The translations under genes were made by a program, and so were the position numbers. This document shows positions 1 to 64,000 of a DNA stretch of 64,000 nucleotides, piece after piece. The DNA is from Nitzschia sp. pyKryTriq1 (lineage: Eukaryota > Bacillariophyta > Bacillariophyceae > Bacillariales > Bacillariaceae). Location: NCBI GenBank assembly GCA_956465555.1, contig OY101124.1, positions 1,550,001-1,614,000 on the forward strand. The letters are read 5' to 3'. The notes under the pieces are model-generated. The model searched no databases, was not told the origin of the DNA, and was given only the letters and a program-made list of their open reading frames with translations. Numbering within the stretch: position 1 is the first letter of the stretch; every line of letters starts with the position of its first letter.

Positions 1-180
1 GACGCTCATGTTGGGAAAGACCATCATTTTGTGGTGGGTGCCAAGAAGTCACTAGAAGTGTTCGCATACAAAATTTCTACGTCCTCTCATCGTCGAGAGC
101 TAAGGGAAGAGCATGAAAGTGTGAGTACTTTGGAACCCAAGATCAGAAGAATATCAGCTGGAGATGTAGAGCTCATTTAG
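1..180 (+). CDS. 3' end of an unrecognised protein, cut by the window edge
   Basis: Frame 1 is open from the first base to a TAG at 178-180, giving 59 residues that begin DAHVGKDHHFVVGAKKSLEV and end in DVELI. The residue mix is balanced, unlike the repetitive intergenic DNA that follows, so I read it as the C-terminus of a gene that starts outside the window. No domain is recognisable. It could also be a chance open frame, since only 60 codons are visible and no upstream context exists. Confidence 0.4.
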   Translation, partial: DAHVGKDHHFVVGAKKSLEVFAYKISTSSHRRELREEHESVSTLEPKIRRISAGDVELI

Positions 181-804
181 GCCGACCCACATCCTCTCCT
201 ACAGTAAACTTCAGAGAGCTCATTTCGGTGTTCCTATAGAATGTTAACAGCAGACATTTTGCAAGTCCACTCTAGCTGATATAGACTGCTAACATCAGAA
301 TAGTACTAAAAATACTACCATACCTCGATCTCTAGCTCCTAATAGTAGTTTAGTTTACTTTCTGCCAATAAACCCAATGAGGAGTCGTGGGACTCTCCTG
401 ATTCGTGTTCTGTGTTCTACGAGCGAATATGTCTCTTCGATGTTATCGCACGAATGCACAAAGAACACACGAATGAAGCGAACCCTGCATCCGATTCCAA
501 TTCTGCTTAGCGAGAGGAAAAAGAAGCACCAGCTGGGTCGGTAATTTTTTTGGCTGAGTTACTACTAGCTAATAGTAGTAGTGGCCCGTCGGTAGACAGA
601 ATTGCAGGAATATGAATCTTGGTCGAACAAGCTAGTAGGCGGCAATTGTGCTAAAAATCTCAGAGATTCCACAGATTTTGGAATATCATTCATCTTGGCA
701 GGAATTGGGCTGGGCAATTGAGGCCGAGCGATCGTGCGTCCAGAAGTCTCAGAGGACCCACGCATGTTCGGAATGTCCGACCTTTCACCTTTGGCATTTA
801 TGAC
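181..804. other. Intergenic, no gene seen
   Basis: AT-richer spacer with scattered TACTAG and AGTAGT words. No convincing open frame, RNA gene or long repeat is visible. It should hold the 3' flanks of the left-edge gene and of the convergent cis-prenyltransferase gene. Confidence 0.5.
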
Positions 805-2262
805 TCATTCGGGCCTAATGTGCTGGCCATTATTGACTTCCATCCCTCTTGTTCTTAGTTCTGAGTTGTTTTCTTTGGCAGTGCCAGTGCCAGTAGTACC
901 AGTAGTAGTATCCACTGCTTTTCTAGATCCAAATCGTCGTTTTCGTTGCTGGTACCAACTCAATGCCTCGTGCCAACAGTGAGCGTCGAAGTCTGGCCAC
1001 AACACATTGGTTATGTATAGTTCCGAATAGGCAGCATTCCATAACAAGAAATTGGAGAGCCGATGTTCTCCACTGGTACGAACAATAAGATCCGGATCCG
1101 GAATACCTGCCGTACTCAAATAGGAGGCCAGAGTCTCTTCGGTCATTTCCTCCGCCGACAATTCTCCGGCGACCACGGCAGCTGCCATTTTTTGACTGGC
1201 CTGCAAGATATCTTGGCGGCCTCCATAATTAATGGCTAAACAGACCGTCAACCGATTGTTGTTGCTGTTGCTGCTGCTGCTGCTGTTTTCGTTGTTGGAG
1301 GTCGTCCTAATGTGCTGGTCCTGCTGGTGCTGCTCCTGCTGCTGCTGCTGCCTCGTCTGACTTTGCTGGTCGGTCAGCTTTTGTAGTTGTTGCAATATCG
1401 TCCGTAATCCTAATGGTATTCGGTCATCTTCCAAATCCCCAAGAATCCGTAATTGAATCATCAATGACGATGACGACGATGATTTTTGAAGTAACCGTGG
1501 CACTAGATTCCGTGCCGTTTGTTCCATAACTCGAAAGATTTCTTGAATTTCGTGACGGGGTCGTTTCCAATTTTCCGTGGAAAATCCATACAGAGTACAA
1601 TAGGCAATACCATCCTCTCGCAAGTATTCCAACAAATCCACCAATCGATCGGCCCCCATCCAATGACCTTGGGACGTCGAGCAATTGTTTTGTTTCGCCC
1701 AACGAGAATTTCCATCGCAAATAAACGCCACGTGTCGAGGAATATCATCATCATCACGAGTAATAGTACTACCGGTAGGACAAGAACTACTACTACTGCT
1801 AGTAGTAGTAGCGTAGGAGGAGATGGATTCCGAGGAGGAGGAGGAGGAGGAGGAGGAGGAGAATGATTCGTCGTCGTCGTCACCTTCAAGACTGTTGGAA
1901 TGATGGGTGGCGTGTATCGTGCTGTATGGAAAAAGGAACCGGGGTGGTGTCAAGGAAGTGCTGGTTGGAATCCAAAGATCGTATCTTTTCTGCAAATAAT
2001 GATGTTCTTGGTGCTGATGTTGATGTTGTTGCTGCGGTACAAGTACAAAGGCACCGGTGGCGGGTAGCACAAAACCCAAAGAAATAGAGAGGAACACGAG
2101 GGCGACAAGAAGAAGACGAAGGGATGGTCTTATTTTCGAACATGTGGAGCATGCGACAAGACCCGTCGTAGCTCCTCTTGGTCGCCGCCGTCGGCGCCGC
2201 CTGTCTCCCATCAGCGTTATTTTTTGGTGTTGCTGATCATGAGAATCCATTTCGCAGGCCAA
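805..2262 (-). CDS. cis-prenyltransferase (UPP synthase/DHDDS family), plastid-targeted
   Basis: This 485-residue enzyme condenses isopentenyl diphosphate units onto an allylic primer in Z configuration to make polyprenyl diphosphates. The family signatures are visible in order. HVAFICDGNSRWAK near residues 177-190 contains the catalytic Asp183. YGFSTENWKRP follows. INYGGRQDI comes after a Gln/Ser/Asn-rich insert. DPDLIVRTSGEHRLSNFLLW near the C-terminus is the substrate-binding R-T-S-G-E-x-R block. The N-terminus has a hydrophobic stretch (about 48-66) followed by ATG-AFVLVP, an ASAFAP-like plastid motif, and then a long Ser/Asp-rich linker before the catalytic domain. A start at Met18 (2211) would give a more usual signal-peptide length than Met1. 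The catalytic core is of normal size; the linker and the Gln-rich insert are lineage expansions. The gene is intronless. Confidence 0.9.
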   Translation of the reverse strand: MACEMDSHDQQHQKITLMGDRRRRRRRPRGATTGLVACSTCSKIRPSLRLLLVALVFLSISLGFVLPATGAFVLVPQQQHQHQHQEHHYLQKRYDLWIPTSTSLTPPRFLFPYSTIHATHHSNSLEGDDDDESFSSSSSSSSSSESISSYATTTSSSSSSCPTGSTITRDDDDIPRHVAFICDGNSRWAKQNNCSTSQGHWMGADRLVDLLEYLREDGIAYCTLYGFSTENWKRPRHEIQEIFRVMEQTARNLVPRLLQKSSSSSSLMIQLRILGDLEDDRIPLGLRTILQQLQKLTDQQSQTRQQQQQEQHQQDQHIRTTSNNENSSSSSNSNNNRLTVCLAINYGGRQDILQASQKMAAAVVAGELSAEEMTEETLASYLSTAGIPDPDLIVRTSGEHRLSNFLLWNAAYSELYITNVLWPDFDAHCWHEALSWYQQRKRRFGSRKAVDTTTGTTGTGTAKENNSELRTRGMEVNNGQHIRPE

Positions 2263-2519
2263 GCTCTCTGTTTTATAGGCAAAATCAATGCCACTACGTA
2301 CTGAGGCTTAGATTGCTTGTTTGAGTGGATTTCGGTCGGTGATGTCTTGAGGGATGAACGAAGAATCATCGCGCCATGATGATGTTATTTTTTTCTTTGG
2401 GCATTATTTTTTTATTGCGTTGGCGCTTATTTTGGCGCCTCTTTTCTTTGTGTGGTTGTCCCGTGGTGTCTGTCCCTATCTCATGATTGTCAAGGCTAAA
2501 ATAGCTAGAAAACTAGCTT

Positions 2520-2612
2520 GCCCTTGTAGCTCAGTAGGCAGAGCGTCAGTCTCATAATCCAATAATACACTGAGTCAGCTGAAGGTCCTGGGTTCGATCC
2601 CCATCGAGGGCA
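2520..2612 (+). tRNA. tRNA-Met(CAT), elongator type, with a 20-nt intron
   Basis: The acceptor arm GCCCTTG (2520-2526) pairs with CGAGGGC (2605-2611), followed by discriminator A2612. The D-arm region holds a good A box and GGTTCGATCCC is the B box and T loop. The anticodon loop CTCATAA has CAT at 2553-2555. The loop is interrupted after position 37 by a 20-nt intron (2557-2576), the canonical place for eukaryotic tRNA introns. Removing it leaves the stem TCAGT/GCTGA with one T-G pair. The anticodon-arm sequence resembles eukaryotic elongator tRNA-Met rather than the initiator. Confidence 0.93.
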
Positions 2613-2614
2613 GC

Positions 2615-2620
2615 TTTTTT
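2615..2620 (+). terminator. RNA polymerase III T-run terminator of the tRNA gene
   Basis: Six T residues lie two bases after the end of the tRNA, the normal Pol III stop signal. Confidence 0.8.
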
Positions 2621-3387
2621 GGTCGGTGCGGGGAGCTAGCGGGGGTCGTGCGTATCAGGCAGGGATCAAGCAATAGGCATCTGGCGAAAACTGCTGACAC
2701 AAACATCACTACTAACAACTTCTACTACAACTTCTACTACTGATTAGTGGTACAGGGGATTGTTAGGGCTCTACTACCTGTACTGGTGCAGTAGCCGTAC
2801 TACATCACTGCCCGCCTCCCCCGTTCAGAGGAGGAGCAGGTCAGCATGGTGGTGGCAGTAGGAGGAAAGTAAGTACTACTAGTCTGCTGTGCTTGTCGTT
2901 CTTTGTTGCTTCCCTCAAAAGAGGAGGCTTCTGGCTTCTATGATATGTAAGTAGTACTAGCATCCGCCTTTCTTCAAAGAAGAAACAAGTATACAGTAGC
3001 AGTACTACTGTACAGTACCGGTTCCCATCATCATCCTCGGCCCTCGAACCGGACGAGATGAGAGATGACGAAACAAGTTGTTGCTCCTGTAGTACTCACT
3101 CATTTTTAAAAAAATGGCGACTGTGCTATTTTGGGAGCAACGTCATCCACACGTCACAAAGGAAGTAGATCCGGGTGTCTCCATGAACGCCCGAGAGGCT
3201 CCGTTTGGAACTTGCGCTTTTTATTGCGCATGCAACTTGCCGTGTCGACCATGGCGCTGTCTCATCGCGTTGCTTTGCGTTGGTTTAGTTGTGTGGCTCA
3301 TCCCCATATTGCGACCCATCTCGCATCCTACCGGTACTCTTGTACTTATATAGATCTCTTCTCTTCCTTCAATTCTTCTCTTTCACT
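2621..3387. other. Intergenic, upstream region of the FKBP gene
   Basis: Rich in short self-complementary words (GTACAGTACCGG, TACTAGT). No coding frame is convincing. The last 100 bp contain CT-rich sequence directly before the FKBP start codon and probably form its 5' leader. Confidence 0.5.
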
Positions 3388-4642
3388 ATGCAAGTACGAA
3401 ATCGATCCAAAGGCGTTGCTAGCGCTAGCTCTAGCTCTAGCTCTCGTAGCTCCTTCTTGGTCGCCCTCATTCTTTTGGCGTCAACCAGTAGCACCTCGAA
3501 TGCCTTTATTGTGCCAATTAGTAGAAGGACGATATCAGCACTGTCCATGTCTTCTTCGGCGGTGGATCAAGGATACATCAAGACGGTTTCCAAACCAGGA
3601 TCGGGTCCACAAGTCAATCTAGGAGATATTGCCACTGTCAAATATACTTGCTACCTGCCGGACGATGACAAGGGTGCTCCTTTTGCGAGATCCGACAAAC
3701 AAAAAATGGTGCGGTGCGAACGGCAATATCATTGTTATCATTATCATCATCATCCGCATCATCATCATCGCTATTGCGTACGGATAATCCTACAGTCATC
3801 GCGCTCATCACCCTCTTCTCTTCTTCCATTGCACATTACGCAGGTCGTTGGAGATGGAACCATGGTCAAAGGATGGGAACGCGCCTTGCGCACCATGACG
3901 GTGGGAGAACGAGCCGTGATTCGGGTGACCGATCCGGAACTAGGATATGGTGCCCAGGGTGTCCCGCCCTTGATCCCTCCCAATGCTCAATTGGAGTTTG
4001 ATGTCGAAATCTTGGATTCGCAATTGCCCACGACGAATATTGACTTTGATAGCTTGGCAAATGCCGACAACACGCCGGTACGTTCCGTTCCGTCCGTCCC
4101 GTTTTCTTGTTTTGGTTTGATGGTCTTTCTTGGTCTGATGGTGATGATGATGATAATGATTCACTCATTTGTCTTTCACTCTTCTTTGGTTGTTTCTTGG
4201 TATTGTCCCATGACTACCGTACTAAATTGATTTGAAACTTTCATAGAGAACCGCTACGGATATTCAAGCCGCCTACGAACAACGACAAGCCTTGAAAGCA
4301 CTGGAAGCACCCGAGAGAGAAGGATTCCAAGGTTTCCTGGACAAGGCCAAGAACTTTTATTTCTTTGGATTCTTTGAGGGAGAAACGGGAGAACAAGCGC
4401 CATGGATCTTGCGACCCAGTATTACCTTTCCCATTGCCTTTTTGATTGTGGGAGCAGCATTCTATGTCAGTATTTCTTCGGGGGCGATCAGTGAACGTGG
4501 AGCTTCGGTCACGGATGAACTAGACGAAATCATCTTGAGCAGCAGTATCGTCCGCATGTCCTCCCCCAGCACCGGTGGTGGTGGTGATAGCAGCAGTGCC
4601 ATGATGGCGGTTCTATTTTCGTTCTTTGGATTGGATTTGTAA
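3388..4642 (+). CDS. FKBP-type peptidyl-prolyl isomerase, plastid, with C-terminal membrane anchor
   Basis: Three exons (3388-3708, 3844-4077, 4247-4642) encode 316 residues. I chose the ATG at 3388 because it opens a signal peptide that ends in SNAFIVP, an ASAFAP-like plastid motif. An upstream in-frame extension lacks such a start. The FKBP fold follows: VNLGDIATVKYTCYL, then after the first splice VVGDGTMVKGWERAL, then GERAVIRV, GYG and IPPNAQLEFDVEILD, which carry the proline-binding pocket residues. Exon 3 adds a linker and a hydrophobic segment (about 244-260), so the protein is probably anchored in a thylakoid or envelope membrane. Intron 1 (135 nt, GTGCGG to CAG) is a multiple of three without stops, so retention would insert 45 His/Ser-rich residues in the middle of the fold. 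Intron 2 is 169 nt and phase 0. It converges with the next gene. Confidence 0.88.
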
Positions 4643-4926
4643 GAACAAAATACGAACAATCCAATCCAACTCTATACCGGTAGTAAAAAAGAACAGATGG
4701 AAAAAGGACGAGGGCAAACATTCTCGTCACGCTGGTGGTATTGTAGTGGACATTGCTCCGTACACAACTTTATCTTTTACTAAGTATGATCTACTAGGGA
4801 GAGCGCACGCAGCAACATCATCTACTACTAAAACACCACCCCATATGTTGCAGTCCCTTGTTGATCTTCGCTCTACTCGTAGTAGGCCGGTTGACACTGC
4901 GGGACCTCCACCACCATTCATTCATT

Positions 4927-6156
4927 CTATTGTTTGTTGTTGCCATCACTGCTTGATGGCAATGGTTGCTCTGGATCATACGAGTCCTCGATCTCAATCA
5001 CTTGGGCTTCGACGACAGGAGCAGCAGCAGGTGATGCCACTGTGATTGTACTCTTTGCAGGGCCGGCTTGCCCAGCGGCAGTAGTAGCAGCAGCACGATG
5101 ATGATCAGGGCAGCATCCACAAGCATAACCACACAATCCAAAGCACAATGCCACCAAGGCCAGACTCGCAAGAGAGATTCCTACTATCGCCCCAGTGGAC
5201 AAGTCCGAGGCGCAATTCCATCCACTGCAGGACGAGGATCCGGTGACGACTTTGGATTGCGAAAGACAGGCCAAAGTGGGCACGGTCACCGTGTCTTGCG
5301 TAGCGCGACAGTTATTATCCACACCGGAATTGTCGACGTTGCCATTGCATCCCGTCTCTCCATTAACTTTAACCTCACAATCCACTCCGGACATTTTAAT
5401 TTGACCATAATCACTTCCCTCGAATAACACCTTTACATCCACTCCCTCCAAAAGGACACTGGACAAATATTCTGATTTGATGCTAACTTGTTGATTGACT
5501 CCCGAGAGATCGACAGACGATTCCTTACCGGCTTGGATAATGGCAGTATTGTCTACCCCTTCCCCCTTGTACTGGACCTTGGAGTAGGGAGCGTTGACGT
5601 ACAAGATAGTGTCCACCCCCGAAGAACGAATGTTGATGGTAGGTAGTAATAGTGCTGACGATGAGTTCACAGCACTGAATTGCTCGTCTGAAGCAATCAC
5701 TTCCACATAATCATCGACACAATCGACCCGAATGTTTTTGAGTTGACTGATGGGGATAAACAGATTGACAGCTGTTTCGATCTTGTCGCCCTTGGAGTAT
5801 CCGAGGTCCTTGAGAATGCCTTCTTGCACAGGAAACGTCAGAGTGTACCCCGAAACTTTGGGTTTGACCAAACCTTCTGGCTCCGAAGAGTATCGCGGCA
5901 TTTCACCATCGGGGATGGCGTACAAATGCCAGTGGGTTCGCTTGGGCATGAGCCAACTTTTCTTGTAGTCGGCAAAGGCTGTTTTAATGGTGGTAAAGTC
6001 CGTGTTGGAAATAACGTGCGCGTTCTCATCGTCTGGACTTCCGCAAGGAAAAGCTGCTTCTTCTTGAGCCATGGCAACCATCATGTTCGTCTTAGAAGTG
6101 CTGGCCGCAACCAGCAAAAGCACGGCGATTTGAAGAAAAAGAGGAGGTCGAGTCAT
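4927..6156 (-). CDS. Secreted type I membrane protein with GVD repeats
   Basis: 409 residues with an N-terminal signal peptide (hydrophobic to about residue 30, ending near AMAQ). A soluble ectodomain follows, then one membrane helix (about 330-357, GAIVGISLASLALVALCFG) and a cytoplasmic tail with Ala/Pro/Val and acidic residues. Between about 185 and 285 the motif (S/E)GV(D/N) recurs six times, spaced by short beta-like stretches (SGVDTILY, GEGVDNTA, LSGVNQQV, LEGVDVKV, MSGVDCEV, NSGVDNNC). This looks like a small right-handed beta-helix or ladder, somewhat like head-GIN/DUF2807-type repeats; that likeness is my inference. Cysteines cluster just before the helix. Function is unknown; a cell-surface or silica-wall-associated role is possible but unproven. 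Intronless, 3'-to-3' with the FKBP gene. Confidence 0.8.
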   Translation of the reverse strand: MTRPPLFLQIAVLLLVAASTSKTNMMVAMAQEEAAFPCGSPDDENAHVISNTDFTTIKTAFADYKKSWLMPKRTHWHLYAIPDGEMPRYSSEPEGLVKPKVSGYTLTFPVQEGILKDLGYSKGDKIETAVNLFIPISQLKNIRVDCVDDYVEVIASDEQFSAVNSSSALLLPTINIRSSGVDTILYVNAPYSKVQYKGEGVDNTAIIQAGKESSVDLSGVNQQVSIKSEYLSSVLLEGVDVKVLFEGSDYGQIKMSGVDCEVKVNGETGCNGNVDNSGVDNNCRATQDTVTVPTLACLSQSKVVTGSSSCSGWNCASDLSTGAIVGISLASLALVALCFGLCGYACGCCPDHHRAAATTAAGQAGPAKSTITVASPAAAPVVEAQVIEIEDSYDPEQPLPSSSDGNNKQ

Positions 6157-6780
6157 CGTACTTTGCGTATGGTGTTGTTGTTGTTGTTGTGGATGCGGTT
6201 ATCGGTAATAGAACTGTTGTTTTCAAAATTAGTATTTTATGCGTCGAATGCGACTGAATGATGGGAAAGCTCGGCTGTGTACCAGTACCGTATGATACTG
6301 GTACTGTACCGTAGGCGAGTAGGCTGGGTTTTATTCTTGCTTCTACAGTACTAAAATAAAGCAAGGACGACTGACTCCACTGTGTTCCATAGAATGAATG
6401 TGAATCATGCCTTATTTCATGTTTTGCGTTGCGCTGCGTTCTTCATCGATGAAAATGAGAACTACTCGTAGACTGATGGATCCAGCGTTTTTACTGAACC
6501 CTTGGTATTAGTGTACCGTAGACTGCAAATCATCGCGCGTTCTTTATTAGCCAAATCGTGCGAGAACAGTGAAGAACACCGCACGGTTCGTCTCCCGAAA
6601 GAAAACTAGTCGAAGAAATCGACTCCAGTACCGATTACGATAAAAGCTAGTCTTGCGACGACGACGACTCCGCTGTCAAAAGAGTAACAATGTCACGCAA
6701 TATAGTCATGTAGTCATGCTGCAGTCATGCATCTATCTTTCTACAAAGTGTGATAATCAATCTAATCTACTCTTTCTCAT
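6157..6780. other. Intergenic between phosphoketolase and the GVD-repeat gene
   Basis: Both neighbours are on the minus strand, so this holds the phosphoketolase 3' flank and the promoter of the GVD-repeat gene. GTACTGTACC-type words and CAA/TTG repeats are present. No gene is seen. Confidence 0.5.
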
Positions 6781-9490
6781 CTAAACGATGATGCCTGACG
6801 ATGCTGACTCTTGCTGCTGCTGCTGCTGTTCTTGCTGATGACGACTCCACTCCCAGTTGGCGATTTCCGGCATGTCAACTCCGTACTCTTCAATGTATTG
6901 CTTGTGAGCAATCAATAGCTGCTGCATCTCTTGCCGCACATGGGCCGCCGACCAACCGTCGCTATTATGTTTATAGTCATGCATGGATGATGCTTTTTGG
7001 GCATTGCTGTTGTAGTTGTTGTAGTTGTGGCTGTAGCTCTTGGAAAGAACGATGTCGCAAATGTCTTGAACGAGATGCAAGCGATCGATTCCGTTCAACA
7101 CGCCCATATCAAAGGGAGTCGTGATCGCTCCTTCTTCTTCATAGCCCTTGACGGTAAAGTTTTGCTGGTTGGTGCGTCCAAAGATCAAACTGTGGATCAT
7201 TTGAGGATAGGCGTGGAAATTGAACAGCACCGGCTTGTCCTTGGTGAAGACACTATCAAACTCGGCGTCCGACAGGCCGTTCGGGTGACGATTGTGTGGA
7301 TGCAACTTCATCAAGTTGACGACATTGACAAAGCGGATTCTCAACGATGGCATTTTCTCGCGGACAATCGACATGGCAGCCAAGGCTTCGAGTGTCGGCA
7401 CGTCTCCGGCACAGGCAAGCACGAGATCCGGTTCGGGATGGCCTTGATCCGTAGAGGCCCACTCCCAAATGCCAATTCCTTGCGAACAATGCTGATGGGC
7501 TTCTTCAGGAGTCAACCACTGGGGCGATGGATGCTTGCCAGCAACAATGACATTGATATAATGATGGGATTTCAAGCAATGGTTTGTGACCGACAGCAGG
7601 CAGTTCGCGTCGGGGGGCAGGTAAATTCGGACGACTTGTGGCTTTTTGGTCGACACATGCTGCAAGAAACCAGGGTCTTGGTGGGTAAAGCCATTGTGAT
7701 CTTGTCGCCAGACGTGGCTCGCGAGGAGAATATTCAAACTTGCCAGCTTGTTGCGCCATGGAATTTGGTTGGTCGATTCCAACCACTTGGCGTGCTGATT
7801 GACCATGGAACTGATAATGTGGACAAAGGCCTCGTAGGAATTGATGAGTCCAGTACCTCCAGTCTGCAGTGTTTCAAAAAGGAGACACGGAAGGAGTTAG
7901 AAGGGATTGGAATTCGCGTCATGATCGACAGCAGCAATATAATAAGGGACTTACCAACAAGTAGCCTTCCATCCAGCCTTCGCATTGATGCTCGGAAAGC
8001 ATTTCCATGATGCGACCTTCTTGAGCAAGATTTTCATCATCATCATTACTGTGCACTTCTCCCATCCACTGCTTGCTGGTTGCCTCATACATGGCATGCA
8101 ATCGATTGCTCGCTGTTTCATCCGGTGCAAACATACGAAAGTTCTTTTGCGACTCATTTTTTCGAACCACATCGCGAAGAAACGCTCCCATAACGGTAGT
8201 ATCGGAAGCCTTGGCCAATCCACGGGCCTGGCGGTCCACTTCGACACCATACTTTTGAAACTCGGGCAAAATCAATGGTTTGACGCGAGGGTTGGTGTAG
8301 GGATTATCACTCATGCGAAGTTGTCCCTGGGGGGCCAATGCTTGAAGCTCTGGCATGAGTCGACCGTTGGAATCGAATTGCTTTTCGGGCTCGTAGCTCT
8401 TGAGCCACGCCTCCAACTTAGCGAGGTGTTCCTTGTTACCAGTAGGATTCGAGAGTGGAACTTGATGCGCACGGAACGAATTTTCCATCATCTTTCCGTC
8501 GACCATCTTGGGACCGGTCCATCCTTTCGGACTCTTGAGGATGATCATGGGCCAGACAGGCCTTTCCAACAATGCCGGCGTCGACGTCGTCCCAGTGGTG
8601 GTGGAGCGAGCTTCTTGTTGGATCTTTTGGATCTTATCCGCACAGTAGTCCAGGGCCTTGGCAAAGGCGGGATGCATCTTGGCAGGATCCGAACCTTCCA
8701 CAATGACTGGCTCGTAGCCGTAGCCTTGAAACAGAGCCACGAGCTCTTGCTGGGGGATTCTCGCAAGAATACAAGAATTGGCGATCTTGAAACCATTCAA
8801 GTGGAGGATCGGAAGCACAGCCCCATCGGACCGAGGATTCAGAAATTTATTCGAATGCCAGGACGTTGCAAGAGGTCCAGTCTCTGCTTCGCCGTCGCCT
8901 ACAACGCAAGCGACCATCAGATTGGGCTTGTCCAGAACGGCACCGAACGAATGGCTCAAGGAATACCCCAGTTCGCCCCCTTCATGAATTGAGCCTGGCG
9001 TTTCCGGAGATACATGGCTTGGAATGCCACCAGGGAAGGAGAATTGTTTGAATAGTCGGCCCATCCCTTCGTAGTCCTGGGATACGCAAGGGTAAATCTC
9101 CGAATACGTTCCTTCCAGATAGGTCTGGGCCACAATGGCGGGACCACCATGACCAGGACCCGAAACGTAAATCATTTCGAGATTTCGTTCCTTGATGAGT
9201 CGATTCAAGTGGACGTAGATAAAGTTTTGTCCGGGGGTGGTTCCGAAATGTCCCAAGAGTCGTTTCTTGAGGTCCCCAATCTCGAGTGGACGTTCTTTCC
9301 TCAACAATGGATTCTTATCCAAAAGATAGATTTGTCCCACTGCGAGATAGTTGGATGCTTTCCAATATCGATCGATCAATTCGTATTCCGGTGGGATGGG
9401 GTTACTACTAGTTTTGTCGGCCTTCTTGTTGTCTTTCTCGGCGCCAGTAGCCGAGGAGAGGTCGGTGATAAACTTTGGAACGTGGACCAT
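6781..9490 (-). CDS. Xylulose-5-phosphate/fructose-6-phosphate phosphoketolase
   Basis: Two exons (9490-7955 and 7863-6781) separated by a 91-nt GTAAGT...CTGCAG phase-0 intron encode about 872 residues. The enzyme is thiamine-diphosphate dependent and splits xylulose 5-phosphate (or fructose 6-phosphate) with phosphate to acetyl phosphate plus an aldose phosphate. Visible hallmarks are [20 protein letters not shown], the diphosphate-binding [20 protein letters not shown], and after the splice [24 protein letters not shown], the [10 protein letters not shown] region and CAGDVPTLE. The splice rejoins GYLL to TGG, matching family order exactly. No signal peptide or plastid motif is present, so a cytosolic location is likely. 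The C-terminus carries an extra Gln/His-rich tail that makes the protein longer than the usual 790-830 residues. Confidence 0.93.
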
Positions 9491-11004
9491 GATGGGTAGA
9501 CTTGTCTTCTCTTGTCGTGCGGCTGTTTGTAACTTGTAGTGTTGTAACGATGATTATTATTCTTTCAGATAGAAACAATGAATTTTATGAGAACCCATTT
9601 ACTATGCTATCCGCCCGCACAAAAAGATATCTCTTTTGCAGATAGATGGAGGCTTCGCATCTTTCTTTTGGAGAGAGAGAGAGAGATTCTTCATGCATGA
9701 TGATGATTTGCATTTTCGCTGGGTTCGAAGCAAAAATGTAATGTGAGGAGATATTATAGAGTAGGAGTATTCGCCCTGTTCTCTCTGTTGAGAACACGGC
9801 TTCAATTTCTATCGACGACGGTGGTTGTAATAATAGCTGTGGGTCACTACCGTTATTAGCGTTGCCTACTACTAGTAGTAATACTCTACTTTTAGCTCTA
9901 CTAGTAGCTAATCGATTTTTGAAAAAGCGAGCGTTCTCAAACCACTATTATGCTGACATCCTTTTTTGATCGCAGCGAGAACGCGGCGTATTTATAGTTA
10001 CGTTCTTCTTGGATTAATCGTCTGAGTCGTCCATGGAATCATCGTTGTTTGCTATTTGGTGGACGTGGACGACTGCAAACTCCAACACTCTAGAGGATAC
10101 CGGTACATCTACATGTACACACCAATACCGGTGGAAAGGGGAAGATGCCCTGGTGCATCATGCGAAAGGAAATCACGAGCAATCCGGTCGCAGTGCTTCA
10201 AATTTACTGAAGGTAGCACTAGTAGTAGCTAGCTATCATTCTATTCATTCGCTTGGTTCGAGGAAGCAAAAACATGGGCTAGTCTACTTCGCCTTATTCT
10301 CTCGGCTCTCGGTCGTGCGTTGGAATGATGAGCACAGCCGCCTACTTGTACTTGCACTGTCTGTACTTCAGCCATCTCTACCTTGTCTCTACGTACCAGT
10401 TACCGACCGTACGAAACGGTAGATCCGTGCGTGACTCAGAGATTTGAAAATCGCCAAATCTCCATTCCCACGAATTCAACCTCTTTCACATGAAAGGGGG
10501 GCATTGGCACGCGTGTGTGCATCATTTCACAAGACCGATACTCGTACATAATATTTTTAACTTGAAAAATGAGATGCACGCAAGGTAACTAGGAAACTGG
10601 CGATGGTATCACGTAGAATGAGTACCAATTCCTACGGACGGCGAAGGATGGGCGAACACCTATGTACCGGTACGAAATAATTATTGTACGATTACTTCAT
10701 TCGCGCCACTCACCACTCTCCTCTTGCTTCTTCTTTTTGAGAGACACACGACACAACCAAAACGCCCATCACGGGTTTTTGCGAGAAGAGAGGTGCTACG
10801 AAAGTTCCAGTACTGGTACTGTAGGAACGCCTGTGGAAAGCATTCTCTTCGATCCTGATGATGATTGGACGGACGGAGGAGGGCTCTCTCATCATCATCA
10901 TCATCATCTTTCTTCGGATTTGAGACGACTGACCTTGACTGAACGACTCACTCCTCTCCTCCGTCCATTGCACAACCCAAACCCATTCCAAGACATTTAC
11001 GATC
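9491..11004. other. Intergenic, divergent promoter region between phosphoketolase and the polytopic membrane gene
   Basis: About 1.5 kb without a convincing gene. A 129-codon plus-strand frame (10033-10422) exists but its composition is not protein-like and no motif is seen. The region contains a short GA repeat near 9676 and several GTACCGGTAC-like words. The two flanking genes point away from each other, so both promoters should lie here. Confidence 0.5.
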
Positions 11005-13530
11005 ATGTCGACAAGCCAAGAAGTAGACACTACGAGTACTAGTACTAGTGCAAGTCCTCCTCTTCATGAAGACTGGAAGAAAGAAGATCGGTGCACCGGT
11101 AGAAGGTACTCGTACTCTTCTTCATCGTTTTCTCTGAATAGCAATATGAGTAGCGGGTCTTCTTCTTCTTCTTCAAGTCGTGGTAGTGATGCCAAGGGCG
11201 AGGAAGGGGATGGTGATTCCTCCTTTCACCTGGCACAGCATTCGTCTAGTATAGAAGAAGAAGAAGATGATGATGATGACACTGATGATGGAACGGACAT
11301 ACATTATTCCACACGAAAGAACAAACACTGGACACAGCACGCGGGTCCGTACGGTGTGTTGCTCTTGTGTTTGTTTGCTTCCGGCTTTACGTTTGTAGCC
11401 TCTTGGAGTTGCAATACGTTTTATGGGGCCGAAATGCCTTGGCTCGTGGGAGGTGGATATGGCATTTGGTCGTTGCAAGACAGCCACTATCAATGCCAGT
11501 TGTGGAGCGTCTTGTTTTTTGCCTACCAGCTCGATGCGCCCCTTCGTGCCGCTCGCTTTTTGAGTATGAGTGCCATGTTGTGCAGTTTGGCATCCATCGC
11601 CCTTTTAACTCAAATCATTGTTTGGGGACGAATCGGCAGTTGGATTGTCGGTATCGCCTTGCTGTACTGGCTCGGGGATTCCATTTCGTATTGGTGGAGA
11701 TTCAATGTCTGGTCGACCTTTTTCATTTTGACCTATCTGTGGATGGTGTTGGTCGTCAAGTGTTGGATCAAGGAACATACGGCACCACGAACCTTGTGGC
11801 GGGTATCGCAACGCTTGTTTCTTTTGGCCTGTCTCGGATCGGCTGGCATCTTTTGTATCCTGGCCAGTCGGGTCTGTATGTGTGACGAACTGTCCCAAGA
11901 AGAACTCGAAAACTATCATCCTCCTCATCATTCCGATGGTGGCAACGATGGTGATGGTGGTGATGGTAGTGGTGGAACTGCCATGTCCCATGATGATGAT
12001 GATGACGACGCCTTTTCCGAGTATACGGCAGTCATAGAGGGGGGTACCTATTCCGAGTGGATGCCCGAACAATGTAGTGGCATGTGTGTCTTGGGACCGA
12101 CCAGTGTGACAGCCGTAGCCACACCCTTTTTATGGATGGCGGCGTGGTTTGCGGCACGATACTTGGTACGAGCTTCCTACTTTTCCAATCGCACGGGAAA
12201 TCAAATCGCGGCCGAAAGCGCAGCTGCTGCCGCAGCAGCAGCAGCAGCAGCAGCAGAAGCAACGAATAAGGATGATGAAGCGGCAGCAGCGGACGCCACG
12301 CTGGAAAGCGAACAAAGAAGAAAGAGCCTACTGCTACAAGGCGACTACGATGATGATCATCATCATGATGAGAATACTACTACCTACGGTGGCGATAAGA
12401 ATGACAAGAACATTAGTACCAAGGACGATCGGCCGCGTCCTAGACTCGGAACTGCCACTACTTTTGGAGTGGAAGAAGATGACGAGGAAGAGGAAGGCTA
12501 TGAGAATACGATGATGATGACGATGATGAAAATTCCATCATCGCCCTCTCAAGAATCATCAGCATCCAATTCCACAACCACAGCAACAACATCATCTGGT
12601 GGACTGGCTACCATTAACGAAACAGCAATCACAACGCCTGCTGCGGAGGACGAAAGTGTTGTTCGAATCATGCACCATGAAGAAGATGTTGCGACGTCTC
12701 AAATGGAACAACAACAACAACAACACGAAGGAAAAGAACTTTGCAGTCCCAGCAATCACAGCATGTCTTCCGACGACACCATTTCGACTCACCATACTCA
12801 TTTTTACAAACGGAAACCGACACGATGGAGACGAATCGAGCACGTGCTATTGGGATGTGTTACCTTCTTTTACTTCTTGGTAGTACTGGTCATGGTCGGA
12901 ACGTACTTTGAAAACAAAAATGCAGCCAGGGCACCCGATACTTCCTACAATTTCATTACCGACGTGGTCTGTGCCTTTCATCCACTCGATCCCAATCTAC
13001 CCTTTGAGACCTTTGACAATACCACTCAAGCACAAGTGGCGGGATATCAAGTGGCGCATTGTGGAGCGTGTGGCGAGTGTTCGAATCCTTTGGACATTGA
13101 AAAGTATGTCGTCACGCGAAAGACGGTTGCCGAATCGGCCAAAAAGTGCAGTGTCCAAGCCATTTTTGGGAAAGACGAGGAACTCGTGGAGTGTTTGGAA
13201 CGAGAAATTGGCTTTACGCGATCTTGTACGGGATGTTGGGCCGACAATATGAGAACCACTGCCAAGCATTGCATGTGGACGTGTCTCTCGTCCATGCTCA
13301 TTGGAATCGCCTCTAGTAATACGGTGGAAGATGCACAAGACTACGATTGGTTAAACCAATGTGTCTTTTGTGATGAGAAGCAAAGTGGACCCGAATTCGT
13401 CCAATGTTCTGGAGTGGCCAGACGACGATTGGGAATCCAGAGCGAATTCGAAAGAAATCCTCTGGAACAATGTCCAAACGTCGACATCGACTACGTTGAA
13501 CATTCGAATTTGAGCCAAGTCTTTCCATAA
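11005..13530 (+). CDS. Large polytopic membrane protein with Cys-rich C-terminal domain, unrecognised
   Basis: 841 residues, intronless. The N-terminal 110 residues are Ser/Asp-rich and disordered. Hydrophobic helices follow near 115-135, 183-207, 212-228, 233-250, 269-290 and 365-385. A long low-complexity loop comes next with a run of Ala, acidic blocks and Gln repeats (about 395-605). A further helix is at about 612-632 and a soluble C-terminal domain at about 645-841. That domain has paired cysteines (HCGACGEC, TGCW, QCVFCDE, EQCP), probably disulphide-bonded outside the cytosol. I do not recognise the family. The C-terminal coding part has a decayed duplicate at 14087-14339. The start codon at 11005 is the first ATG of the open frame, but a later one is possible. 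Confidence 0.75.
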   Translation: MSTSQEVDTTSTSTSASPPLHEDWKKEDRCTGRRYSYSSSSFSLNSNMSSGSSSSSSSRGSDAKGEEGDGDSSFHLAQHSSSIEEEEDDDDDTDDGTDIHYSTRKNKHWTQHAGPYGVLLLCLFASGFTFVASWSCNTFYGAEMPWLVGGGYGIWSLQDSHYQCQLWSVLFFAYQLDAPLRAARFLSMSAMLCSLASIALLTQIIVWGRIGSWIVGIALLYWLGDSISYWWRFNVWSTFFILTYLWMVLVVKCWIKEHTAPRTLWRVSQRLFLLACLGSAGIFCILASRVCMCDELSQEELENYHPPHHSDGGNDGDGGDGSGGTAMSHDDDDDDAFSEYTAVIEGGTYSEWMPEQCSGMCVLGPTSVTAVATPFLWMAAWFAARYLVRASYFSNRTGNQIAAESAAAAAAAAAAAAEATNKDDEAAAADATLESEQRRKSLLLQGDYDDDHHHDENTTTYGGDKNDKNISTKDDRPRPRLGTATTFGVEEDDEEEEGYENTMMMTMMKIPSSPSQESSASNSTTTATTSSGGLATINETAITTPAAEDESVVRIMHHEEDVATSQMEQQQQQHEGKELCSPSNHSMSSDDTISTHHTHFYKRKPTRWRRIEHVLLGCVTFFYFLVVLVMVGTYFENKNAARAPDTSYNFITDVVCAFHPLDPNLPFETFDNTTQAQVAGYQVAHCGACGECSNPLDIEKYVVTRKTVAESAKKCSVQAIFGKDEELVECLEREIGFTRSCTGCWADNMRTTAKHCMWTCLSSMLIGIASSNTVEDAQDYDWLNQCVFCDEKQSGPEFVQCSGVARRRLGIQSEFERNPLEQCPNVDIDYVEHSNLSQVFP

Positions 13531-13627
13531 AGTCAAAAAGTAGAAAATGATATTATTTCCTTATTGTACTAGCCAGTAGTAGTAGTACTAGTTCTACCAG
13601 GATTCAAACAACCTCGGTTTCATCCGT

Positions 13628-13864
13628 TTAATCCGACGAGGTGGCTTTCATTTGCTGCTTCTTCTCGGGAGACTTTTGGGTCTTCTTGTTGTACGTTGCT
13701 TCGGAAGCTTCTTCTCGTCCGATATGATGCTGCGCCGTCTTGTTGTTCTTTCGGATATTTTGTTCCGCCTCAATGTCGCGACTTGCCAAGGGCTTGTCCC
13801 AGGTGTCGACTTGTACGGGATTTTGGTTTCCCTTTGTCATGATGGAAGAAAGATCTTGCGGCAT
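13628..13864 (-). CDS. Small charged protein A of a local NPVQVDT family
   Basis: 78 residues, convergent with the polytopic membrane gene. It starts MPQDLSSIMTK and shares NPVQVDT, a basic K-T-A-x-HIG segment, EASEA and QKSPEKKQQM.ATSSD with the copy at 14427-14648. The copies differ by small in-frame insertions, for example QH inside the KTAHIG motif. That pattern of indels in multiples of three argues that both were under coding constraint. The protein is hydrophilic, without signal peptide or helix. No family is known to me. Confidence 0.6.
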   Translation of the reverse strand: MPQDLSSIMTKGNQNPVQVDTWDKPLASRDIEAEQNIRKNNKTAQHHIGREEASEATYNKKTQKSPEKKQQMKATSSD

Positions 13865-14086
13865 GATGATGATAATAATGTTGCTGAATTCGAATGATGA
13901 TGATGATGATGATAGTAGCTAATGAGACGACTGGTGTTGTGGTACTAGTACAGAATGAGCATAGCAGATCATCATCTATCATGTCAAGACGTGGGAGCAT
14001 GCCATGATGATGATTATATTATTATTCCTTCTTCACCTTCTCGCGTAAAGTCGGACTCCTGGACTGATTCCCGCCAGGACTTGGAT

Positions 14087-14339
14087 TATGAGAACCAGTA
14101 ACTTCTGCCAAGCATTTTGCATGTGGACGTGTCTCTCGTCGTCCATGCTCATTGGTGGAATCGCCTCTCTACTAGTAATACCGTGTGGCAGATCATGCAC
14201 AAGACTACGATCGATTGCTTGAACCAATGCGTGTCTTTTGTGATGAGACACGAAGTGGACCCGAATTTGTCCAATGTTCCGAAGTGGCCCGACAAGCGAG
14301 TTTGAACAACAATCGAATTTGAGCCCAGTCTTTTCATAA
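14087..14339 (+). pseudogene. Duplicated 3' end of the polytopic membrane gene, decayed
   Basis: This stretch copies 13248-13531 of the intact gene: CCAAGCATT-TGCATGTGG, GTGTCTCTCG, CCATGCTCATTGG, AACCAATG and GACCCGAATT recur in order up to the same CATAAAGTCAA after the stop. It has several small insertions that break the frame and has lost roughly 65 bp near the end. No upstream part of the gene is present, so it cannot make the membrane protein. With the small gene that follows, it forms one tandemly duplicated block. Confidence 0.85.
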
Positions 14340-14426
14340 AGTCAACAGAAACAAGTAGATGATATTGATATTTCCATACTACTGTAGACATTATTTAAAA
14401 AGTGGTTCTACCTAGATTTTATCCTT

Positions 14427-14648
14427 TTAATCCGAAGAGGTGGCTTCCATTTGCTGCTTCTCTTCGGGAGACTTTTGGGTCTTGTCCGCTGCCTCGGAAG
14501 CTTCTTGTCCGATATGCGCCGTCTTCTTTCGCATTTCTCGTTCCGTCTCAGTGTCTGCACTTGCCATGGTATCCTTGGTGTCGACTTGCACGGGATTGTG
14601 GTTTTCCTTTGTGACGATGGTAGAAAGATCTTGGATACTTTGCGGCAT
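14427..14648 (-). CDS. Small charged protein B of the NPVQVDT family
   Basis: 73 residues from the ATG at 14648, chosen because MPQSIQDLSTIVTK aligns with the start of copy A; an in-frame ATG 20 codons upstream is not shared. Core motifs are NPVQVDT, RKKTAHIGQEASEAA, QKSPEEKQQM and ATSSD. It arose with the upstream pseudogene fragment by block duplication but, unlike that fragment, stays open. Highly hydrophilic; function unknown. Confidence 0.62.
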   Translation of the reverse strand: MPQSIQDLSTIVTKENHNPVQVDTKDTMASADTETEREMRKKTAHIGQEASEAADKTQKSPEEKQQMEATSSD

Positions 14649-15624
14649 GATGATGATGCGTTTCTCTTTTTCGAGGTCGGGAGAACAATTAGCATAATCA
14701 TGCGGCATAAAGTGAGTTCTTAGTCGTCAGCGAATCCAAACGGGGGGGGGGGGGGGGCATTCCTCCTCCTACTAACCAGTCGACGAGACTTACTCAGTGT
14801 GCTTTCCAGAATGTTGCTGACAGTTCGATTCTTGTTGATTTATGATGAGAATGTTATGGGACGAGGATGAGATCTTCTAGTAGTATCAAGAACGGGTCGA
14901 AGAAGGTGGTCAAGAAAGATACCTTCTCCACCTTCCCAAATTAAAGGAACACCAGCGTTTTAGCTCCTGATTGATTCATTCCCGCCGGGATAGACCCGGG
15001 ACCGCGGTGGGTGGGACTGATGAGCGAAGAAGCTTGTTCCGATGCGATCCAGCTCATCGCTTCCTCGGAATGACGCACACACCCAAACGATCTTGGCTGG
15101 GCGAAGGCCGAGTTTTGGTGAGATGAGTGAGACGTCGTCACATAAGTTGTGATGAGGTGGTGCGGTGATAAATGCTACGCCGGTACAGTAGGAATGGAGA
15201 ATGTGGCGAAAAAAGTTGAATGATGATATGCCCTTTGGATTTCAAGTGACGCAATAATATGTAGGTGTGAGATGTGGATCATCGCGGTCGGTCATCGGAG
15301 AATTCAGTCATGCGAAGCTCTGACGCTCATTTTTTTGGAAGATTTTTCTTCTGACTCCTCGATCCTGTTCGATGATGATTCATTCATTCTACGGTATGAG
15401 CTCTGACACGGTGTACCATTCAAAGATTTCAGAAGACGTCTCTCTTCTCATAAAATCAATTCACTGAACATTTCAAACGGTAAGTTCAATAGAAGACTTC
15501 GACGGAAATTCTCGAGAAGATTTACATCAGGATGTTTTCGACGTCAACGTTTCGTCTAACGCTGCCATTCGTCTGCCTTCCGTATAACTTTGCAGCAGAC
15601 TAACAAATCTCTACACCAATCAAA
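14649..15624. other. Intergenic, with a 16-G homopolymer
   Basis: Nearly 1 kb without a supported gene. It contains an uninterrupted run of 16 G at 14742-14757 and, on the minus strand around 14980-15010, a short GC-rich stem that superficially resembles a tRNA T arm. The last 100 bp are the likely leader of the small gene at 15625. Confidence 0.5.
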
Positions 15625-15813
15625 ATGACTGGAACGAAAGACATGACCACCATCGACTCTAAGGATTTCGGAAACCCTGTCCAAGTTGACACATCCAAGC
15701 TCTTCATTAGACGCCTTTCCAAATGCAAGAAGGAACAGCGCATGCGTGAAAAGACTGCCCATATCGGGCGTGTTGCTTCTTTCGCCTCTCAAGGAAGGAA
15801 GTTTTCCAAGTAA
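15625..15813 (+). CDS. Small charged protein C of the NPVQVDT family
   Basis: 62 residues on the opposite strand to copies A and B. It begins MTGTKDMTTIDSKD and keeps NPVQVDT and REKTAHIGRVAS, but its middle is basic (RRLSKCKKEQRM) and it lacks the QKSPE..ATSSD tail. The family motif occurring in the other orientation shows that this copy is older or was moved separately. It ends tail to tail with the large LRR-like gene, about 116 bp away. Function unknown. Confidence 0.6.
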   Translation: MTGTKDMTTIDSKDFGNPVQVDTSKLFIRRLSKCKKEQRMREKTAHIGRVASFASQGRKFSK

Positions 15814-15929
15814 TTGAGCCACGAGAGCCAATTGTGATATTCCTGTACCATTGATCAATTTCGAAGAATACTAGACTACGATTTCCCATTAGAAGTATGC
15901 TATTCTTACAAAAACCCATATCGTTCTCC

Positions 15930-18900
15930 CTACTTTTTGGCTGACGCCTTCTCTTTCAGTTCAAGGTTGATGTTGTAGCCCATTTTCCGATCCAACTTGA
16001 CTTGCGCCACCTTGCTGCGCAAGTCCATCCCTATCTTAGATACTGTGTGATTTTCCTTCAAGAAGTCCGCGAGTGTCTCCTCGTCCGCTGTGGCCAAAAG
16101 CTTGGACTGCTTGTGCAAACGCAATTCCTTGACGCTGGAATTCTTTCCCAGACCTACGAAAAGTGCCTTGATCCCCTCGCCCGAGATATCGTTGCCTTCT
16201 AGGTGGACTTTCTCGACGGTGGTATTTGTAGTGAGCGATTCTCCCAAAGCTTGAGCGAAGGCGTCATCGACGCCACACCCGTTCAAATAAATCTCTTTCA
16301 CGTGAGTATTGTGCGCGAATGAACGAGCCGCCTTGATCTTTTCTTCGTTTGTTAAAGTGAGAAATCGTTCATTCCCGATCATGCTGACTTGCGTCAGGTC
16401 TTTATCATTTTCTCTTACTCGATCGAAAACTTGCTCGACCTTGTTCCGTTCCCGCTGTGTCCCTGTTGCCCTCATGTGCTCTTGTCGTGCCTGCCGTATT
16501 AGATCGACGTTGCGCATGATGTACTTGCCGATTCGCTCCCTCTCAAGCAAGTTTCGTATTGTCAAACTGATCACGACAATAGAACGATTAACTCGCATGG
16601 CTTTCGCCAACGCGAATTCCGCCTTGGACTTCAGAAGGCCTTTCTGATTTTCTAACCGGATAACTTGCATATATTTGCATGCGTCTGGAGAAGCTATCAA
16701 ATGTGCAAGTGCAACGACGCCTGGTTCGTTGATGAAATTGGTTTCGAAATTCAGCGTGTGTAGATTCGGAAGAGACGAAGTGTCTTCAAGGCACCGTTTC
16801 GATAGAGATATGAGGAAATCATCGCCAGCCCCCGTGTTGGCCATGTTGATGCCCGTAAGTTCTTTCGCTCGTGGGTGAGTGGCGAGCGCGTCGACGAATT
16901 TATCAACAATAACCTGCCGGGCGGGATCGTGGACAGGGAATCTCTTGAAGAGTTTCCACTGGCCATGAAAATCAAAATCCAGAGCATCTTCGTCGGGTCT
17001 TTCCTTGAAATACTTCGCGATGAACTCGGGCGTTAAGAAGCTACCATCTTCTTTGAACGCCATCACCGATTCTTCCATATTTTTCTTGAAGTCACCGAAT
17101 AGGAACTTTTTCTTCTCCTCTGCGTTGAGATCATCAGCGTTCGTTCGTTTCGGTGGGCCCGAGAATTCCTTGGCATTTTCCTCTACTTCTTTCTTCAGCT
17201 TATGCTTGTCAAAAAGAACGGCCAAGTCGTACAAGTGTTCCCAGTCGTTGTCTTCTTCTTCAGCAATACTCAATTCCGCCTGTTGCTGCTCCCACAATTC
17301 CTGGGCTCGTTCTACTTCGTCAGTCAGAACATCAATCAGCTTTTCGTCCACATTTTTCGATCTTGTCGATTCCAGTAATCGATTCCTGTCCATAAGTTTC
17401 TTAAGTTTTTCGGGCCCATCTTCCGATATGAAGTCTAGTTCAACCTTGTTGAGCGTTTTATTTTGCTCGAAAGCTTCGAGGACATCGACTTGACTGGCCT
17501 CAGAGATTGGAGTTGTTTGATTTTTCAAATTGAGACGCTTGACCGAATTATTGTTCAGAGCCAAGGCCTGACAAAAATTGGCCAATCCTTCGTTCGTAAA
17601 GAGGTTTGTAGACAAATCAATTTCTTCCACCACAAAATTGGATTCCATCGATGCTGCCAGGTCGTACAAGAAATCATTCCCGAGTTCGAGCCCATGGAAG
17701 GAAAGTGATCTGACGTGTAGATTGATTCTGAGGGAGTCGATAAACTGGGAGAGTAACGTGGAACTGATGGTTCCGAACATGGCTGGATCCACGCGGACTT
17801 CGTTAATCCTCGGATCATTTCGAACCGCCATTACAAGTTTTCCGACTAGCTCATTATCTCTCATGCTCAGCCGACGTGTCTTTGGAAATCCTCCCAGTGA
17901 CTCAATTTTGCTAACAAGCCTCTCAACTTCGGCGTGCTTGCTTGTATCACTGAGCATATCCAAGGCGGAATCGACGTAAGTGCGAGCCTTTTCCCTTCCA
18001 TGGTGCGAAGAGTCCATAACACGTTGACTAGGAGTCTTTGCATCCTTCTTCATGGGACTTTTCATGTTGAGATCCACAAAGCCACGTTTCAAGGTCCGCG
18101 GTGTCTTGTTAATCTCTGCCAAGGCTTCTTTTTTCTTGCGAGCTGGCGTTGTCAGGGCCTCAATCAGCGCACTCTTGCTCGACGCGAATTGGGACACATC
18201 TCTTTTTTCAGCTCGCTTGCGAGAGGCATATGAAGGCTGGTCTTGGGAATTGGTATCACTGGAGAAGGGTAGGTTGAAAGATGCGAGCCCAGCTTTTGCA
18301 GGGTGGCTTTCGACGGTCGGTGTTTTCGGCGAGACATTGTTGCTATTATTATTTGTTCTTGGACTTTTAGGGCGGTTGTTCTTCACCAAGCCAAAAATAC
18401 CCGTTGTACCTGGCGATGGAAGACTGGCGTTGTTGGACGAAAAAGCAGCCATTTTCTGTCTCAAGGCGGGACTAGGGCCCGGCTTTGCGCTGGAAGAAGA
18501 TAAAATGCTCGAAGAAGAACTTTCTCGGGTAGACAGAGAACGTGGTCTGGGGCTATTTGTAGGTGTGATCGAAGCACTTGAAACGGATGAAGACTGTTTG
18601 GGTGTGTCGCTGGGTCTTTTTCCAGGTTTTGGGCTCTGTGTAGTAGACCTGCTTGATGCCAAGGTTTTGGTAACGACAGGAACATCGGAAGCCTCGGCCG
18701 GTACCAATATCTTCTTGTCTTCAGCCTCGGGTTTTCGACCTCCCCGTGGCTTTGTTTTTGATATTTTTTCTGCTCTGTCATCGGCTGAGGTAGCAGCAGA
18801 GTGTGAGCCAGTATCGTTTTTCGATAATCCTGCATCTACCGGTAAAAGTAACGAGAGGCTTGATCCGTCCTTCTTTTCCTCCATCTGCTCTTGCTCTACC

Positions 18901-20459
18901 GGTATTGGTATTCGGTCGGGACCTGGAGCTGAAATTGGGAAGCGGGGTGCATCCAACCCACTGTCGGGTCTATCCGAATTATCTTTGATCGTTGTTGGGG
19001 CTGGAGGTGGATCGTCGACTACAATGCCCGAAGCAGAGACAGGTTTGGGAATTATAGGCTCTTTTCGCCGCTTTTCTGATGTTTTTTCGCTTTTTGTCTT
19101 GGAACTTGGAGGCTCAGGTCTTGATTCTTGGGCTGCGCATTGTTGTTTCTTGGAAGACTTTGCGGGTTCACTTTCAACGCTGCCACTCGGTATGTCGTCC
19201 TTCTTTGCCACGACATTGAGAGAGACTTTGGGTAATAGTGCTGGAGGCTGATGGGGCGAGACGGACTCAGTATTATTTTTGGTCGGTTCTACTGATGCAT
19301 TGCCCTCCAGCACCACCGAGGATGGATGATCGTCCTCCTCCTCCTCCTCCTGTTTTGAGGGACGAGGATTCTGCCTTTTTTTTACGTTCAGCTTCTTTTC
19401 CGTTTGTCGGGGAGATACCAAAGCCCATCCTCCCTCTGCTGCTGCTGCTTTGGTGGTGGTGGTGGTGGTGGTGGTAGTGGTAGTAGTGGAAGGTTGCCAT
19501 TTCTTCTTGACAAACGGTTCCATACTGCCCATGGACTTTGCCTTGGCCGCCTTGGGTTTCTTGGACGGCTTACTACCACCCGGTAATAATGATTTTTTCT
19601 TCGAGGAATGGTCGCCTGCTGTATTAGCTGATGTGCTACTGCTGATGCTGATACTGCTGCTGCTGCTGGAGATTTTCTTTTCCCCCTTTTGTTGTTCCCC
19701 TTCCAGCAGCCTTTTCTCCAACAACGACGACTTGGATGGCACCTTTTTGTGCTTTTCTTCTTGGACCCCTTCGGCGGGTTGATCACTAATACCGGCACTA
19801 CTCCTACTTGTCAACGCCGCCGAGGATTTATTGGTGGAATACGGTACTATGCGTTTGCTCTCCTGTAGTATCGAATGCCCCCCACCGGTGGCAATACTAT
19901 TGTTGCCGATGCTGCTGATGCTGCTACTACTACTTTTCTTTTTTCCCTTTTTCTTTTCCTTTTCGAGTGTCTTTTCCAACAACGACAACGGCATGGTCGC
20001 TCCTTGTTGTTCTTCCCCACCAGCATCGTCGTGAGCATCGCCAACACTTTTCGTTTTGCTCTTTCTCCTTAGTATTGGCTTGTGCTGATCCTGGTCGGCG
20101 GCGGATGCTGCTGATGTGGCGAGATCCAGGCTCTTGCTACTATTGCTTCCGTGTCCAATTATACTGCTGCTGCTGCTGCTGGTGGGTTTCTTGCCTTTTC
20201 GCTTCTTTGGCAGCAGCTCGAGCGACGATGCAGATGCTTCTAGTACTAGCGAAGATGATGACCCGTTCTGCGTCTGCTTCTTCTTCTTCTTCTTCTTGCT
20301 GATACTAGTACTACTAGTATGCAGTGTCGCCAGGACCTCCACACCCTCCGATTTGGACTCTTTCTTTATCCGCTTTTTGGTGTTGGTGTTGGTGGTGGTG
20401 GTGGTGTTTTGTTGCCCATCCTCCTCCTCCTGCTGCTGCTGCTCGTGGGATGGAATCAT
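15930..20459 (-). CDS. 1509-residue protein with tropomodulin/LRR-like C-terminal half
   Basis: The first ~830 residues are disordered Ser/Lys/Thr/Pro sequence with repeated SLLEK(T/R)L(L)E-type blocks and long Lys runs. The C-terminal half is globular and holds three stretches with the ribonuclease-inhibitor type leucine-rich spacing seen in tropomodulin/leiomodin. One is at about 880-1020 (VEEIDLSTNLFTNEGLANF, VKRLNLKNQ). One is at about 1190-1310 (INMANTGAGDDFL, LHTLNFETNFINEPGVVAL). One is at about 1360-1500 (VKEIYLNGCGVDDAFAQAL, VEKVHLEGNDISGEGIKAL). The lengths between them are acidic and helical. By analogy it may bind actin filament ends or act as a scaffold; that is inference. Intronless; the first ATG of the frame is used. 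No signal peptide or membrane helix. Confidence 0.8.
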   Translation of the reverse strand: MIPSHEQQQQEEEDGQQNTTTTTNTNTKKRIKKESKSEGVEVLATLHTSSTSISKKKKKKKQTQNGSSSSLVLEASASSLELLPKKRKGKKPTSSSSSSIIGHGSNSSKSLDLATSAASAADQDQHKPILRRKSKTKSVGDAHDDAGGEEQQGATMPLSLLEKTLEKEKKKGKKKSSSSSISSIGNNSIATGGGHSILQESKRIVPYSTNKSSAALTSRSSAGISDQPAEGVQEEKHKKVPSKSSLLEKRLLEGEQQKGEKKISSSSSSISISSSTSANTAGDHSSKKKSLLPGGSKPSKKPKAAKAKSMGSMEPFVKKKWQPSTTTTTTTTTTTTKAAAAEGGWALVSPRQTEKKLNVKKRQNPRPSKQEEEEEDDHPSSVVLEGNASVEPTKNNTESVSPHQPPALLPKVSLNVVAKKDDIPSGSVESEPAKSSKKQQCAAQESRPEPPSSKTKSEKTSEKRRKEPIIPKPVSASGIVVDDPPPAPTTIKDNSDRPDSGLDAPRFPISAPGPDRIPIPVEQEQMEEKKDGSSLSLLLPVDAGLSKNDTGSHSAATSADDRAEKISKTKPRGGRKPEAEDKKILVPAEASDVPVVTKTLASSRSTTQSPKPGKRPSDTPKQSSSVSSASITPTNSPRPRSLSTRESSSSSILSSSSAKPGPSPALRQKMAAFSSNNASLPSPGTTGIFGLVKNNRPKSPRTNNNSNNVSPKTPTVESHPAKAGLASFNLPFSSDTNSQDQPSYASRKRAEKRDVSQFASSKSALIEALTTPARKKKEALAEINKTPRTLKRGFVDLNMKSPMKKDAKTPSQRVMDSSHHGREKARTYVDSALDMLSDTSKHAEVERLVSKIESLGGFPKTRRLSMRDNELVGKLVMAVRNDPRINEVRVDPAMFGTISSTLLSQFIDSLRINLHVRSLSFHGLELGNDFLYDLAASMESNFVVEEIDLSTNLFTNEGLANFCQALALNNNSVKRLNLKNQTTPISEASQVDVLEAFEQNKTLNKVELDFISEDGPEKLKKLMDRNRLLESTRSKNVDEKLIDVLTDEVERAQELWEQQQAELSIAEEEDNDWEHLYDLAVLFDKHKLKKEVEENAKEFSGPPKRTNADDLNAEEKKKFLFGDFKKNMEESVMAFKEDGSFLTPEFIAKYFKERPDEDALDFDFHGQWKLFKRFPVHDPARQVIVDKFVDALATHPRAKELTGINMANTGAGDDFLISLSKRCLEDTSSLPNLHTLNFETNFINEPGVVALAHLIASPDACKYMQVIRLENQKGLLKSKAEFALAKAMRVNRSIVVISLTIRNLLERERIGKYIMRNVDLIRQARQEHMRATGTQRERNKVEQVFDRVRENDKDLTQVSMIGNERFLTLTNEEKIKAARSFAHNTHVKEIYLNGCGVDDAFAQALGESLTTNTTVEKVHLEGNDISGEGIKALFVGLGKNSSVKELRLHKQSKLLATADEETLADFLKENHTVSKIGMDLRSKVAQVKLDRKMGYNINLELKEKASAKK

Positions 20460-20570
20460 CGGTTTGCTGGGTGATGCCTTCTTATTTTGGGGCTTTCTTT
20501 CGTAATGAAAAGCAGCGACAGTAAGAAGTAAGGACGGCTTGGTCGGTATGTACCACTACTTGTACCTCTA

Positions 20571-20594
20571 CTCTCTCTCTCTCTCTCTCTCTCT
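20571..20594. repeat. (CT)12 microsatellite
   Basis: Perfect dinucleotide run upstream of the 1509-residue gene. Confidence 0.95.
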
Positions 20595-20655
20595 ACTAGT
20601 AGCTACTAGTAGTAGTAGAGCTAATAGTCAATGTTTCTCGCGATGACGATGACGA

Positions 20656-20687
20656 CGACAACAACAACAACAACAACAACAACAACA
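20656..20687. repeat. (AAC)n microsatellite
   Basis: About ten perfect trinucleotide units following imperfect GATGAC units. Confidence 0.95.
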
Positions 20688-21042
20688 CATAAAATCATGC
20701 TCCCGCCAAAATAATAAAAGACCGCCGCGCGGCCCCCTTGGATCTTGGGCGGGCATACTTATTCTTTATCTGAGTAACGTCGTTTCGTGACTCTTCATTA
20801 TTGTAACTTGTCGATCGAATGTCTTTGAGGGTGTCGCATGTCCATAAATGTTGAAAAGCAAGGTCTTGCTTGCGGGTCATTATTTCGGCCACCGACAATA
20901 AGTGCTACTACCGGAACTCTTTTTAGCAGTGCTGTACTCGTACAGTAGTAGTACTGTACTTCGTACGTACTGTAGTACCGGTACAGTAGTAAAACAACAC
21001 CCCCTCGTCGCTCGCTGTCTACGCGCATTAAAAACTGAGATC

Positions 21043-21564
21043 GTAAAAAATTGAGATTCGCGCGACGCGCCGTGATGCACCGCGGTAACGAGTATTGAGA
21101 TTGCTGAGATCCTCCGTCTAGCGGATCTCAATTGGCAATGATGGAAATCACTCCTTTGAGAGCCCAGTAGTAACTAACACATCAGTAAAGTGACAATGGA
21201 GGTAGGATAGTAAAGGCTAATGGCTTAAAAGGATTTTCATGCTTCGAGATCAGTAGCAATATACCAGGAGTACAAGGGTGTCATTTTAGCACGAGAAATT
21301 CACTAGATAACCAGTCTCATTTTGAAATGGTGTAAATTGCTCTTCTGAAGCGTAAAGTAGTAGCCTAATGGTAACTAAAACATTCATTCTACTCATCAGG
21401 GAGATATTAGAGTAAGAATTGATAGCTCTAGCAGGGTTCTTTGCACCCAGAATCCTTCTGGCTGCCGTCGTGCTATGACTGTGTATTATGCAGAAGCGTG
21501 AGGAAAACACGCAGAAAAATGTAGTCCAGTGAGTCGAAATTAATTGAGATTCTCAATTTTTTAC
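21043..21564. repeat. Possible MITE-like element with 14-bp terminal inverted repeats
   Basis: GTAAAAAATTGAGA at 21043-21056 is the exact reverse complement of the 14 bases at 21551-21564. The interior lacks a coding frame. No target-site duplication is obvious at the ends, so this may be a chance AT-rich inverted repeat rather than a mobile element. Confidence 0.3.
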
Positions 21565-21603
21565 ATGCGTAGCTGTCGCGAAATCGCTCGGACCGGTCGC
21601 GTC

Positions 21604-21642
21604 CCCCGATTTCACTCAGCGCGATCCCCGAGTGAATCGGGG
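21604..21642. repeat. GC-rich hairpin
   Basis: CCCCGATTTCACTC pairs with GAGTGAATCGGGG through a 13-bp stem with one bulged T and a 12-base loop. It could be a structured RNA element or the relic of a transposon end; nothing nearby decides between them. Confidence 0.6.
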
Positions 21643-21964
21643 TAGAGCACTCCCATCGTACAAGTACCGGTTCTGTGCGAAGAGCGACTTGTGTCGTACC
21701 AAGTTATCCTTGGTCGTACCTGTATGATACCGGTCCCGGTACCGTACCACGTACGTACGTACGAACCGTCGTCGAGCTCCACCAAACGACTACTTTAGTA
21801 CCAGTACTTGTACGGGAACTCCTCTGCTCTATAACATAGTACTTCGTAAACTACTAGTTAGTCTACTCGTAGCCCTCTACTAGCTAGTAGGGTAAGGCAT
21901 AAACAGTACATTTTCACTCGTCACAATTCAATCTACCTTTTAGCTATTGTACTAGTACTAGCGC

Positions 21965-23164
21965 TTATGCCTTTTCTAGACCAGTAAAGAGCGATTCCCA
22001 CGTCTCTCCACGTCGTTCTTGTCCCGTCACCAAGGAAGTAGTAGTTGTTGTAGTAGTAGTAGGATCCGTCTTTTGTTTCATCAAATTCGAAAATCCCACC
22101 GCTCCCAATGCCTTTCCCGTATCGGCATTGTAACATTCAAATGTCGTTCCGCCCGTCAGCTTTGGATACAAAGTCGATTGAATACACAAACTTGCCACAT
22201 CGTTCCGACTGATTCGTCCACTCTTGACATCTCCTTGATTGAGTTCCAAAGCAGCCGCTCCCAACCCTGGTTCTTCCGTCAATCCTCCAGGTCGAATAAT
22301 GGTATACGTACAACAATCCAGATCACCACCGCCACTGTTACTACTACTACTCATACTACTAGTACTGTACAAGTTTCGCACCAAATCTTCTCCATGGATT
22401 TTTTGTTCCATAATTCCTCCAAACACATTCAAGAATTTGTAAATCGTGGAATCCGGTTTACTGACACCGCCAGAGCTGACCACCACCAAATGAGGAACGC
22501 GATTGGCAATACATGCCTTGGCAACTGCAACTAGACCATCATTGTCGACTTGTGCTGCCGTTCCTCCTTGTTTGGAAGCCGACGCGGCAAAAATCACGGC
22601 CCTAGTGCCTCGTACTGCCGTGGCGATGGTTTCGGGTTGCGTCACATCACACACCATAGGTTGGAGTAATAAAGATGATGATAATGATGATGATAATGAT
22701 GATGATAATGATGACGATGATGATGCTTCCAGCACCACAGCATCATTATTGGTGTCCTTATTGTAGTAAATTCCACTTCTACTCGTCGCTCGGACAGGTA
22801 GATTGGCTTGCAGCAACTGTGCCACGCATTTCGTACCTGTCCTTCCATTGGCACCAATCACACAAAAAGGAAGTGGTTGTTCCGAAGAGGAGGAGTCGGT
22901 TGCTCTAATAATAGCAGCTCCTGCTGGTCGTCCCAATAGAAACGAAGAACCCGCAAATACTGCAAGAGTAGGAGCGGCGGCTTGCATAAAGTCACGACGA
23001 GTAGTACTGCTTGCAGCAGCATCGTTCTTGATGCCTCCTCCTCCTCCACCTCCTCCTCCCAGAGACAAGCCCTCGCAAACTCTAGCTGTCATGCCAAAAA
23101 GGCACAGGAACAAGGCCACGCGTCGTCCTCGAAACAAAGAAAGAAGAATCATCATCATCATCAC
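21965..23164 (-). CDS. Atypical short-chain dehydrogenase (NmrA/Tic62-like), predicted thylakoid lumen
   Basis: 399 residues. The Rossmann nucleotide-binding site is FCVIGANGRTGTKCV (about 100-114). VCDVTQPETI, GTRAVIFAAS, HLVVVSSGGVSKP and YTIIRPGGLTEEP follow, typical of the atypical SDR group that binds NAD(P) and includes NmrA-like and Tic62-like proteins. The N-terminus has a signal-peptide-like hydrophobic stretch (about 15-30). A Gly run comes next, then TTRRDFMQ (Arg56-Arg57) followed by a hydrophobic core and an AGA site near 81-84. That second signal looks like a twin-arginine thylakoid transfer peptide, so the folded, cofactor-loaded enzyme may enter the lumen. Asp/Ser and Thr runs are lineage expansions. 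Substrate unknown. Intronless. Confidence 0.82.
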   Translation of the reverse strand: MMMMMILLSLFRGRRVALFLCLFGMTARVCEGLSLGGGGGGGGGIKNDAAASSTTRRDFMQAAAPTLAVFAGSSFLLGRPAGAAIIRATDSSSSEQPLPFCVIGANGRTGTKCVAQLLQANLPVRATSRSGIYYNKDTNNDAVVLEASSSSSLSSSLSSSLSSSLLLQPMVCDVTQPETIATAVRGTRAVIFAASASKQGGTAAQVDNDGLVAVAKACIANRVPHLVVVSSGGVSKPDSTIYKFLNVFGGIMEQKIHGEDLVRNLYSTSSMSSSSNSGGGDLDCCTYTIIRPGGLTEEPGLGAAALELNQGDVKSGRISRNDVASLCIQSTLYPKLTGGTTFECYNADTGKALGAVGFSNLMKQKTDPTTTTTTTTSLVTGQERRGETWESLFTGLEKA

Positions 23165-23780
23165 TATATACTATGATACTATCTTGTTGCGTTGTCGTGT
23201 ACCTTGATTAATATTTATTGAAAGCTGTTGTTTGGACAGCAGACAGCAGTATAGGGGTACGAAGAGGAGGAGTCGTCTACCTGGTATATGTGGAGTACAT
23301 CAGTACAGTGTATGTAGATGTCCATGTCGATGCCAGCATCAGCAGCAAAGTTCATCATGGTCGGCTGTTGGTACTTGCGGTACTTGATGTAGATAAACGG
23401 CGGCCGCATATATGTCTTTTCTTTCGGCGAGCTGACGTGTGTAATTCGCGTACAGTACTGTACTCGTAGTATACAGCGCACAGACAGTACCGGTACCTGT
23501 TACCAGTACGTGTACTGTACCGTACAGCAGTAGTAGGTTCCAAAGATCTTAATGTTGCTATTATGGTACTGTACTACACTACTATGGAGGAAGAGAAGAG
23601 ATAATTATAGCGCATCTGTTATTATGTTAGGAAAACTCTTAGCCCACTATATTTATATTTGTAATGAGCGTATGGTATATCGTAGCCGCCTTTGGAAGCG
23701 CACCAGTGCACTGATGGCTGATGCCGAAACGACAAAAACGAATCAAGCTATCATGATACCCTCTATATTATCAGTATCTA
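23165..23780. other. Intergenic between SDR and IFRD genes
   Basis: Both neighbours are on the minus strand. GTACTGTAC and GTACCGGTAC words are dense around 23450-23530. No gene seen. Confidence 0.5.
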
Positions 23781-25370
23781 TCATATGTCTTCTCCATCTG
23801 CTGTTAGGAAGTGGTTTTTGATATTGCTTCGCTTGTCTCGTTTCTTGTGCCGATCAACATCTTTGACTTTGGCCGCCTCACTTGTTTTCGACATGTACAA
23901 GCGTTTTTCCAATTGCGACAGTCCTCCTCCTCTGCTGCTCCCCAAAGCTTGTCCGTTTGCTCCAAAGACGGCTTGAAGCGTAGGATTTGTCAGCAGCTGC
24001 ATTTGAAATCCTCCCTGCAAGCATCGTCTGATAAATTGTAGGGCGACAATTTCCTTCCAGCTATTCAGTTCCAGGGCCCCACCTCGAAACTGCACGACTT
24101 CTTCCGGTGCTTCATTGTCTTGAAGGGTGGCCAAATATTCTCGAAAATTGGCGCGTTGTTCTTTTTTCGCCTTTTTGGACATGTAATGTCCCGATTGATT
24201 CGACAACTCATCAATGACTTGACATATCTCTGTAATAATGTCTTCCCATTCCGACCCTTCCCAGGATCCTTGTTGATATTGTTTTTGCGTCGTATTCTTC
24301 AAAGGTTCGTTATTATTGTTTCCTTCCTCGGTTTCCATAATGCCCAATTCCAATCGCGCCGTATGAATCCACGCCACACATTCTCCTGCTGCCGCTCGTA
24401 ACGATGCATCGTCGGTCTGTTCCAAACACTCCAACAAGAGTGGCAAGAGCAGTAATCCACGCCCCGTCGACACATCATCTTTTCCGGATACATACAATTC
24501 ATGAATCGTGGTTGCCAATAAGGTCCAAACTTCCAAGGCCGCCGCTCGCAAGGCCATGGGTACGGTATCGCCTCGATATTCCGTTTGTGCCAAACTTTCA
24601 CACAAATCCAACGTTTGTTCGGTAATTATTTCATCGTCATCGTCGTCGACTCCCAAAAATACCGCCATCCCCAAGGCTCGCAGGGCTGCGACTCGGACCG
24701 GTACGGCCCGATGCGCCGATGTGACCATGCGTGTCAAATGTCCCTGCACATCATTGTAGTATGCCTCGTCAGCCATGATCACCGCTCCTGCCTCCAATAC
24801 TCGACATGCCGCATATTGTTCACTGGGCGTCCCGACTCGTAATCCTTGTCGACATGCCTGTAAAATCGCATCGCGATACTGTTCTTTTTGTTCCATAAAT
24901 AATTCCAAAGATACAGTATTGTTGACACTGGCATATTGCGTCAAAGCCTTGAACCATCCTTTTAAGTATGCTTCTCGTTTGGCGGATCGTTTTTCCGTCG
25001 CATAGTCCTCGACAGTCGACAATAGTTGGACGAGCTGAGCATGTCGTTGTGCGGCAGCAGCAGCAGCAGCATCACCTTGATCCGCACTGCTGTTGTTGTG
25101 GTGGTGGTGGTGGTGATCGTGAGGATCATCATCGTCAATTCCCCATGAGGGATCATCTGCCATAGAGTTCATATTATTATTATCGCTAGTTGCATTGCTG
25201 TGTAATGTAGCAATCGTATGGGTTTCGGACAAGTAATCCACGTCGGCCGATACATTGTCGGAAGAAAACGACGAAGAATCGGCTCCCCCACCACCTTTTT
25301 TACTACTATTCTTGCTGCTGCTGGTGGTGGTGCCGCCTCCCCGGCGTTGGGAACGGGGCTTTTTGGGCAT
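23781..25370 (-). CDS. IFRD-family (interferon-related developmental regulator) protein
   Basis: 529 residues. After a disordered Gly/Ser/Asp/His-rich N-terminus (about 1-110), an ARM-like helical repeat domain covers about 120-370. Its segments EKRSAKREAYLKGWFKAL, AACRVLEAGAVIM, VRVAALRALGMAVFLG and AALEVWTLLAT match the eukaryotic IFRD1/IFRD2 family. The C-terminal piece (SKKAKKEQRANFREYL, LNSWKEIVALQFIRRCLQGGF) corresponds to the conserved IFRD C-terminal domain. Animal members act as transcriptional co-regulators and IFRD2 binds inactive ribosomes; which role applies here is not shown. Intronless. It is divergent from the MPP-beta gene with a shared 495-bp upstream region. Confidence 0.88.
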   Translation of the reverse strand: MPKKPRSQRRGGGTTTSSSKNSSKKGGGGADSSSFSSDNVSADVDYLSETHTIATLHSNATSDNNNMNSMADDPSWGIDDDDPHDHHHHHHNNSSADQGDAAAAAAAQRHAQLVQLLSTVEDYATEKRSAKREAYLKGWFKALTQYASVNNTVSLELFMEQKEQYRDAILQACRQGLRVGTPSEQYAACRVLEAGAVIMADEAYYNDVQGHLTRMVTSAHRAVPVRVAALRALGMAVFLGVDDDDDEIITEQTLDLCESLAQTEYRGDTVPMALRAAALEVWTLLATTIHELYVSGKDDVSTGRGLLLLPLLLECLEQTDDASLRAAAGECVAWIHTARLELGIMETEEGNNNNEPLKNTTQKQYQQGSWEGSEWEDIITEICQVIDELSNQSGHYMSKKAKKEQRANFREYLATLQDNEAPEEVVQFRGGALELNSWKEIVALQFIRRCLQGGFQMQLLTNPTLQAVFGANGQALGSSRGGGLSQLEKRLYMSKTSEAAKVKDVDRHKKRDKRSNIKNHFLTADGEDI

Positions 25371-25865
25371 TTTTGTTCTTCTTATTGCTTGACAAAAGAA
25401 GATTAGTAGTCGTAGAGTGTCTCTAAACTTCTACCGGCCAAGAGTAGAGTAGAGTAGAATACGGTCGAAGGAGAAGTAGTTAGAGTGAGAATAACGAAAT
25501 AAGAAATAAGGCAAATGTGTGATGTTCTTCTGTTTTCGCCTTGTTTCTGCGCGCTTGGGAGATCCAGATCTTTTTGTGAGAAAACTCCAGGCCAAGCGCG
25601 TGAGGGCCGTGAACCTCTTACACGTGTAAGTATGTCAAGTTTTGTCTACGTCATCGACTTCGTCTGTCCGTATCGTCGTTGCCTTCGCCTGCTTGCGCCT
25701 TGCGCGTCGCCAACCGCGCGGGAGAGCGCGAGAAAGGGCCTTCGCACACGCAACCGATGCCCAATACTACAATCTCAACGTCGTTTTGTTGTGTGTGTTG
25801 TGGTTGTATTTGGACACACTGTCATTCCATTTCATTCATTCATTGTTTATCCAATTGATTGAACC
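25371..25865. promoter_or_regulatory. Shared upstream region of divergent IFRD and MPP-beta genes
   Basis: The two start codons face away from each other across 495 bp. The MPP-beta side has CATTTCATTCATTCATTG just before the ATG, probably its leader. A GTAGAGTAGAGTAGA repeat lies on the IFRD side. No defined promoter element can be assigned with confidence. Confidence 0.4.
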
Positions 25866-27807
25866 ATGGCTGCGGCACGAGTAGCAATCGCCAAGGTATG
25901 TTGATATTTATGGTTGCATGGCACAAAGGGTGCCATGGTCGATGGATTGGATTGGCGTTTCGGATCGATGACGGGCCGGCGGCGCAAGATTTCCGAGCTC
26001 GCGCGAGCTCGAACGGTATATGCATAGGTGTATTTTGTTAGAGGAGAGGAGAGGAGGATGCGGTTCTTGTTGTTGTTCTTGTTGCTGCTGTTGTTTTTGT
26101 GCTTTTCTTGCGTTTTCGCACTAAACTCACCTTTGCTTTCTTCGGTTCCTTCGTGCCCAACCAACATGATCCCATTATTAGTCACTTGCGGCTAGCCGCA
26201 CTACCGGTACGGCAGTAGCAGGAGCCGCCGCCGCCCGTTCCTTTTCCAGTTTCCCCGACTACGTGTTGCGGGCTCCCACTACGGATGTGAGCACCCTCGA
26301 CAACGGCTTGCGAGTGGGCAGTGAGACCGTGGCCGGCAGTGAAACCGCCACGGTCGGCGTCTGGATCGATGCGGGATCCAGATACGAAACGGCGGCCAAC
26401 AATGGCACCTCGCACTTTTTGGAGCACATGGCCTTCAAGGGAACGACCAAGCGAACGCAGCAGCAACTCGAAATGGAAATTGAAAACATGGGTGGGCATT
26501 TGTAAGTTCGAACAACAACAGCAACAACAGCCGCTGCAAATCCAACGCAATGCAATGCAATGCAATACATTACAAGAATGTGCAGTATCATATTCTCACA
26601 CCGCCACCTCCTTCCACATCACTCAGGAACGCGTACACTTCTCGCGAGCAAACCGCTTACTTTGCCAAGGTCTTTAAAAAGGACGTGGGAAAGGCCGTGG
26701 AAATCATCTCCGATATCTTGCTCAACTCCAAAATGGAACAAGCCGCCATTGATCGAGAACGCGAAGTCATTCTCAGAGAAATGTCAGAAGTTAACAAGAA
26801 CCAAGAAGAACTCGTCTTGGATCATCTTCATGCGACTGCCTTTCAAGGAACTTCCTTGGGAAGGACCATTTTGGGAAGCGAAGAGAATATCCGATCCTTG
26901 ACTCGGGACGATTTGGTCAACTACATCAACACCCAATACACGGCTCCGCGAATGGTCATTGCCGGTGCTGGAGCAGTGGACCATGCCGAACTTTGTGGAT
27001 TGGCGGCCGAACACTTTGGAAAGCTTTCTCCCGGTCCTCCCGGTGGCGTCGAGTTGGCGATGGAGCCAGCTGTCTTTACGGGATCGGACTATCGGTAAGA
27101 TTGGAATTGGAATACACTGAACAAAAAATACGGCCTTCTGATTCGACCTCATTTACTCACACGCACTTTCTCTCTCTCTATTGCCTCACAGCGTCAAGTT
27201 CAACTCGGAGAGCGTCGCTCACATGGCCATTGCCTTCCCCACTGCCTCTTGGACTTCCGAGTATGCCTTTCCTCTCATGTTGATGCAACTCATGTTGGGA
27301 TCCTACGATCGCGCCCATGGTATGGGAAGGAACCACGCTTCCAACTTGTGCCAAGACGTGGCTGAAAACGAAATCGCCTACTCGCTCAACACCTTCAACA
27401 CGTGTTATAAGGATACTGGACTCTTTGGTGTCTACGCTGTCGTTCCCGACAACAAGGTCGATGATGCCTCGTGGTACATTATGAACAACTTGATCCGATT
27501 GGTCCACTCTCCTTCGGACGCCGAAGTCGAACGCGCCAAGGTCAGCTTGAAGGCCGCCATGCTCATGAACTTGGATGGACACAACAATGTCGCTGAAGAA
27601 ATTGGACGATCACTCTTGAACTATGGACGTCGCATGACACCCGCCGAGATCTTTTCGCGTATCGATGCCGTGGAAACTTCGGATATTCGAGCGACTGCCT
27701 ACAAGTTCTTCAACGATCAAGAATTGGCCATTGCCGCCGTTGGTGGAATCCATGAACTTCCGGATTACACCTGGTTCCGTCGTCACTCGTACTGGCTCCG
27801 ATACTAA
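25866..27807 (+). CDS. Mitochondrial processing peptidase beta subunit (catalytic)
   Basis: Four exons (25866-25895, 26182-26501, 26627-27094, 27192-27807) encode 477 residues. The first exon gives only [10 protein letters not shown], the start of an Arg/Ala/Ser mitochondrial presequence completed in exon 2. The inverse zincin site HFLEH (residues 88-92) sits in [14 protein letters not shown], and the downstream Glu of the zinc site lies in the EREVILREM region. [13 protein letters not shown] spans the second splice and GSDYRVKFNSE the third, confirming the junctions. [28 protein letters not shown] and [13 protein letters not shown] are further family blocks. The enzyme removes presequences from imported matrix proteins and in many eukaryotes is also the core 1 subunit of complex III. 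All introns are GT-AG, 97-286 nt. Confidence 0.95.
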
Positions 27808-28019
27808 GCAGGAGGAGGACGCGACGAGAGTATCATACTCGGAACGTGTAATGTACGTACGTACCGGTAGCGGAGGTAGTGGATGGTCGACTACTAGAAT
27901 CATACCACTGGAGAGAAAAAAGAAAAAATACTTTAAACTGCATTAGAGAAACCCGTTACTCTTTACTCGGGCAGCACATCTGTGCCGGTCCTTTCGCCTA
28001 CCCCGCCCACGTTCTGTTT

Positions 28020-29066
28020 TTATAGGTACAACCGGCGCAAGAGTTCCCCAACCTTTTGGGTTATTTCACTATTCCGTCCTCGAAAGAAATGTTCCAGCTT
28101 GGCCAAGACTACGCCTCCTAATCGTTGCCGCAGACATTCCACGGCTCCCACATCCCTATCCGTCAATGCCAACAACACATTGCACGCCACCGGCAGTACA
28201 TCTTCATCTTGCGCATGCTGATCCATAGCTTCCAACACGGCTTCCACCACTCCCTTTTCGACTAGCACCGCAGGTATATCCCCCGCTACCAGTTCATACA
28301 AGCACGCACAGGCAATTTCTTGCAACTTGGCATCGTCCTTCCCATGAATCCTCATGGCCTTGAGAATCGTTTCGACACTTCCCGCCAGAACGATTTGAGA
28401 TTTCATGGGCCATGAATCGATTGCCAAATCTCGCAAGGCACCACATCCCAAACGTTGAATACGACCTTGATAGGGAAACTGTTTCATCGTTTGGACAATC
28501 GCTTTGGGATATGATCCGCTCGTGGCGAAGCTAAATTGCGAAATTTGGCGCCTAGTAGTGCTGCTACTACCACGAAATGAAAAGAAGGAGCATGATCGTT
28601 GTTGATTTTGTTGTTGTTGTTGTTGTTGTTGTTGCTTGCCATCGCCACCACCACCACCACCACATGTCAAGAACGAAACTATGGGATTCGAGACAATACG
28701 TTCTAGGACGGAACCACGGACGCGAGGGATTTTGAGTTGCTCTTGCGATTTGGATGGGCAGGCGGAGGAAGAGGACGAGTAGGATGCGGTGGTGGGAAGC
28801 GTTTCTTCTTCATCGTCATCATCATCTTCGTGATCTTCGTGATCTTGTTGTTCATGAGGATCGACCAGCTGAATAGTGGCCTTTTTCCCTCGACGGAGAA
28901 ACGAATCATCATCGTCCTCCTGCTCTTGACGAAGGATGATGGTAGGAGTAGTTGTTGATCCGATGATTCGAAGAGGAGATGCTGCTGATGATTTCATGAT
29001 GCTGCTGCCGCCGCTGCCGCTGGTGGTGGTGCTGATTCTTGTTTGGGGGATCATCATCATTGTCAT
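28020..29066 (-). CDS. ARM-like helical repeat protein, unassigned
   Basis: 348 residues. The first ~170 are low complexity, with acidic blocks, Ser runs and a Gly run followed by a Gln run. From about residue 180 an alpha-helical repeat begins: IQRLGCGALRDLAIDSWPMKSQIV, LAGSVETILKAMRIH, LQEIACACLYELVAGD, VVEAVLEAMDQHAQDEDVL, PVACNVLLALTD. This is an armadillo-type pattern, as in many diatom ARM proteins of unknown role. No signal peptide. It converges with MPP-beta. Confidence 0.75.
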   Translation of the reverse strand: MTMMMIPQTRISTTTSGSGGSSIMKSSAASPLRIIGSTTTPTIILRQEQEDDDDSFLRRGKKATIQLVDPHEQQDHEDHEDDDDDEEETLPTTASYSSSSSACPSKSQEQLKIPRVRGSVLERIVSNPIVSFLTCGGGGGGDGKQQQQQQQQQNQQRSCSFFSFRGSSSTTRRQISQFSFATSGSYPKAIVQTMKQFPYQGRIQRLGCGALRDLAIDSWPMKSQIVLAGSVETILKAMRIHGKDDAKLQEIACACLYELVAGDIPAVLVEKGVVEAVLEAMDQHAQDEDVLPVACNVLLALTDRDVGAVECLRQRLGGVVLAKLEHFFRGRNSEITQKVGELLRRLYL

Positions 29067-30353
29067 TATTGTTTCTTGTTTGTTTGTTTGTTTGTTTGTT
29101 GCTGGAGAAACGGTGAGAGACGGGACGATGAGAGGCGTACAGTAGTACGAAGAAGTAGTAATATAGTGCTGATGCTGGTGCTGGTGCTGGTGCTAGTCGG
29201 AGCGAGTATGTATCAAGTTATTGTGAGATGATGATGCGTTCGGTCTCTCTTTACTCTTTGCTTCAGGGTGCGGTAGGAAATGCATCGCATCTTCCAGATT
29301 GTCATTCTATTCGTCTCCGACTTCTAGTACTAGTACTACCGGTACTATAAAGAATATATATATATATGTTGGAGTATATAGTTGCAACTAAAAAATGCAA
29401 AATTTATATTCCCGCACTATTCGATTATATACTGTCGTGCGGGATTGATTATTCAACAAGCATTCTTTCCATCGTTATTGCTTTATCATCCTCACGGCCC
29501 GCACCACTTCTTCCAACAACAACAACAGCTACTACAGTACATACATGTTGTTGTTATCGAACAATACTCGTGACAGCTATATTACCATTCTCTTATTTCA
29601 ATCGGATCTCTTCCGTGCAGAATTATATTATATTATTAGTCCATTCATTCATTCGTCGAGACCTGCAGCTGCCTGCGGTATCATGATGTACATAGATCGG
29701 TAGATGTAAGAAGTCGAGTGAGTCGTTCAGTCACGTTTCTTCAGTCATGAAACCAATCTTCGCCGAATGACCGGCCTGCGCGCCGCGACACACACACAAA
29801 AGGAGAGGCACGACCATCAACCACAATAATAACAACAACGACAATGATGATGATGGCGGAGACGCACTCTATTCTATCTCATCACTCCTCCGTGATCGAT
29901 GATGCACCGTGCATATCACTCACTCGTACAGTAGACTGCTGTATGTGTATAGGATGTTTTGTTATTAGGAGTTCATCATGATGATCGGCGGCATCCGTTT
30001 TGCAGTTTGGTTGCGTATGTGTGTGGAACCATCAGAACGCCACTAACTGATGAATGCGAATCCCACGCCGCTGATAATAAAAGTCTCACGACTGACCTGA
30101 CTGAAACGCTCGCTCGGAGCGCCGGAACTAACAGCTACTCGTAGCACATACGGTAGCGTGCACCGTGTCTTTCGCTTCTGCTCTCCCACCGAACATCGCT
30201 CATCGCTGCTACTGTCAGAATGAATACGAGTAGACAACAAAACCTTCGTTCGTTCCGTCATAATTCTATCTTCGCACCGAATACGAGCGTTCCACAAATA
30301 TTTTGTGAGCAGCACTCACTCACCTATTCACTCATTCGCTCACTAATTCATTC
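29067..30353. other. Intergenic between divergent genes, with simple repeats
   Basis: Contains a TTTG repeat at about 29077-29100 and a short TA run near 29358. No coding frame is convincing. The two flanking genes are divergent, so both promoters should lie here. Confidence 0.5.
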
Positions 30354-31694
30354 ATGACGATGATAGCCGCCCAGCATCCATCACTGCCCCGCCCCATTCT
30401 CATTGTGGACGGCCGCCAAAGACGAAGAGCACGAGCCGCCACCACCGCTGCTGCTGCTGCCACCACCACCGTGCACTTTGATGATACTTTGATGGATTGG
30501 GCCGAGGAAGAAGAGCGATCCCATCGTGGACAGGCCCTGCGAAAGCAAATGCGACAGCGATTGCTAGTCGAACGGGGCATTCGATACCAACAACACCTCG
30601 ATCGAAAACGTGCCTTTGATGTCTTTCAATCTCAAGATCCGTGGACACGCGCCCAAGTCCACGAAATGTTGTCGTCCAACGATGCTCCTCCCCTGTACAT
30701 TCGAGGGCTCTACGCTATGCTACAATCACTGTTGGGAACAACAACAACGAATGATGATGATCATCATGATGATCATGATCATAATAGTGACAATGACAGT
30801 GACTTGGGATCCATGCTGGAAAAGTTTCGAAACAGCAGTTCTACACTTCAGTACACCAAACAACTTCGGTGTCGGGACACGTACGATTCCTTTGTCGATA
30901 CCTACTTGTTGTTTTTGGCAAGGGCGGAAATCTTTCAAAAGAGATTTGTATCACCACCACCGCCGTCGCCGCCGCCATTACATCATTCCACGTTGACATC
31001 GTCGTCGTTGTCGTCTCCAGAAAGCAACGACGACGACTTTGCAAATCCATTCCTGCTTCTTCTTCCAACCGTTCAGGAATCGTCAGCATCATCATCGTCA
31101 GTATCACTACTACTTCCATCATCATCTGCTAGTAGTACCGGTACTGATGCTGTGGATGCAGGACGCATGATCTCCTCCTCCTCCTCCTCCTCCCTACCCC
31201 ATAAAGACGACGACGACGACGACAAGTTCTTGAGACGAGGACCCTTCCGGTCGTTCTTCCGTGCCGTTGTTGGTACCGGCGGTACTAACAACAGTACTAT
31301 GAACATACCGCTACAACAAACAAAGAGCAGCAACAACAAGAAGTATGCTTGGCGCCATGCCCTACACCTATTGTGTACGACCCTCAGTCGTCGACTACGA
31401 CTTTTACGAGGAGGAAGTCGTCGCCATCGTACAAGTTCCTGTACCAATAGTTGGCAGCAGCAGCAGCAGCAGAGTCGTCTACGACGAGACTTCTGGTCTT
31501 CCTCGTTCTTTGAGGGGGAGTATGATGGTGACAATCATGGCCAGGAGCACTACGACTACTGCCACCACCACCAGCAACAGCAACAGCAACAGCCAACTTT
31601 TTGGAAAGAAGAGAAAGAGGAGGAAAAGGTCATTTCATCGTTCATTGTTGTAGCACCACGACCTCTGACTGTCTTTTTGGGGACGTTTGCATAA
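30354..31694 (+). CDS. Low-complexity protein, unrecognised
   Basis: 446 residues, intronless. The only compact part is the N-terminal third: LMDWAEEEERSHRGQALRKQ and RAFDVFQSQDPWTRAQVHEM, then PLYIRGLYAMLQSLL and the later QLRCRDTYDSFVDTYLLFL. These look like amphipathic helices. The remainder is Ser, Asp, His and Gln runs plus a basic stretch. I do not recognise a domain. The start at 30354 is the first ATG of the frame. The stop lies at the beginning of an AAGC-rich minisatellite. Confidence 0.6.
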   Translation: MTMIAAQHPSLPRPILIVDGRQRRRARAATTAAAAATTTVHFDDTLMDWAEEEERSHRGQALRKQMRQRLLVERGIRYQQHLDRKRAFDVFQSQDPWTRAQVHEMLSSNDAPPLYIRGLYAMLQSLLGTTTTNDDDHHDDHDHNSDNDSDLGSMLEKFRNSSSTLQYTKQLRCRDTYDSFVDTYLLFLARAEIFQKRFVSPPPPSPPPLHHSTLTSSSLSSPESNDDDFANPFLLLLPTVQESSASSSSVSLLLPSSSASSTGTDAVDAGRMISSSSSSSLPHKDDDDDDKFLRRGPFRSFFRAVVGTGGTNNSTMNIPLQQTKSSNNKKYAWRHALHLLCTTLSRRLRLLRGGSRRHRTSSCTNSWQQQQQQSRLRRDFWSSSFFEGEYDGDNHGQEHYDYCHHHQQQQQQQPTFWKEEKEEEKVISSFIVVAPRPLTVFLGTFA

Positions 31695-31759
31695 GCAAGC
31701 AAGCAAGCAAATAATCAAGCAAATAATCAAGCAATAATCAAGCAAATAATCAAGCAAAT
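31694..31759. repeat. AAGCAAATAATC minisatellite
   Basis: AAGC units give way to four or five copies of CAAGCAAATAAT, one of them with a 3-base loss, immediately after the stop codon of the preceding gene. Confidence 0.9.
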
Positions 31760-32722
31760 CATCATGGAATGGCATGGAATGGCATCATACGGTAGTCTAG
31801 TAGATGATTCTTTATTCTTTTTCTTTCGTTTTCACGCGAGCCAAACAACGGCGGTACCTAGTATAATAGTATTTACTGCTCTCTCTTATTATTAATTTGT
31901 AGACTAGTAGTTTGTAGACTAGTAGTTTGGATACTCTCTAATCTGGTAGGACTTGTACCAGGTACTTTCCACACGCCGCTCACTCGTACGTACTTGTAGT
32001 ACATTACAAGTACATGCGGTAGTACAGTACCAGATGATAACGATAATAATACTCAGCGCTTCCCACAATCGACAGGTTACCCGTGTAAGGAAGACGGACA
32101 GGGAAGTCCTAGCGTTCGAATGAGTCCTGCGAAAATGAAGTCTGCAACTACAAAACTACACAAACCGAAGCGGTCTATCGCGAAGCCAACTATCACAAAT
32201 ACCACAGTCTTCGATTTTGTCCTTCGTTCACTTCGTTTAGTTTTGAGATCATTGAATACAGCCATTGGAGCGCGATTGTGGGTCCACTGCCCACACGCGC
32301 GTAGTTGCGCAGCCTTTGGGGAAAAATTTGGGAGTGAAGGGGCGACTGATGAAGAGTAGTTTACTTCAAGCAAGATCCAAAAACTGCACGCACGGTACAC
32401 AAGTACCATCAGTAGATCTTCGTTCGCATCGGCGAATTGGTACAGTATGACGAGTAGTTTACTTCAAGCAAGATCCAAAAACTGCACGCACGGTGCACAA
32501 GTAGTACCATCAGTATTATATCTTCGTTCGCATCGGCGAATTCCGCGGTCTCTCGCACAGATAATAGAGATGCAGGCTAGGGACGGTTCTCTCATCGCCT
32601 CCGCACCTTTTCCATTTCATAAAATCCGCAACGAGGACCTGCCAAGGTTGCCATCATCACCATCACCATCACCATCACCATCACCATCATCAGCAGCAGC
32701 ATCAGTGCTAAATCGCAAGAAC
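31760..32722. other. Intergenic, upstream of the secreted-protein gene
   Basis: Holds a tandem duplication at 32354-32542 and, further upstream, TACTAGTAGTTTG words. Open frames on either strand near 32077-32409 have no protein-like motif and I left them out. Confidence 0.5.
32354..32542. repeat. Two-copy tandem duplication in the upstream region of the secreted-protein gene
   Basis: Unit 1 (32354-32438) and unit 2 (32452-32542) both run from GAGTAGTTTACTTCAAGC to GCATCGGCGAATT. They differ by one substitution and a few small insertions near ACCATCAGTA. The copies sit 180-370 bp before the start codon at 32723, where promoter or leader elements would lie. Confidence 0.9.
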
Positions 32723-33490
32723 ATGATGAGCAGCTATCATCTCCATTCTGCTCTTTTTTCGGCTCTCCTTCTCCTCCTTTCGACCTGCTTTTGCATCTCG
32801 AACGCAGCAACTGCATCGTTGGACAAGAAGGGGGAGGAGGCGAATAATCACCACCCTAATAATAATCACCATCAGCATCATGATCCTCAACGCCACTTGC
32901 GTCAACAACAAGCGGCTGATGATGGCGATCATCGTCGTCGCTTGCCAGCAGGAGGAGGAGGACCGCCCGCCCAACAAGGAACTCGACCCTTTAATGTCAA
33001 CTCGTTCATTGACATTGACTATATCTTTGTCGTCGATGACCACAGGGAGGAAATTGAAGAAGAAATAGAGACTGTCTTTGGCCGAGACATTTGGTTCTTG
33101 GACTATTGCTTCAACGCTTTGGAAGATATGCACATCATCGGAAGAGCAAAGCTCCAAATGAAAGGAACCATTGATTATGATCTGGAAAAAATCTTTGTTG
33201 ATTCGATCAGCACCACCTCTCAGGGTATCGTTGGAGAGTCAATGTCTTCCGACCATTCATGGACCGTTCTCGAGCACATCAGTTACGACTCGCAATTGAC
33301 TTCTCCCTTGAAGGAACGAATCTCTCACGTTTCCAAGATGAAGTTTATCGGGCGTGGAGCAGATGTTGCAACATTTGCCTTCACGGTTCACTACAATGTT
33401 TTTCTTCACGAAGACGCAGATGGTGTGGTGACTGTCGATCATGGCGTCGGAAGGGCTATGGTCATGTGCACTGTGCCGGATACCAACTAG
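32723..33490 (+). CDS. Secreted protein, unrecognised
   Basis: 255 residues from the ATG at 32723, chosen because it opens a typical signal peptide (MMSSYHLHSALFSALLLLLS, cleavage near SNA-AT). The frame extends further upstream, but that part is repetitive Pro/Ser sequence from the duplicated leader region. After cleavage comes a His/Asn/Gln-rich low-complexity stretch, then a compact domain of about 160 residues starting RPFNVNSFIDIDYIFVVDD and ending GRAMVMCTVPDTN. It has two cysteines, no membrane helix, and regularly spaced hydrophobic strands. Family unknown; extracellular or endomembrane location is inferred from the signal only. Confidence 0.7.
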   Translation: MMSSYHLHSALFSALLLLLSTCFCISNAATASLDKKGEEANNHHPNNNHHQHHDPQRHLRQQQAADDGDHRRRLPAGGGGPPAQQGTRPFNVNSFIDIDYIFVVDDHREEIEEEIETVFGRDIWFLDYCFNALEDMHIIGRAKLQMKGTIDYDLEKIFVDSISTTSQGIVGESMSSDHSWTVLEHISYDSQLTSPLKERISHVSKMKFIGRGADVATFAFTVHYNVFLHEDADGVVTVDHGVGRAMVMCTVPDTN

Positions 33491-34451
33491 AGTACAGTAC
33501 AGTAGATGATGGTACTACTGTACTGCAAGGACGGCGGCAAGAGAGTTGTTTTCCTGTGTTCCCCTCAAGCGATGCTTGTTGACATGATGATGAGAGTGGT
33601 GACTGACAGCAGAGTTCATTTATTAAATTTGATATACTACTAGTCTCTTAGGAGTGCTATATTATATATTATTGTGTTTCATATTAGTGTCATGCCAGAG
33701 GCAGTGTACTCCAGATAGTGAGTTGTGTATATAGCGAGGAGATCTGATTCGTGGCTCGTAGTAGTAGAGATAGAGAGCTCGCTACACTCTAGTAGAGTAG
33801 CGAGAGTTTATTACTCGTAGAGAAAAGATACTACTCGCTTATTACAACAGCAGTCGCGTCTTGTCTACATCTGCTGCAAACTATTGTCCAAGGGGGGCGG
33901 CCGGCCATTCCGATGAGTAGTAGTGATTTTGGTTTTTGAGTTTTAAGAAATCAAATTCAGGATCCTCTCCGCCACCGCAGCATCCCGGATGGATTTCAGA
34001 GAGTGGTTGTTTGACCGGCCGTAGTATATGCACGTATTTTGGAGCAAGCAAGCATGATGTATGGTAGCTAGCTACTGTAATACTACTACCCACTCCTCCC
34101 TCCATCTCCTCGGCACTGTGTTCATCCAATAAAAAAAATAATAATGTCTCCCACAAACAGCGTTCAGCTATCTTTGGCCGGTCGACGAGAATATCGGATA
34201 CACTTCCGATGCGTTTACAGTACCGCAGCGTATATCTGCTCGAACATATTCTCCGTGAAAGCACCGCACTCGTACCTTTACAGTATCGTACCAGGTAATA
34301 TTATATACTACTATAGCAATATTATTATTCGTCTTCGTCTTCGTCTCCGCCGCCGCGGAAGCAGCAACGCATGTCACCGCACTACGATAAGTAAGGGCGG
34401 GAGATGTCTTCATCATCCATTCGATCAGCACTTGGTGTTCATCTCAGGAGG

Positions 34452-34480
34452 GAATGAATGAATGAATGAATGAATGAATG
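34452..34480. repeat. (GAAT)7 microsatellite
   Basis: Perfect tetranucleotide run. Confidence 0.95.
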
Positions 34481-35556
34481 ACTCATCTTTGGATTATTGG
34501 CAGTGTATTCCGACAATCAAAATACTGGAATATATCCTCGGCTAGAGAGAGAGAGAGAGAGCGAGAGAGGGAGAACTCACTACCACTAGCAAGAGCAGGA
34601 GTCTATTATAGAATTGAAACCACAGCTGTCATGCCGCCATGCATGTTGTCCACCATCATCTGCAGATTGTCAAAGGAGGATGGCAATTCCGATCCGATCC
34701 GATCGATGAGAGTGAGTGAGTGAGTGAGTGTGATGCAGGTGATGAGATGCGATGCTGCTGGAAGTTGGGGAAGAACGAACAAAGGAGAGATGATTTTTTT
34801 TACAGACTACTTCAAGAGCTTGTATTAGAGAGAGAGCCTCTCTGGCTTGTACTCTCTATGTATGATAGTAGAGAGTTTCGCGTTTTGACTGGATATGAAT
34901 GATGGGAGTATCGCATGTCGGCATCATCGTGATGGTGTCTGTTCTGTGCTTGTTCCACGCGATGTTCCGTGACGAACTTCAGGAACTCGGTTTTCTTCTC
35001 CATGCGACACCCCATAACCCAAAAGGCATAAGTAAGGGTGTGCCGTCATCTTGGATACACACTATGATTGGATGATTTGGAACACCCAAAGCAGCTGCCG
35101 CCGCCATAAAAGAGATCGAGTGGATTGCGTACATGTACTACTGCACGAGTAGAATTCTACGGTGTCAAGCGGTCGGTCAGGCAAAAGGGGGCGAACTCGG
35201 TTCTCGAGAACTTTCTTCGCTTGTACAAGCTTCCGGAAGTTAACGGGTGATGGACAGATGCCCTCACGTAGAACTGCGTACAGAGAAAGATACTTGCGAG
35301 GATGCCGGCCACCCGCCGATGGGCGCAATAATAGTGCGGTTCATCATCTTCCGTCCATCATAAGCTGGCAGGGCGTCGTGTGAGAATGAGAGGCGATCCT
35401 CCCTTTGATGCACAGCTTCGGGAATCTGGTCGACATGTACTTCTTCTACTTCTCTCGATCTTCTCGCATCGACTCCTCCTCCTCTCTTTCGTCAAAAGAA
35501 GACGACGACGGCGAAAGTGAGTAGGCAAGCATTAGTATCATTTTCTCACAAACCAG

Positions 35557-35586
35557 CCAACCAACCAACCAACCAACCAACCAACC
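35557..35586. repeat. (CCAA)n microsatellite in the nitrite reductase leader
   Basis: About seven tetranucleotide units end some 70 bp before the start codon at 35655, so the repeat is probably in the 5' untranslated region. Confidence 0.95.
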
Positions 35587-35654
35587 AGCAAATTTTATTG
35601 ACTTTGTCATCATCTTGTAACCCCAACAAGTCAAACAAAGTACAGTATTATACA

Positions 35655-38600
35655 ATGAAGTTTCTATCGCTAGGATTCTTCCTGCTGACCGTCCTCAACA
35701 AGAATGGCGTGAACGCCTTTCAAATCCCGAAAACGGCCAACTCTGCCCTCCGATCCTCCAACACTGAGCTCGAAGCCGAGAAGAAGCGAGTGGTGGTGGT
35801 CGGAAACGGTATGGTAGGACAACGCTTCATGGAAAACCTCATTGAAGAGTGTGGAGACGATGTTCACATTTCCACCTTTTGCGAAGAACCCCGCGCCGCC
35901 TACAACCGCGTCAAACTCACCTCGTACTTTGAAACTCGAGATCCTAGCGATCTCAGTATGACTTCGGAGTTTGACGCCGAAGGAAAGACAGTCTGGTACG
36001 ACGACAATGGAGTCGAACTTTTGTTGAAAGACAAGGCCGTCTCGGTCGACACGAAAGCCAAGACCGTCACGGGTGCCTCGGGCAAGGTCATTCCCTATGA
36101 CGCCTGTGTCATGGCAACGGGATCCTTCCCCTTTGTGCCTCCGATCCCTGGAAAGCAACGTCCGGGAGTCTTTGTCTACCGTACCATTGAAGACTTGGAA
36201 AACATGCTGGCCTACGCCAAGGAACACAACGTGCAGGACGCCGCTGTCATCGGCGGAGGTCTCTTGGGCCTCGAAGCTGCCAAGGCTGTCAAGGATATGG
36301 GCATCACCTCTCATATTATTGAATTTGCCGACATTCTCATGTGCCGTCAGATCGATCAAGGAGGACACAACGCTCTTGTGGGCAAGATTGAAGAAATGGG
36401 CCTCAAAGTCCACTGTGGCGCCCGCACCGAATCCTTTGTCGGAACGGACGGAACCACTGACAATGAGTCCATGGCACCTATCGCCGCTCTCAAATTCAGC
36501 AATGGATGGGAGGACCTACCCGTCCAAATGGTGGTAGTTAGTGCCGGTATCAAGCCCAGAGACGAGCTCGCCCGCAACTCCGAGACCATCGAAGTCGGAG
36601 AGCGTGGAGGTATCAAAGTCGACGACCAACTTCGCACTTCCGAAGAAGGTGTGTACGCCATTGGAGAAATTGCTCTCTACAACAATTTCATCTATGGTTT
36701 GATCGCTCCTGGTTACACCATGGCAGAAGTCTGTGCCAAGGTCGTCGCAAATGACTTGGGCGTCAAAGCCTTTGCCGACTCGGCCGAGCTTCCAGCGTTT
36801 ACTGGTGCCGACATGTCTACGAAGCTCAAGTTGTTGGGATGTGACGTGGCTTCCTTTGGAATCAATCAACCTCCTCCTGATGACATGGACGTCTCGGAGC
36901 TTGTCTGGAATGATCCCTTTATCGGTGTCTACCGCAAATTGATCTTCAACAAGGCCGGTTCCAAGCTAAAGGGAGGTATCTTGGTCGGAGACGCTGCGGA
37001 CTATGCCGCCCTCCACAAGATGGCCATGAGTGACGAGGAATTACCCGCAGGTACTACTCCCGCTATGCTCTTGCCTCCGCTCTCTGCCAGAGGTGCCGGA
37101 GAAGCCAAAGAAGAAGACTTGTCGGATCCTTCGGCCCAAATCTGTTCGTGTAACGATGTCACTCGCGGAGACATTGTCAGCGCCATTAAGGAACTGGGCG
37201 TCGAAGGAGCCAGTTATGCCAATGTCAAGAAATGCTCGCGTGCCGGTACCGGATGTGGAGGATGTGAGCCTCAAGTCAAGGCCGTCTTGAAGGACACTCT
37301 CGAAGCCATGGGAGGAGCCATGTCCAACCACTTGTGTGAACACTTTGCGTACTCTCGTCCAGAATTGGTCGCTCTTTTGCGTACCGATGCCGATCCCAAG
37401 TCAGTCGATTCCTTTTCCAAGGTCTTGGCCAAGCATGGACACGGTGATGGTTGCGAGATTTGCAAGCCCGCTGTGGGATCCATCTTGGCCTCGCTCAACA
37501 ATGAACTCATCTTGAGCGGCGAACTTGGCCAACTCCAAGATACCAACGATCGTGCCATGGCCAACATGCAACGAGGAGGAACCTACTCTGTCGTTCCTCG
37601 TGTACCGGGTGGTGAATTGACTCCCGAACAATTGATTGTCTTGGGAGAAGTCGCCAAGAAGTACAACCTTTACTGCAAGATCACTGGTGGACAACGTGTC
37701 GACTTGTTTGGTGCCGCCAAGCATGAATTGCCCGATATTTGGGAAGAGCTGGGTGCCGCTGGGTTTGAATCCGGACATGCCTACGGAAAGGCCCTTCGTA
37801 CCGTCAAGTCCTGTGTTGGTTCCACTTGGTGCCGTTATGGTGTCCAGGACAGTGTCTCCTTTGCCATTCGCGTCGAAAACCGATACAAGGGTATCCGCTC
37901 TCCTCACAAGATGAAGTCTGCGGTCTCTGGATGTGTCCGTGAATGTTCCGAAGCCCAATCCAAGGACTTTGGTATGATTGCTACCGAAAATGGATACAAC
38001 CTCTATGTCGGTGGAAACGGAGGATCCAATCCCGTCCATGCCGAACTCTTTGCCACGGATATCGATGAAGACACTGTCATCAAGTACTTGGACCGTTACA
38101 TCATGTACTACATCTTGACCGCCGAGCGATTGGAACGTACCGCAGTCTGGCAACAAAAGCTTCCTGGTGGAAAGATGGGTGGTGGTCCCATTGAACACTT
38201 GAAGGAAGTCATCATTGAAGACTCTCTCGGTATTGTCGATGAATTGGACAAGCGTATGCAATACTTGGTTGATACCTACCATGATGAATGGGTAAGTTCG
38301 AATGCAATGTATGGGACGCAGACTGCACTATAATAATATGACACGTATACTCACATTTTCTCCTTTTTTTTCACTTTACCACCTTTTTTCTTCCTCAGGC
38401 GGAGGTTGTCAAGGACCCCGCGTTGCGTGCTCAATTCAAGCAATTCGCCAACACTGACCAGATTATCAAGAAGGACGACATGATTGAATTCATTGACATG
38501 CGGGGACAAGTTCGCCCCGCCGATTGGCCCAAGGATGGACAGCCACAGACCAACTGGAAGGCCCCAAGTGTTGATATCTTTGCCAACTCCCAAAAGTCGT

Positions 38601-39091
38601 GGGTCCAGGTCGGAACCACAGCCGATTTTGTTGCCAACGTCGGTACTCCCATCCTGTATGGAGATTCTCAACTGGCTGTCTTCAACACTGTCCACGGGGA
38701 ATGGTACTGCACCCAAAACATGTGCCCGCACAAGCAAGCATTCGTTTTGTCCCAAGGACTTACGGGTTCCAGTGCTGAGCACGGCCAGAAACCATATGTG
38801 GCGTGTCCCTTGCACAAGAAGCAGTTTGATTTAAAGTCGGGAGAGGGTCTCAATGACGACGAATTGAACATTTTGACTTTCCCCGTCAAGGTGATGGAAG
38901 GAAACAAGGTGATGGTGGAACTTCCCGCGGAAGCCGAAGTGGATGCCATTTTGGGAACGCACGGACTGCGAGTACAAAAGTCGGACTGTGTGGACATTGC
39001 CGCGGATGCTCTTCGAGTCCCTTCCAGAGTCAACCCCTTCAAGGCCCGAAACTCCACCGACGCGATGACAACCGTGATGGAAGAGCTTTAA
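35655..39091 (+). CDS. nirB: NAD(P)H-dependent assimilatory nitrite reductase with fused Rieske (NirD-like) domain
   Basis: Two exons (35655-38291, 38399-39091; 107-nt intron, GTAAGT...CTCAG) encode 1109 residues. The enzyme reduces nitrite to ammonium with NAD(P)H. Order of parts: signal peptide ending VNAFQIP (plastid-type motif); FAD/NAD(P)-binding Rossmann folds (VVVVGNGMVGQRFMENL, AAVIGGGLLGLEAAKAV); a [2Fe-2S] BFD-like motif CSCNDVTRGD with GTGCGGC (about 497-540); the sulphite/nitrite reductase ferredoxin-like half; siroheme-[4Fe-4S] ligands in SCVGSTWCRYG (about 717) and SGCVRECSEAQ (about 758); and, on exon 2, a Rieske domain with CPH (about 987) and CPLH (about 1015). Fusion of NirB and NirD in one chain is also seen in fungal enzymes. 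I picked the start at 35655 because it gives the targeting signal; the frame extends upstream into the CCAA repeat. Confidence 0.95.
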
Positions 39092-39458
39092 AAGAAAAAG
39101 CGTATGTTACATACAACATTTTACAATACTACATACAGGTGGTAGTACATCGACGAATTTTGCTTTCTACTGTCCCTCTAGCTCTAGTAGTAGTAGTAGT
39201 TTCACACTTCACAACAACAACAACTCCGACGTGTATGGCCCTACTATCTCCTGTATTACACAGGTACTACTGTACATACCGGTAGTTTAGTACTCGTATA
39301 GTCGGTAGACTACTAGTTTGTGGGGACGAAAAGTTGGTCTGTAGTCGAACGGCTGACCCCAAAAAATGACTTCTGGCATATGTATGATGATATTTGTTGT
39401 CTGTTGTCTGTCTGGCAGTCCTCCGTCGAAATGACCCCGAGCGAAATGAAAGCGCGCC
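39092..39458. other. Spacer between nitrite reductase and the Copia element
   Basis: Holds the nitrite reductase 3' flank with AGTAGT and AACAAC runs and ends with the CGCGCC target site. No gene seen. Confidence 0.6.
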
Positions 39459-39771
39459 TGTTGCGAAGTCTCTAGTCTGATAAGTCGTACGAGTTACGAA
39501 TGTTTCGTTTTCCAAATTATGATCCTATTTTATCAGTCTACTTTCTGCTTTTATGAATGTTCGAGGTGGCCCCATGGGCCTGTTACACATGGTTTCCATG
39601 GGCCTTTAACTCGTGCTTCGTTGGGCCTTTAACTCTTGCTTCGTTGGGCCCAGAGCTCTTGATCTATTGGACGTATAGTCCTCGGTCTCGCAATAGTATT
39701 GAGTAACGAGTCGAGTCCTATATCGTCCGTACGTCGTTCGTTGTACGTCATCATGAGAACGTTTCTCAACA
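39459..39771 (-). repeat. 3' LTR of the Copia element
   Basis: 313 bp, same sequence as the right-hand LTR. On the plus strand it starts TGTTGCGAAG and ends TCTCAACA. It contains an internal two-copy repeat built on GGGCCTTTAACTC. Confidence 0.95.
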
Positions 39772-39804
39772 TCCTCCCTTGACGTGCAGTCGAACGATTC
39801 AATT

Positions 39805-42800
39805 CTACTCGTCCTTGACGATTTCTCTACTCGATTGTCCGTCGCGGTGTAGAAAGTCCTTCTTAGCGACGTACGTATCTATGTGTCGTTCGTGCGTTTC
39901 GCTCGTCACATTTTTTGTAAAAATATCGCTTCTATTCTCTTCTGACTTTACGAAAATCAGTTTGAAGAAGCCGTCTTCACAAGCTTTAGTGATCCATCGC
40001 GTTTTCATGTCGATGTGCTTCGTACGTCCAGTGGTCGTTACGTTCTCGGCCATAAAGATGGCGCCGATGTTATCCACTCTACATATTACTGGTAGCTGTA
40101 CCGGTACTCCCATGGAAATAAGGACTTGAAATATAAATTTGATTTCTTTCGCTGCTTCGACTAGAGCGTAAAGCTCGGCCTCGCTGCTGCTCAACGCGAT
40201 GGTCGTCTGGCCTTTGCTTCGCCAGCTAATGGGTACTCCCTGTAGGAATACGCAGAATCCGGTAACGGATATTCTAGTATCCTTGTCTCCTCCCCAATCG
40301 GAGTCAGAGTACAGTATAAGTTCCCATTGCTTTTTGTTGGTATCGATCGGTCTCGGATCGATTTTTAGTCCGTATTCCTTGGTGTCTAGCGTGTACTTTA
40401 TGGTACGTTTGAGTTCTTTGAATGCTGCCACTGTCGGTGCGTCCAGGGCTTTCGAGAGTTCTCTCACTGCGTTCGCTATGTCTGGTCGCGAGTGCTTTAC
40501 TAAGTAGAGTAGCATTCCTACTCCTGATCGGTACGTAGCATGATCATGTTTGTGTAGTTTGTCTTTCTCTTCTTTTGCGCGCAGGATCCCTTGATTTTGC
40601 GTGCCGGGTGTTTTGTAGCTCGGTAGTCCTTTAACTAATTCGCCGAAGTTCGCCTCGAGTTTCTTAATTAGATGCGGCTGGTACAGCCATGCTTTAGTAC
40701 GGTCTTTCGAGAACGCCACATGGCAACTCAGGAAATCCGTCATGTCTTCTTCGACTTTTAGCGTTAGGTCGTTCTTCTTTAACGATTCGATGGTGTCTCG
40801 AATCGCCGTCTTATCTCCGACAAGAAGAAAGTCGTCTACGTAGAGGGCTATATATACTGCGCCCTTCTCGTTGATTCGACTCAGTAAGCAGGGATCTGCG
40901 TATCCTCCCTTGAATCCGACTTCTCGTAGTATCGTTATCATTTTCTTCCAGTACTGACGGCTTCCTTGTACAAGCCCGTAAGTTGCTTTATTGAGCTTGA
41001 CGCATTCGTCGTCTTTGGCATTTATGCCTTGTGGGCTGTTCATGTAGATGTCGATGCCGTCGAGGTCGCCGTGCAGAAATGCAGTCTCGATATCTACTAG
41101 AGTAGTGCTGTAGTTTGGTCTCATGGTCGCCATAAGTAGTAATAGGCGAAACGTTACGTCGTGCACTACTGGAGAGTACGATTCTTCGAAGTCGACTCCG
41201 GGTATTTGGCTGTAGCCACATGCTACCAGCCTCGCTCGGTAAGTACCGTTGCGTTTTATTTTAAAGACCCATTTGTTTTTGACGCAACGTCTATCGGGCG
41301 GGATGTCCTTTCTTTTTATTATCGTCCAGACGTTTCTATCTCGCATGTCTTTTAATTCTTTTGATATTGCGTCTCTCCACTTCTCTCTATCTTCTTTGTT
41401 TGGGTGATTCCATGCATCGTCGTACCTAGTTGGTTCGTCTGGTACTTGCATAGTCGTTAATGCAAATTCGGCGGGAACTTGCTCGATTAAAAGGTTGGCG
41501 ATGTCTTTATCGTCTTTCTCCCTCCCTAATCGAGTGAGTTCACGTGCCATTGCTTCTGGTTCGTCGGTCATGTCTAGTAGACGTTGTGCGATAGGGTTGT
41601 AGTAGGTGGAGAGGTTTCGTAGTTCGCGTGACATTCTAGTCGGGCGTGGGTCGGGTGGGTCGTCTGGTTCGTCGGGGTCGTCTTGTTCGTTTGTGTCCGT
41701 TTTCGGTTCGTTCGCTCCTCCGTTATTTTGTTCGTCTTCGGAGCTCACGTGGTGGGAATGTTGCGTCGGTGACGCACGTTGATGTAATTCTGTTTGTCCG
41801 GAATTCGCAGGCGATTCGGGGGTTGCTGTTGTCCCCCGATCTTGTATCTCGGCAGTTTCGTCTGATATTGCCTCAGTGCCGCTGGGCGGTGTGTATAGTG
41901 CGCCGGTCAGCGTTTCTTCCGTTTGTTCTTCAGTCATTTGTCTTTCGGAGATGCTTGGAGGGCTTAGCAGTTCCACGTCATCGTCTGTTCCTGAATCGAG
42001 AACGTTGATGACGTAGTTTGATGAGAGCGAATCGCGGGCTCGATCGCCCATGTATTCGCCATACGACTTGTTGAGCCATAAAATGTCCCGCGTTTTGATC
42101 AGTGCCTTGGTCGATAAATTCCACATCCTGTAGCAGTCGTTGCTCGTGTCTTCCGGGTATCCGATGAGGATGCATATTTTGCCGCGTAGTTTCAGTTTTG
42201 ATCGCAGTGTACGGTCCTTCATGTCCGTGACTACTGCGACTTCGCCGAATGTTTTTAATGAATTGGCGTGCGCTGGATTTTTGCCGTCAAAGGCTTGGAA
42301 CGAGCTGATCGGCCTCGTCGACGAGATCATTAAATTATCGTTGAACGTCGCCATTTGCGCCGCTTCAGCCCATAGTCCTCGTTTTAATTCATCATCCATG
42401 CCGGCGGCATTGAATGATGTTCGCATTCTGTCGTATAAAGTTTTAAATTTTCTTTCGACTCTACCGTTTCTTTGTGGTGTATTCGGTGGCGTAAATTCAA
42501 ATTGTGTATGTATTCCGGCGTGTAGTAGCGCTCGCTGAGCTGCTCTATTTTCGCCGGAATCGTCGCATCGTATGTATTTGGGTGCGTGTCCGATTTGTTT
42601 TTCTATATTGCGACACAGTGTGAGTATCGCCTCTACGGCGTCGCTTTTGCGTCTAATGAAATATGAGAATACCTTGTCGGTGCAGTCGTCGAGCGCCATG
42701 AGCCAGTATTTTGACTCACCGTAGCTCGTTGCGTTCATCGACGAGATGTCGATAAATAGTCGTTCGCCCGGTGTTTTGCTCTTTTCATTGAGCTCTTTTG

Positions 42801-45800
42801 ATACCGCGGCTTGTTTGGCTTTTGAGACGCCGCATTGTTCGCATGGTTTTAGTTTACCGGTAAGAGTCCAGCCGTAGTAGGCTGCCGTCTTACGGACGGC
42901 GTCTTCGCCGACGTGCCCAAGTTGGCTGTGGACGTCGTTGATGTTTTTAACGATAGTATTGTTCTCGTTGTGTGTTCTGTCGTTTGTCGCCGATTCTTCG
43001 GTGTTTGTTTGTGCGATTTCGTGCGCCGCCAAGTTTGTGATCGGCGTCAATTTAATTCCGCACACGTAGGCTCTGCCGCAGTTAAAGATTCGGTTGAATC
43101 TTATCTGTCGGCCGAACGGTGTGGTTAAATTGATTCGTAATCCTTCGTTGCCGAGTCGCCACCCTCCCTTGAGTGCGACCGGTATGCTGATGAGGTTTAT
43201 CCAAAGTTCGGGGACGAATTTTACGTTTCGCAAGATGAGTGTTTCTTCTTCGCCGTCTTGTGTGTGCATGATGGCTTTGATGTCGCCCATTTTTGTTGCG
43301 ATTAGGTTCTTACCGCTACCAACTTTAATTAATGCGTGTATCATTTTCACGTTAAACATGCCTGTGTCGTCGTTGCAGAGGTGAGATGAGGCTCCGCTAT
43401 CGGCGAGCCAAATTCCTTTGCTCATGTCTCTTCTGTGGTCTTCAGTTGTAGTTACTAGCGCTATGTCAGATGGTCGGTAAACAAAAATGGATCCTTTTAT
43501 GTGATTAGACGTGTCGTCGTGTTCTTCCTGGGCATATGTACTGTCTTCTTCAGTGTCTCGCACTGCTGGTACGTTCAGAGCCTCCGAGCGCGGCGGCGCG
43601 CGGATGACTCCGGCGTTTATTGGGTCGTAGTGTTCTAGAAGATAGTCTTGAATTATCTTGGTCTTGCGATTTACTGTCGGGTGGTCGACTACCCAGGTTG
43701 CGTTCGTAGGGTAGAAGTTACTTGAATTGAGAACCATCTCCTGGTGGATGGCGAATTGAACTGAGATCCTGTTAAGAATGAACATAAAACTATCTAAGTA
43801 CCTGTCTTCAGGGTCCGTCAGTTGCGCGTTGAACCATGCGTGGTGCATGGCGACATCTTTGACAGTGTAAAGTCCTTCCTTGTGTAGATGGTATAGTAAA
43901 TTTGTTGCCATTTCTTGGTAGCACACTGTATGGGTTTGATCTCTTGACCATTCCTCAACTACTGCTGCAACTAGTGCAGTCATGGACACGTAGTGTCGGC
44001 GCTCTTCGTAGCGTCCGTAGTAGTTGCGGTTGTCTTCGTCGGCGAAAGTAGGTTCGCCGTGTTCGTCGAGCTCCCATTCCCTTGGGCGAAATGCATCGGT
44101 CCGTCGTGCGACCGGGCTGACGAATCCCCCCTGTTCGCCTCGGTCTGAAACTGACACGTCACCGGGCGAGCGTGCGCGTTCCTCATTTTCTTCTCGCGCG
44201 AGCAAGCCGGGGCGAAAAAGTGGCTGCGCGGTAGCGTGTGTAGTGCTCGCTAAAATATTCTCCATCTTGTTGTCGTCTTCAGTGCGTCCATTGTAGGTCT
44301 TCTCACTGCAACCAAAACACAGTTGCAGCTCAGAACGCGTAAGGCGACGGCACTCTGCGCATGGTAGTAGTGGGGGTGGTTTGGTGTCCCCCAGTTCTGT
44401 GGTGGGAAGGCAGAGATCTTCAGAGAATTGATTTTCCTGATTTTTGACAACAACAAAAGTCGGTATTTCGACAATGTTGCGCTTGTTGTTGTCCAATATT
44501 TCGTTAGCAGCTTCCTCCCGCATCCTCTTGCGGTTGTTTTGGCGTCCTGACTTGGTTGTTGCACTGAACAGATCACTCGAAGTGTCGCTATCTTCAGCGC
44601 GACTTTTGGAGCTTGGAGGAGGGTCGCTTTCGCTCTCTGAATGAATGAATTTCTTGCTGGGAACGAAGTATCCCTCGTCTGCAAAGTGCAGGGGATGTCT
44701 TTCTTCATTAATGGGAGGTGGCTTCACCGCAATATTGCGGAAAAGGAGCTTGGTTGACTCGTTGTCCGAGTCGGGGCGTAGATTGGACGCCCACCGCTTT
44801 TGACGTTTGCGTCCTCCTTCAACCTCTACAGCGACCAAGCGTCCGTTTTTAGTGGTTCCCGAGCGGGGGAACCATCTGTAAGGTATCTCCGGGGAGTCTT
44901 CTTCCTTGATGGTCTGGTAGGGGGCTTCCCAGAGGTGTACTCCTGCGTCGGGCGCGTCGGCGTCCGACGCTTCACTTTTCCAGGTCGAGAGCTCGGCGCC
45001 CACCCTGGGGCTTACCACCATTCCTCGGTCCTGCAAGTACCGGAACTTGCAGGCCTCGATGTGATCGAGGTTTGGGGAAGAGTTGGTGGTCCGGGACGGA
45101 CTCGAAGTGACGGTACCGTCCTCGTTTTGACGGTCCAAGGTGGTTTTTGTGGAGTCGTCATCTTGCTTGGACTCGAGCACTGGTACGGAGCGATCCTCCA
45201 GGAAAGGGAGGCTGTGCTCCTGCGGCCAGCTTGTCCATTCCATAAGCTCGCCGGGACCCAAAGCTAGGCTTACCAAGTCGTCTTGGAGCCAATCGGCGAG
45301 GGGATGAAGTGAAGGGGTCTGCAGGGAATCGTCAGAATTTGCGTTCATTCTCGCGTTTGTCCTGTTTTCGTTCTGATCTGCCTTTTCTTTTCGTTTTGCT
45401 TTTGCAGGAACGAGTTTTATGAGACCGGACGAGATCGATTTGAAAGTTTGGTTGTTGCAGATCCTATCCTGGATGACTACTTCAAGGTCAAAGTTCTGCT
45501 CCAACTTCCCAAGAAATTCAGGCAGTCTTGCCGAATTCTGTCGTCCGGGCGTGACGTCGGACATCAAAAACTTGTGCGCGTGATACAGCGCGTCCGCGAC
45601 CATCTCGCGTTCGTCCTTCCATCCGTCGCTGACGATTCCTTTATTGCTGACGTGGTCGTTTCTGAATCGTACTTTGCGATCCGTCTCTCTCTCTTCATTT
45701 TCTTTTGCGTCGCCCACTTTCTCATAAATTTCAAATTCAGTGTTTTTAATTTTGTCGTATTCACTACCTGTAGTACCTGTAGTACCTGTAGTACCTGTAG

Positions 45801-47139
45801 CGGTACCTGTAGCGGTACCTGTAGCGGTACCTGCAGCGGTACCTGTATTAGTACCTGTAGTACCTGTAGTAGTGGTAGTAGTACCTGTAGTACCTGTAGT
45901 AGTGGTAGTAGTACCTGTAGTAGTGGTAGTAGTACCTGTAGTAGTACCTGTAGTTATTTCTTGTATCTCACCGGGCTCTAGCCCTAGCAGTACTACGTCG
46001 TGGCGCGCCATCATGGCTGCGTCACTGTTCCTCACACTGTGGTTCTGTCTGTGGTTATTGTGTGGCCTTCCGAATCTACCTTGGTTCGGTCCATTTCTTT
46101 GCTCTCTTTGCAGTTTGAGGCATTGGGACTTCATGTGTCCCTTCATGCCACAGTGATGGCAATGTCCTTGGAACTTGTTTCCATTGTTGTTGCTTCGTCC
46201 GAAGTTCGTACCGGTAGCATTGTTTCGACTACCGTAGTAACCACTGGTCTGGCCTTGGTTACGCTTATTATTGTCCGTACAGTTGGCTGCCATGTGCCCC
46301 GTTTTACCGCAGTTGCGGCATTTGCCTTTAAATCTCTTGTGCGAGGCGGCCATAAGTGCCGTGTCGCTCGTCCCTCCGTTGCCTTGTTTCTTATTTTCAT
46401 TGCTACGGTATCTCTGATACCGAATACTTAACATTTCGATGACTTTACTTAATGTCATCGAGGGTTCTGCGCTTTCTTCGTTGTTCGCTAATTTCTGGTA
46501 TTCAGTCATTTCAATCACGTCCCCGTATACTTTACTGGGGATTGTGTTTAAAATCTGCGTGATTAGAGCGTCGTCGTCAATCATTTGACCGCCGGCCTCT
46601 GCGATTCTGTAGCGAAGATCATCTAGTTTCGCGATGTAGGATTCGGGGTCCTCGTTGACCCCGCACGTTTTACTGTAATATTGTTTTAAAAGTTCGGAAC
46701 GCGCCATCGCGTTCCTCGGCTCGTATTTCTCTACGAGTTTCTTCCAGGCTTCTCGTGCGTCTCCGCGCGCATGTTTACGGTCCTTTGACCATCTAACTAT
46801 GTTGAACGCAGCCTTTCCTTCGGCTGTCTTTGTGTTCATGGACAATAATAGGTCTGAGTACGCTACGTCGTTGTACTTGACGTTGAGCGCAACCTCTTTT
46901 TGAATGTCTTCGGGTACGTTCCCGTTCTCGTCTCGATACTCGTCGAGGTCCATCTTCAGGTCGGATGTATCGATGAATATCTTGCGTCCTGCCTTGCTCG
47001 ATCGTGCACGAGCAAGGTACTTCTCCTTCCAGGTCGGCCAATCGGTGGCCTTACCTTCAAAAAGGAGTACGTAGATTCTCGTCTCCTTGTTGGTCGAGAA
47101 TTCGTCGGTCTCGGCGTCGAGTAGCGCCGTGTTCGTCAT
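39805..47139 (-). CDS. Copia gag-pol polyprotein
   Basis: One frame of 2444 residues. Parts in order: Gag with two CCHC knuckles (CRNCGKTGHMAANC near 275-288, CHHCGMKGHMKSQC near 330-343); a Thr/Gly repeat tract (about 393-460) encoded by GTACCTGTA-type units; a long unassigned stretch (about 460-1230) with a CxxC-x10-CxxC motif near 925-945; protease DSGASSH near 1245; integrase HHCC (about 1403-1450) and DDE core; reverse transcriptase with YVDDFLL (about 1950-2150); RNase H (about 2270-2365). Gag and Pol share one frame, as in many Copia elements. Confidence 0.93.
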   Translation of the reverse strand: MTNTALLDAETDEFSTNKETRIYVLLFEGKATDWPTWKEKYLARARSSKAGRKIFIDTSDLKMDLDEYRDENGNVPEDIQKEVALNVKYNDVAYSDLLLSMNTKTAEGKAAFNIVRWSKDRKHARGDAREAWKKLVEKYEPRNAMARSELLKQYYSKTCGVNEDPESYIAKLDDLRYRIAEAGGQMIDDDALITQILNTIPSKVYGDVIEMTEYQKLANNEESAEPSMTLSKVIEMLSIRYQRYRSNENKKQGNGGTSDTALMAASHKRFKGKCRNCGKTGHMAANCTDNNKRNQGQTSGYYGSRNNATGTNFGRSNNNGNKFQGHCHHCGMKGHMKSQCLKLQREQRNGPNQGRFGRPHNNHRQNHSVRNSDAAMMARHDVVLLGLEPGEIQEITTGTTTGTTTTTTGTTTTTTGTTGTTTTTTGTTGTNTGTAAGTATGTATGTATGTTGTTGTTGSEYDKIKNTEFEIYEKVGDAKENEERETDRKVRFRNDHVSNKGIVSDGWKDEREMVADALYHAHKFLMSDVTPGRQNSARLPEFLGKLEQNFDLEVVIQDRICNNQTFKSISSGLIKLVPAKAKRKEKADQNENRTNARMNANSDDSLQTPSLHPLADWLQDDLVSLALGPGELMEWTSWPQEHSLPFLEDRSVPVLESKQDDDSTKTTLDRQNEDGTVTSSPSRTTNSSPNLDHIEACKFRYLQDRGMVVSPRVGAELSTWKSEASDADAPDAGVHLWEAPYQTIKEEDSPEIPYRWFPRSGTTKNGRLVAVEVEGGRKRQKRWASNLRPDSDNESTKLLFRNIAVKPPPINEERHPLHFADEGYFVPSKKFIHSESESDPPPSSKSRAEDSDTSSDLFSATTKSGRQNNRKRMREEAANEILDNNKRNIVEIPTFVVVKNQENQFSEDLCLPTTELGDTKPPPLLPCAECRRLTRSELQLCFGCSEKTYNGRTEDDNKMENILASTTHATAQPLFRPGLLAREENEERARSPGDVSVSDRGEQGGFVSPVARRTDAFRPREWELDEHGEPTFADEDNRNYYGRYEERRHYVSMTALVAAVVEEWSRDQTHTVCYQEMATNLLYHLHKEGLYTVKDVAMHHAWFNAQLTDPEDRYLDSFMFILNRISVQFAIHQEMVLNSSNFYPTNATWVVDHPTVNRKTKIIQDYLLEHYDPINAGVIRAPPRSEALNVPAVRDTEEDSTYAQEEHDDTSNHIKGSIFVYRPSDIALVTTTEDHRRDMSKGIWLADSGASSHLCNDDTGMFNVKMIHALIKVGSGKNLIATKMGDIKAIMHTQDGEEETLILRNVKFVPELWINLISIPVALKGGWRLGNEGLRINLTTPFGRQIRFNRIFNCGRAYVCGIKLTPITNLAAHEIAQTNTEESATNDRTHNENNTIVKNINDVHSQLGHVGEDAVRKTAAYYGWTLTGKLKPCEQCGVSKAKQAAVSKELNEKSKTPGERLFIDISSMNATSYGESKYWLMALDDCTDKVFSYFIRRKSDAVEAILTLCRNIEKQIGHAPKYIRCDDSGENRAAQRALLHAGIHTQFEFTPPNTPQRNGRVERKFKTLYDRMRTSFNAAGMDDELKRGLWAEAAQMATFNDNLMISSTRPISSFQAFDGKNPAHANSLKTFGEVAVVTDMKDRTLRSKLKLRGKICILIGYPEDTSNDCYRMWNLSTKALIKTRDILWLNKSYGEYMGDRARDSLSSNYVINVLDSGTDDDVELLSPPSISERQMTEEQTEETLTGALYTPPSGTEAISDETAEIQDRGTTATPESPANSGQTELHQRASPTQHSHHVSSEDEQNNGGANEPKTDTNEQDDPDEPDDPPDPRPTRMSRELRNLSTYYNPIAQRLLDMTDEPEAMARELTRLGREKDDKDIANLLIEQVPAEFALTTMQVPDEPTRYDDAWNHPNKEDREKWRDAISKELKDMRDRNVWTIIKRKDIPPDRRCVKNKWVFKIKRNGTYRARLVACGYSQIPGVDFEESYSPVVHDVTFRLLLLMATMRPNYSTTLVDIETAFLHGDLDGIDIYMNSPQGINAKDDECVKLNKATYGLVQGSRQYWKKMITILREVGFKGGYADPCLLSRINEKGAVYIALYVDDFLLVGDKTAIRDTIESLKKNDLTLKVEEDMTDFLSCHVAFSKDRTKAWLYQPHLIKKLEANFGELVKGLPSYKTPGTQNQGILRAKEEKDKLHKHDHATYRSGVGMLLYLVKHSRPDIANAVRELSKALDAPTVAAFKELKRTIKYTLDTKEYGLKIDPRPIDTNKKQWELILYSDSDWGGDKDTRISVTGFCVFLQGVPISWRSKGQTTIALSSSEAELYALVEAAKEIKFIFQVLISMGVPVQLPVICRVDNIGAIFMAENVTTTGRTKHIDMKTRWITKACEDGFFKLIFVKSEENRSDIFTKNVTSETHERHIDTYVAKKDFLHRDGQSSREIVKDE

Positions 47140-47266
47140 TTTCCTTTTCGTTGTTCGTTCTAGCTAGTCTTACGGCCGGTGGTTCGATAATCTGGGCTAG
47201 CAGAAGTAGTGTATCGTTTACTGTTTCGATGTACTAGTAAGCTTCAGGCTTTAGTACCAATTGGTA

Positions 47267-47579
47267 TGTTGCGAAGTCTCTAGTCTGATAAGTCGTACGA
47301 GTTACGAATGTTTCGTTTTCCAAATTATGATCCTATTTTATCAGTCTACTTTCTGCTTTTATGAATGTTCGAGGTGGCCCCATGGGCCTGTTACACATGG
47401 TTTCCATGGGCCTTTAACTCGTGCTTCGTTGGGCCTTTAACTCTTGCTTCGTTGGGCCCAGAGCTCTTGATCTATTGGACGTATAGTCCTCGGTCTCGCA
47501 ATAGTATTGAGTAACGAGTCGAGTCCTATATCGTCCGTACGTCGTTCGTTGTACGTCATCATGAGAACGTTTCTCAACA
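47267..47579 (-). repeat. 5' LTR of the Copia element
   Basis: 313 bp, same sequence as the left-hand LTR. The internal sequence next to it (minus strand TACCAATTGGTACTAAAGCC) should hold the primer-binding site, but I could not match it firmly to one tRNA end. Confidence 0.95.
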
Positions 47580-48071
47580 CGCGCCAAGCAAAAGCGGGAT
47601 GCGCGTTCGATGAGATCGATGATCGCGAGATATTATGATCGCGATGATCGCGATGACCATGACGGTTTTGCTTTTACTTTTACTTTTACTTTTGCTTTTG
47701 CTTTTATATTGCGACCCGACTACTCTACCGGTAGAGTACAAGTACGGCGCCAAAGAGCGAAAACAAAATAGACTACTACTACTACTAGTGGTGTTGGTGT
47801 TGGCGTTGGATAAAAGAGAGACGGTTCATCCCAGCAGCAGCAGCAGCAGAGCAGGGCACGAGGAGTCAGTCGTCTCATCAGCGCGTTCTGCATGTATAGC
47901 GTCCGAGAAGAAGATCCAACTTCAGTACAGCAGTACTCGTACGTACCAGGTACACCAAAAGACCAGCAGCAGTAGGGCCTGGCTACTAGAGTACTGTAGC
48001 TACTAGTAGACCTTCCAACGGACAGCGCGGCAGCAACATCCTATCCTCGAAAAACTAGCTAGCATCATAGT
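47580..48071. other. Spacer after the Copia element, promoter of the next gene
   Basis: GATCGCGAT units near 47630-47656 and TTTTAC/TTTTGC hexamer repeats near 47665-47705, followed by CAG and TACTAG words. No gene seen. Confidence 0.5.
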
Positions 48072-49196
48072 ATGGCGATCCTCAAAACAAAAACAGCCAT
48101 GTTGTCGTCGACCACCAAGAAACGCAGCCGTATAACGATCGATGAAACGTCCAATGTGGTTCACGAAATTCCTACCCGCTTCGAGTACAGTGCCAAGCAA
48201 AGACGAAAAATGTGGTACACCAAGGATGATATCCGACAGGCAAGACAGGAACAACAAGAAGAAGCCATGTTGGAGCAGGTCAAGCTGTTGGTCGAACAAC
48301 GGTTGATCGAGGTAGAGGGGAATCTGGAGCGTTTGGATGAAATCATGGCGTGGCCGCCGACGATGATTGTCAAGTACCTGGAAGCGCCGGCGGCCGTGAA
48401 CAACAACCAGAAGGGCCCCATGAAGCCCAAACCCATTACGATTTCCGATGAAGATATCATGGATTTGTTCACTTCGGACATTTCGAAAGAATTGGCGAAT
48501 CGAGGCAATCAGAAAGCAGCTGCTGCGTCCACAGACCTCGTCAAAGAGGGCGGTAATGCGGCAACAACAGCAAAAACAACAACATCATCAGCATCATCCG
48601 CCAAAGAAAAGGCAAAGACAGGAAAGAAGAAAAAGTCGACAGTCGTTTCTTCCGACGATGATGATGATTCCTCATCGTCCTCGTCCTCCTCTTCGGGATC
48701 TTCTTCCTCTTCCTCCTCTGGGAGTTCCTCTTCTGACTCGGATGATTCTTCGTCTTCTTCCGACTCGGGATCCGATTCGAATGATGACAATGGCTCCTCC
48801 TCTTCCTCCTCGTCGTCCTCCTCCTCATCATCCTCATCGTCTTCGGATTCTTCCTTGGAAAACCACAAACATAAACCGCCTCAGCCATTCTGGCCGACTG
48901 CGACGACCCGACAATTTGAGGATGAGGATGATGAGGATGATGCGGAAGAGGATGTTGTTCCAGTACCGCCACGGCGTCGGAAAAAGTCTGATCCGGCTCC
49001 TACAACAACATCATCATCATCCACAACATCAACATCCGCTGCCATGGAAAGGAAAAAAAAAGGTCGAAAAGGATCATTGTCGCCCAAATCCAAAACGACT
49101 TCTTCCATCATCTCATCATCTTCTTCTAAAAAGATGTCGACAATAACGATGACGACTTCCAACAAAGGGAACAACGACAACGACAACGACAACAAT

Positions 49197-49248
<52 letters not shown>

Positions 49249-49483
49249 ACGATGATGATATTAGTCATGCAAACGCAGCAAGCAACGACAACGTGTCCCA
49301 TAATACGAAACTACCAGCACCGCCACCCTTGTCGCCACCATCAGGTGTTCAATCGGGATACGAGTCGGATACGGAGAAACAGCAACAAACAAGGAAAACA
49401 CAAGATCAACGACAACCACCACCACCACCACCACCACCAGCAAGTGCTACTACCAGTGAGGACGATGATGACGGACCTAATAG

Positions 49484-49519
<36 letters not shown>

Positions 49520-50645
49520 GCTGAGTGATTCTTCCATTCCATCCTCTTTTACCAAAACACAAGCCATTGTGTCAATGGGTGCTGCTGGTGGTGCTGCTGG
49601 TGGAGGAGGAGGCTCGCAACATCACCACCACCACCACCACCACCACGGGCAGCGTACTGTTATTAGTCCAGGGTCGCCCTTGGCCCGTGAATTCAAGACG
49701 GCAGTGGAAAAGGTCCAATCTACCATGGCCTTTTCTTCTCCCTACATGGAAAGCTTGAATGAACAGTTGCAAAGCTCACGATCCAGTCTGATGGATTATG
49801 TGCCCTCGGATGAGGAGTGCGACAACGACGACGACGATCATGATGACGTCGATCAGGATGATGATGACGACGACGACGACGACGATAAGGACTGCCCCTT
49901 GTGTTTGGGACTCATTTCTTCCGATCAGACTACCAAGATTGTTCTCGTGGCACAAATGCTGTGTTCCAAATGTTTGGCCGCCAACGATAGGATTATTCGG
50001 GAAACCCAAATCCTTGTGGACGACGATCGGCCGACCACCGCAAGCATTACTACCGCTAGTACTAGCAGCAGCGTGAAGAAGAAGAAGAAGGTCAAGTCAA
50101 CAGGAGGAGAATCATCACTGTTGTCACCCGTCAAGTCTCCTCGAAAAAAGAAGAAAAGCAAGGATCATCATGGCGATGACATTGGTGATACTGGTACTGG
50201 TGGCCAACAGGCGACTTCTTCTTCTTCCCTATCTCCCAAGAAGAAATCGTCCAAGAGTAAAGATGATCAAGACGATCATGGTACGGCGGCCTTGTCTCCA
50301 ACAAAGGACAAGCGGCCTCCAAAATCCCCCAAGAAGAAAAAGGCGACGGGCGCCAGCAGTACTACTTCCTCCCCCAAAAAGAAGAACAAGAATTCCGAAG
50401 AAGATACCACCACGACAGCGGCGGCCGCGGAAGGAGACTCCTCCTCTGCTGCAAACAAGGAGCGCCGTCGTCGTGAACGTCGACGATCTACTACTAAAAG
50501 CGAAAAGAAGACGAAAGAAAAGGTCAAGATGGGATCATTTGCCGAATTGGTGAAAAAGAGGGATTCCATGTTGCTGGTGGTGGGACCATCAGGGGAGAGT
50601 AAACCACCCTCCTTTGCACGATTGAACTTGGACCTGGCGGACTAG
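48072..50645 (+). CDS. Large Ser/Asp/Lys-rich protein with N-terminal WYTKDDI motif and CPLC...CSKC zinc motif
   Basis: 857 residues, intronless. The N-terminal ~60 residues hold VHEIPTRFEYSAKQRRKMWY followed by TKDDIRQARQE. This resembles the short x-x-WYTxxDI motif that begins many diatom proteins of unknown role; that likeness is from memory. A conserved-looking helical part runs to about 150. Long runs of Ser, Asp, Asn, Pro, Ala and His follow. Around 610-650 lies DKDCPLCLGLISSDQ with CSKCLAANDR downstream, two CxxC pairs that could bind one zinc ion. The C-terminal 200 residues repeat SPKKK units and are strongly basic, ending GSFAELVKKRDSMLLVVG. A nuclear, chromatin- or RNA-associated protein is my guess; no enzyme domain is visible. 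Confidence 0.7.
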
Positions 50646-50671
50646 TAGTAGTAGTACAGTAAGAATACCGG

Positions 50672-50699
50672 TAGCAGCAGCAGCAGCAGCAGCAGCAGC
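50672..50699. repeat. (GCA)9 microsatellite
   Basis: Perfect trinucleotide run just after the stop codon of the upstream gene. Confidence 0.95.
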
Positions 50700-50912
50700 C
50701 ATCAGAGAATATAGTTTATTAGCAGTACTACTGTAGTACCTGTCTTTACGATAATCAATTCTCAAATATGTAAATACAGCACACCAAGAAGCAGGCAATA
50801 TCTGCTGCTGCTGTCCTCGGGGCAATACTGCTTCCCCACCACCAAACGAACAAGTCGTAACCGACTACTAGGTGGTGCTGGTGCTTGACTCAAGCACAAA
50901 AAGACAACAGTC

Positions 50913-51077
50913 CTAGTAGTTTCCGGCGTCTTGTTCGTCGAAAGCCTTTTCTTGAGGCTGCACAGCGTGAGGAGCTTCGACAAATAAAAGGTTCTTGTTG
51001 TTGTCACCGCAAAGCTTAGTACGGGCCAGCCACCAGAGGAAAGGCTCGTCAATGTTGTAGTTCGACTTGGCCGACAT
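50913..51077 (-). CDS. Possible 54-residue protein or exon, unrecognised
   Basis: An ATG-to-TAG frame reads [20 protein letters not shown], then [20 protein letters not shown], then [13 protein letters not shown]. The composition is protein-like and free of the runs that mark chance frames here. A stop lies four codons upstream, so it is either a complete tiny gene or the relic of a longer one. DEPFLWW faintly recalls a segment found in diatom retroelement polyproteins, but the match is too short to assign. Confidence 0.3.
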
Positions 51078-51973
51078 GTCGTAGTATTACAAGTTCTTCG
51101 TCCGGTGGTAAATAAGGTGTTCAAAAGAAATAATGCAAAGTGGTGGGATTAGCTGTTGAATCGGCGGGGTCCGCGCCGAGTGTGGTGGTTCCTGTAGGCA
51201 ACAAGAAGCAACCACCAGTTCGGGGGGTTGTATTCGGTCATGTCAGCAGTGTGGCGGCAAGTATTTTGTCAATCAGTCCAGTTTAGGTGAGTGATGGTCC
51301 ACCGTCAGGAAGTCTTTCGATTGAGATTCCGAGGAACTCATTCAGAGTTGATTCTTTTGTTGGGTCCTCCAATCATCATCATCCCCTTTCCTTTCGTTTC
51401 TCCTCGATCAAGAAATATTGATCAACAACAGGAGCGGTTTCGGTCGGTGCGCCAATGCAGCAATCAGCCATCCACTGGGTCGCCGATGAGGAGCATCGAC
51501 AAACTGAAATGAAACAACAAAGTGAAAAGTGTGATAATAGTGGTGCAAAAAGCTGAAGAATACGGCAGGCTGGCCGCGCTCGCGGAACAGCTGGCCAGCG
51601 CGCACCCATTCTTGGGCTCGAGTGATGGTGATTCACGAGTGAGTCGCTGGGCGACTAACTCGATTTCTTACATCAAAGGCTATCTCCGGGTTTGTAGTTT
51701 CCGACTGCAAGGACCAAATAAAAGGACCGCTCTCAAAACTTACTACTATGTGTGTTGTTGACTTCCACGCGTCGAATTCTGCTTCTCATCGCATCACGAT
51801 GATCCAACCATGAACTTCAACAAAAACGCAGAGCAGCATCATACGCGTGTCGCGTCGTCGATCGATGGGTGATGGACACGATCTTCTTCGCTACTTTACA
51901 GGAGACGATAGACGTCGTCCTTCATTATCATCACAGTTAGTGCTATATCCTCCTCCTCGATTGATTGACAATC

Positions 51974-53796
51974 ATGATGATGATGAAGAACCTTCTTCTA
52001 TCGCCGCTGCTACCGCTTTGGTTGGCAATGATCTTTTCGGCACCACCAACAAGCCAGGCCTTTCAAAGTCCCGCCGTATCCTCGCGAGGAATTCTCTCGT
52101 CGTCTTCCACTTCTTCGACGGCCCGGCAGGTGATTCCTCCTGAATTGTCATCATCGATTTCCGAGGTGCATTCCCTCTTGAGTGAGGCTGGTGCTGTTCC
52201 TCATACCTGGTCCTACCTACTACTACTACCGGTAGGCGACACGACTGATGCTACTTCTTCTTTGACCCTGGCGGCGGCGGCGGCGGACGCGGTGGCAGAA
52301 GCAGCCGCCGAAAGTGATGGAGGCTGGTGGGCTTCGTATTTGAATATTTTCAAATCCGCACTAGTCTTGGTACACAGTACCATCGATGCTCCCTTGAGGA
52401 GTGCGGGATTTGAACAAACGTGGGGTGTCTCGATTGCCATCTTTACCGCCTGTAAGTACTACTACTAGTAGTGTACTGTAGACTGCTGGGATGATGTGCC
52501 GAATGTTGCTGTGTGCCCGAAAAGAAAAATGAATTGGATTGGATTGGATTGGATTCTCACAAAAATATTCATTCATTCATTCGTTTGTTCATTCATTCCT
52601 CCCTTCACTCATTGTCTATTTATTCGGTTACCATTATCATTTCTATTATCTGTCTACAGCCGTTCGTTCGTTACTGCTTCCCTTGTCCTTTCAACAATCC
52701 AAGTCGTCCGAATATGTCAAAGCCCTCAAGCCGTACATGACGGAAATCCGTGAAAAGTTCAAGGACAACAAGGATGCCCAAAACCGTGCCATTGGAAAAC
52801 TTTACGAGGATGCCAATCAAAATCCATTGGCCGGATGTCTCGTCAGTTTGGCACAACTACCCATCTTTTTGGGTCTCTACCGAGGTGTCCGACTTTTGGC
52901 CCAGGATGGCGTCTTGGACGAACCATTTTTGTGGATCCCATCCTTGGAAGGGCCCGTCACGGCCGAATCCGATTACCGAGGACTCGACTGGTTGCTACAA
53001 GGTTGGCAACATCTTCCCGATGGATCTTGGGTGCCATCTTTGGGGTGGGAAACGACCATTGCCTTTATGATCATGCCCGTCCTGCTCGTTTTGGGACAAT
53101 CCTTGTCGATGCGCATCTTGACACCACCCATCGATGATAGTATGGGACAAGAAGAACGAGAACAAATGGAAAAGTCACAAGTGATTTTGAAATTCTTGCC
53201 TCTTTTGATTGGATTCTTCTCCCTCCAAGTACCTGCCGGACTCACAATATACTGGTTTACGTCCAATTGGTTCACGTTGGCTCAAAGTTTGGGAGTGCGA
53301 GCCTATTACAAGGCCAATCCACCTCAAATCGAACTTCCAGACTATTGGGATGCCCTGGAAGATATGGACAGTATGTCTCCGGCTGAAAAGAGAAAGGCGG
53401 CCGAAGCTGGAATTTCGGTCGGACCCAAGTGGGAAGATTTGTTGGATGGTACGTTCCATACATTGTTATGCTTTCCTCGCCCCGCCAACGTTATAATTAA
53501 ATATGACGAGAAAAGAAAACTCACCCTTTTCCCTTCTTCTAATATCATCATCATCATCATCATCCTCTTTAGCGGCCAAATTCCATGTCATTGTGGAACG
53601 TCCACCGCTTCGTGAGAAAACTTCGGCATGGCAACGGGCGTCCACCTCTTCCGAAATCCCAGCCGAATTTCAAGCTTGGGTGGGAGCGTCGTCGTCGTCA
53701 TCATCATCATCATCATCATCATCACCAGCGCCTAATACTGCCAGCGCCAGCACAAAATTGGAACCAGCAGCAGCTGCATCAACAAGTAGTAGCTAA
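51974..53796 (+). CDS. ALB3: Alb3/YidC/Oxa1 membrane protein insertase, plastid
   Basis: Three exons (51974-52451, 52660-53448, 53573-53796) encode 496 residues. The protein inserts light-harvesting and other proteins into thylakoid membranes. I took the ATG at 51974, which starts a signal peptide ending TSQAFQSP, an ASAFAP-like plastid motif. Family blocks in order: the helix around EQTWGVSIAIFTA and VRSLLLPLSFQQ (joined across intron 1), YVKALKPYMTEIREKFKD, NQNPLAGCLVSLAQLPIFLG, LGWETTIAFMIMPVLLVLGQ, and KFLPLLIGFFSLQVPAGLTI before YWFTSNWFTL. Exon 3 adds AKFHVIVERPPLREKTSAWQ and a low-complexity Ser/Ala tail in the stromal region. Introns are 208 and 124 nt, both phase 1. Animal/fungal Oxa1 is excluded by the plastid presequence. 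Confidence 0.93.
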
Positions 53797-54863
53797 GCAA
53801 TCGAGAATTTACTAACAAGGGATGATCATGATCATGATCATGAGCACGAGTACATAATAATACATCATTAGAAAGGAAAAACTCTTTATGATTATAATAT
53901 TATAGTACTGGTACTCGTAGTAGTATCTACTTCAAAAGCTTCGCGGCGATCGTTTTGCTCTACTATGGATCATCGTTGCATGAATGCTGCCTCCTCTTCG
54001 AACGAATGCTACTACTAGTACTACGTATTAGTACTACTGTATAGTATACAAAGGACGGCGATGATCATACTCGACGAGAGCAGTACGAGTACTTCCTACT
54101 GTACTATCTCCTACTAGTACCTGTAGGTACTGCAACAATTGCTAGCAGGTGTCCAACAAATTCTACTCTCTACTACTAGTAGTAGAGACAGTCTCTCCTG
54201 GAGAGAGTAGCCAACAGCCGGTGAGTCTGAGAGCGAGAGGAGGAGCTACGCAGTAGCTATGTACAACATTCTTATTAGCGTAGACGAGAACAAACACGAC
54301 TACCAATACTTGTAGCTAATGCAATGCATGTTAGTGCTTATCACTGATGTAGAAGTAGTAGACCGTGCGTATCCTCACTATTTCTCATCTTTTACTTTTT
54401 ACGGAAGAAGAATCATGACCACGTACTAGCTATTATTATAGTTGTCAGCCACCACCAGCACCACCAGCACGATACTCATCATGCTTCACCGCTGCTACTC
54501 GGCCATGGCTGAAGAACGTCTTGCTTCTTGTTCCTTGTTCCTGCACTTCTTCATGCCGTCCTCGTTCTCCTCACCACTCCTCTCCTCCCTTGCTGTCGCC
54601 ATGTTTCTTCTTCCTTGTAGTATTTCCTTGATGATTCCGTCCTTACTTCCTTCGCCTCCTCGTTACCAGTACTATTTGTCGATGAGGAGTCGAGGTCCTC
54701 TCTCGACACGATGTTCCGAGACGCACGACCACCACTGGTTCTAGAAGGGGTACTAGACAACCACGTGGTTGAATCAACACCATTCAAGCTTCCTCATTCG
54801 ATGGTCGCCCTCTTTGCTCCTTGTTGTTCTTTCGTCGCTCCAAACAAGTACTAGTTGTTGCTG
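53797..54863. other. Intergenic between convergent genes
   Basis: Dense TACTAGTAG, GAGAGTAG and CATGATCATGATCATGA (53826-53842) words. Minus-strand frames near 54551-54787, just beyond the stop of the DUF6824 gene, have a Ser/Arg/Glu-rich composition that could be 3' untranslated sequence. No gene is supported. Confidence 0.45.
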
Positions 54864-56795
54864 CTATCCCCCCGGCCCAGAAGACGAAAGGGAGGACTCA
54901 TCCTCCTCGGCCGTGGGATTGTTGCTGCTTCTGATCCTGGCTGGTGATGTTGTGGCAGCAGCAGTATTGTTGTTGTTATTGTTGTTGTTCGTAGACGAGG
55001 ACATTGCTAGAGTTGGCAGAAGAATCCATGCCGCGGCTGCTGCCGCCGCTTGCTGATATTGTTGCTGCTGCTGTTGCTGTCGATGACGTTCTTGTTCTTG
55101 CAGCAAATGCTGCTGTAAAGCTGGAGATAATGAGCTCAGCGTTCCACTGATCGATGCTGCAAAAGCCGCATTCGATGCCAAAAGAGAAGAGAGATGTGCT
55201 GGCGACGAAGTTGATTGGGCTTGCTGGTGTCGTTGGTGTTGTTCCTGCTGAGAAGAAGACTGCGGAGGAGCAGTAGTAGGTGCTGGCGCAGGTACGTATA
55301 GCGTTGGTGGCTGGTGGTGCCGGTACTCCTGTGGGGCACCTCCCCCTTGTTGCTGCTGGTGCTGTGACTGTACATAGTACAAGGATCCATCTTGTAAAAG
55401 AAGCGCTAGTGGAGGACCTTGAGGTGGTTGCTGAGGCGGAGGGGCCGGAGGCGGTTGTTGACCCCCAGCCGCGGCCGCAAACAAAGCTGCTGCTAGATAC
55501 GGCCGTTGAGCCAGCTCGAGCATGATGTGCTGCTGTAGATGTTGAGAATCTTGTTGTGATAGTGCCGATGATCCACTTAACAAACTTGCCAGAAGCGCGG
55601 CCTCTTGGTTGTTTTGTGCTGGCGGCAGCTGCCGCTGATGTTGTTGGGACGAGGCATAGTAGGCACCACCATGATTAACGCCGGTGGGCAGCAGCCCAGA
55701 GGGAGGGTGGGCTCTGTAGATTAGGTTGGGTTGTTGAGCGAACGCCGCATGGAGTGGTGGGACTGCAATGGGTCTTGTTGGAGAAGCTGCGTGTCCACCC
55801 GGAGATAGTAGCGACGGATTAGTAGTATTCGCTGCTGGTTCTCCTGGATGCAGAAGGAGCCTTCTTGTTGTTGGGTCGTTGGCAAAAGAAGAACGACGAC
55901 TGCTCCTCCTCCCCGCATCCAGAAGATCCTGAAGTGAATTCCGCTCACGAGGAGATTGTGTTTCTTTCTGTTCATCCTGATACCGTTCTTCGTCATCAGC
56001 AGTCCTTGTGGTATTTGTACTTGCTGTAGCAAAGGTATGAACTGCCCCGCCAGAGGAGGATGTCGTCCTCCTTCTTTGTTCGTCCTCGTCTTCTCGTCCG
56101 TTGTTGTTAGTACCGCTGGTGCTAGTAGCAGTAGCAGTACCCCCGCCACTTGTTGAAGATTGACGACGACTTCCATCCGTTGTCACAACACCTGATCGTA
56201 TTCTTTGGTTATTGCGATGTAGAGCTGTTGCAGCAGTATCAAGGATACTGGAAGCCCCAGTACCCACCGCAACACTCGAAGCAGCTGCTAGTGCTCTACC
56301 ATTACCCCCCTCCCCCGCAGCTGGCGCCTCCACTGATACCGTCGTCTCATTTCCCCCTTCATCCGTTTCTATAATTCTCTTTTGGTGACGAAAGCTTTGC
56401 TTCGTCTTCTCAATTGCGATCGATAATGGAACTTCAATGAAGAACTCCTGCCCCTTGGCGACCTTGCGTTTCTTCTTCTCACGACGATCCCGTGTAGTCG
56501 CAGCAGCAGCATCAGCGCTGCTGCTGATCGCACTGTTTATCAGCGCCGTCGCCTCTGCCTTGTTAAGCTTCCGAACGAAGCGCCCCCCTCGCCGATTGAC
56601 GGCGTCGACTACTTTTCGAGCTAGCGTAGCCTTGCCTGTCGAAAACTCGCTGTGGCTGGACGCCTTCGCCACTTCACCGACCAACTGCCGGAAACGAATG
56701 TTACCCTCAAAATCGTTGGGTCCGGTGCCCCGTCCCAACAGAACGTCGTCATCTTGGAGCTGAGTGTAAATTCGTGGTTGGAATTCTTGTTCCAT
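54864..56795 (-). CDS. DUF6824-domain protein with Gln/Ser-rich tail
   Basis: 643 residues from the ATG at 56795 (MEQEFQPRIYTQLQDDDVLL). The frame runs 25 codons further up, but that part has no family likeness and I think it is leader. The N-terminal domain (about 15-105) opens DVLLGRGTGPNDFEGNIRFR and continues RKVVDAVNRRGGRFVRKL; its last helical part is FFIEVPLSIAIEKTKQSFRH. This is the DUF6824 pattern, a diatom-expanded domain whose role is not known and which may bind DNA. The rest is Gln, Ser, Pro and Ala repeats, typical of transcription-regulator tails. No signal peptide. Intronless. Confidence 0.85.
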   Translation of the reverse strand: MEQEFQPRIYTQLQDDDVLLGRGTGPNDFEGNIRFRQLVGEVAKASSHSEFSTGKATLARKVVDAVNRRGGRFVRKLNKAEATALINSAISSSADAAAATTRDRREKKKRKVAKGQEFFIEVPLSIAIEKTKQSFRHQKRIIETDEGGNETTVSVEAPAAGEGGNGRALAAASSVAVGTGASSILDTAATALHRNNQRIRSGVVTTDGSRRQSSTSGGGTATATSTSGTNNNGREDEDEQRRRTTSSSGGAVHTFATASTNTTRTADDEERYQDEQKETQSPRERNSLQDLLDAGRRSSRRSSFANDPTTRRLLLHPGEPAANTTNPSLLSPGGHAASPTRPIAVPPLHAAFAQQPNLIYRAHPPSGLLPTGVNHGGAYYASSQQHQRQLPPAQNNQEAALLASLLSGSSALSQQDSQHLQQHIMLELAQRPYLAAALFAAAAGGQQPPPAPPPQQPPQGPPLALLLQDGSLYYVQSQHQQQQGGGAPQEYRHHQPPTLYVPAPAPTTAPPQSSSQQEQHQRHQQAQSTSSPAHLSSLLASNAAFAASISGTLSSLSPALQQHLLQEQERHRQQQQQQQYQQAAAAAAAWILLPTLAMSSSTNNNNNNNNTAAATTSPARIRSSNNPTAEEDESSLSSSGPGG

Positions 56796-57431
56796 GGCTA
56801 ATGTCGTTGGCTTGTTAATGTCTTTGAATGAGTTTTGTGATTGATGATGATATAAATACGAATACCTCAATTTGTCGTTATGCTGCTCGCTGACCCTTCT
56901 TGTGCGTTATTTCGTTGTGCCCGCATGCTTCGTCCGATGGAACCAACGACAAGCGTCCCACCCCGTTATCAGTGTTTTCAGGCGACCAGTACGGGAAGTC
57001 AACGCAGGAACTCAACGCACTGCTATCATGGAATCAAAAGTGCTTCTATCTACATATGCTGCGTTCAAAAAATGGTAATGACGCACTCTTGACACGATTA
57101 TTTACTTAATTGATTTTCTTGCCACCAGATGACGTAAGTGTGAAATACGTTAAGTTTCAAGATGACGTAAGTCTAATTACATAACGAAGAGAAACAAGAG
57201 AATAAATAACGCGCGCGTAAAGCAATAAATACAATTTTTAGAAGCCATGCAAGCAGGTGTCATCGATCGATCGACCGATGACCGACCAACCCGAATGAGG
57301 TGGCCGGCCTTTTGCTTTTGTTGTCGTCGATTTTACAGTATGATTTTACGGGCGCGCTGGGCGGGGGTGATGCGATGCCTTCGCTTCGGCAGAAAAGGCA
57401 TCTGGCAACTTGGCGCATTATATAAATATTA

Positions 57432-57451
57432 CGGGCGGGCGGGCGGGCGGG
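57432..57451. repeat. (CGGG)n microsatellite
   Basis: Five tetranucleotide units in an otherwise AT-rich neighbourhood. Confidence 0.9.
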
Positions 57452-57982
57452 TAGCTCGGGCGAGCGAACTTTTGAACACGCCGCCTCGGCGTTCCGCGAT
57501 GTTCTTGTCCCCCTCGCGGTGCGGTGGTGTACAAGTACATACATGTACGATGATTCATTATTCCCAGGCACTCATCGTCGGGGAGAGGGTACAGGTCTAC
57601 CGGCACATGTTCAGTACGACAATACTCGTACCGGTAGGCTGTACGAGAGTACCGGTAGACGAGACGCGCTCCTCCTCTCTGCTCTGCTCTGCTCTACTAC
57701 AGTACATACGGTAGAGGCCTCATTGCTTCTCAGTACAGTTACAATACCATACAGCAATGATAATAATATGTTTTCCATGAGAACGTCTCGATAGTCTACT
57801 TCCCGCGTCAGGCGACCGCAACAACTATCATTGACAACAACCTCTTGTATGTCATGAGTGCTATGTTGGAGAAAGAGCAAGCGCAGGTGCAGGATTTCAT
57901 TGTCTATCGTCAGTATGTATGTGGAGAAAGAATACAAGGCTCTACTTGGATCCGCCGCCAGCGTCTCTGATGACGATGGAAC

Positions 57983-58263
57983 TGTTGAGTAAAAATGAAG
58001 GAGGCTGAACATACGAAGGTATGACAGCTGATATACGTATGTATGAAGTATGGTGGTGTTAGACATCATATGTCGGAACGATATTTTGTGTGTGACAGCC
58101 AACCATTACTAAATGATGTCCACACCACAGGAGTGTGTTGAGTAAAAATGAAGGAGGCTGAACATACGAAGGTATGACAGCTGATATACGTATGTATGAA
58201 GTATGGTGGTGTTAGACATCATATGTCGGAACGATATTTTGTGTGTGACAGCCAACCATTACT
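57983..58263. repeat. Exact 128-bp direct repeat with 25-bp spacer
   Basis: 57983-58110 and 58136-58263 are identical over 128 bp, starting TGTTGAGTAAAAATGAAGG and ending CAGCCAACCATTACT. The spacer is unique. No coding frame, tRNA box or terminal inverted repeat is apparent. Confidence 0.97.
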
Positions 58264-58686
58264 TGGAGATGAATTGAAAAGTGCGAACAATGAAACGTAT
58301 CGGATTGTCATTAAATTTTAATAATCCGATTTGCATGAAAATATCAGATCGCAATAGACTATCGTAGCAACCAAGTGGATATCTTTACAAGATTCCAGGT
58401 CTGATACACATATAGCTATTTGCTTCAACAGGAACGTCTACAGTAGTATGTAGTCAATAAATACTCCGGCAATCGTTCCCGATCAACAAGGAGACAACGA
58501 GATTCTTCTCTAGTAGGAGGAGAGCTCATGGAGATTCATCAGCTGGATTGTAAAGAACAAAAGAATTGCTCACTTCTCTAGTAGTAGTAGTAGTAGTAGT
58601 CGATGATAATACGTAGTACCCGGAGGAATACAATTATTCATACGTAGTATGTAGTAGTCTTAAACAATTTTACCTGGCTACACCAC

Positions 58687-59072
58687 ATCCCCTTCGTACA
58701 GTATAGTACTTGATATTACCGGACTCATGATTGGCAGCGGTACTGCTGGTTTTGTGTCATGCGTACTATTAGTTGAGGGGATATCATCGTGTGATGATGA
58801 TGAAGTGATTGGTGCTAGTACTATTGGGGGGACTGTTGTTGGAAGTCCTTTGGTACCTAGTACTTGTAGCTGATGAGTATGGTGGTGGTGGTGGCTGCTT
58901 GATCATTGCTGCCAACAAGTATGAAGGACGGTTTGTGGCTGAGACTGGTGGTGGAAGTTCTTTCCTTGGAATCTTGCTCGTCATGATTGGTGTTGTTGCT
59001 GATGGGACTGGACTGGTAGGAGTGGTTCGGCAGCTGCTGATGCGTAGTACTCGTATGTTGGAGTGATTATTG
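58687..59072 (-). pseudogene. Duplicated 3' end of the AlkB-SRA gene
   Basis: 58687-59127 repeats 59128-59573, the last coding segment of the AlkB-SRA gene. Shared pieces include ATCCCCTTCGTA, ATTACCGGACTCATGATTGG, CTTGCTCGTCATGATTGG and TTGGAGTGATTATTGCT. The copy encodes the same MTSKIPRKE, PPVSATNRPSYL and PPPYSSATST segments but shifts frame after them. The live gene reads through the first unit and stops at 59073, just inside the second, so this part is probably now 3' untranslated sequence. Confidence 0.85.
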
Positions 59073-62000
59073 CTACGTGGTATGATAGGGTGATTGTATC
59101 ACCCATTGCTTGTGAAATAAGTTACAAATCCCCTTCGTAGTAACACTTGATATTACCGGACTCATGATTGGCAGCGGTACTGCTGGTTTTGTGTCATGCG
59201 TACTATTAGTTGCGGGGATATCATCGTGTGATGACGATGAAGTGATTGGTGCCAGTGCTATTGGGGGGACTGTTGTTGGAAGTCCTTTGGTAGTACTTGT
59301 AGCTGATGAGTATGGTGGTGGTGGTGGTGGTGGCTGATTGATCATTGCTGCCAAGTATGAAGGACGGTTTGTGGCTGAGACTGGTGGACGTTCTTTTCTT
59401 GGAATCTTGCTCGTCATGATTGGTGTTGTTGTTGCTGGGACTGCTGGTAGGAGTGGTTCGGCAGCTGCTGATGCGTAGTACTCGTATGTTGGAGTGATTA
59501 TTGCTGCGTATGATGGGGCGATTTTATCATTCATGGCTGCTGGTTGTAGAATAAGTTCTTTTCTTGTCATCCCCTTGAACGCCACGAGGGTTTCGGCAGC
59601 TGCTAGTGCTACATCGGATGTAGAATCTTGCGGGGAATCGTCGGATAGAGGAGTGACTGAGACTGGTTTCGATGATTGTTCCTCCGAGGGTACCATGGGC
59701 ATGTTGCCAGCTTCCCGACAACGAGTCAAGTACTCGTCAGTGTCGGGAAGCATGCGTTCAAGTATGCACTCGTACGGCCCATTGGGGTCTCCGTTTCCGT
59801 CTTCGTCCTTTTCGGGCCGTGAAACCCGGACAATTTTGTAAAGACCGTCATATCGATAAACGGTCTCGGTCCGGAGCTGCAGATTGTTAATCGCACACCA
59901 GGGGCCCACATACTTTGACGAGCGAAAGACTCGGACATTATACCCCTTGCGCTGGCTCGTTACAAGCCCCTCCGCTCCTTTGCGTTTCTCGACTGCGTAG
60001 GTTAGCCACCGAAATGTATCATTGCCCTTTCCGTCCTCTCGAAGCCCAGACACAATGAGGGCGTCACAGCCCTCTTTCATATTGCCGCTTACGCCACGCT
60101 GTTGACCTTGGTGAGCGCGCGAATGGACCAACTGGGCGCGAGAGTAGACAGTGCCCTCATGAATGCCGGCGATCGGACCGAAACAATAGCTCAGTTTCTT
60201 CCTTGGATCCAAATTCAGGCACTCGCGGCCGGAATCCTTGCCGTAGGTTTCTTGGCTGCCTGTTCGGAATACAAGGGCTATTCGACGCGGGCTGTTTTCC
60301 TCTCCTCGCGGCGTGGTCGTCGCCAAAGGATCCGGACTGGTTTGTTTTAGTAGCTTGTTGTTCTTTGACAATGAGGAGGACGTTGATGACCTCCTGCTCG
60401 ACTTTCGGACCGGGGGCACTGGTGCCACCGAATGAGAATAGCTCAACTGCATTTTGCCTATACAGAAAGAAGTATGTATGTATGGATTCATTCGTAATCG
60501 TATGTATGTAGCAAAAATATACTAAGAGTGAGAAAGACCGGCGCACGTGGCCAAGAACAAAAATGGATTCAGCACCCACGAACAATAATGCAGCATGCAA
60601 TCCCTTGCTATACTGTACTGTAGTACGTAGTACGTACCATCCATGGAATATGCGTCGCCTATAATATTATAACAACAAAGCCATAGTAGTATGAGAAACA
60701 TCGTTTAGACACCAAGTAGTGGTAGTGTTTCTTGCAATCATGATATACCAAACAAGGAAGAGGGAAATGACTTGGATTTCGAGTGTAACAAGAAGAATGA
60801 ATATAATATTATATTACTCACCTGGCTGTAGATACAAAAAGATATCTTCATCACCGTCTTCAAATGCATCTGCCTTGCATTTTGTCAGATACGGCTGGAT
60901 TCGGACAGGTCTTGCATGTGATGACGGAGCATCTACGACGACCGCCATGATTAGCTCTTCGCCTTGATCGTCATCTTTTTTTATAAAAAATATAATGAGA
61001 AACCATAAAGGCGGGTGTGAGGTTGGTTGTCGTTCAATATCATGATGATGATGATGATGATGATACTAGGCGTATGTAGGTATATTGTTATTGCCAAAGA
61101 GGTATACATACTGGTATCATACATCATACATCATCATCATCATAGTACGACATACGTACCTGCGTGGGCGCCCATTTTGTCCTTGCCATCGCGGTAAAGG
61201 ACAGGATTGACCCCAATCGTCCATTTGTCCACACCACAGGTACGAGCAATGTCTTTTGAGAAAGCTTCGAGCTTGGGAAGCCGGGATAGAGGGCGAGACT
61301 TCATCCTACTCTGACCATACTTGTACCCCGGCTGGGGTTGATGGTCAAAGTCTTCGGACGCATCCTCGTGCAACAGGAAATGCAATCGCGGCTCGTAATT
61401 GATTCCATGGATCGGGTATTCCCGAAAGATCTCGGGACCCTGCGAGAGCAGTTCTTCTTTTAGCCCCGCGGCCTCTTCTTCCAAAAGGCAGTGGGGATAG
61501 ATTTTGATCTCTCCCCCCCGCTTCAACTGAATCACGTGCGGCTTTACCGCATGATGATAATGATGATGATGATGATTCTTCTCCGCCCTGGTATGAACCC
61601 GACGAGCTTCTTGTTGCAAAGGTATCTCATGGATGATTTTGCGATCGGTCCACTGACCTTTCGAGGCATCAAACGTTTGCATCGTTGCGATTGTTCGATA
61701 GGGGCGGGCGTCATCATTATCATGATGATGTTGATCACTATGACGATGATGATGAGGAGGAGGAAGATAGCAATAGTAATCGGAATTGCTGGTGCGATTT
61801 CGCCCTCCCCCCAGCGAGTACCTGTGGCGCTGATTTTTGGAATACTTTCTTCTTGGCGTTTTCCCCGTCGTCGTCGTCGTCGTCGTTGTTGTTGTTGTCG
61901 TCGTCTTTTGTTTCTTCAGAGCCGGCGCATCGTCGTCGTCGTCGTTGTTGGCGATTCCATCCCCTTCTTTTTTGGTTGAAGCGTTGACATTGGCGTTGAC

Positions 62001-62090
62001 GTTGGCATTGACATTGACTTTACTGTCATTGGCGCCGACGTTGACGTTGCCGTTGACGTTGACGTTGCCATTGGCAGGCAAGACTTCCAT
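59073..62090 (-). CDS. AlkB-type 2OG-Fe(II) dioxygenase fused to an SRA-YDG domain
   Basis: Four exons (62090-61160, 60974-60822, 60658-60638, 60457-59073), all junctions phase 1, encode 829 residues. Residues 1-170 are low complexity (Asn-Val, Thr, His runs) with a basic KTPRRKYSKNQRHR stretch. The AlkB fold follows: VIQLKRGGEIKIYPHCLLEE, NYEPRLHFLLHED, DKWTIGVNPVLYRDGKD, iron ligands His309 and Asp311 in GAHADDDQGE, the microexon GDAYSMD, distal His377 in MQLSYSHSV, and the 2-oxoglutarate motif R-x5-R (Arg427, Arg433) in RRIALVFR. The SRA domain covers about 458-610: FGPIAGIHEGTVYSRAQ, DALIVSGLRED, YNVRVFRSSK, YRYDGLYKIV. A Pro/Thr/Ser tail ends the protein. AlkB enzymes remove N-alkyl groups from nucleic acids and SRA domains flip and read methylated cytosine; a targeted DNA demethylase is inferred. 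Met at 62090 was chosen over longer upstream frames. Confidence 0.88.
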
Positions 62091-62598
62091 GATGTTGCTC
62101 TGGCGTTGATGACGATGCGATGATTGATTGAGAAAGAAATGAACAATGATATATATGATATGATGATGCCAGTTTTGTGTTCTCGGAATATGTGTGGAAA
62201 ATGGAAGAGATAGGGCTCTACTATCATATATCGCGTGTATTAGACGGTGCGCACAACCATACCGGTACCACGGTACTGGTAGTGTGATAGGCGTCGCCAA
62301 AGAAGTTTCGGATCACGCTTCTGAAGATACACGCAAAGTCACTCGCGGAAAGGCTGGCTCGTGCATGTCTTTAGCCAATCAAAAGAAAATAAATTTCGGG
62401 CACTATCAGAATGCGAATCATCATCTCCTTCTATCTGGCCGTTACAGTAGTTCTTCGCAAGTAAGATACGATATATATCGAGACTACTTTAGTACATGGT
62501 GCTCGCCCGTCGCGCGCTCTACGAGCTATCCATTCATACTAGAATCATCATCCCTTTGCTTCCGGCAGGAGGCTTAGCGGCTCTAGTAGTAGTAGTAG
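62091..62598. other. Upstream region of the AlkB-SRA gene
   Basis: The minus-strand frame stays open to 62300 but reads as leader sequence. ATATATGATATG near 62149-62161 could serve as a TATA-like element. No other gene is seen. Confidence 0.45.
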
Positions 62599-63174
62599 TG
62601 CCGTATCCCAAGCTTCGTGGCGGTACGCCGCCTACCACGGGGCAAGTCCCCGGGACCCTCAAAGATGCGAGCGGAACATCTAAAACAATGGTACGGAGAG
62701 GCTTTCCCGGACAGGGACGGACCACCACCAGATAGGACCCGCTGGGACCCACTGGTCACCCTCATACAACATGTGTTTCGGACGGGAGAAATCCCCCAAG
62801 CCTTGCCGTATGCGGTGTGTGTGCTCCTACCCAAGCCGGACGGTGGTGTGCGTGGACTTGGATTGTTGGAGGTAGTCTGGAAGGTAATTTCCACCACTAT
62901 CCTCACCATCCGCTTGAATGACACGATAGAGTGGCATGACAGCATCCACGGTTTTCGGGCCCACAGGGGAACGGGAACAGCCATCATCGAGGCCAAGCTG
63001 TTCCAACAACTGGCCAACGTACACCAAGTCCCAGTCTTCGAGATCTTCTTGGATCTCAAGAAGGCCTACGATGCCGTGGACCGCGGCCAGGTGTCGTGGG
63101 TGTTACCAACGGATTTGTGGCGTTTTCACGGTGCGGGCGCGTCGCCTTTCCAGAGCCGAACGATCGGAATGTGA
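62599..63174 (+). mobile_element. Non-LTR retrotransposon (LINE) reverse-transcriptase fragment
   Basis: An open frame carries the N-terminal half of a LINE-type reverse transcriptase: VRRLPRGKSPGPSKMRAEHL, HVFRTGEIPQAL, CVLLPKPDGGVRGLGLLEVV, HDSIHGFRAHRGTGTAIIEA and FLDLKKAYDAVDR, which holds the first catalytic Asp. Similarity stops right after AYDAVDRGQ. The rest (WVLPTDLWRFHGAGASP, stop at 63174) is unrelated, so the FADD-type active site, the thumb and any endonuclease are missing. It is a 5'- and 3'-truncated relic, though its frame is still open. Confidence 0.88.
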
Positions 63175-63775
63175 ATATGATGCCTTTCATTTTCAATTTT
63201 AACTCATGTGTATCTTCTCCCTCTACTAGCTAGCAGTAGTCAGTTGGTAGTAGCGTCTGTCCTTCCCCCGGTCGACCGAACCAAGGATTTCAGTCGAATC
63301 GATCGAACCAGATAGATCTAATAGAAGTTTGAGACCGAGGACAATTCACATTCGACAAGAGACAGCAAGATAGTCGTACGTCGTAATCGCAGAAGGAGGC
63401 GAAGATCCGCTCCAATTGGGAAACGTGTCGACGACGACGACGACTCGAAAAGAAACCACCCGGGGACAAATTCATCCCTGGAAACCACGCGCGAAGGACC
63501 AGGAAGATCAATACAGGGAAAAAGAAAAGAATCTTGTTGTTGTTGTTGTTGTTGTTGCTATTCTTCGTCCTCGGCATAACTATGATGGGGCCAACGACCG
63601 ACCACCACATAGCCTATATTAGCTTGCTTCTCCTCGTCCTTGATGATGCAGTTCACGTAGTCTACCGCCGGTACTGCTGGTAGTCTACTACTGACTGTCC
63701 AGAACCACTGCTGCGTTTACTGACGGAAAGTGCTAGCTAGCTAGCTAGATAGTAAGCATTCATAGTATATTGCTA
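63175..63775. other. Intergenic between LINE relic and GST-like gene
   Basis: TTG repeats near 63535-63557 and CTAGCTAG words near 63731-63747. No gene seen. Confidence 0.5.
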
Positions 63776-64000
63776 CTAGAACATTCCAAAGAGCTTCTTC
63801 GACGACGACGAGGAATCCTCCTCCTCCTTCATTGCCTCCAATTGCTCCAACAAATATGCTTGCACCCCTCCACCAAATGCTTTACCATAGGCTTCACGAC
63901 TGGCACAATCTTTCATGTATCGTGTGATATTTGGCCATCGCGAGATGATATTTACTCCAGGAAAGAATTGAAGGACGTACAATAGATACGATGCGACTGC
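63776..64000 (-). CDS. Glutathione S-transferase-like C-terminal end, cut by the window edge
   Basis: The frame is open to the window end and reads ASYLLYVLQFFPGVNIISRW, then PNITRYMKDCASREAYGKAF, then GGGVQAYLLEQLEAM and an acidic/Ser tail ending KKLFGMF. The pattern of a helical stretch followed by WPNITRYMKDCASREAY matches the end of the alpha-helical GST C-terminal domain (W-P-x-x-x-x-Y-x-x-x-C-x-x-R-x-A-Y). The thioredoxin-like domain and start lie beyond base 64000, so activity cannot be judged. Confidence 0.72.
   Translation of the reverse strand, partial: AVASYLLYVLQFFPGVNIISRWPNITRYMKDCASREAYGKAFGGGVQAYLLEQLEAMKEEEDSSSSSKKLFGMF

Follow-up and report, generated by a model that had tools for sequence, protein, structure and literature searches.

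Within the window (the whole 64,000-nt stretch of Nitzschia sp. pyKryTriq1 DNA that was analyzed, to which all positions refer), a single nuclear gene is predicted to encode an AlkB-type oxygenase and an SRA domain in one protein. Both halves are known families. The function that we favor, at a probability of roughly 40%, is that of an SRA-guided N-methyl dealkylase, which would repair 3mC (and 1mA) in cytosine-methylated chromatin.

The gene lies on the minus strand (62090-59073), and its predicted coding sequence of 2490 nt, which is divided into four exons by three introns, translates to 829 a.a. The gene model is as follows:

61160..62090, minus strand: exon 1 (931 nt), with the ATG, the N-terminus and most of the AlkB domain; it ends at GAHA, followed by GTACGT
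60975..61159, minus strand: intron 1 (185 nt; GTACGT...AAAAAG; phase 1), which brings in stops if retained
60822..60974, minus strand: exon 2 (153 nt), which completes HADDDQGE and carries the AlkB strands as far as LYLQPG
60659..60821, minus strand: intron 2 (163 nt; GTGAGT...TTATAG; phase 1)
60638..60658, minus strand: exon 3, a 21-nt microexon with most of the GDAYxMDG motif
60458..60637, minus strand: intron 3 (180 nt; GTACGT...CTGTATAG; phase 1)
59073..60457, minus strand: exon 4 (1385 nt with the stop), with the end of the AlkB domain, the linker, the SRA domain and a variable C-terminal tail
59073..59509, minus strand: the C-terminal tail, which overlaps a copy of a tandem duplication of ~435 nt (58708-59078 is the other copy)

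When the sequence was re-read, the coordinates and motifs that an initial annotation had given for 59073-62090 all checked out, as did the three phase-1 introns that it had claimed. Reading across the splice junctions of the window, all three introns are GT-AG, and stops arise in the translation if any single one of them is kept. Residues ~1-183, encoded by exon 1, form a low-complexity N-terminus. Because the microexon is 21 nt long and has phase-1 flanks, the frame survives its skipping, but seven residues drop out of GDAYxMDG, a well conserved motif; skipping by alternative splicing is a possible off-switch. The least certain part of the gene model is the end of the C-terminal tail, together with the stop. 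This tail looks recent, because one copy of the tandem duplication at the 3′ end of the gene (58708-59078 and 59145-59509, at a spacing of 431-437 nt) sits inside it; the copies are 83-98% identical across four ungapped stretches.

Repeats and mobile-element remnants were also seen in the surrounding DNA. Downstream of the gene, a perfect 128-nt direct repeat occupies 57983-58110 and 58136-58263 (153 nt start to start). Just upstream, on the opposite strand (+), 62599-63174 appears by eye to be a reverse-transcriptase-like fragment of the non-LTR type, and an uninterrupted stop-to-stop frame of 2452 codons (39805-47163, minus strand) resembles, again by eye, a Ty1/copia-type retrotransposon polyprotein.

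According to Pfam, the window protein has two domains: (i) a 2OG-FeII_Oxy_2 domain (PF13532) at residues 196-433, spread over exons 1-4 (64 bits against a cut-off of 31.2; E 2.7e-17); and (ii) a SAD_SRA domain (PF02182) at residues 461-585 (47.2 bits against a cut-off of 30.7; E 2.5e-12). Besides these, the Pfam search of this protein returned just one sub-threshold repeat match, with no match to Tet_JBP (PF12851) and no RING, Tudor, PHD, SET or extra chromatin domain. Conservation was counted over 64 rows (the 63 matches of the first protein search plus the window protein), with gaps set aside. The residues that matter for catalysis, and those that may line the SRA pocket, are placed as follows:

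61164..61166, minus strand: H309, first iron ligand, in exon 1 (61/61 aligned rows)
61160 and 60974-60973, minus strand: D311, iron ligand, which straddles the exon 1/2 junction (60/61 aligned rows)
60432..60434, minus strand: H377, third iron ligand, in exon 4 (60/60 aligned rows)
60264..60284, minus strand: R427-x5-R433, which we take to be the 2-oxoglutarate-binding pair, in exon 4 (each 60/60 aligned rows)
59808..60182, minus strand: the SAD/SRA domain (residues 461-585 by Pfam)
59997..60020, minus strand: SRA pocket candidates D515 to Y522 (D515 in 60/61 rows, Y522 in 58/61)

The AlkB half has a complete Fe/2OG site, and dealkylation activity is predicted for it. As the initial annotation had said, the third iron ligand and the R-x5-R pair are supplied by the SRA exon. 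Since H377 and R427/R433 lie in the SRA-carrying exon 4, separate complete genes are strongly disfavored. The GDAYxMDG motif is conserved as well (G362 59/62, D363 58/62, Y365 58/60, D368 53/61), and the linker residues D443 and G445 are each present in 60/60 aligned rows. One homolog (P0038) has a V in place of the iron-binding D311 (HAVD) and is possibly inactive.

Three protein searches, which gave 63, then 48 new and then 9 new sequences (the second and third scored the 8000 candidates sharing most words), identified 120 distinct homologs. In the precomputed Pfam assignments, PF13532 and PF02182 are both present in 82/120, PF13532 alone in 13, PF02182 alone in 22, and neither in 3; in a separate motif test, the AlkB iron motif lies upstream of the YDG motif in 84/120. 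The joining of AlkB and SRA is not a matter of chance, because the same two-domain protein recurs in these 82 homologs, diatoms among them. A proteome search for both domains had been suggested in the initial annotation, which had named orthologs with the two domains always in separate genes as evidence against a fusion; such consistent separation is not what the homologs display. Two-domain diatom members come from Cylindrotheca closterium, Nitzschia inconspicua, Nitzschia sp. Nitz4, Epithemia, Amphora coffeaeformis, Pseudo-nitzschia multiseries (identifier Psemu1) and Cyclotella cryptica (identifier CCRYP), and beyond diatoms they occur in Aureococcus and Chrysophaeum. In two Triparma proteins (P0046 and P0049) the alignment runs through both parts; they are not counted in the 82, because both models start within the AlkB domain and P0046, at 19.4 bits, falls below the Pfam cut-off of 31.2. 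Named sources of the fusion are so far ochrophyte algae only, and a wider spread is possible, since most members are environmental proteins. Proteins with both domains are already listed in databases, one of them under the source name "2OG-Fe(II) oxygenase superfamily/SAD/SRA domain".

Could the two domains nevertheless belong to two separate genes, or the fusion be an artifact of the gene model? Upstream in the exon 4 frame there is an ATG near 60491, some genomic contigs seem to have had the gene divided in two by gene callers (P0040 with AlkB and P0092 with SRA, the longest contig being 12937 nt for each), and the 13 AlkB-only and 22 SRA-only homologs could be read in the same way. Many orthologs, on the other hand, are one ORF. 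They include P0083, an MMETSP transcriptome ORF that covers AlkB profile positions 66-194 (the last two thirds) plus the SRA domain, and P0115, a Cyclotella cryptica model with the MAKER index 353/1/1/1/1/1/10/132/1126, which we take to indicate ten exons with every splice site transcript-supported. Given the conservation of the fusion and the position of the third iron ligand and R-x5-R within the SRA exon, the two-gene reading was rejected as extremely improbable.

The two halves also appear to have evolved together. Distances in the AlkB part and in the SRA part are correlated (Mantel r 0.82; 0/999 permutations reached this r, the largest giving 0.13) over 76 of 85 rows (the 84 motif-positive proteins and the window protein), namely those covering both domains. 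This correlation would fit a single ancient fusion passed on as a unit, although co-variation by shared descent is expected between parts of the same gene in any case. In a tree of the 76 rows (without Triparma, branch supports not given), the window protein falls with Nitz4 and P0071, and Cyclotella and the pelagophytes are placed elsewhere. One AlkB domain spread over four exons, recurrent two-domain orthologs, a transcriptome ORF and correlated domain evolution all bear out the one fused gene of the initial annotation.

An origin of the entire fusion in viruses or prokaryotes was considered and rejected. With a pattern made of the SRA motif only, 5 loci were confirmed among 15 pattern matches in viral contigs and 64 among 173 in prokaryotic genomes, and AlkB homology was found at 0/69 of these loci (E <= 0.01; two AlkB queries, flanks of at most 2-3 kb, in part truncated where a contig ended); such a scan would overlook a viral or prokaryotic fusion whose SRA motif has diverged. 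A reading as a defense system was likewise rejected: PADLOC, applied to ortholog P0008 only, returned just CARF_2OG, via the oxygenase part.

The AlkB half is probably ALKBH2/3-like, a kinship drawn from a family profile and not from the single window sequence. This profile (alignment A1, 56/63 first-search matches) reached 25 sequences among solved structures at E <= 0.001, and the AlkB-type ones are ALKBH3 (best 1.9e-10) or ALKBH2 (best 2.5e-4) only. Searched alone against solved structures at E <= 0.01, the window protein gave 6 matches, all of them SRA (TagI, UHRF1), with no AlkB structure. In the family-profile alignment, HSDDE of ALKBH3 lines up with HADDDQGE of the fusion protein. ALKBH3, ALKBH2 and the fusion have in common a PF13532-type domain, HxD...H and R-x5-R; in contrast to ALKBH2 and ALKBH3, the AlkB fold of the fusion continues straight into an SRA domain via the conserved linker, and we know of no ALKBH2 or ALKBH3 that has such a domain. 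In AlkB, the residue four after the first iron histidine contacts the base; at the corresponding position of the family, four after H309, D is found in 34/61 rows and T in 17/61.

There are 12 PF13532 places in the genome, the AlkB–SRA gene included. The fusion is not the sole ALKBH2/3-like enzyme of this genome, because a stand-alone ALKBH2/3-like gene (L006) is present as well (E 9.7e-19 to ALKBH3). Two nearly identical AlkB-type frames (L004 and L005, C9, ~5.4 kb apart) have their AlkB-type domain fused to a stretch that resembles, by eye, a THUMP/RNA-methyltransferase region.

Extra domains are assigned to 9/82 two-domain proteins (precomputed Pfam): PF07039 in P0029, PF07496 in P0037 and P0044, and PF13771 in P0043, P0047, P0051, P0053, P0054 and P0058. 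We take these domains to be Tudor-like, CW and PHD-like, respectively, and their presence points to chromatin. Many N-methyl bases are substrates of AlkB-family enzymes, and ALKBH3 also acts on RNA, which would allow for an RNA target; the fusion might on these grounds erase another mark, either DNA 6mA or a methyl mark on RNA. Such a role seems quite improbable, given that ALKBH3 and ALKBH2 were the only AlkB homologs among solved structures within reach of the family profile (E <= 0.001), and that the SRA domain, with the chromatin domains in 9/82 proteins, points to DNA. For 6mA, which the initial annotation had listed as a target, no support was found: the genome gave no match to the MT-A70 domain, with the controls also silent, so this is not counted as absence.

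Among solved structures, the SRA half matches TagI best (8e-22, family profile), and hhalign relates the fusion SRAs at 99.8% to an alignment that combines TagI with five phage SRAs and the other SRA of the genome. In the TagI study, the pocket consists of Tyr55, Tyr67 and Asp58, with Gln35 in the thumb, and the finger is much shorter than that of UHRF1 and lacks the NKR motif, yet TagI is still 5mC/5hmC-dependent (PMC6212794). The fusion shares with TagI the SRA core, the thumb glutamine (Q488, equivalent to Gln35, kept in 55/61 rows), the pocket tyrosine (Y522, equivalent to Tyr67, kept in 58/61 rows) and the YRYDGLY motif, with R570 in 61/61, Y571 in 59/61, D572 in 60/61 and G573 in 60/61 rows at its YDG core. 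On the other hand, the effector of TagI is an HNH nuclease, its finger is longer, and its pocket has two tyrosines. The position equivalent to Tyr55 (508) is occupied by R in 30, S in 9, D in 7 and W in 3 of the 61 rows, with others in the rest; this other aromatic pocket wall is mostly missing from the fusion SRAs, and the Pfam definition of the domain does not require the walls. D515 is present in 60/61 rows, but its distance ahead of the pocket tyrosine is 7 residues, versus 9 for Asp58 of TagI, and the alignments disagree here, as HMMER skips the pocket and hhalign aligns it with gaps.

The finger stretch of the fusion SRAs, from Y522 to R544, has 22 residues in 59/61 rows and 22-25 in 61/61, versus 29-41 (mode 37) in prokaryotic and phage SRAs, for which 60/69 loci were measurable; the 9 loci that failed the finger pattern have a full-length finger by eye. 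Compared with longer-finger SRAs, ~15 residues of the DNA-contacting finger are missing, and the fusion SRA seems to be a derived form common to the family. In the genome's second SRA gene (L001, 412 a.a.), the finger stretch is 36, and no AlkB motif was seen by eye in its frame. UHRF1 and SUVH5 belong to the same SRA family as the fusion (best family-profile E 6e-9 and 8e-8, respectively), and the stretches of UHRF1 matched by the profile omit the finger region. With a finger of 22-25 residues in 61/61 measured rows, and no Tudor, PHD or RING in the window protein, the fusion is not a UHRF1-type reader.

It is conceivable that the SRA half has lost modified-base reading altogether and is a mere DNA or chromatin tether, with the AlkB half as a general repair enzyme. 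The short finger in every measured row and the non-conserved first pocket aromatic would agree with this, whereas the strong constraint on D515, Y522, Q488 and the YDG motif counts against it. The TagI paper describes a short-finger SRA, without the NKR motif, that remains 5mC/5hmC-dependent (PMC6212794), and a pure tether is in our view rather unlikely. Judged from the sequence alignments, 5mC reading by the fusion SRA is likely.

Under the favored reading of an SRA-guided dealkylase, the SRA half would, via the conserved linker, dock the enzyme on DNA with modified cytosine, most likely 5mC, and the ALKBH2/3-like AlkB half would oxidatively strip N-linked methyl groups off a flipped DNA base. 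The 3mC would come from off-target methylation by DNMTs, and the fusion would clear such damage. According to one paper, DNMTs introduce 3mC off-target, ALKB2 repairs 3mC, and DNMT1/DNMT3 co-evolve with ALKB2 (PMC9246332). An ALKBH2/3-like domain joined to an SRA fits a search for 3mC at methylated cytosines. The genome has 8 DNMT-domain matches, two of which seem to share one frame. The DNA substrate, the targeting of 5mC by the SRA, the 3mC/1mA substrate and the link to DNMT errors are what we infer for this protein. Several points count against this function: the window protein alone matches no AlkB structure, the SRA mostly lacks one pocket wall and ~15 finger residues, the pocket carboxylate cannot be placed with certainty, and 3mC repair need not depend on the fusion, because the stand-alone ALKBH2/3-like gene is present in the genome. 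The window protein itself is without an extra chromatin domain, which counts against it too. The reader-eraser on modified DNA that the initial annotation had proposed is plausible: the AlkB half has the catalytic residues, and the profile reaches ALKBH3/ALKBH2. The SRA half, however, differs from a plain 5mC reader of the UHRF1 type (short finger in 61/61 measured rows, most of them without the first pocket aromatic).

TET and JBP are 2OG-Fe(II) oxygenases that act on DNA bases, as is proposed for the fusion, and they belong to a different family (PF12851). The main rival to SRA-guided N-methyl repair is that the fusion substitutes for TET: the SRA would find or present 5mC, and the AlkB half would oxidize it to 5hmC/5fC/5caC, which would amount to active demethylation. 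By Pfam the domain is AlkB-type, not TET/JBP, and we know of no AlkB enzyme that oxidizes 5mC efficiently in cells; we regard this substitution as unlikely. AlkB, ALKBH2 and ALKBH3 reportedly oxidize 5mC in vitro, to go by the title of Bian et al. 2019 as listed among the references of PMC8508711 and PMC11431407, and the two UDG-superfamily matches in the genome are possible excisers. The genome gave no TET/JBP match, which would agree with a substitute, with the positive controls also silent, so this negative is not counted as absence. A tentative and somewhat doubtful extension is that the fusion is the ochrophytes' own TET replacement, in which the SRA would find 5mC, the attached AlkB would erase adjacent DNMT-made 3mC or oxidize the 5mC, and the re-shaped finger would make room for the second active site.

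Domain surveys list many SRA and AlkB architectures. Among the literature matches listed, no paper describing the AlkB and SRA pair was found, the main domain surveys being outside the reach of the search, and an earlier mention is possible. In the main text of a paper on diatom DNMTs, a term search for SRA, YDG and dioxygenase gave 0 occurrences (PMC9998398). As an ALKBH2/3-like repair domain joined to an SRA, the protein would represent a natural fusion test of the DNMT–3mC–ALKBH2 link; if it is true that the fusion oxidizes 5mC, it would be a TET-independent demethylase in ecologically major algae.
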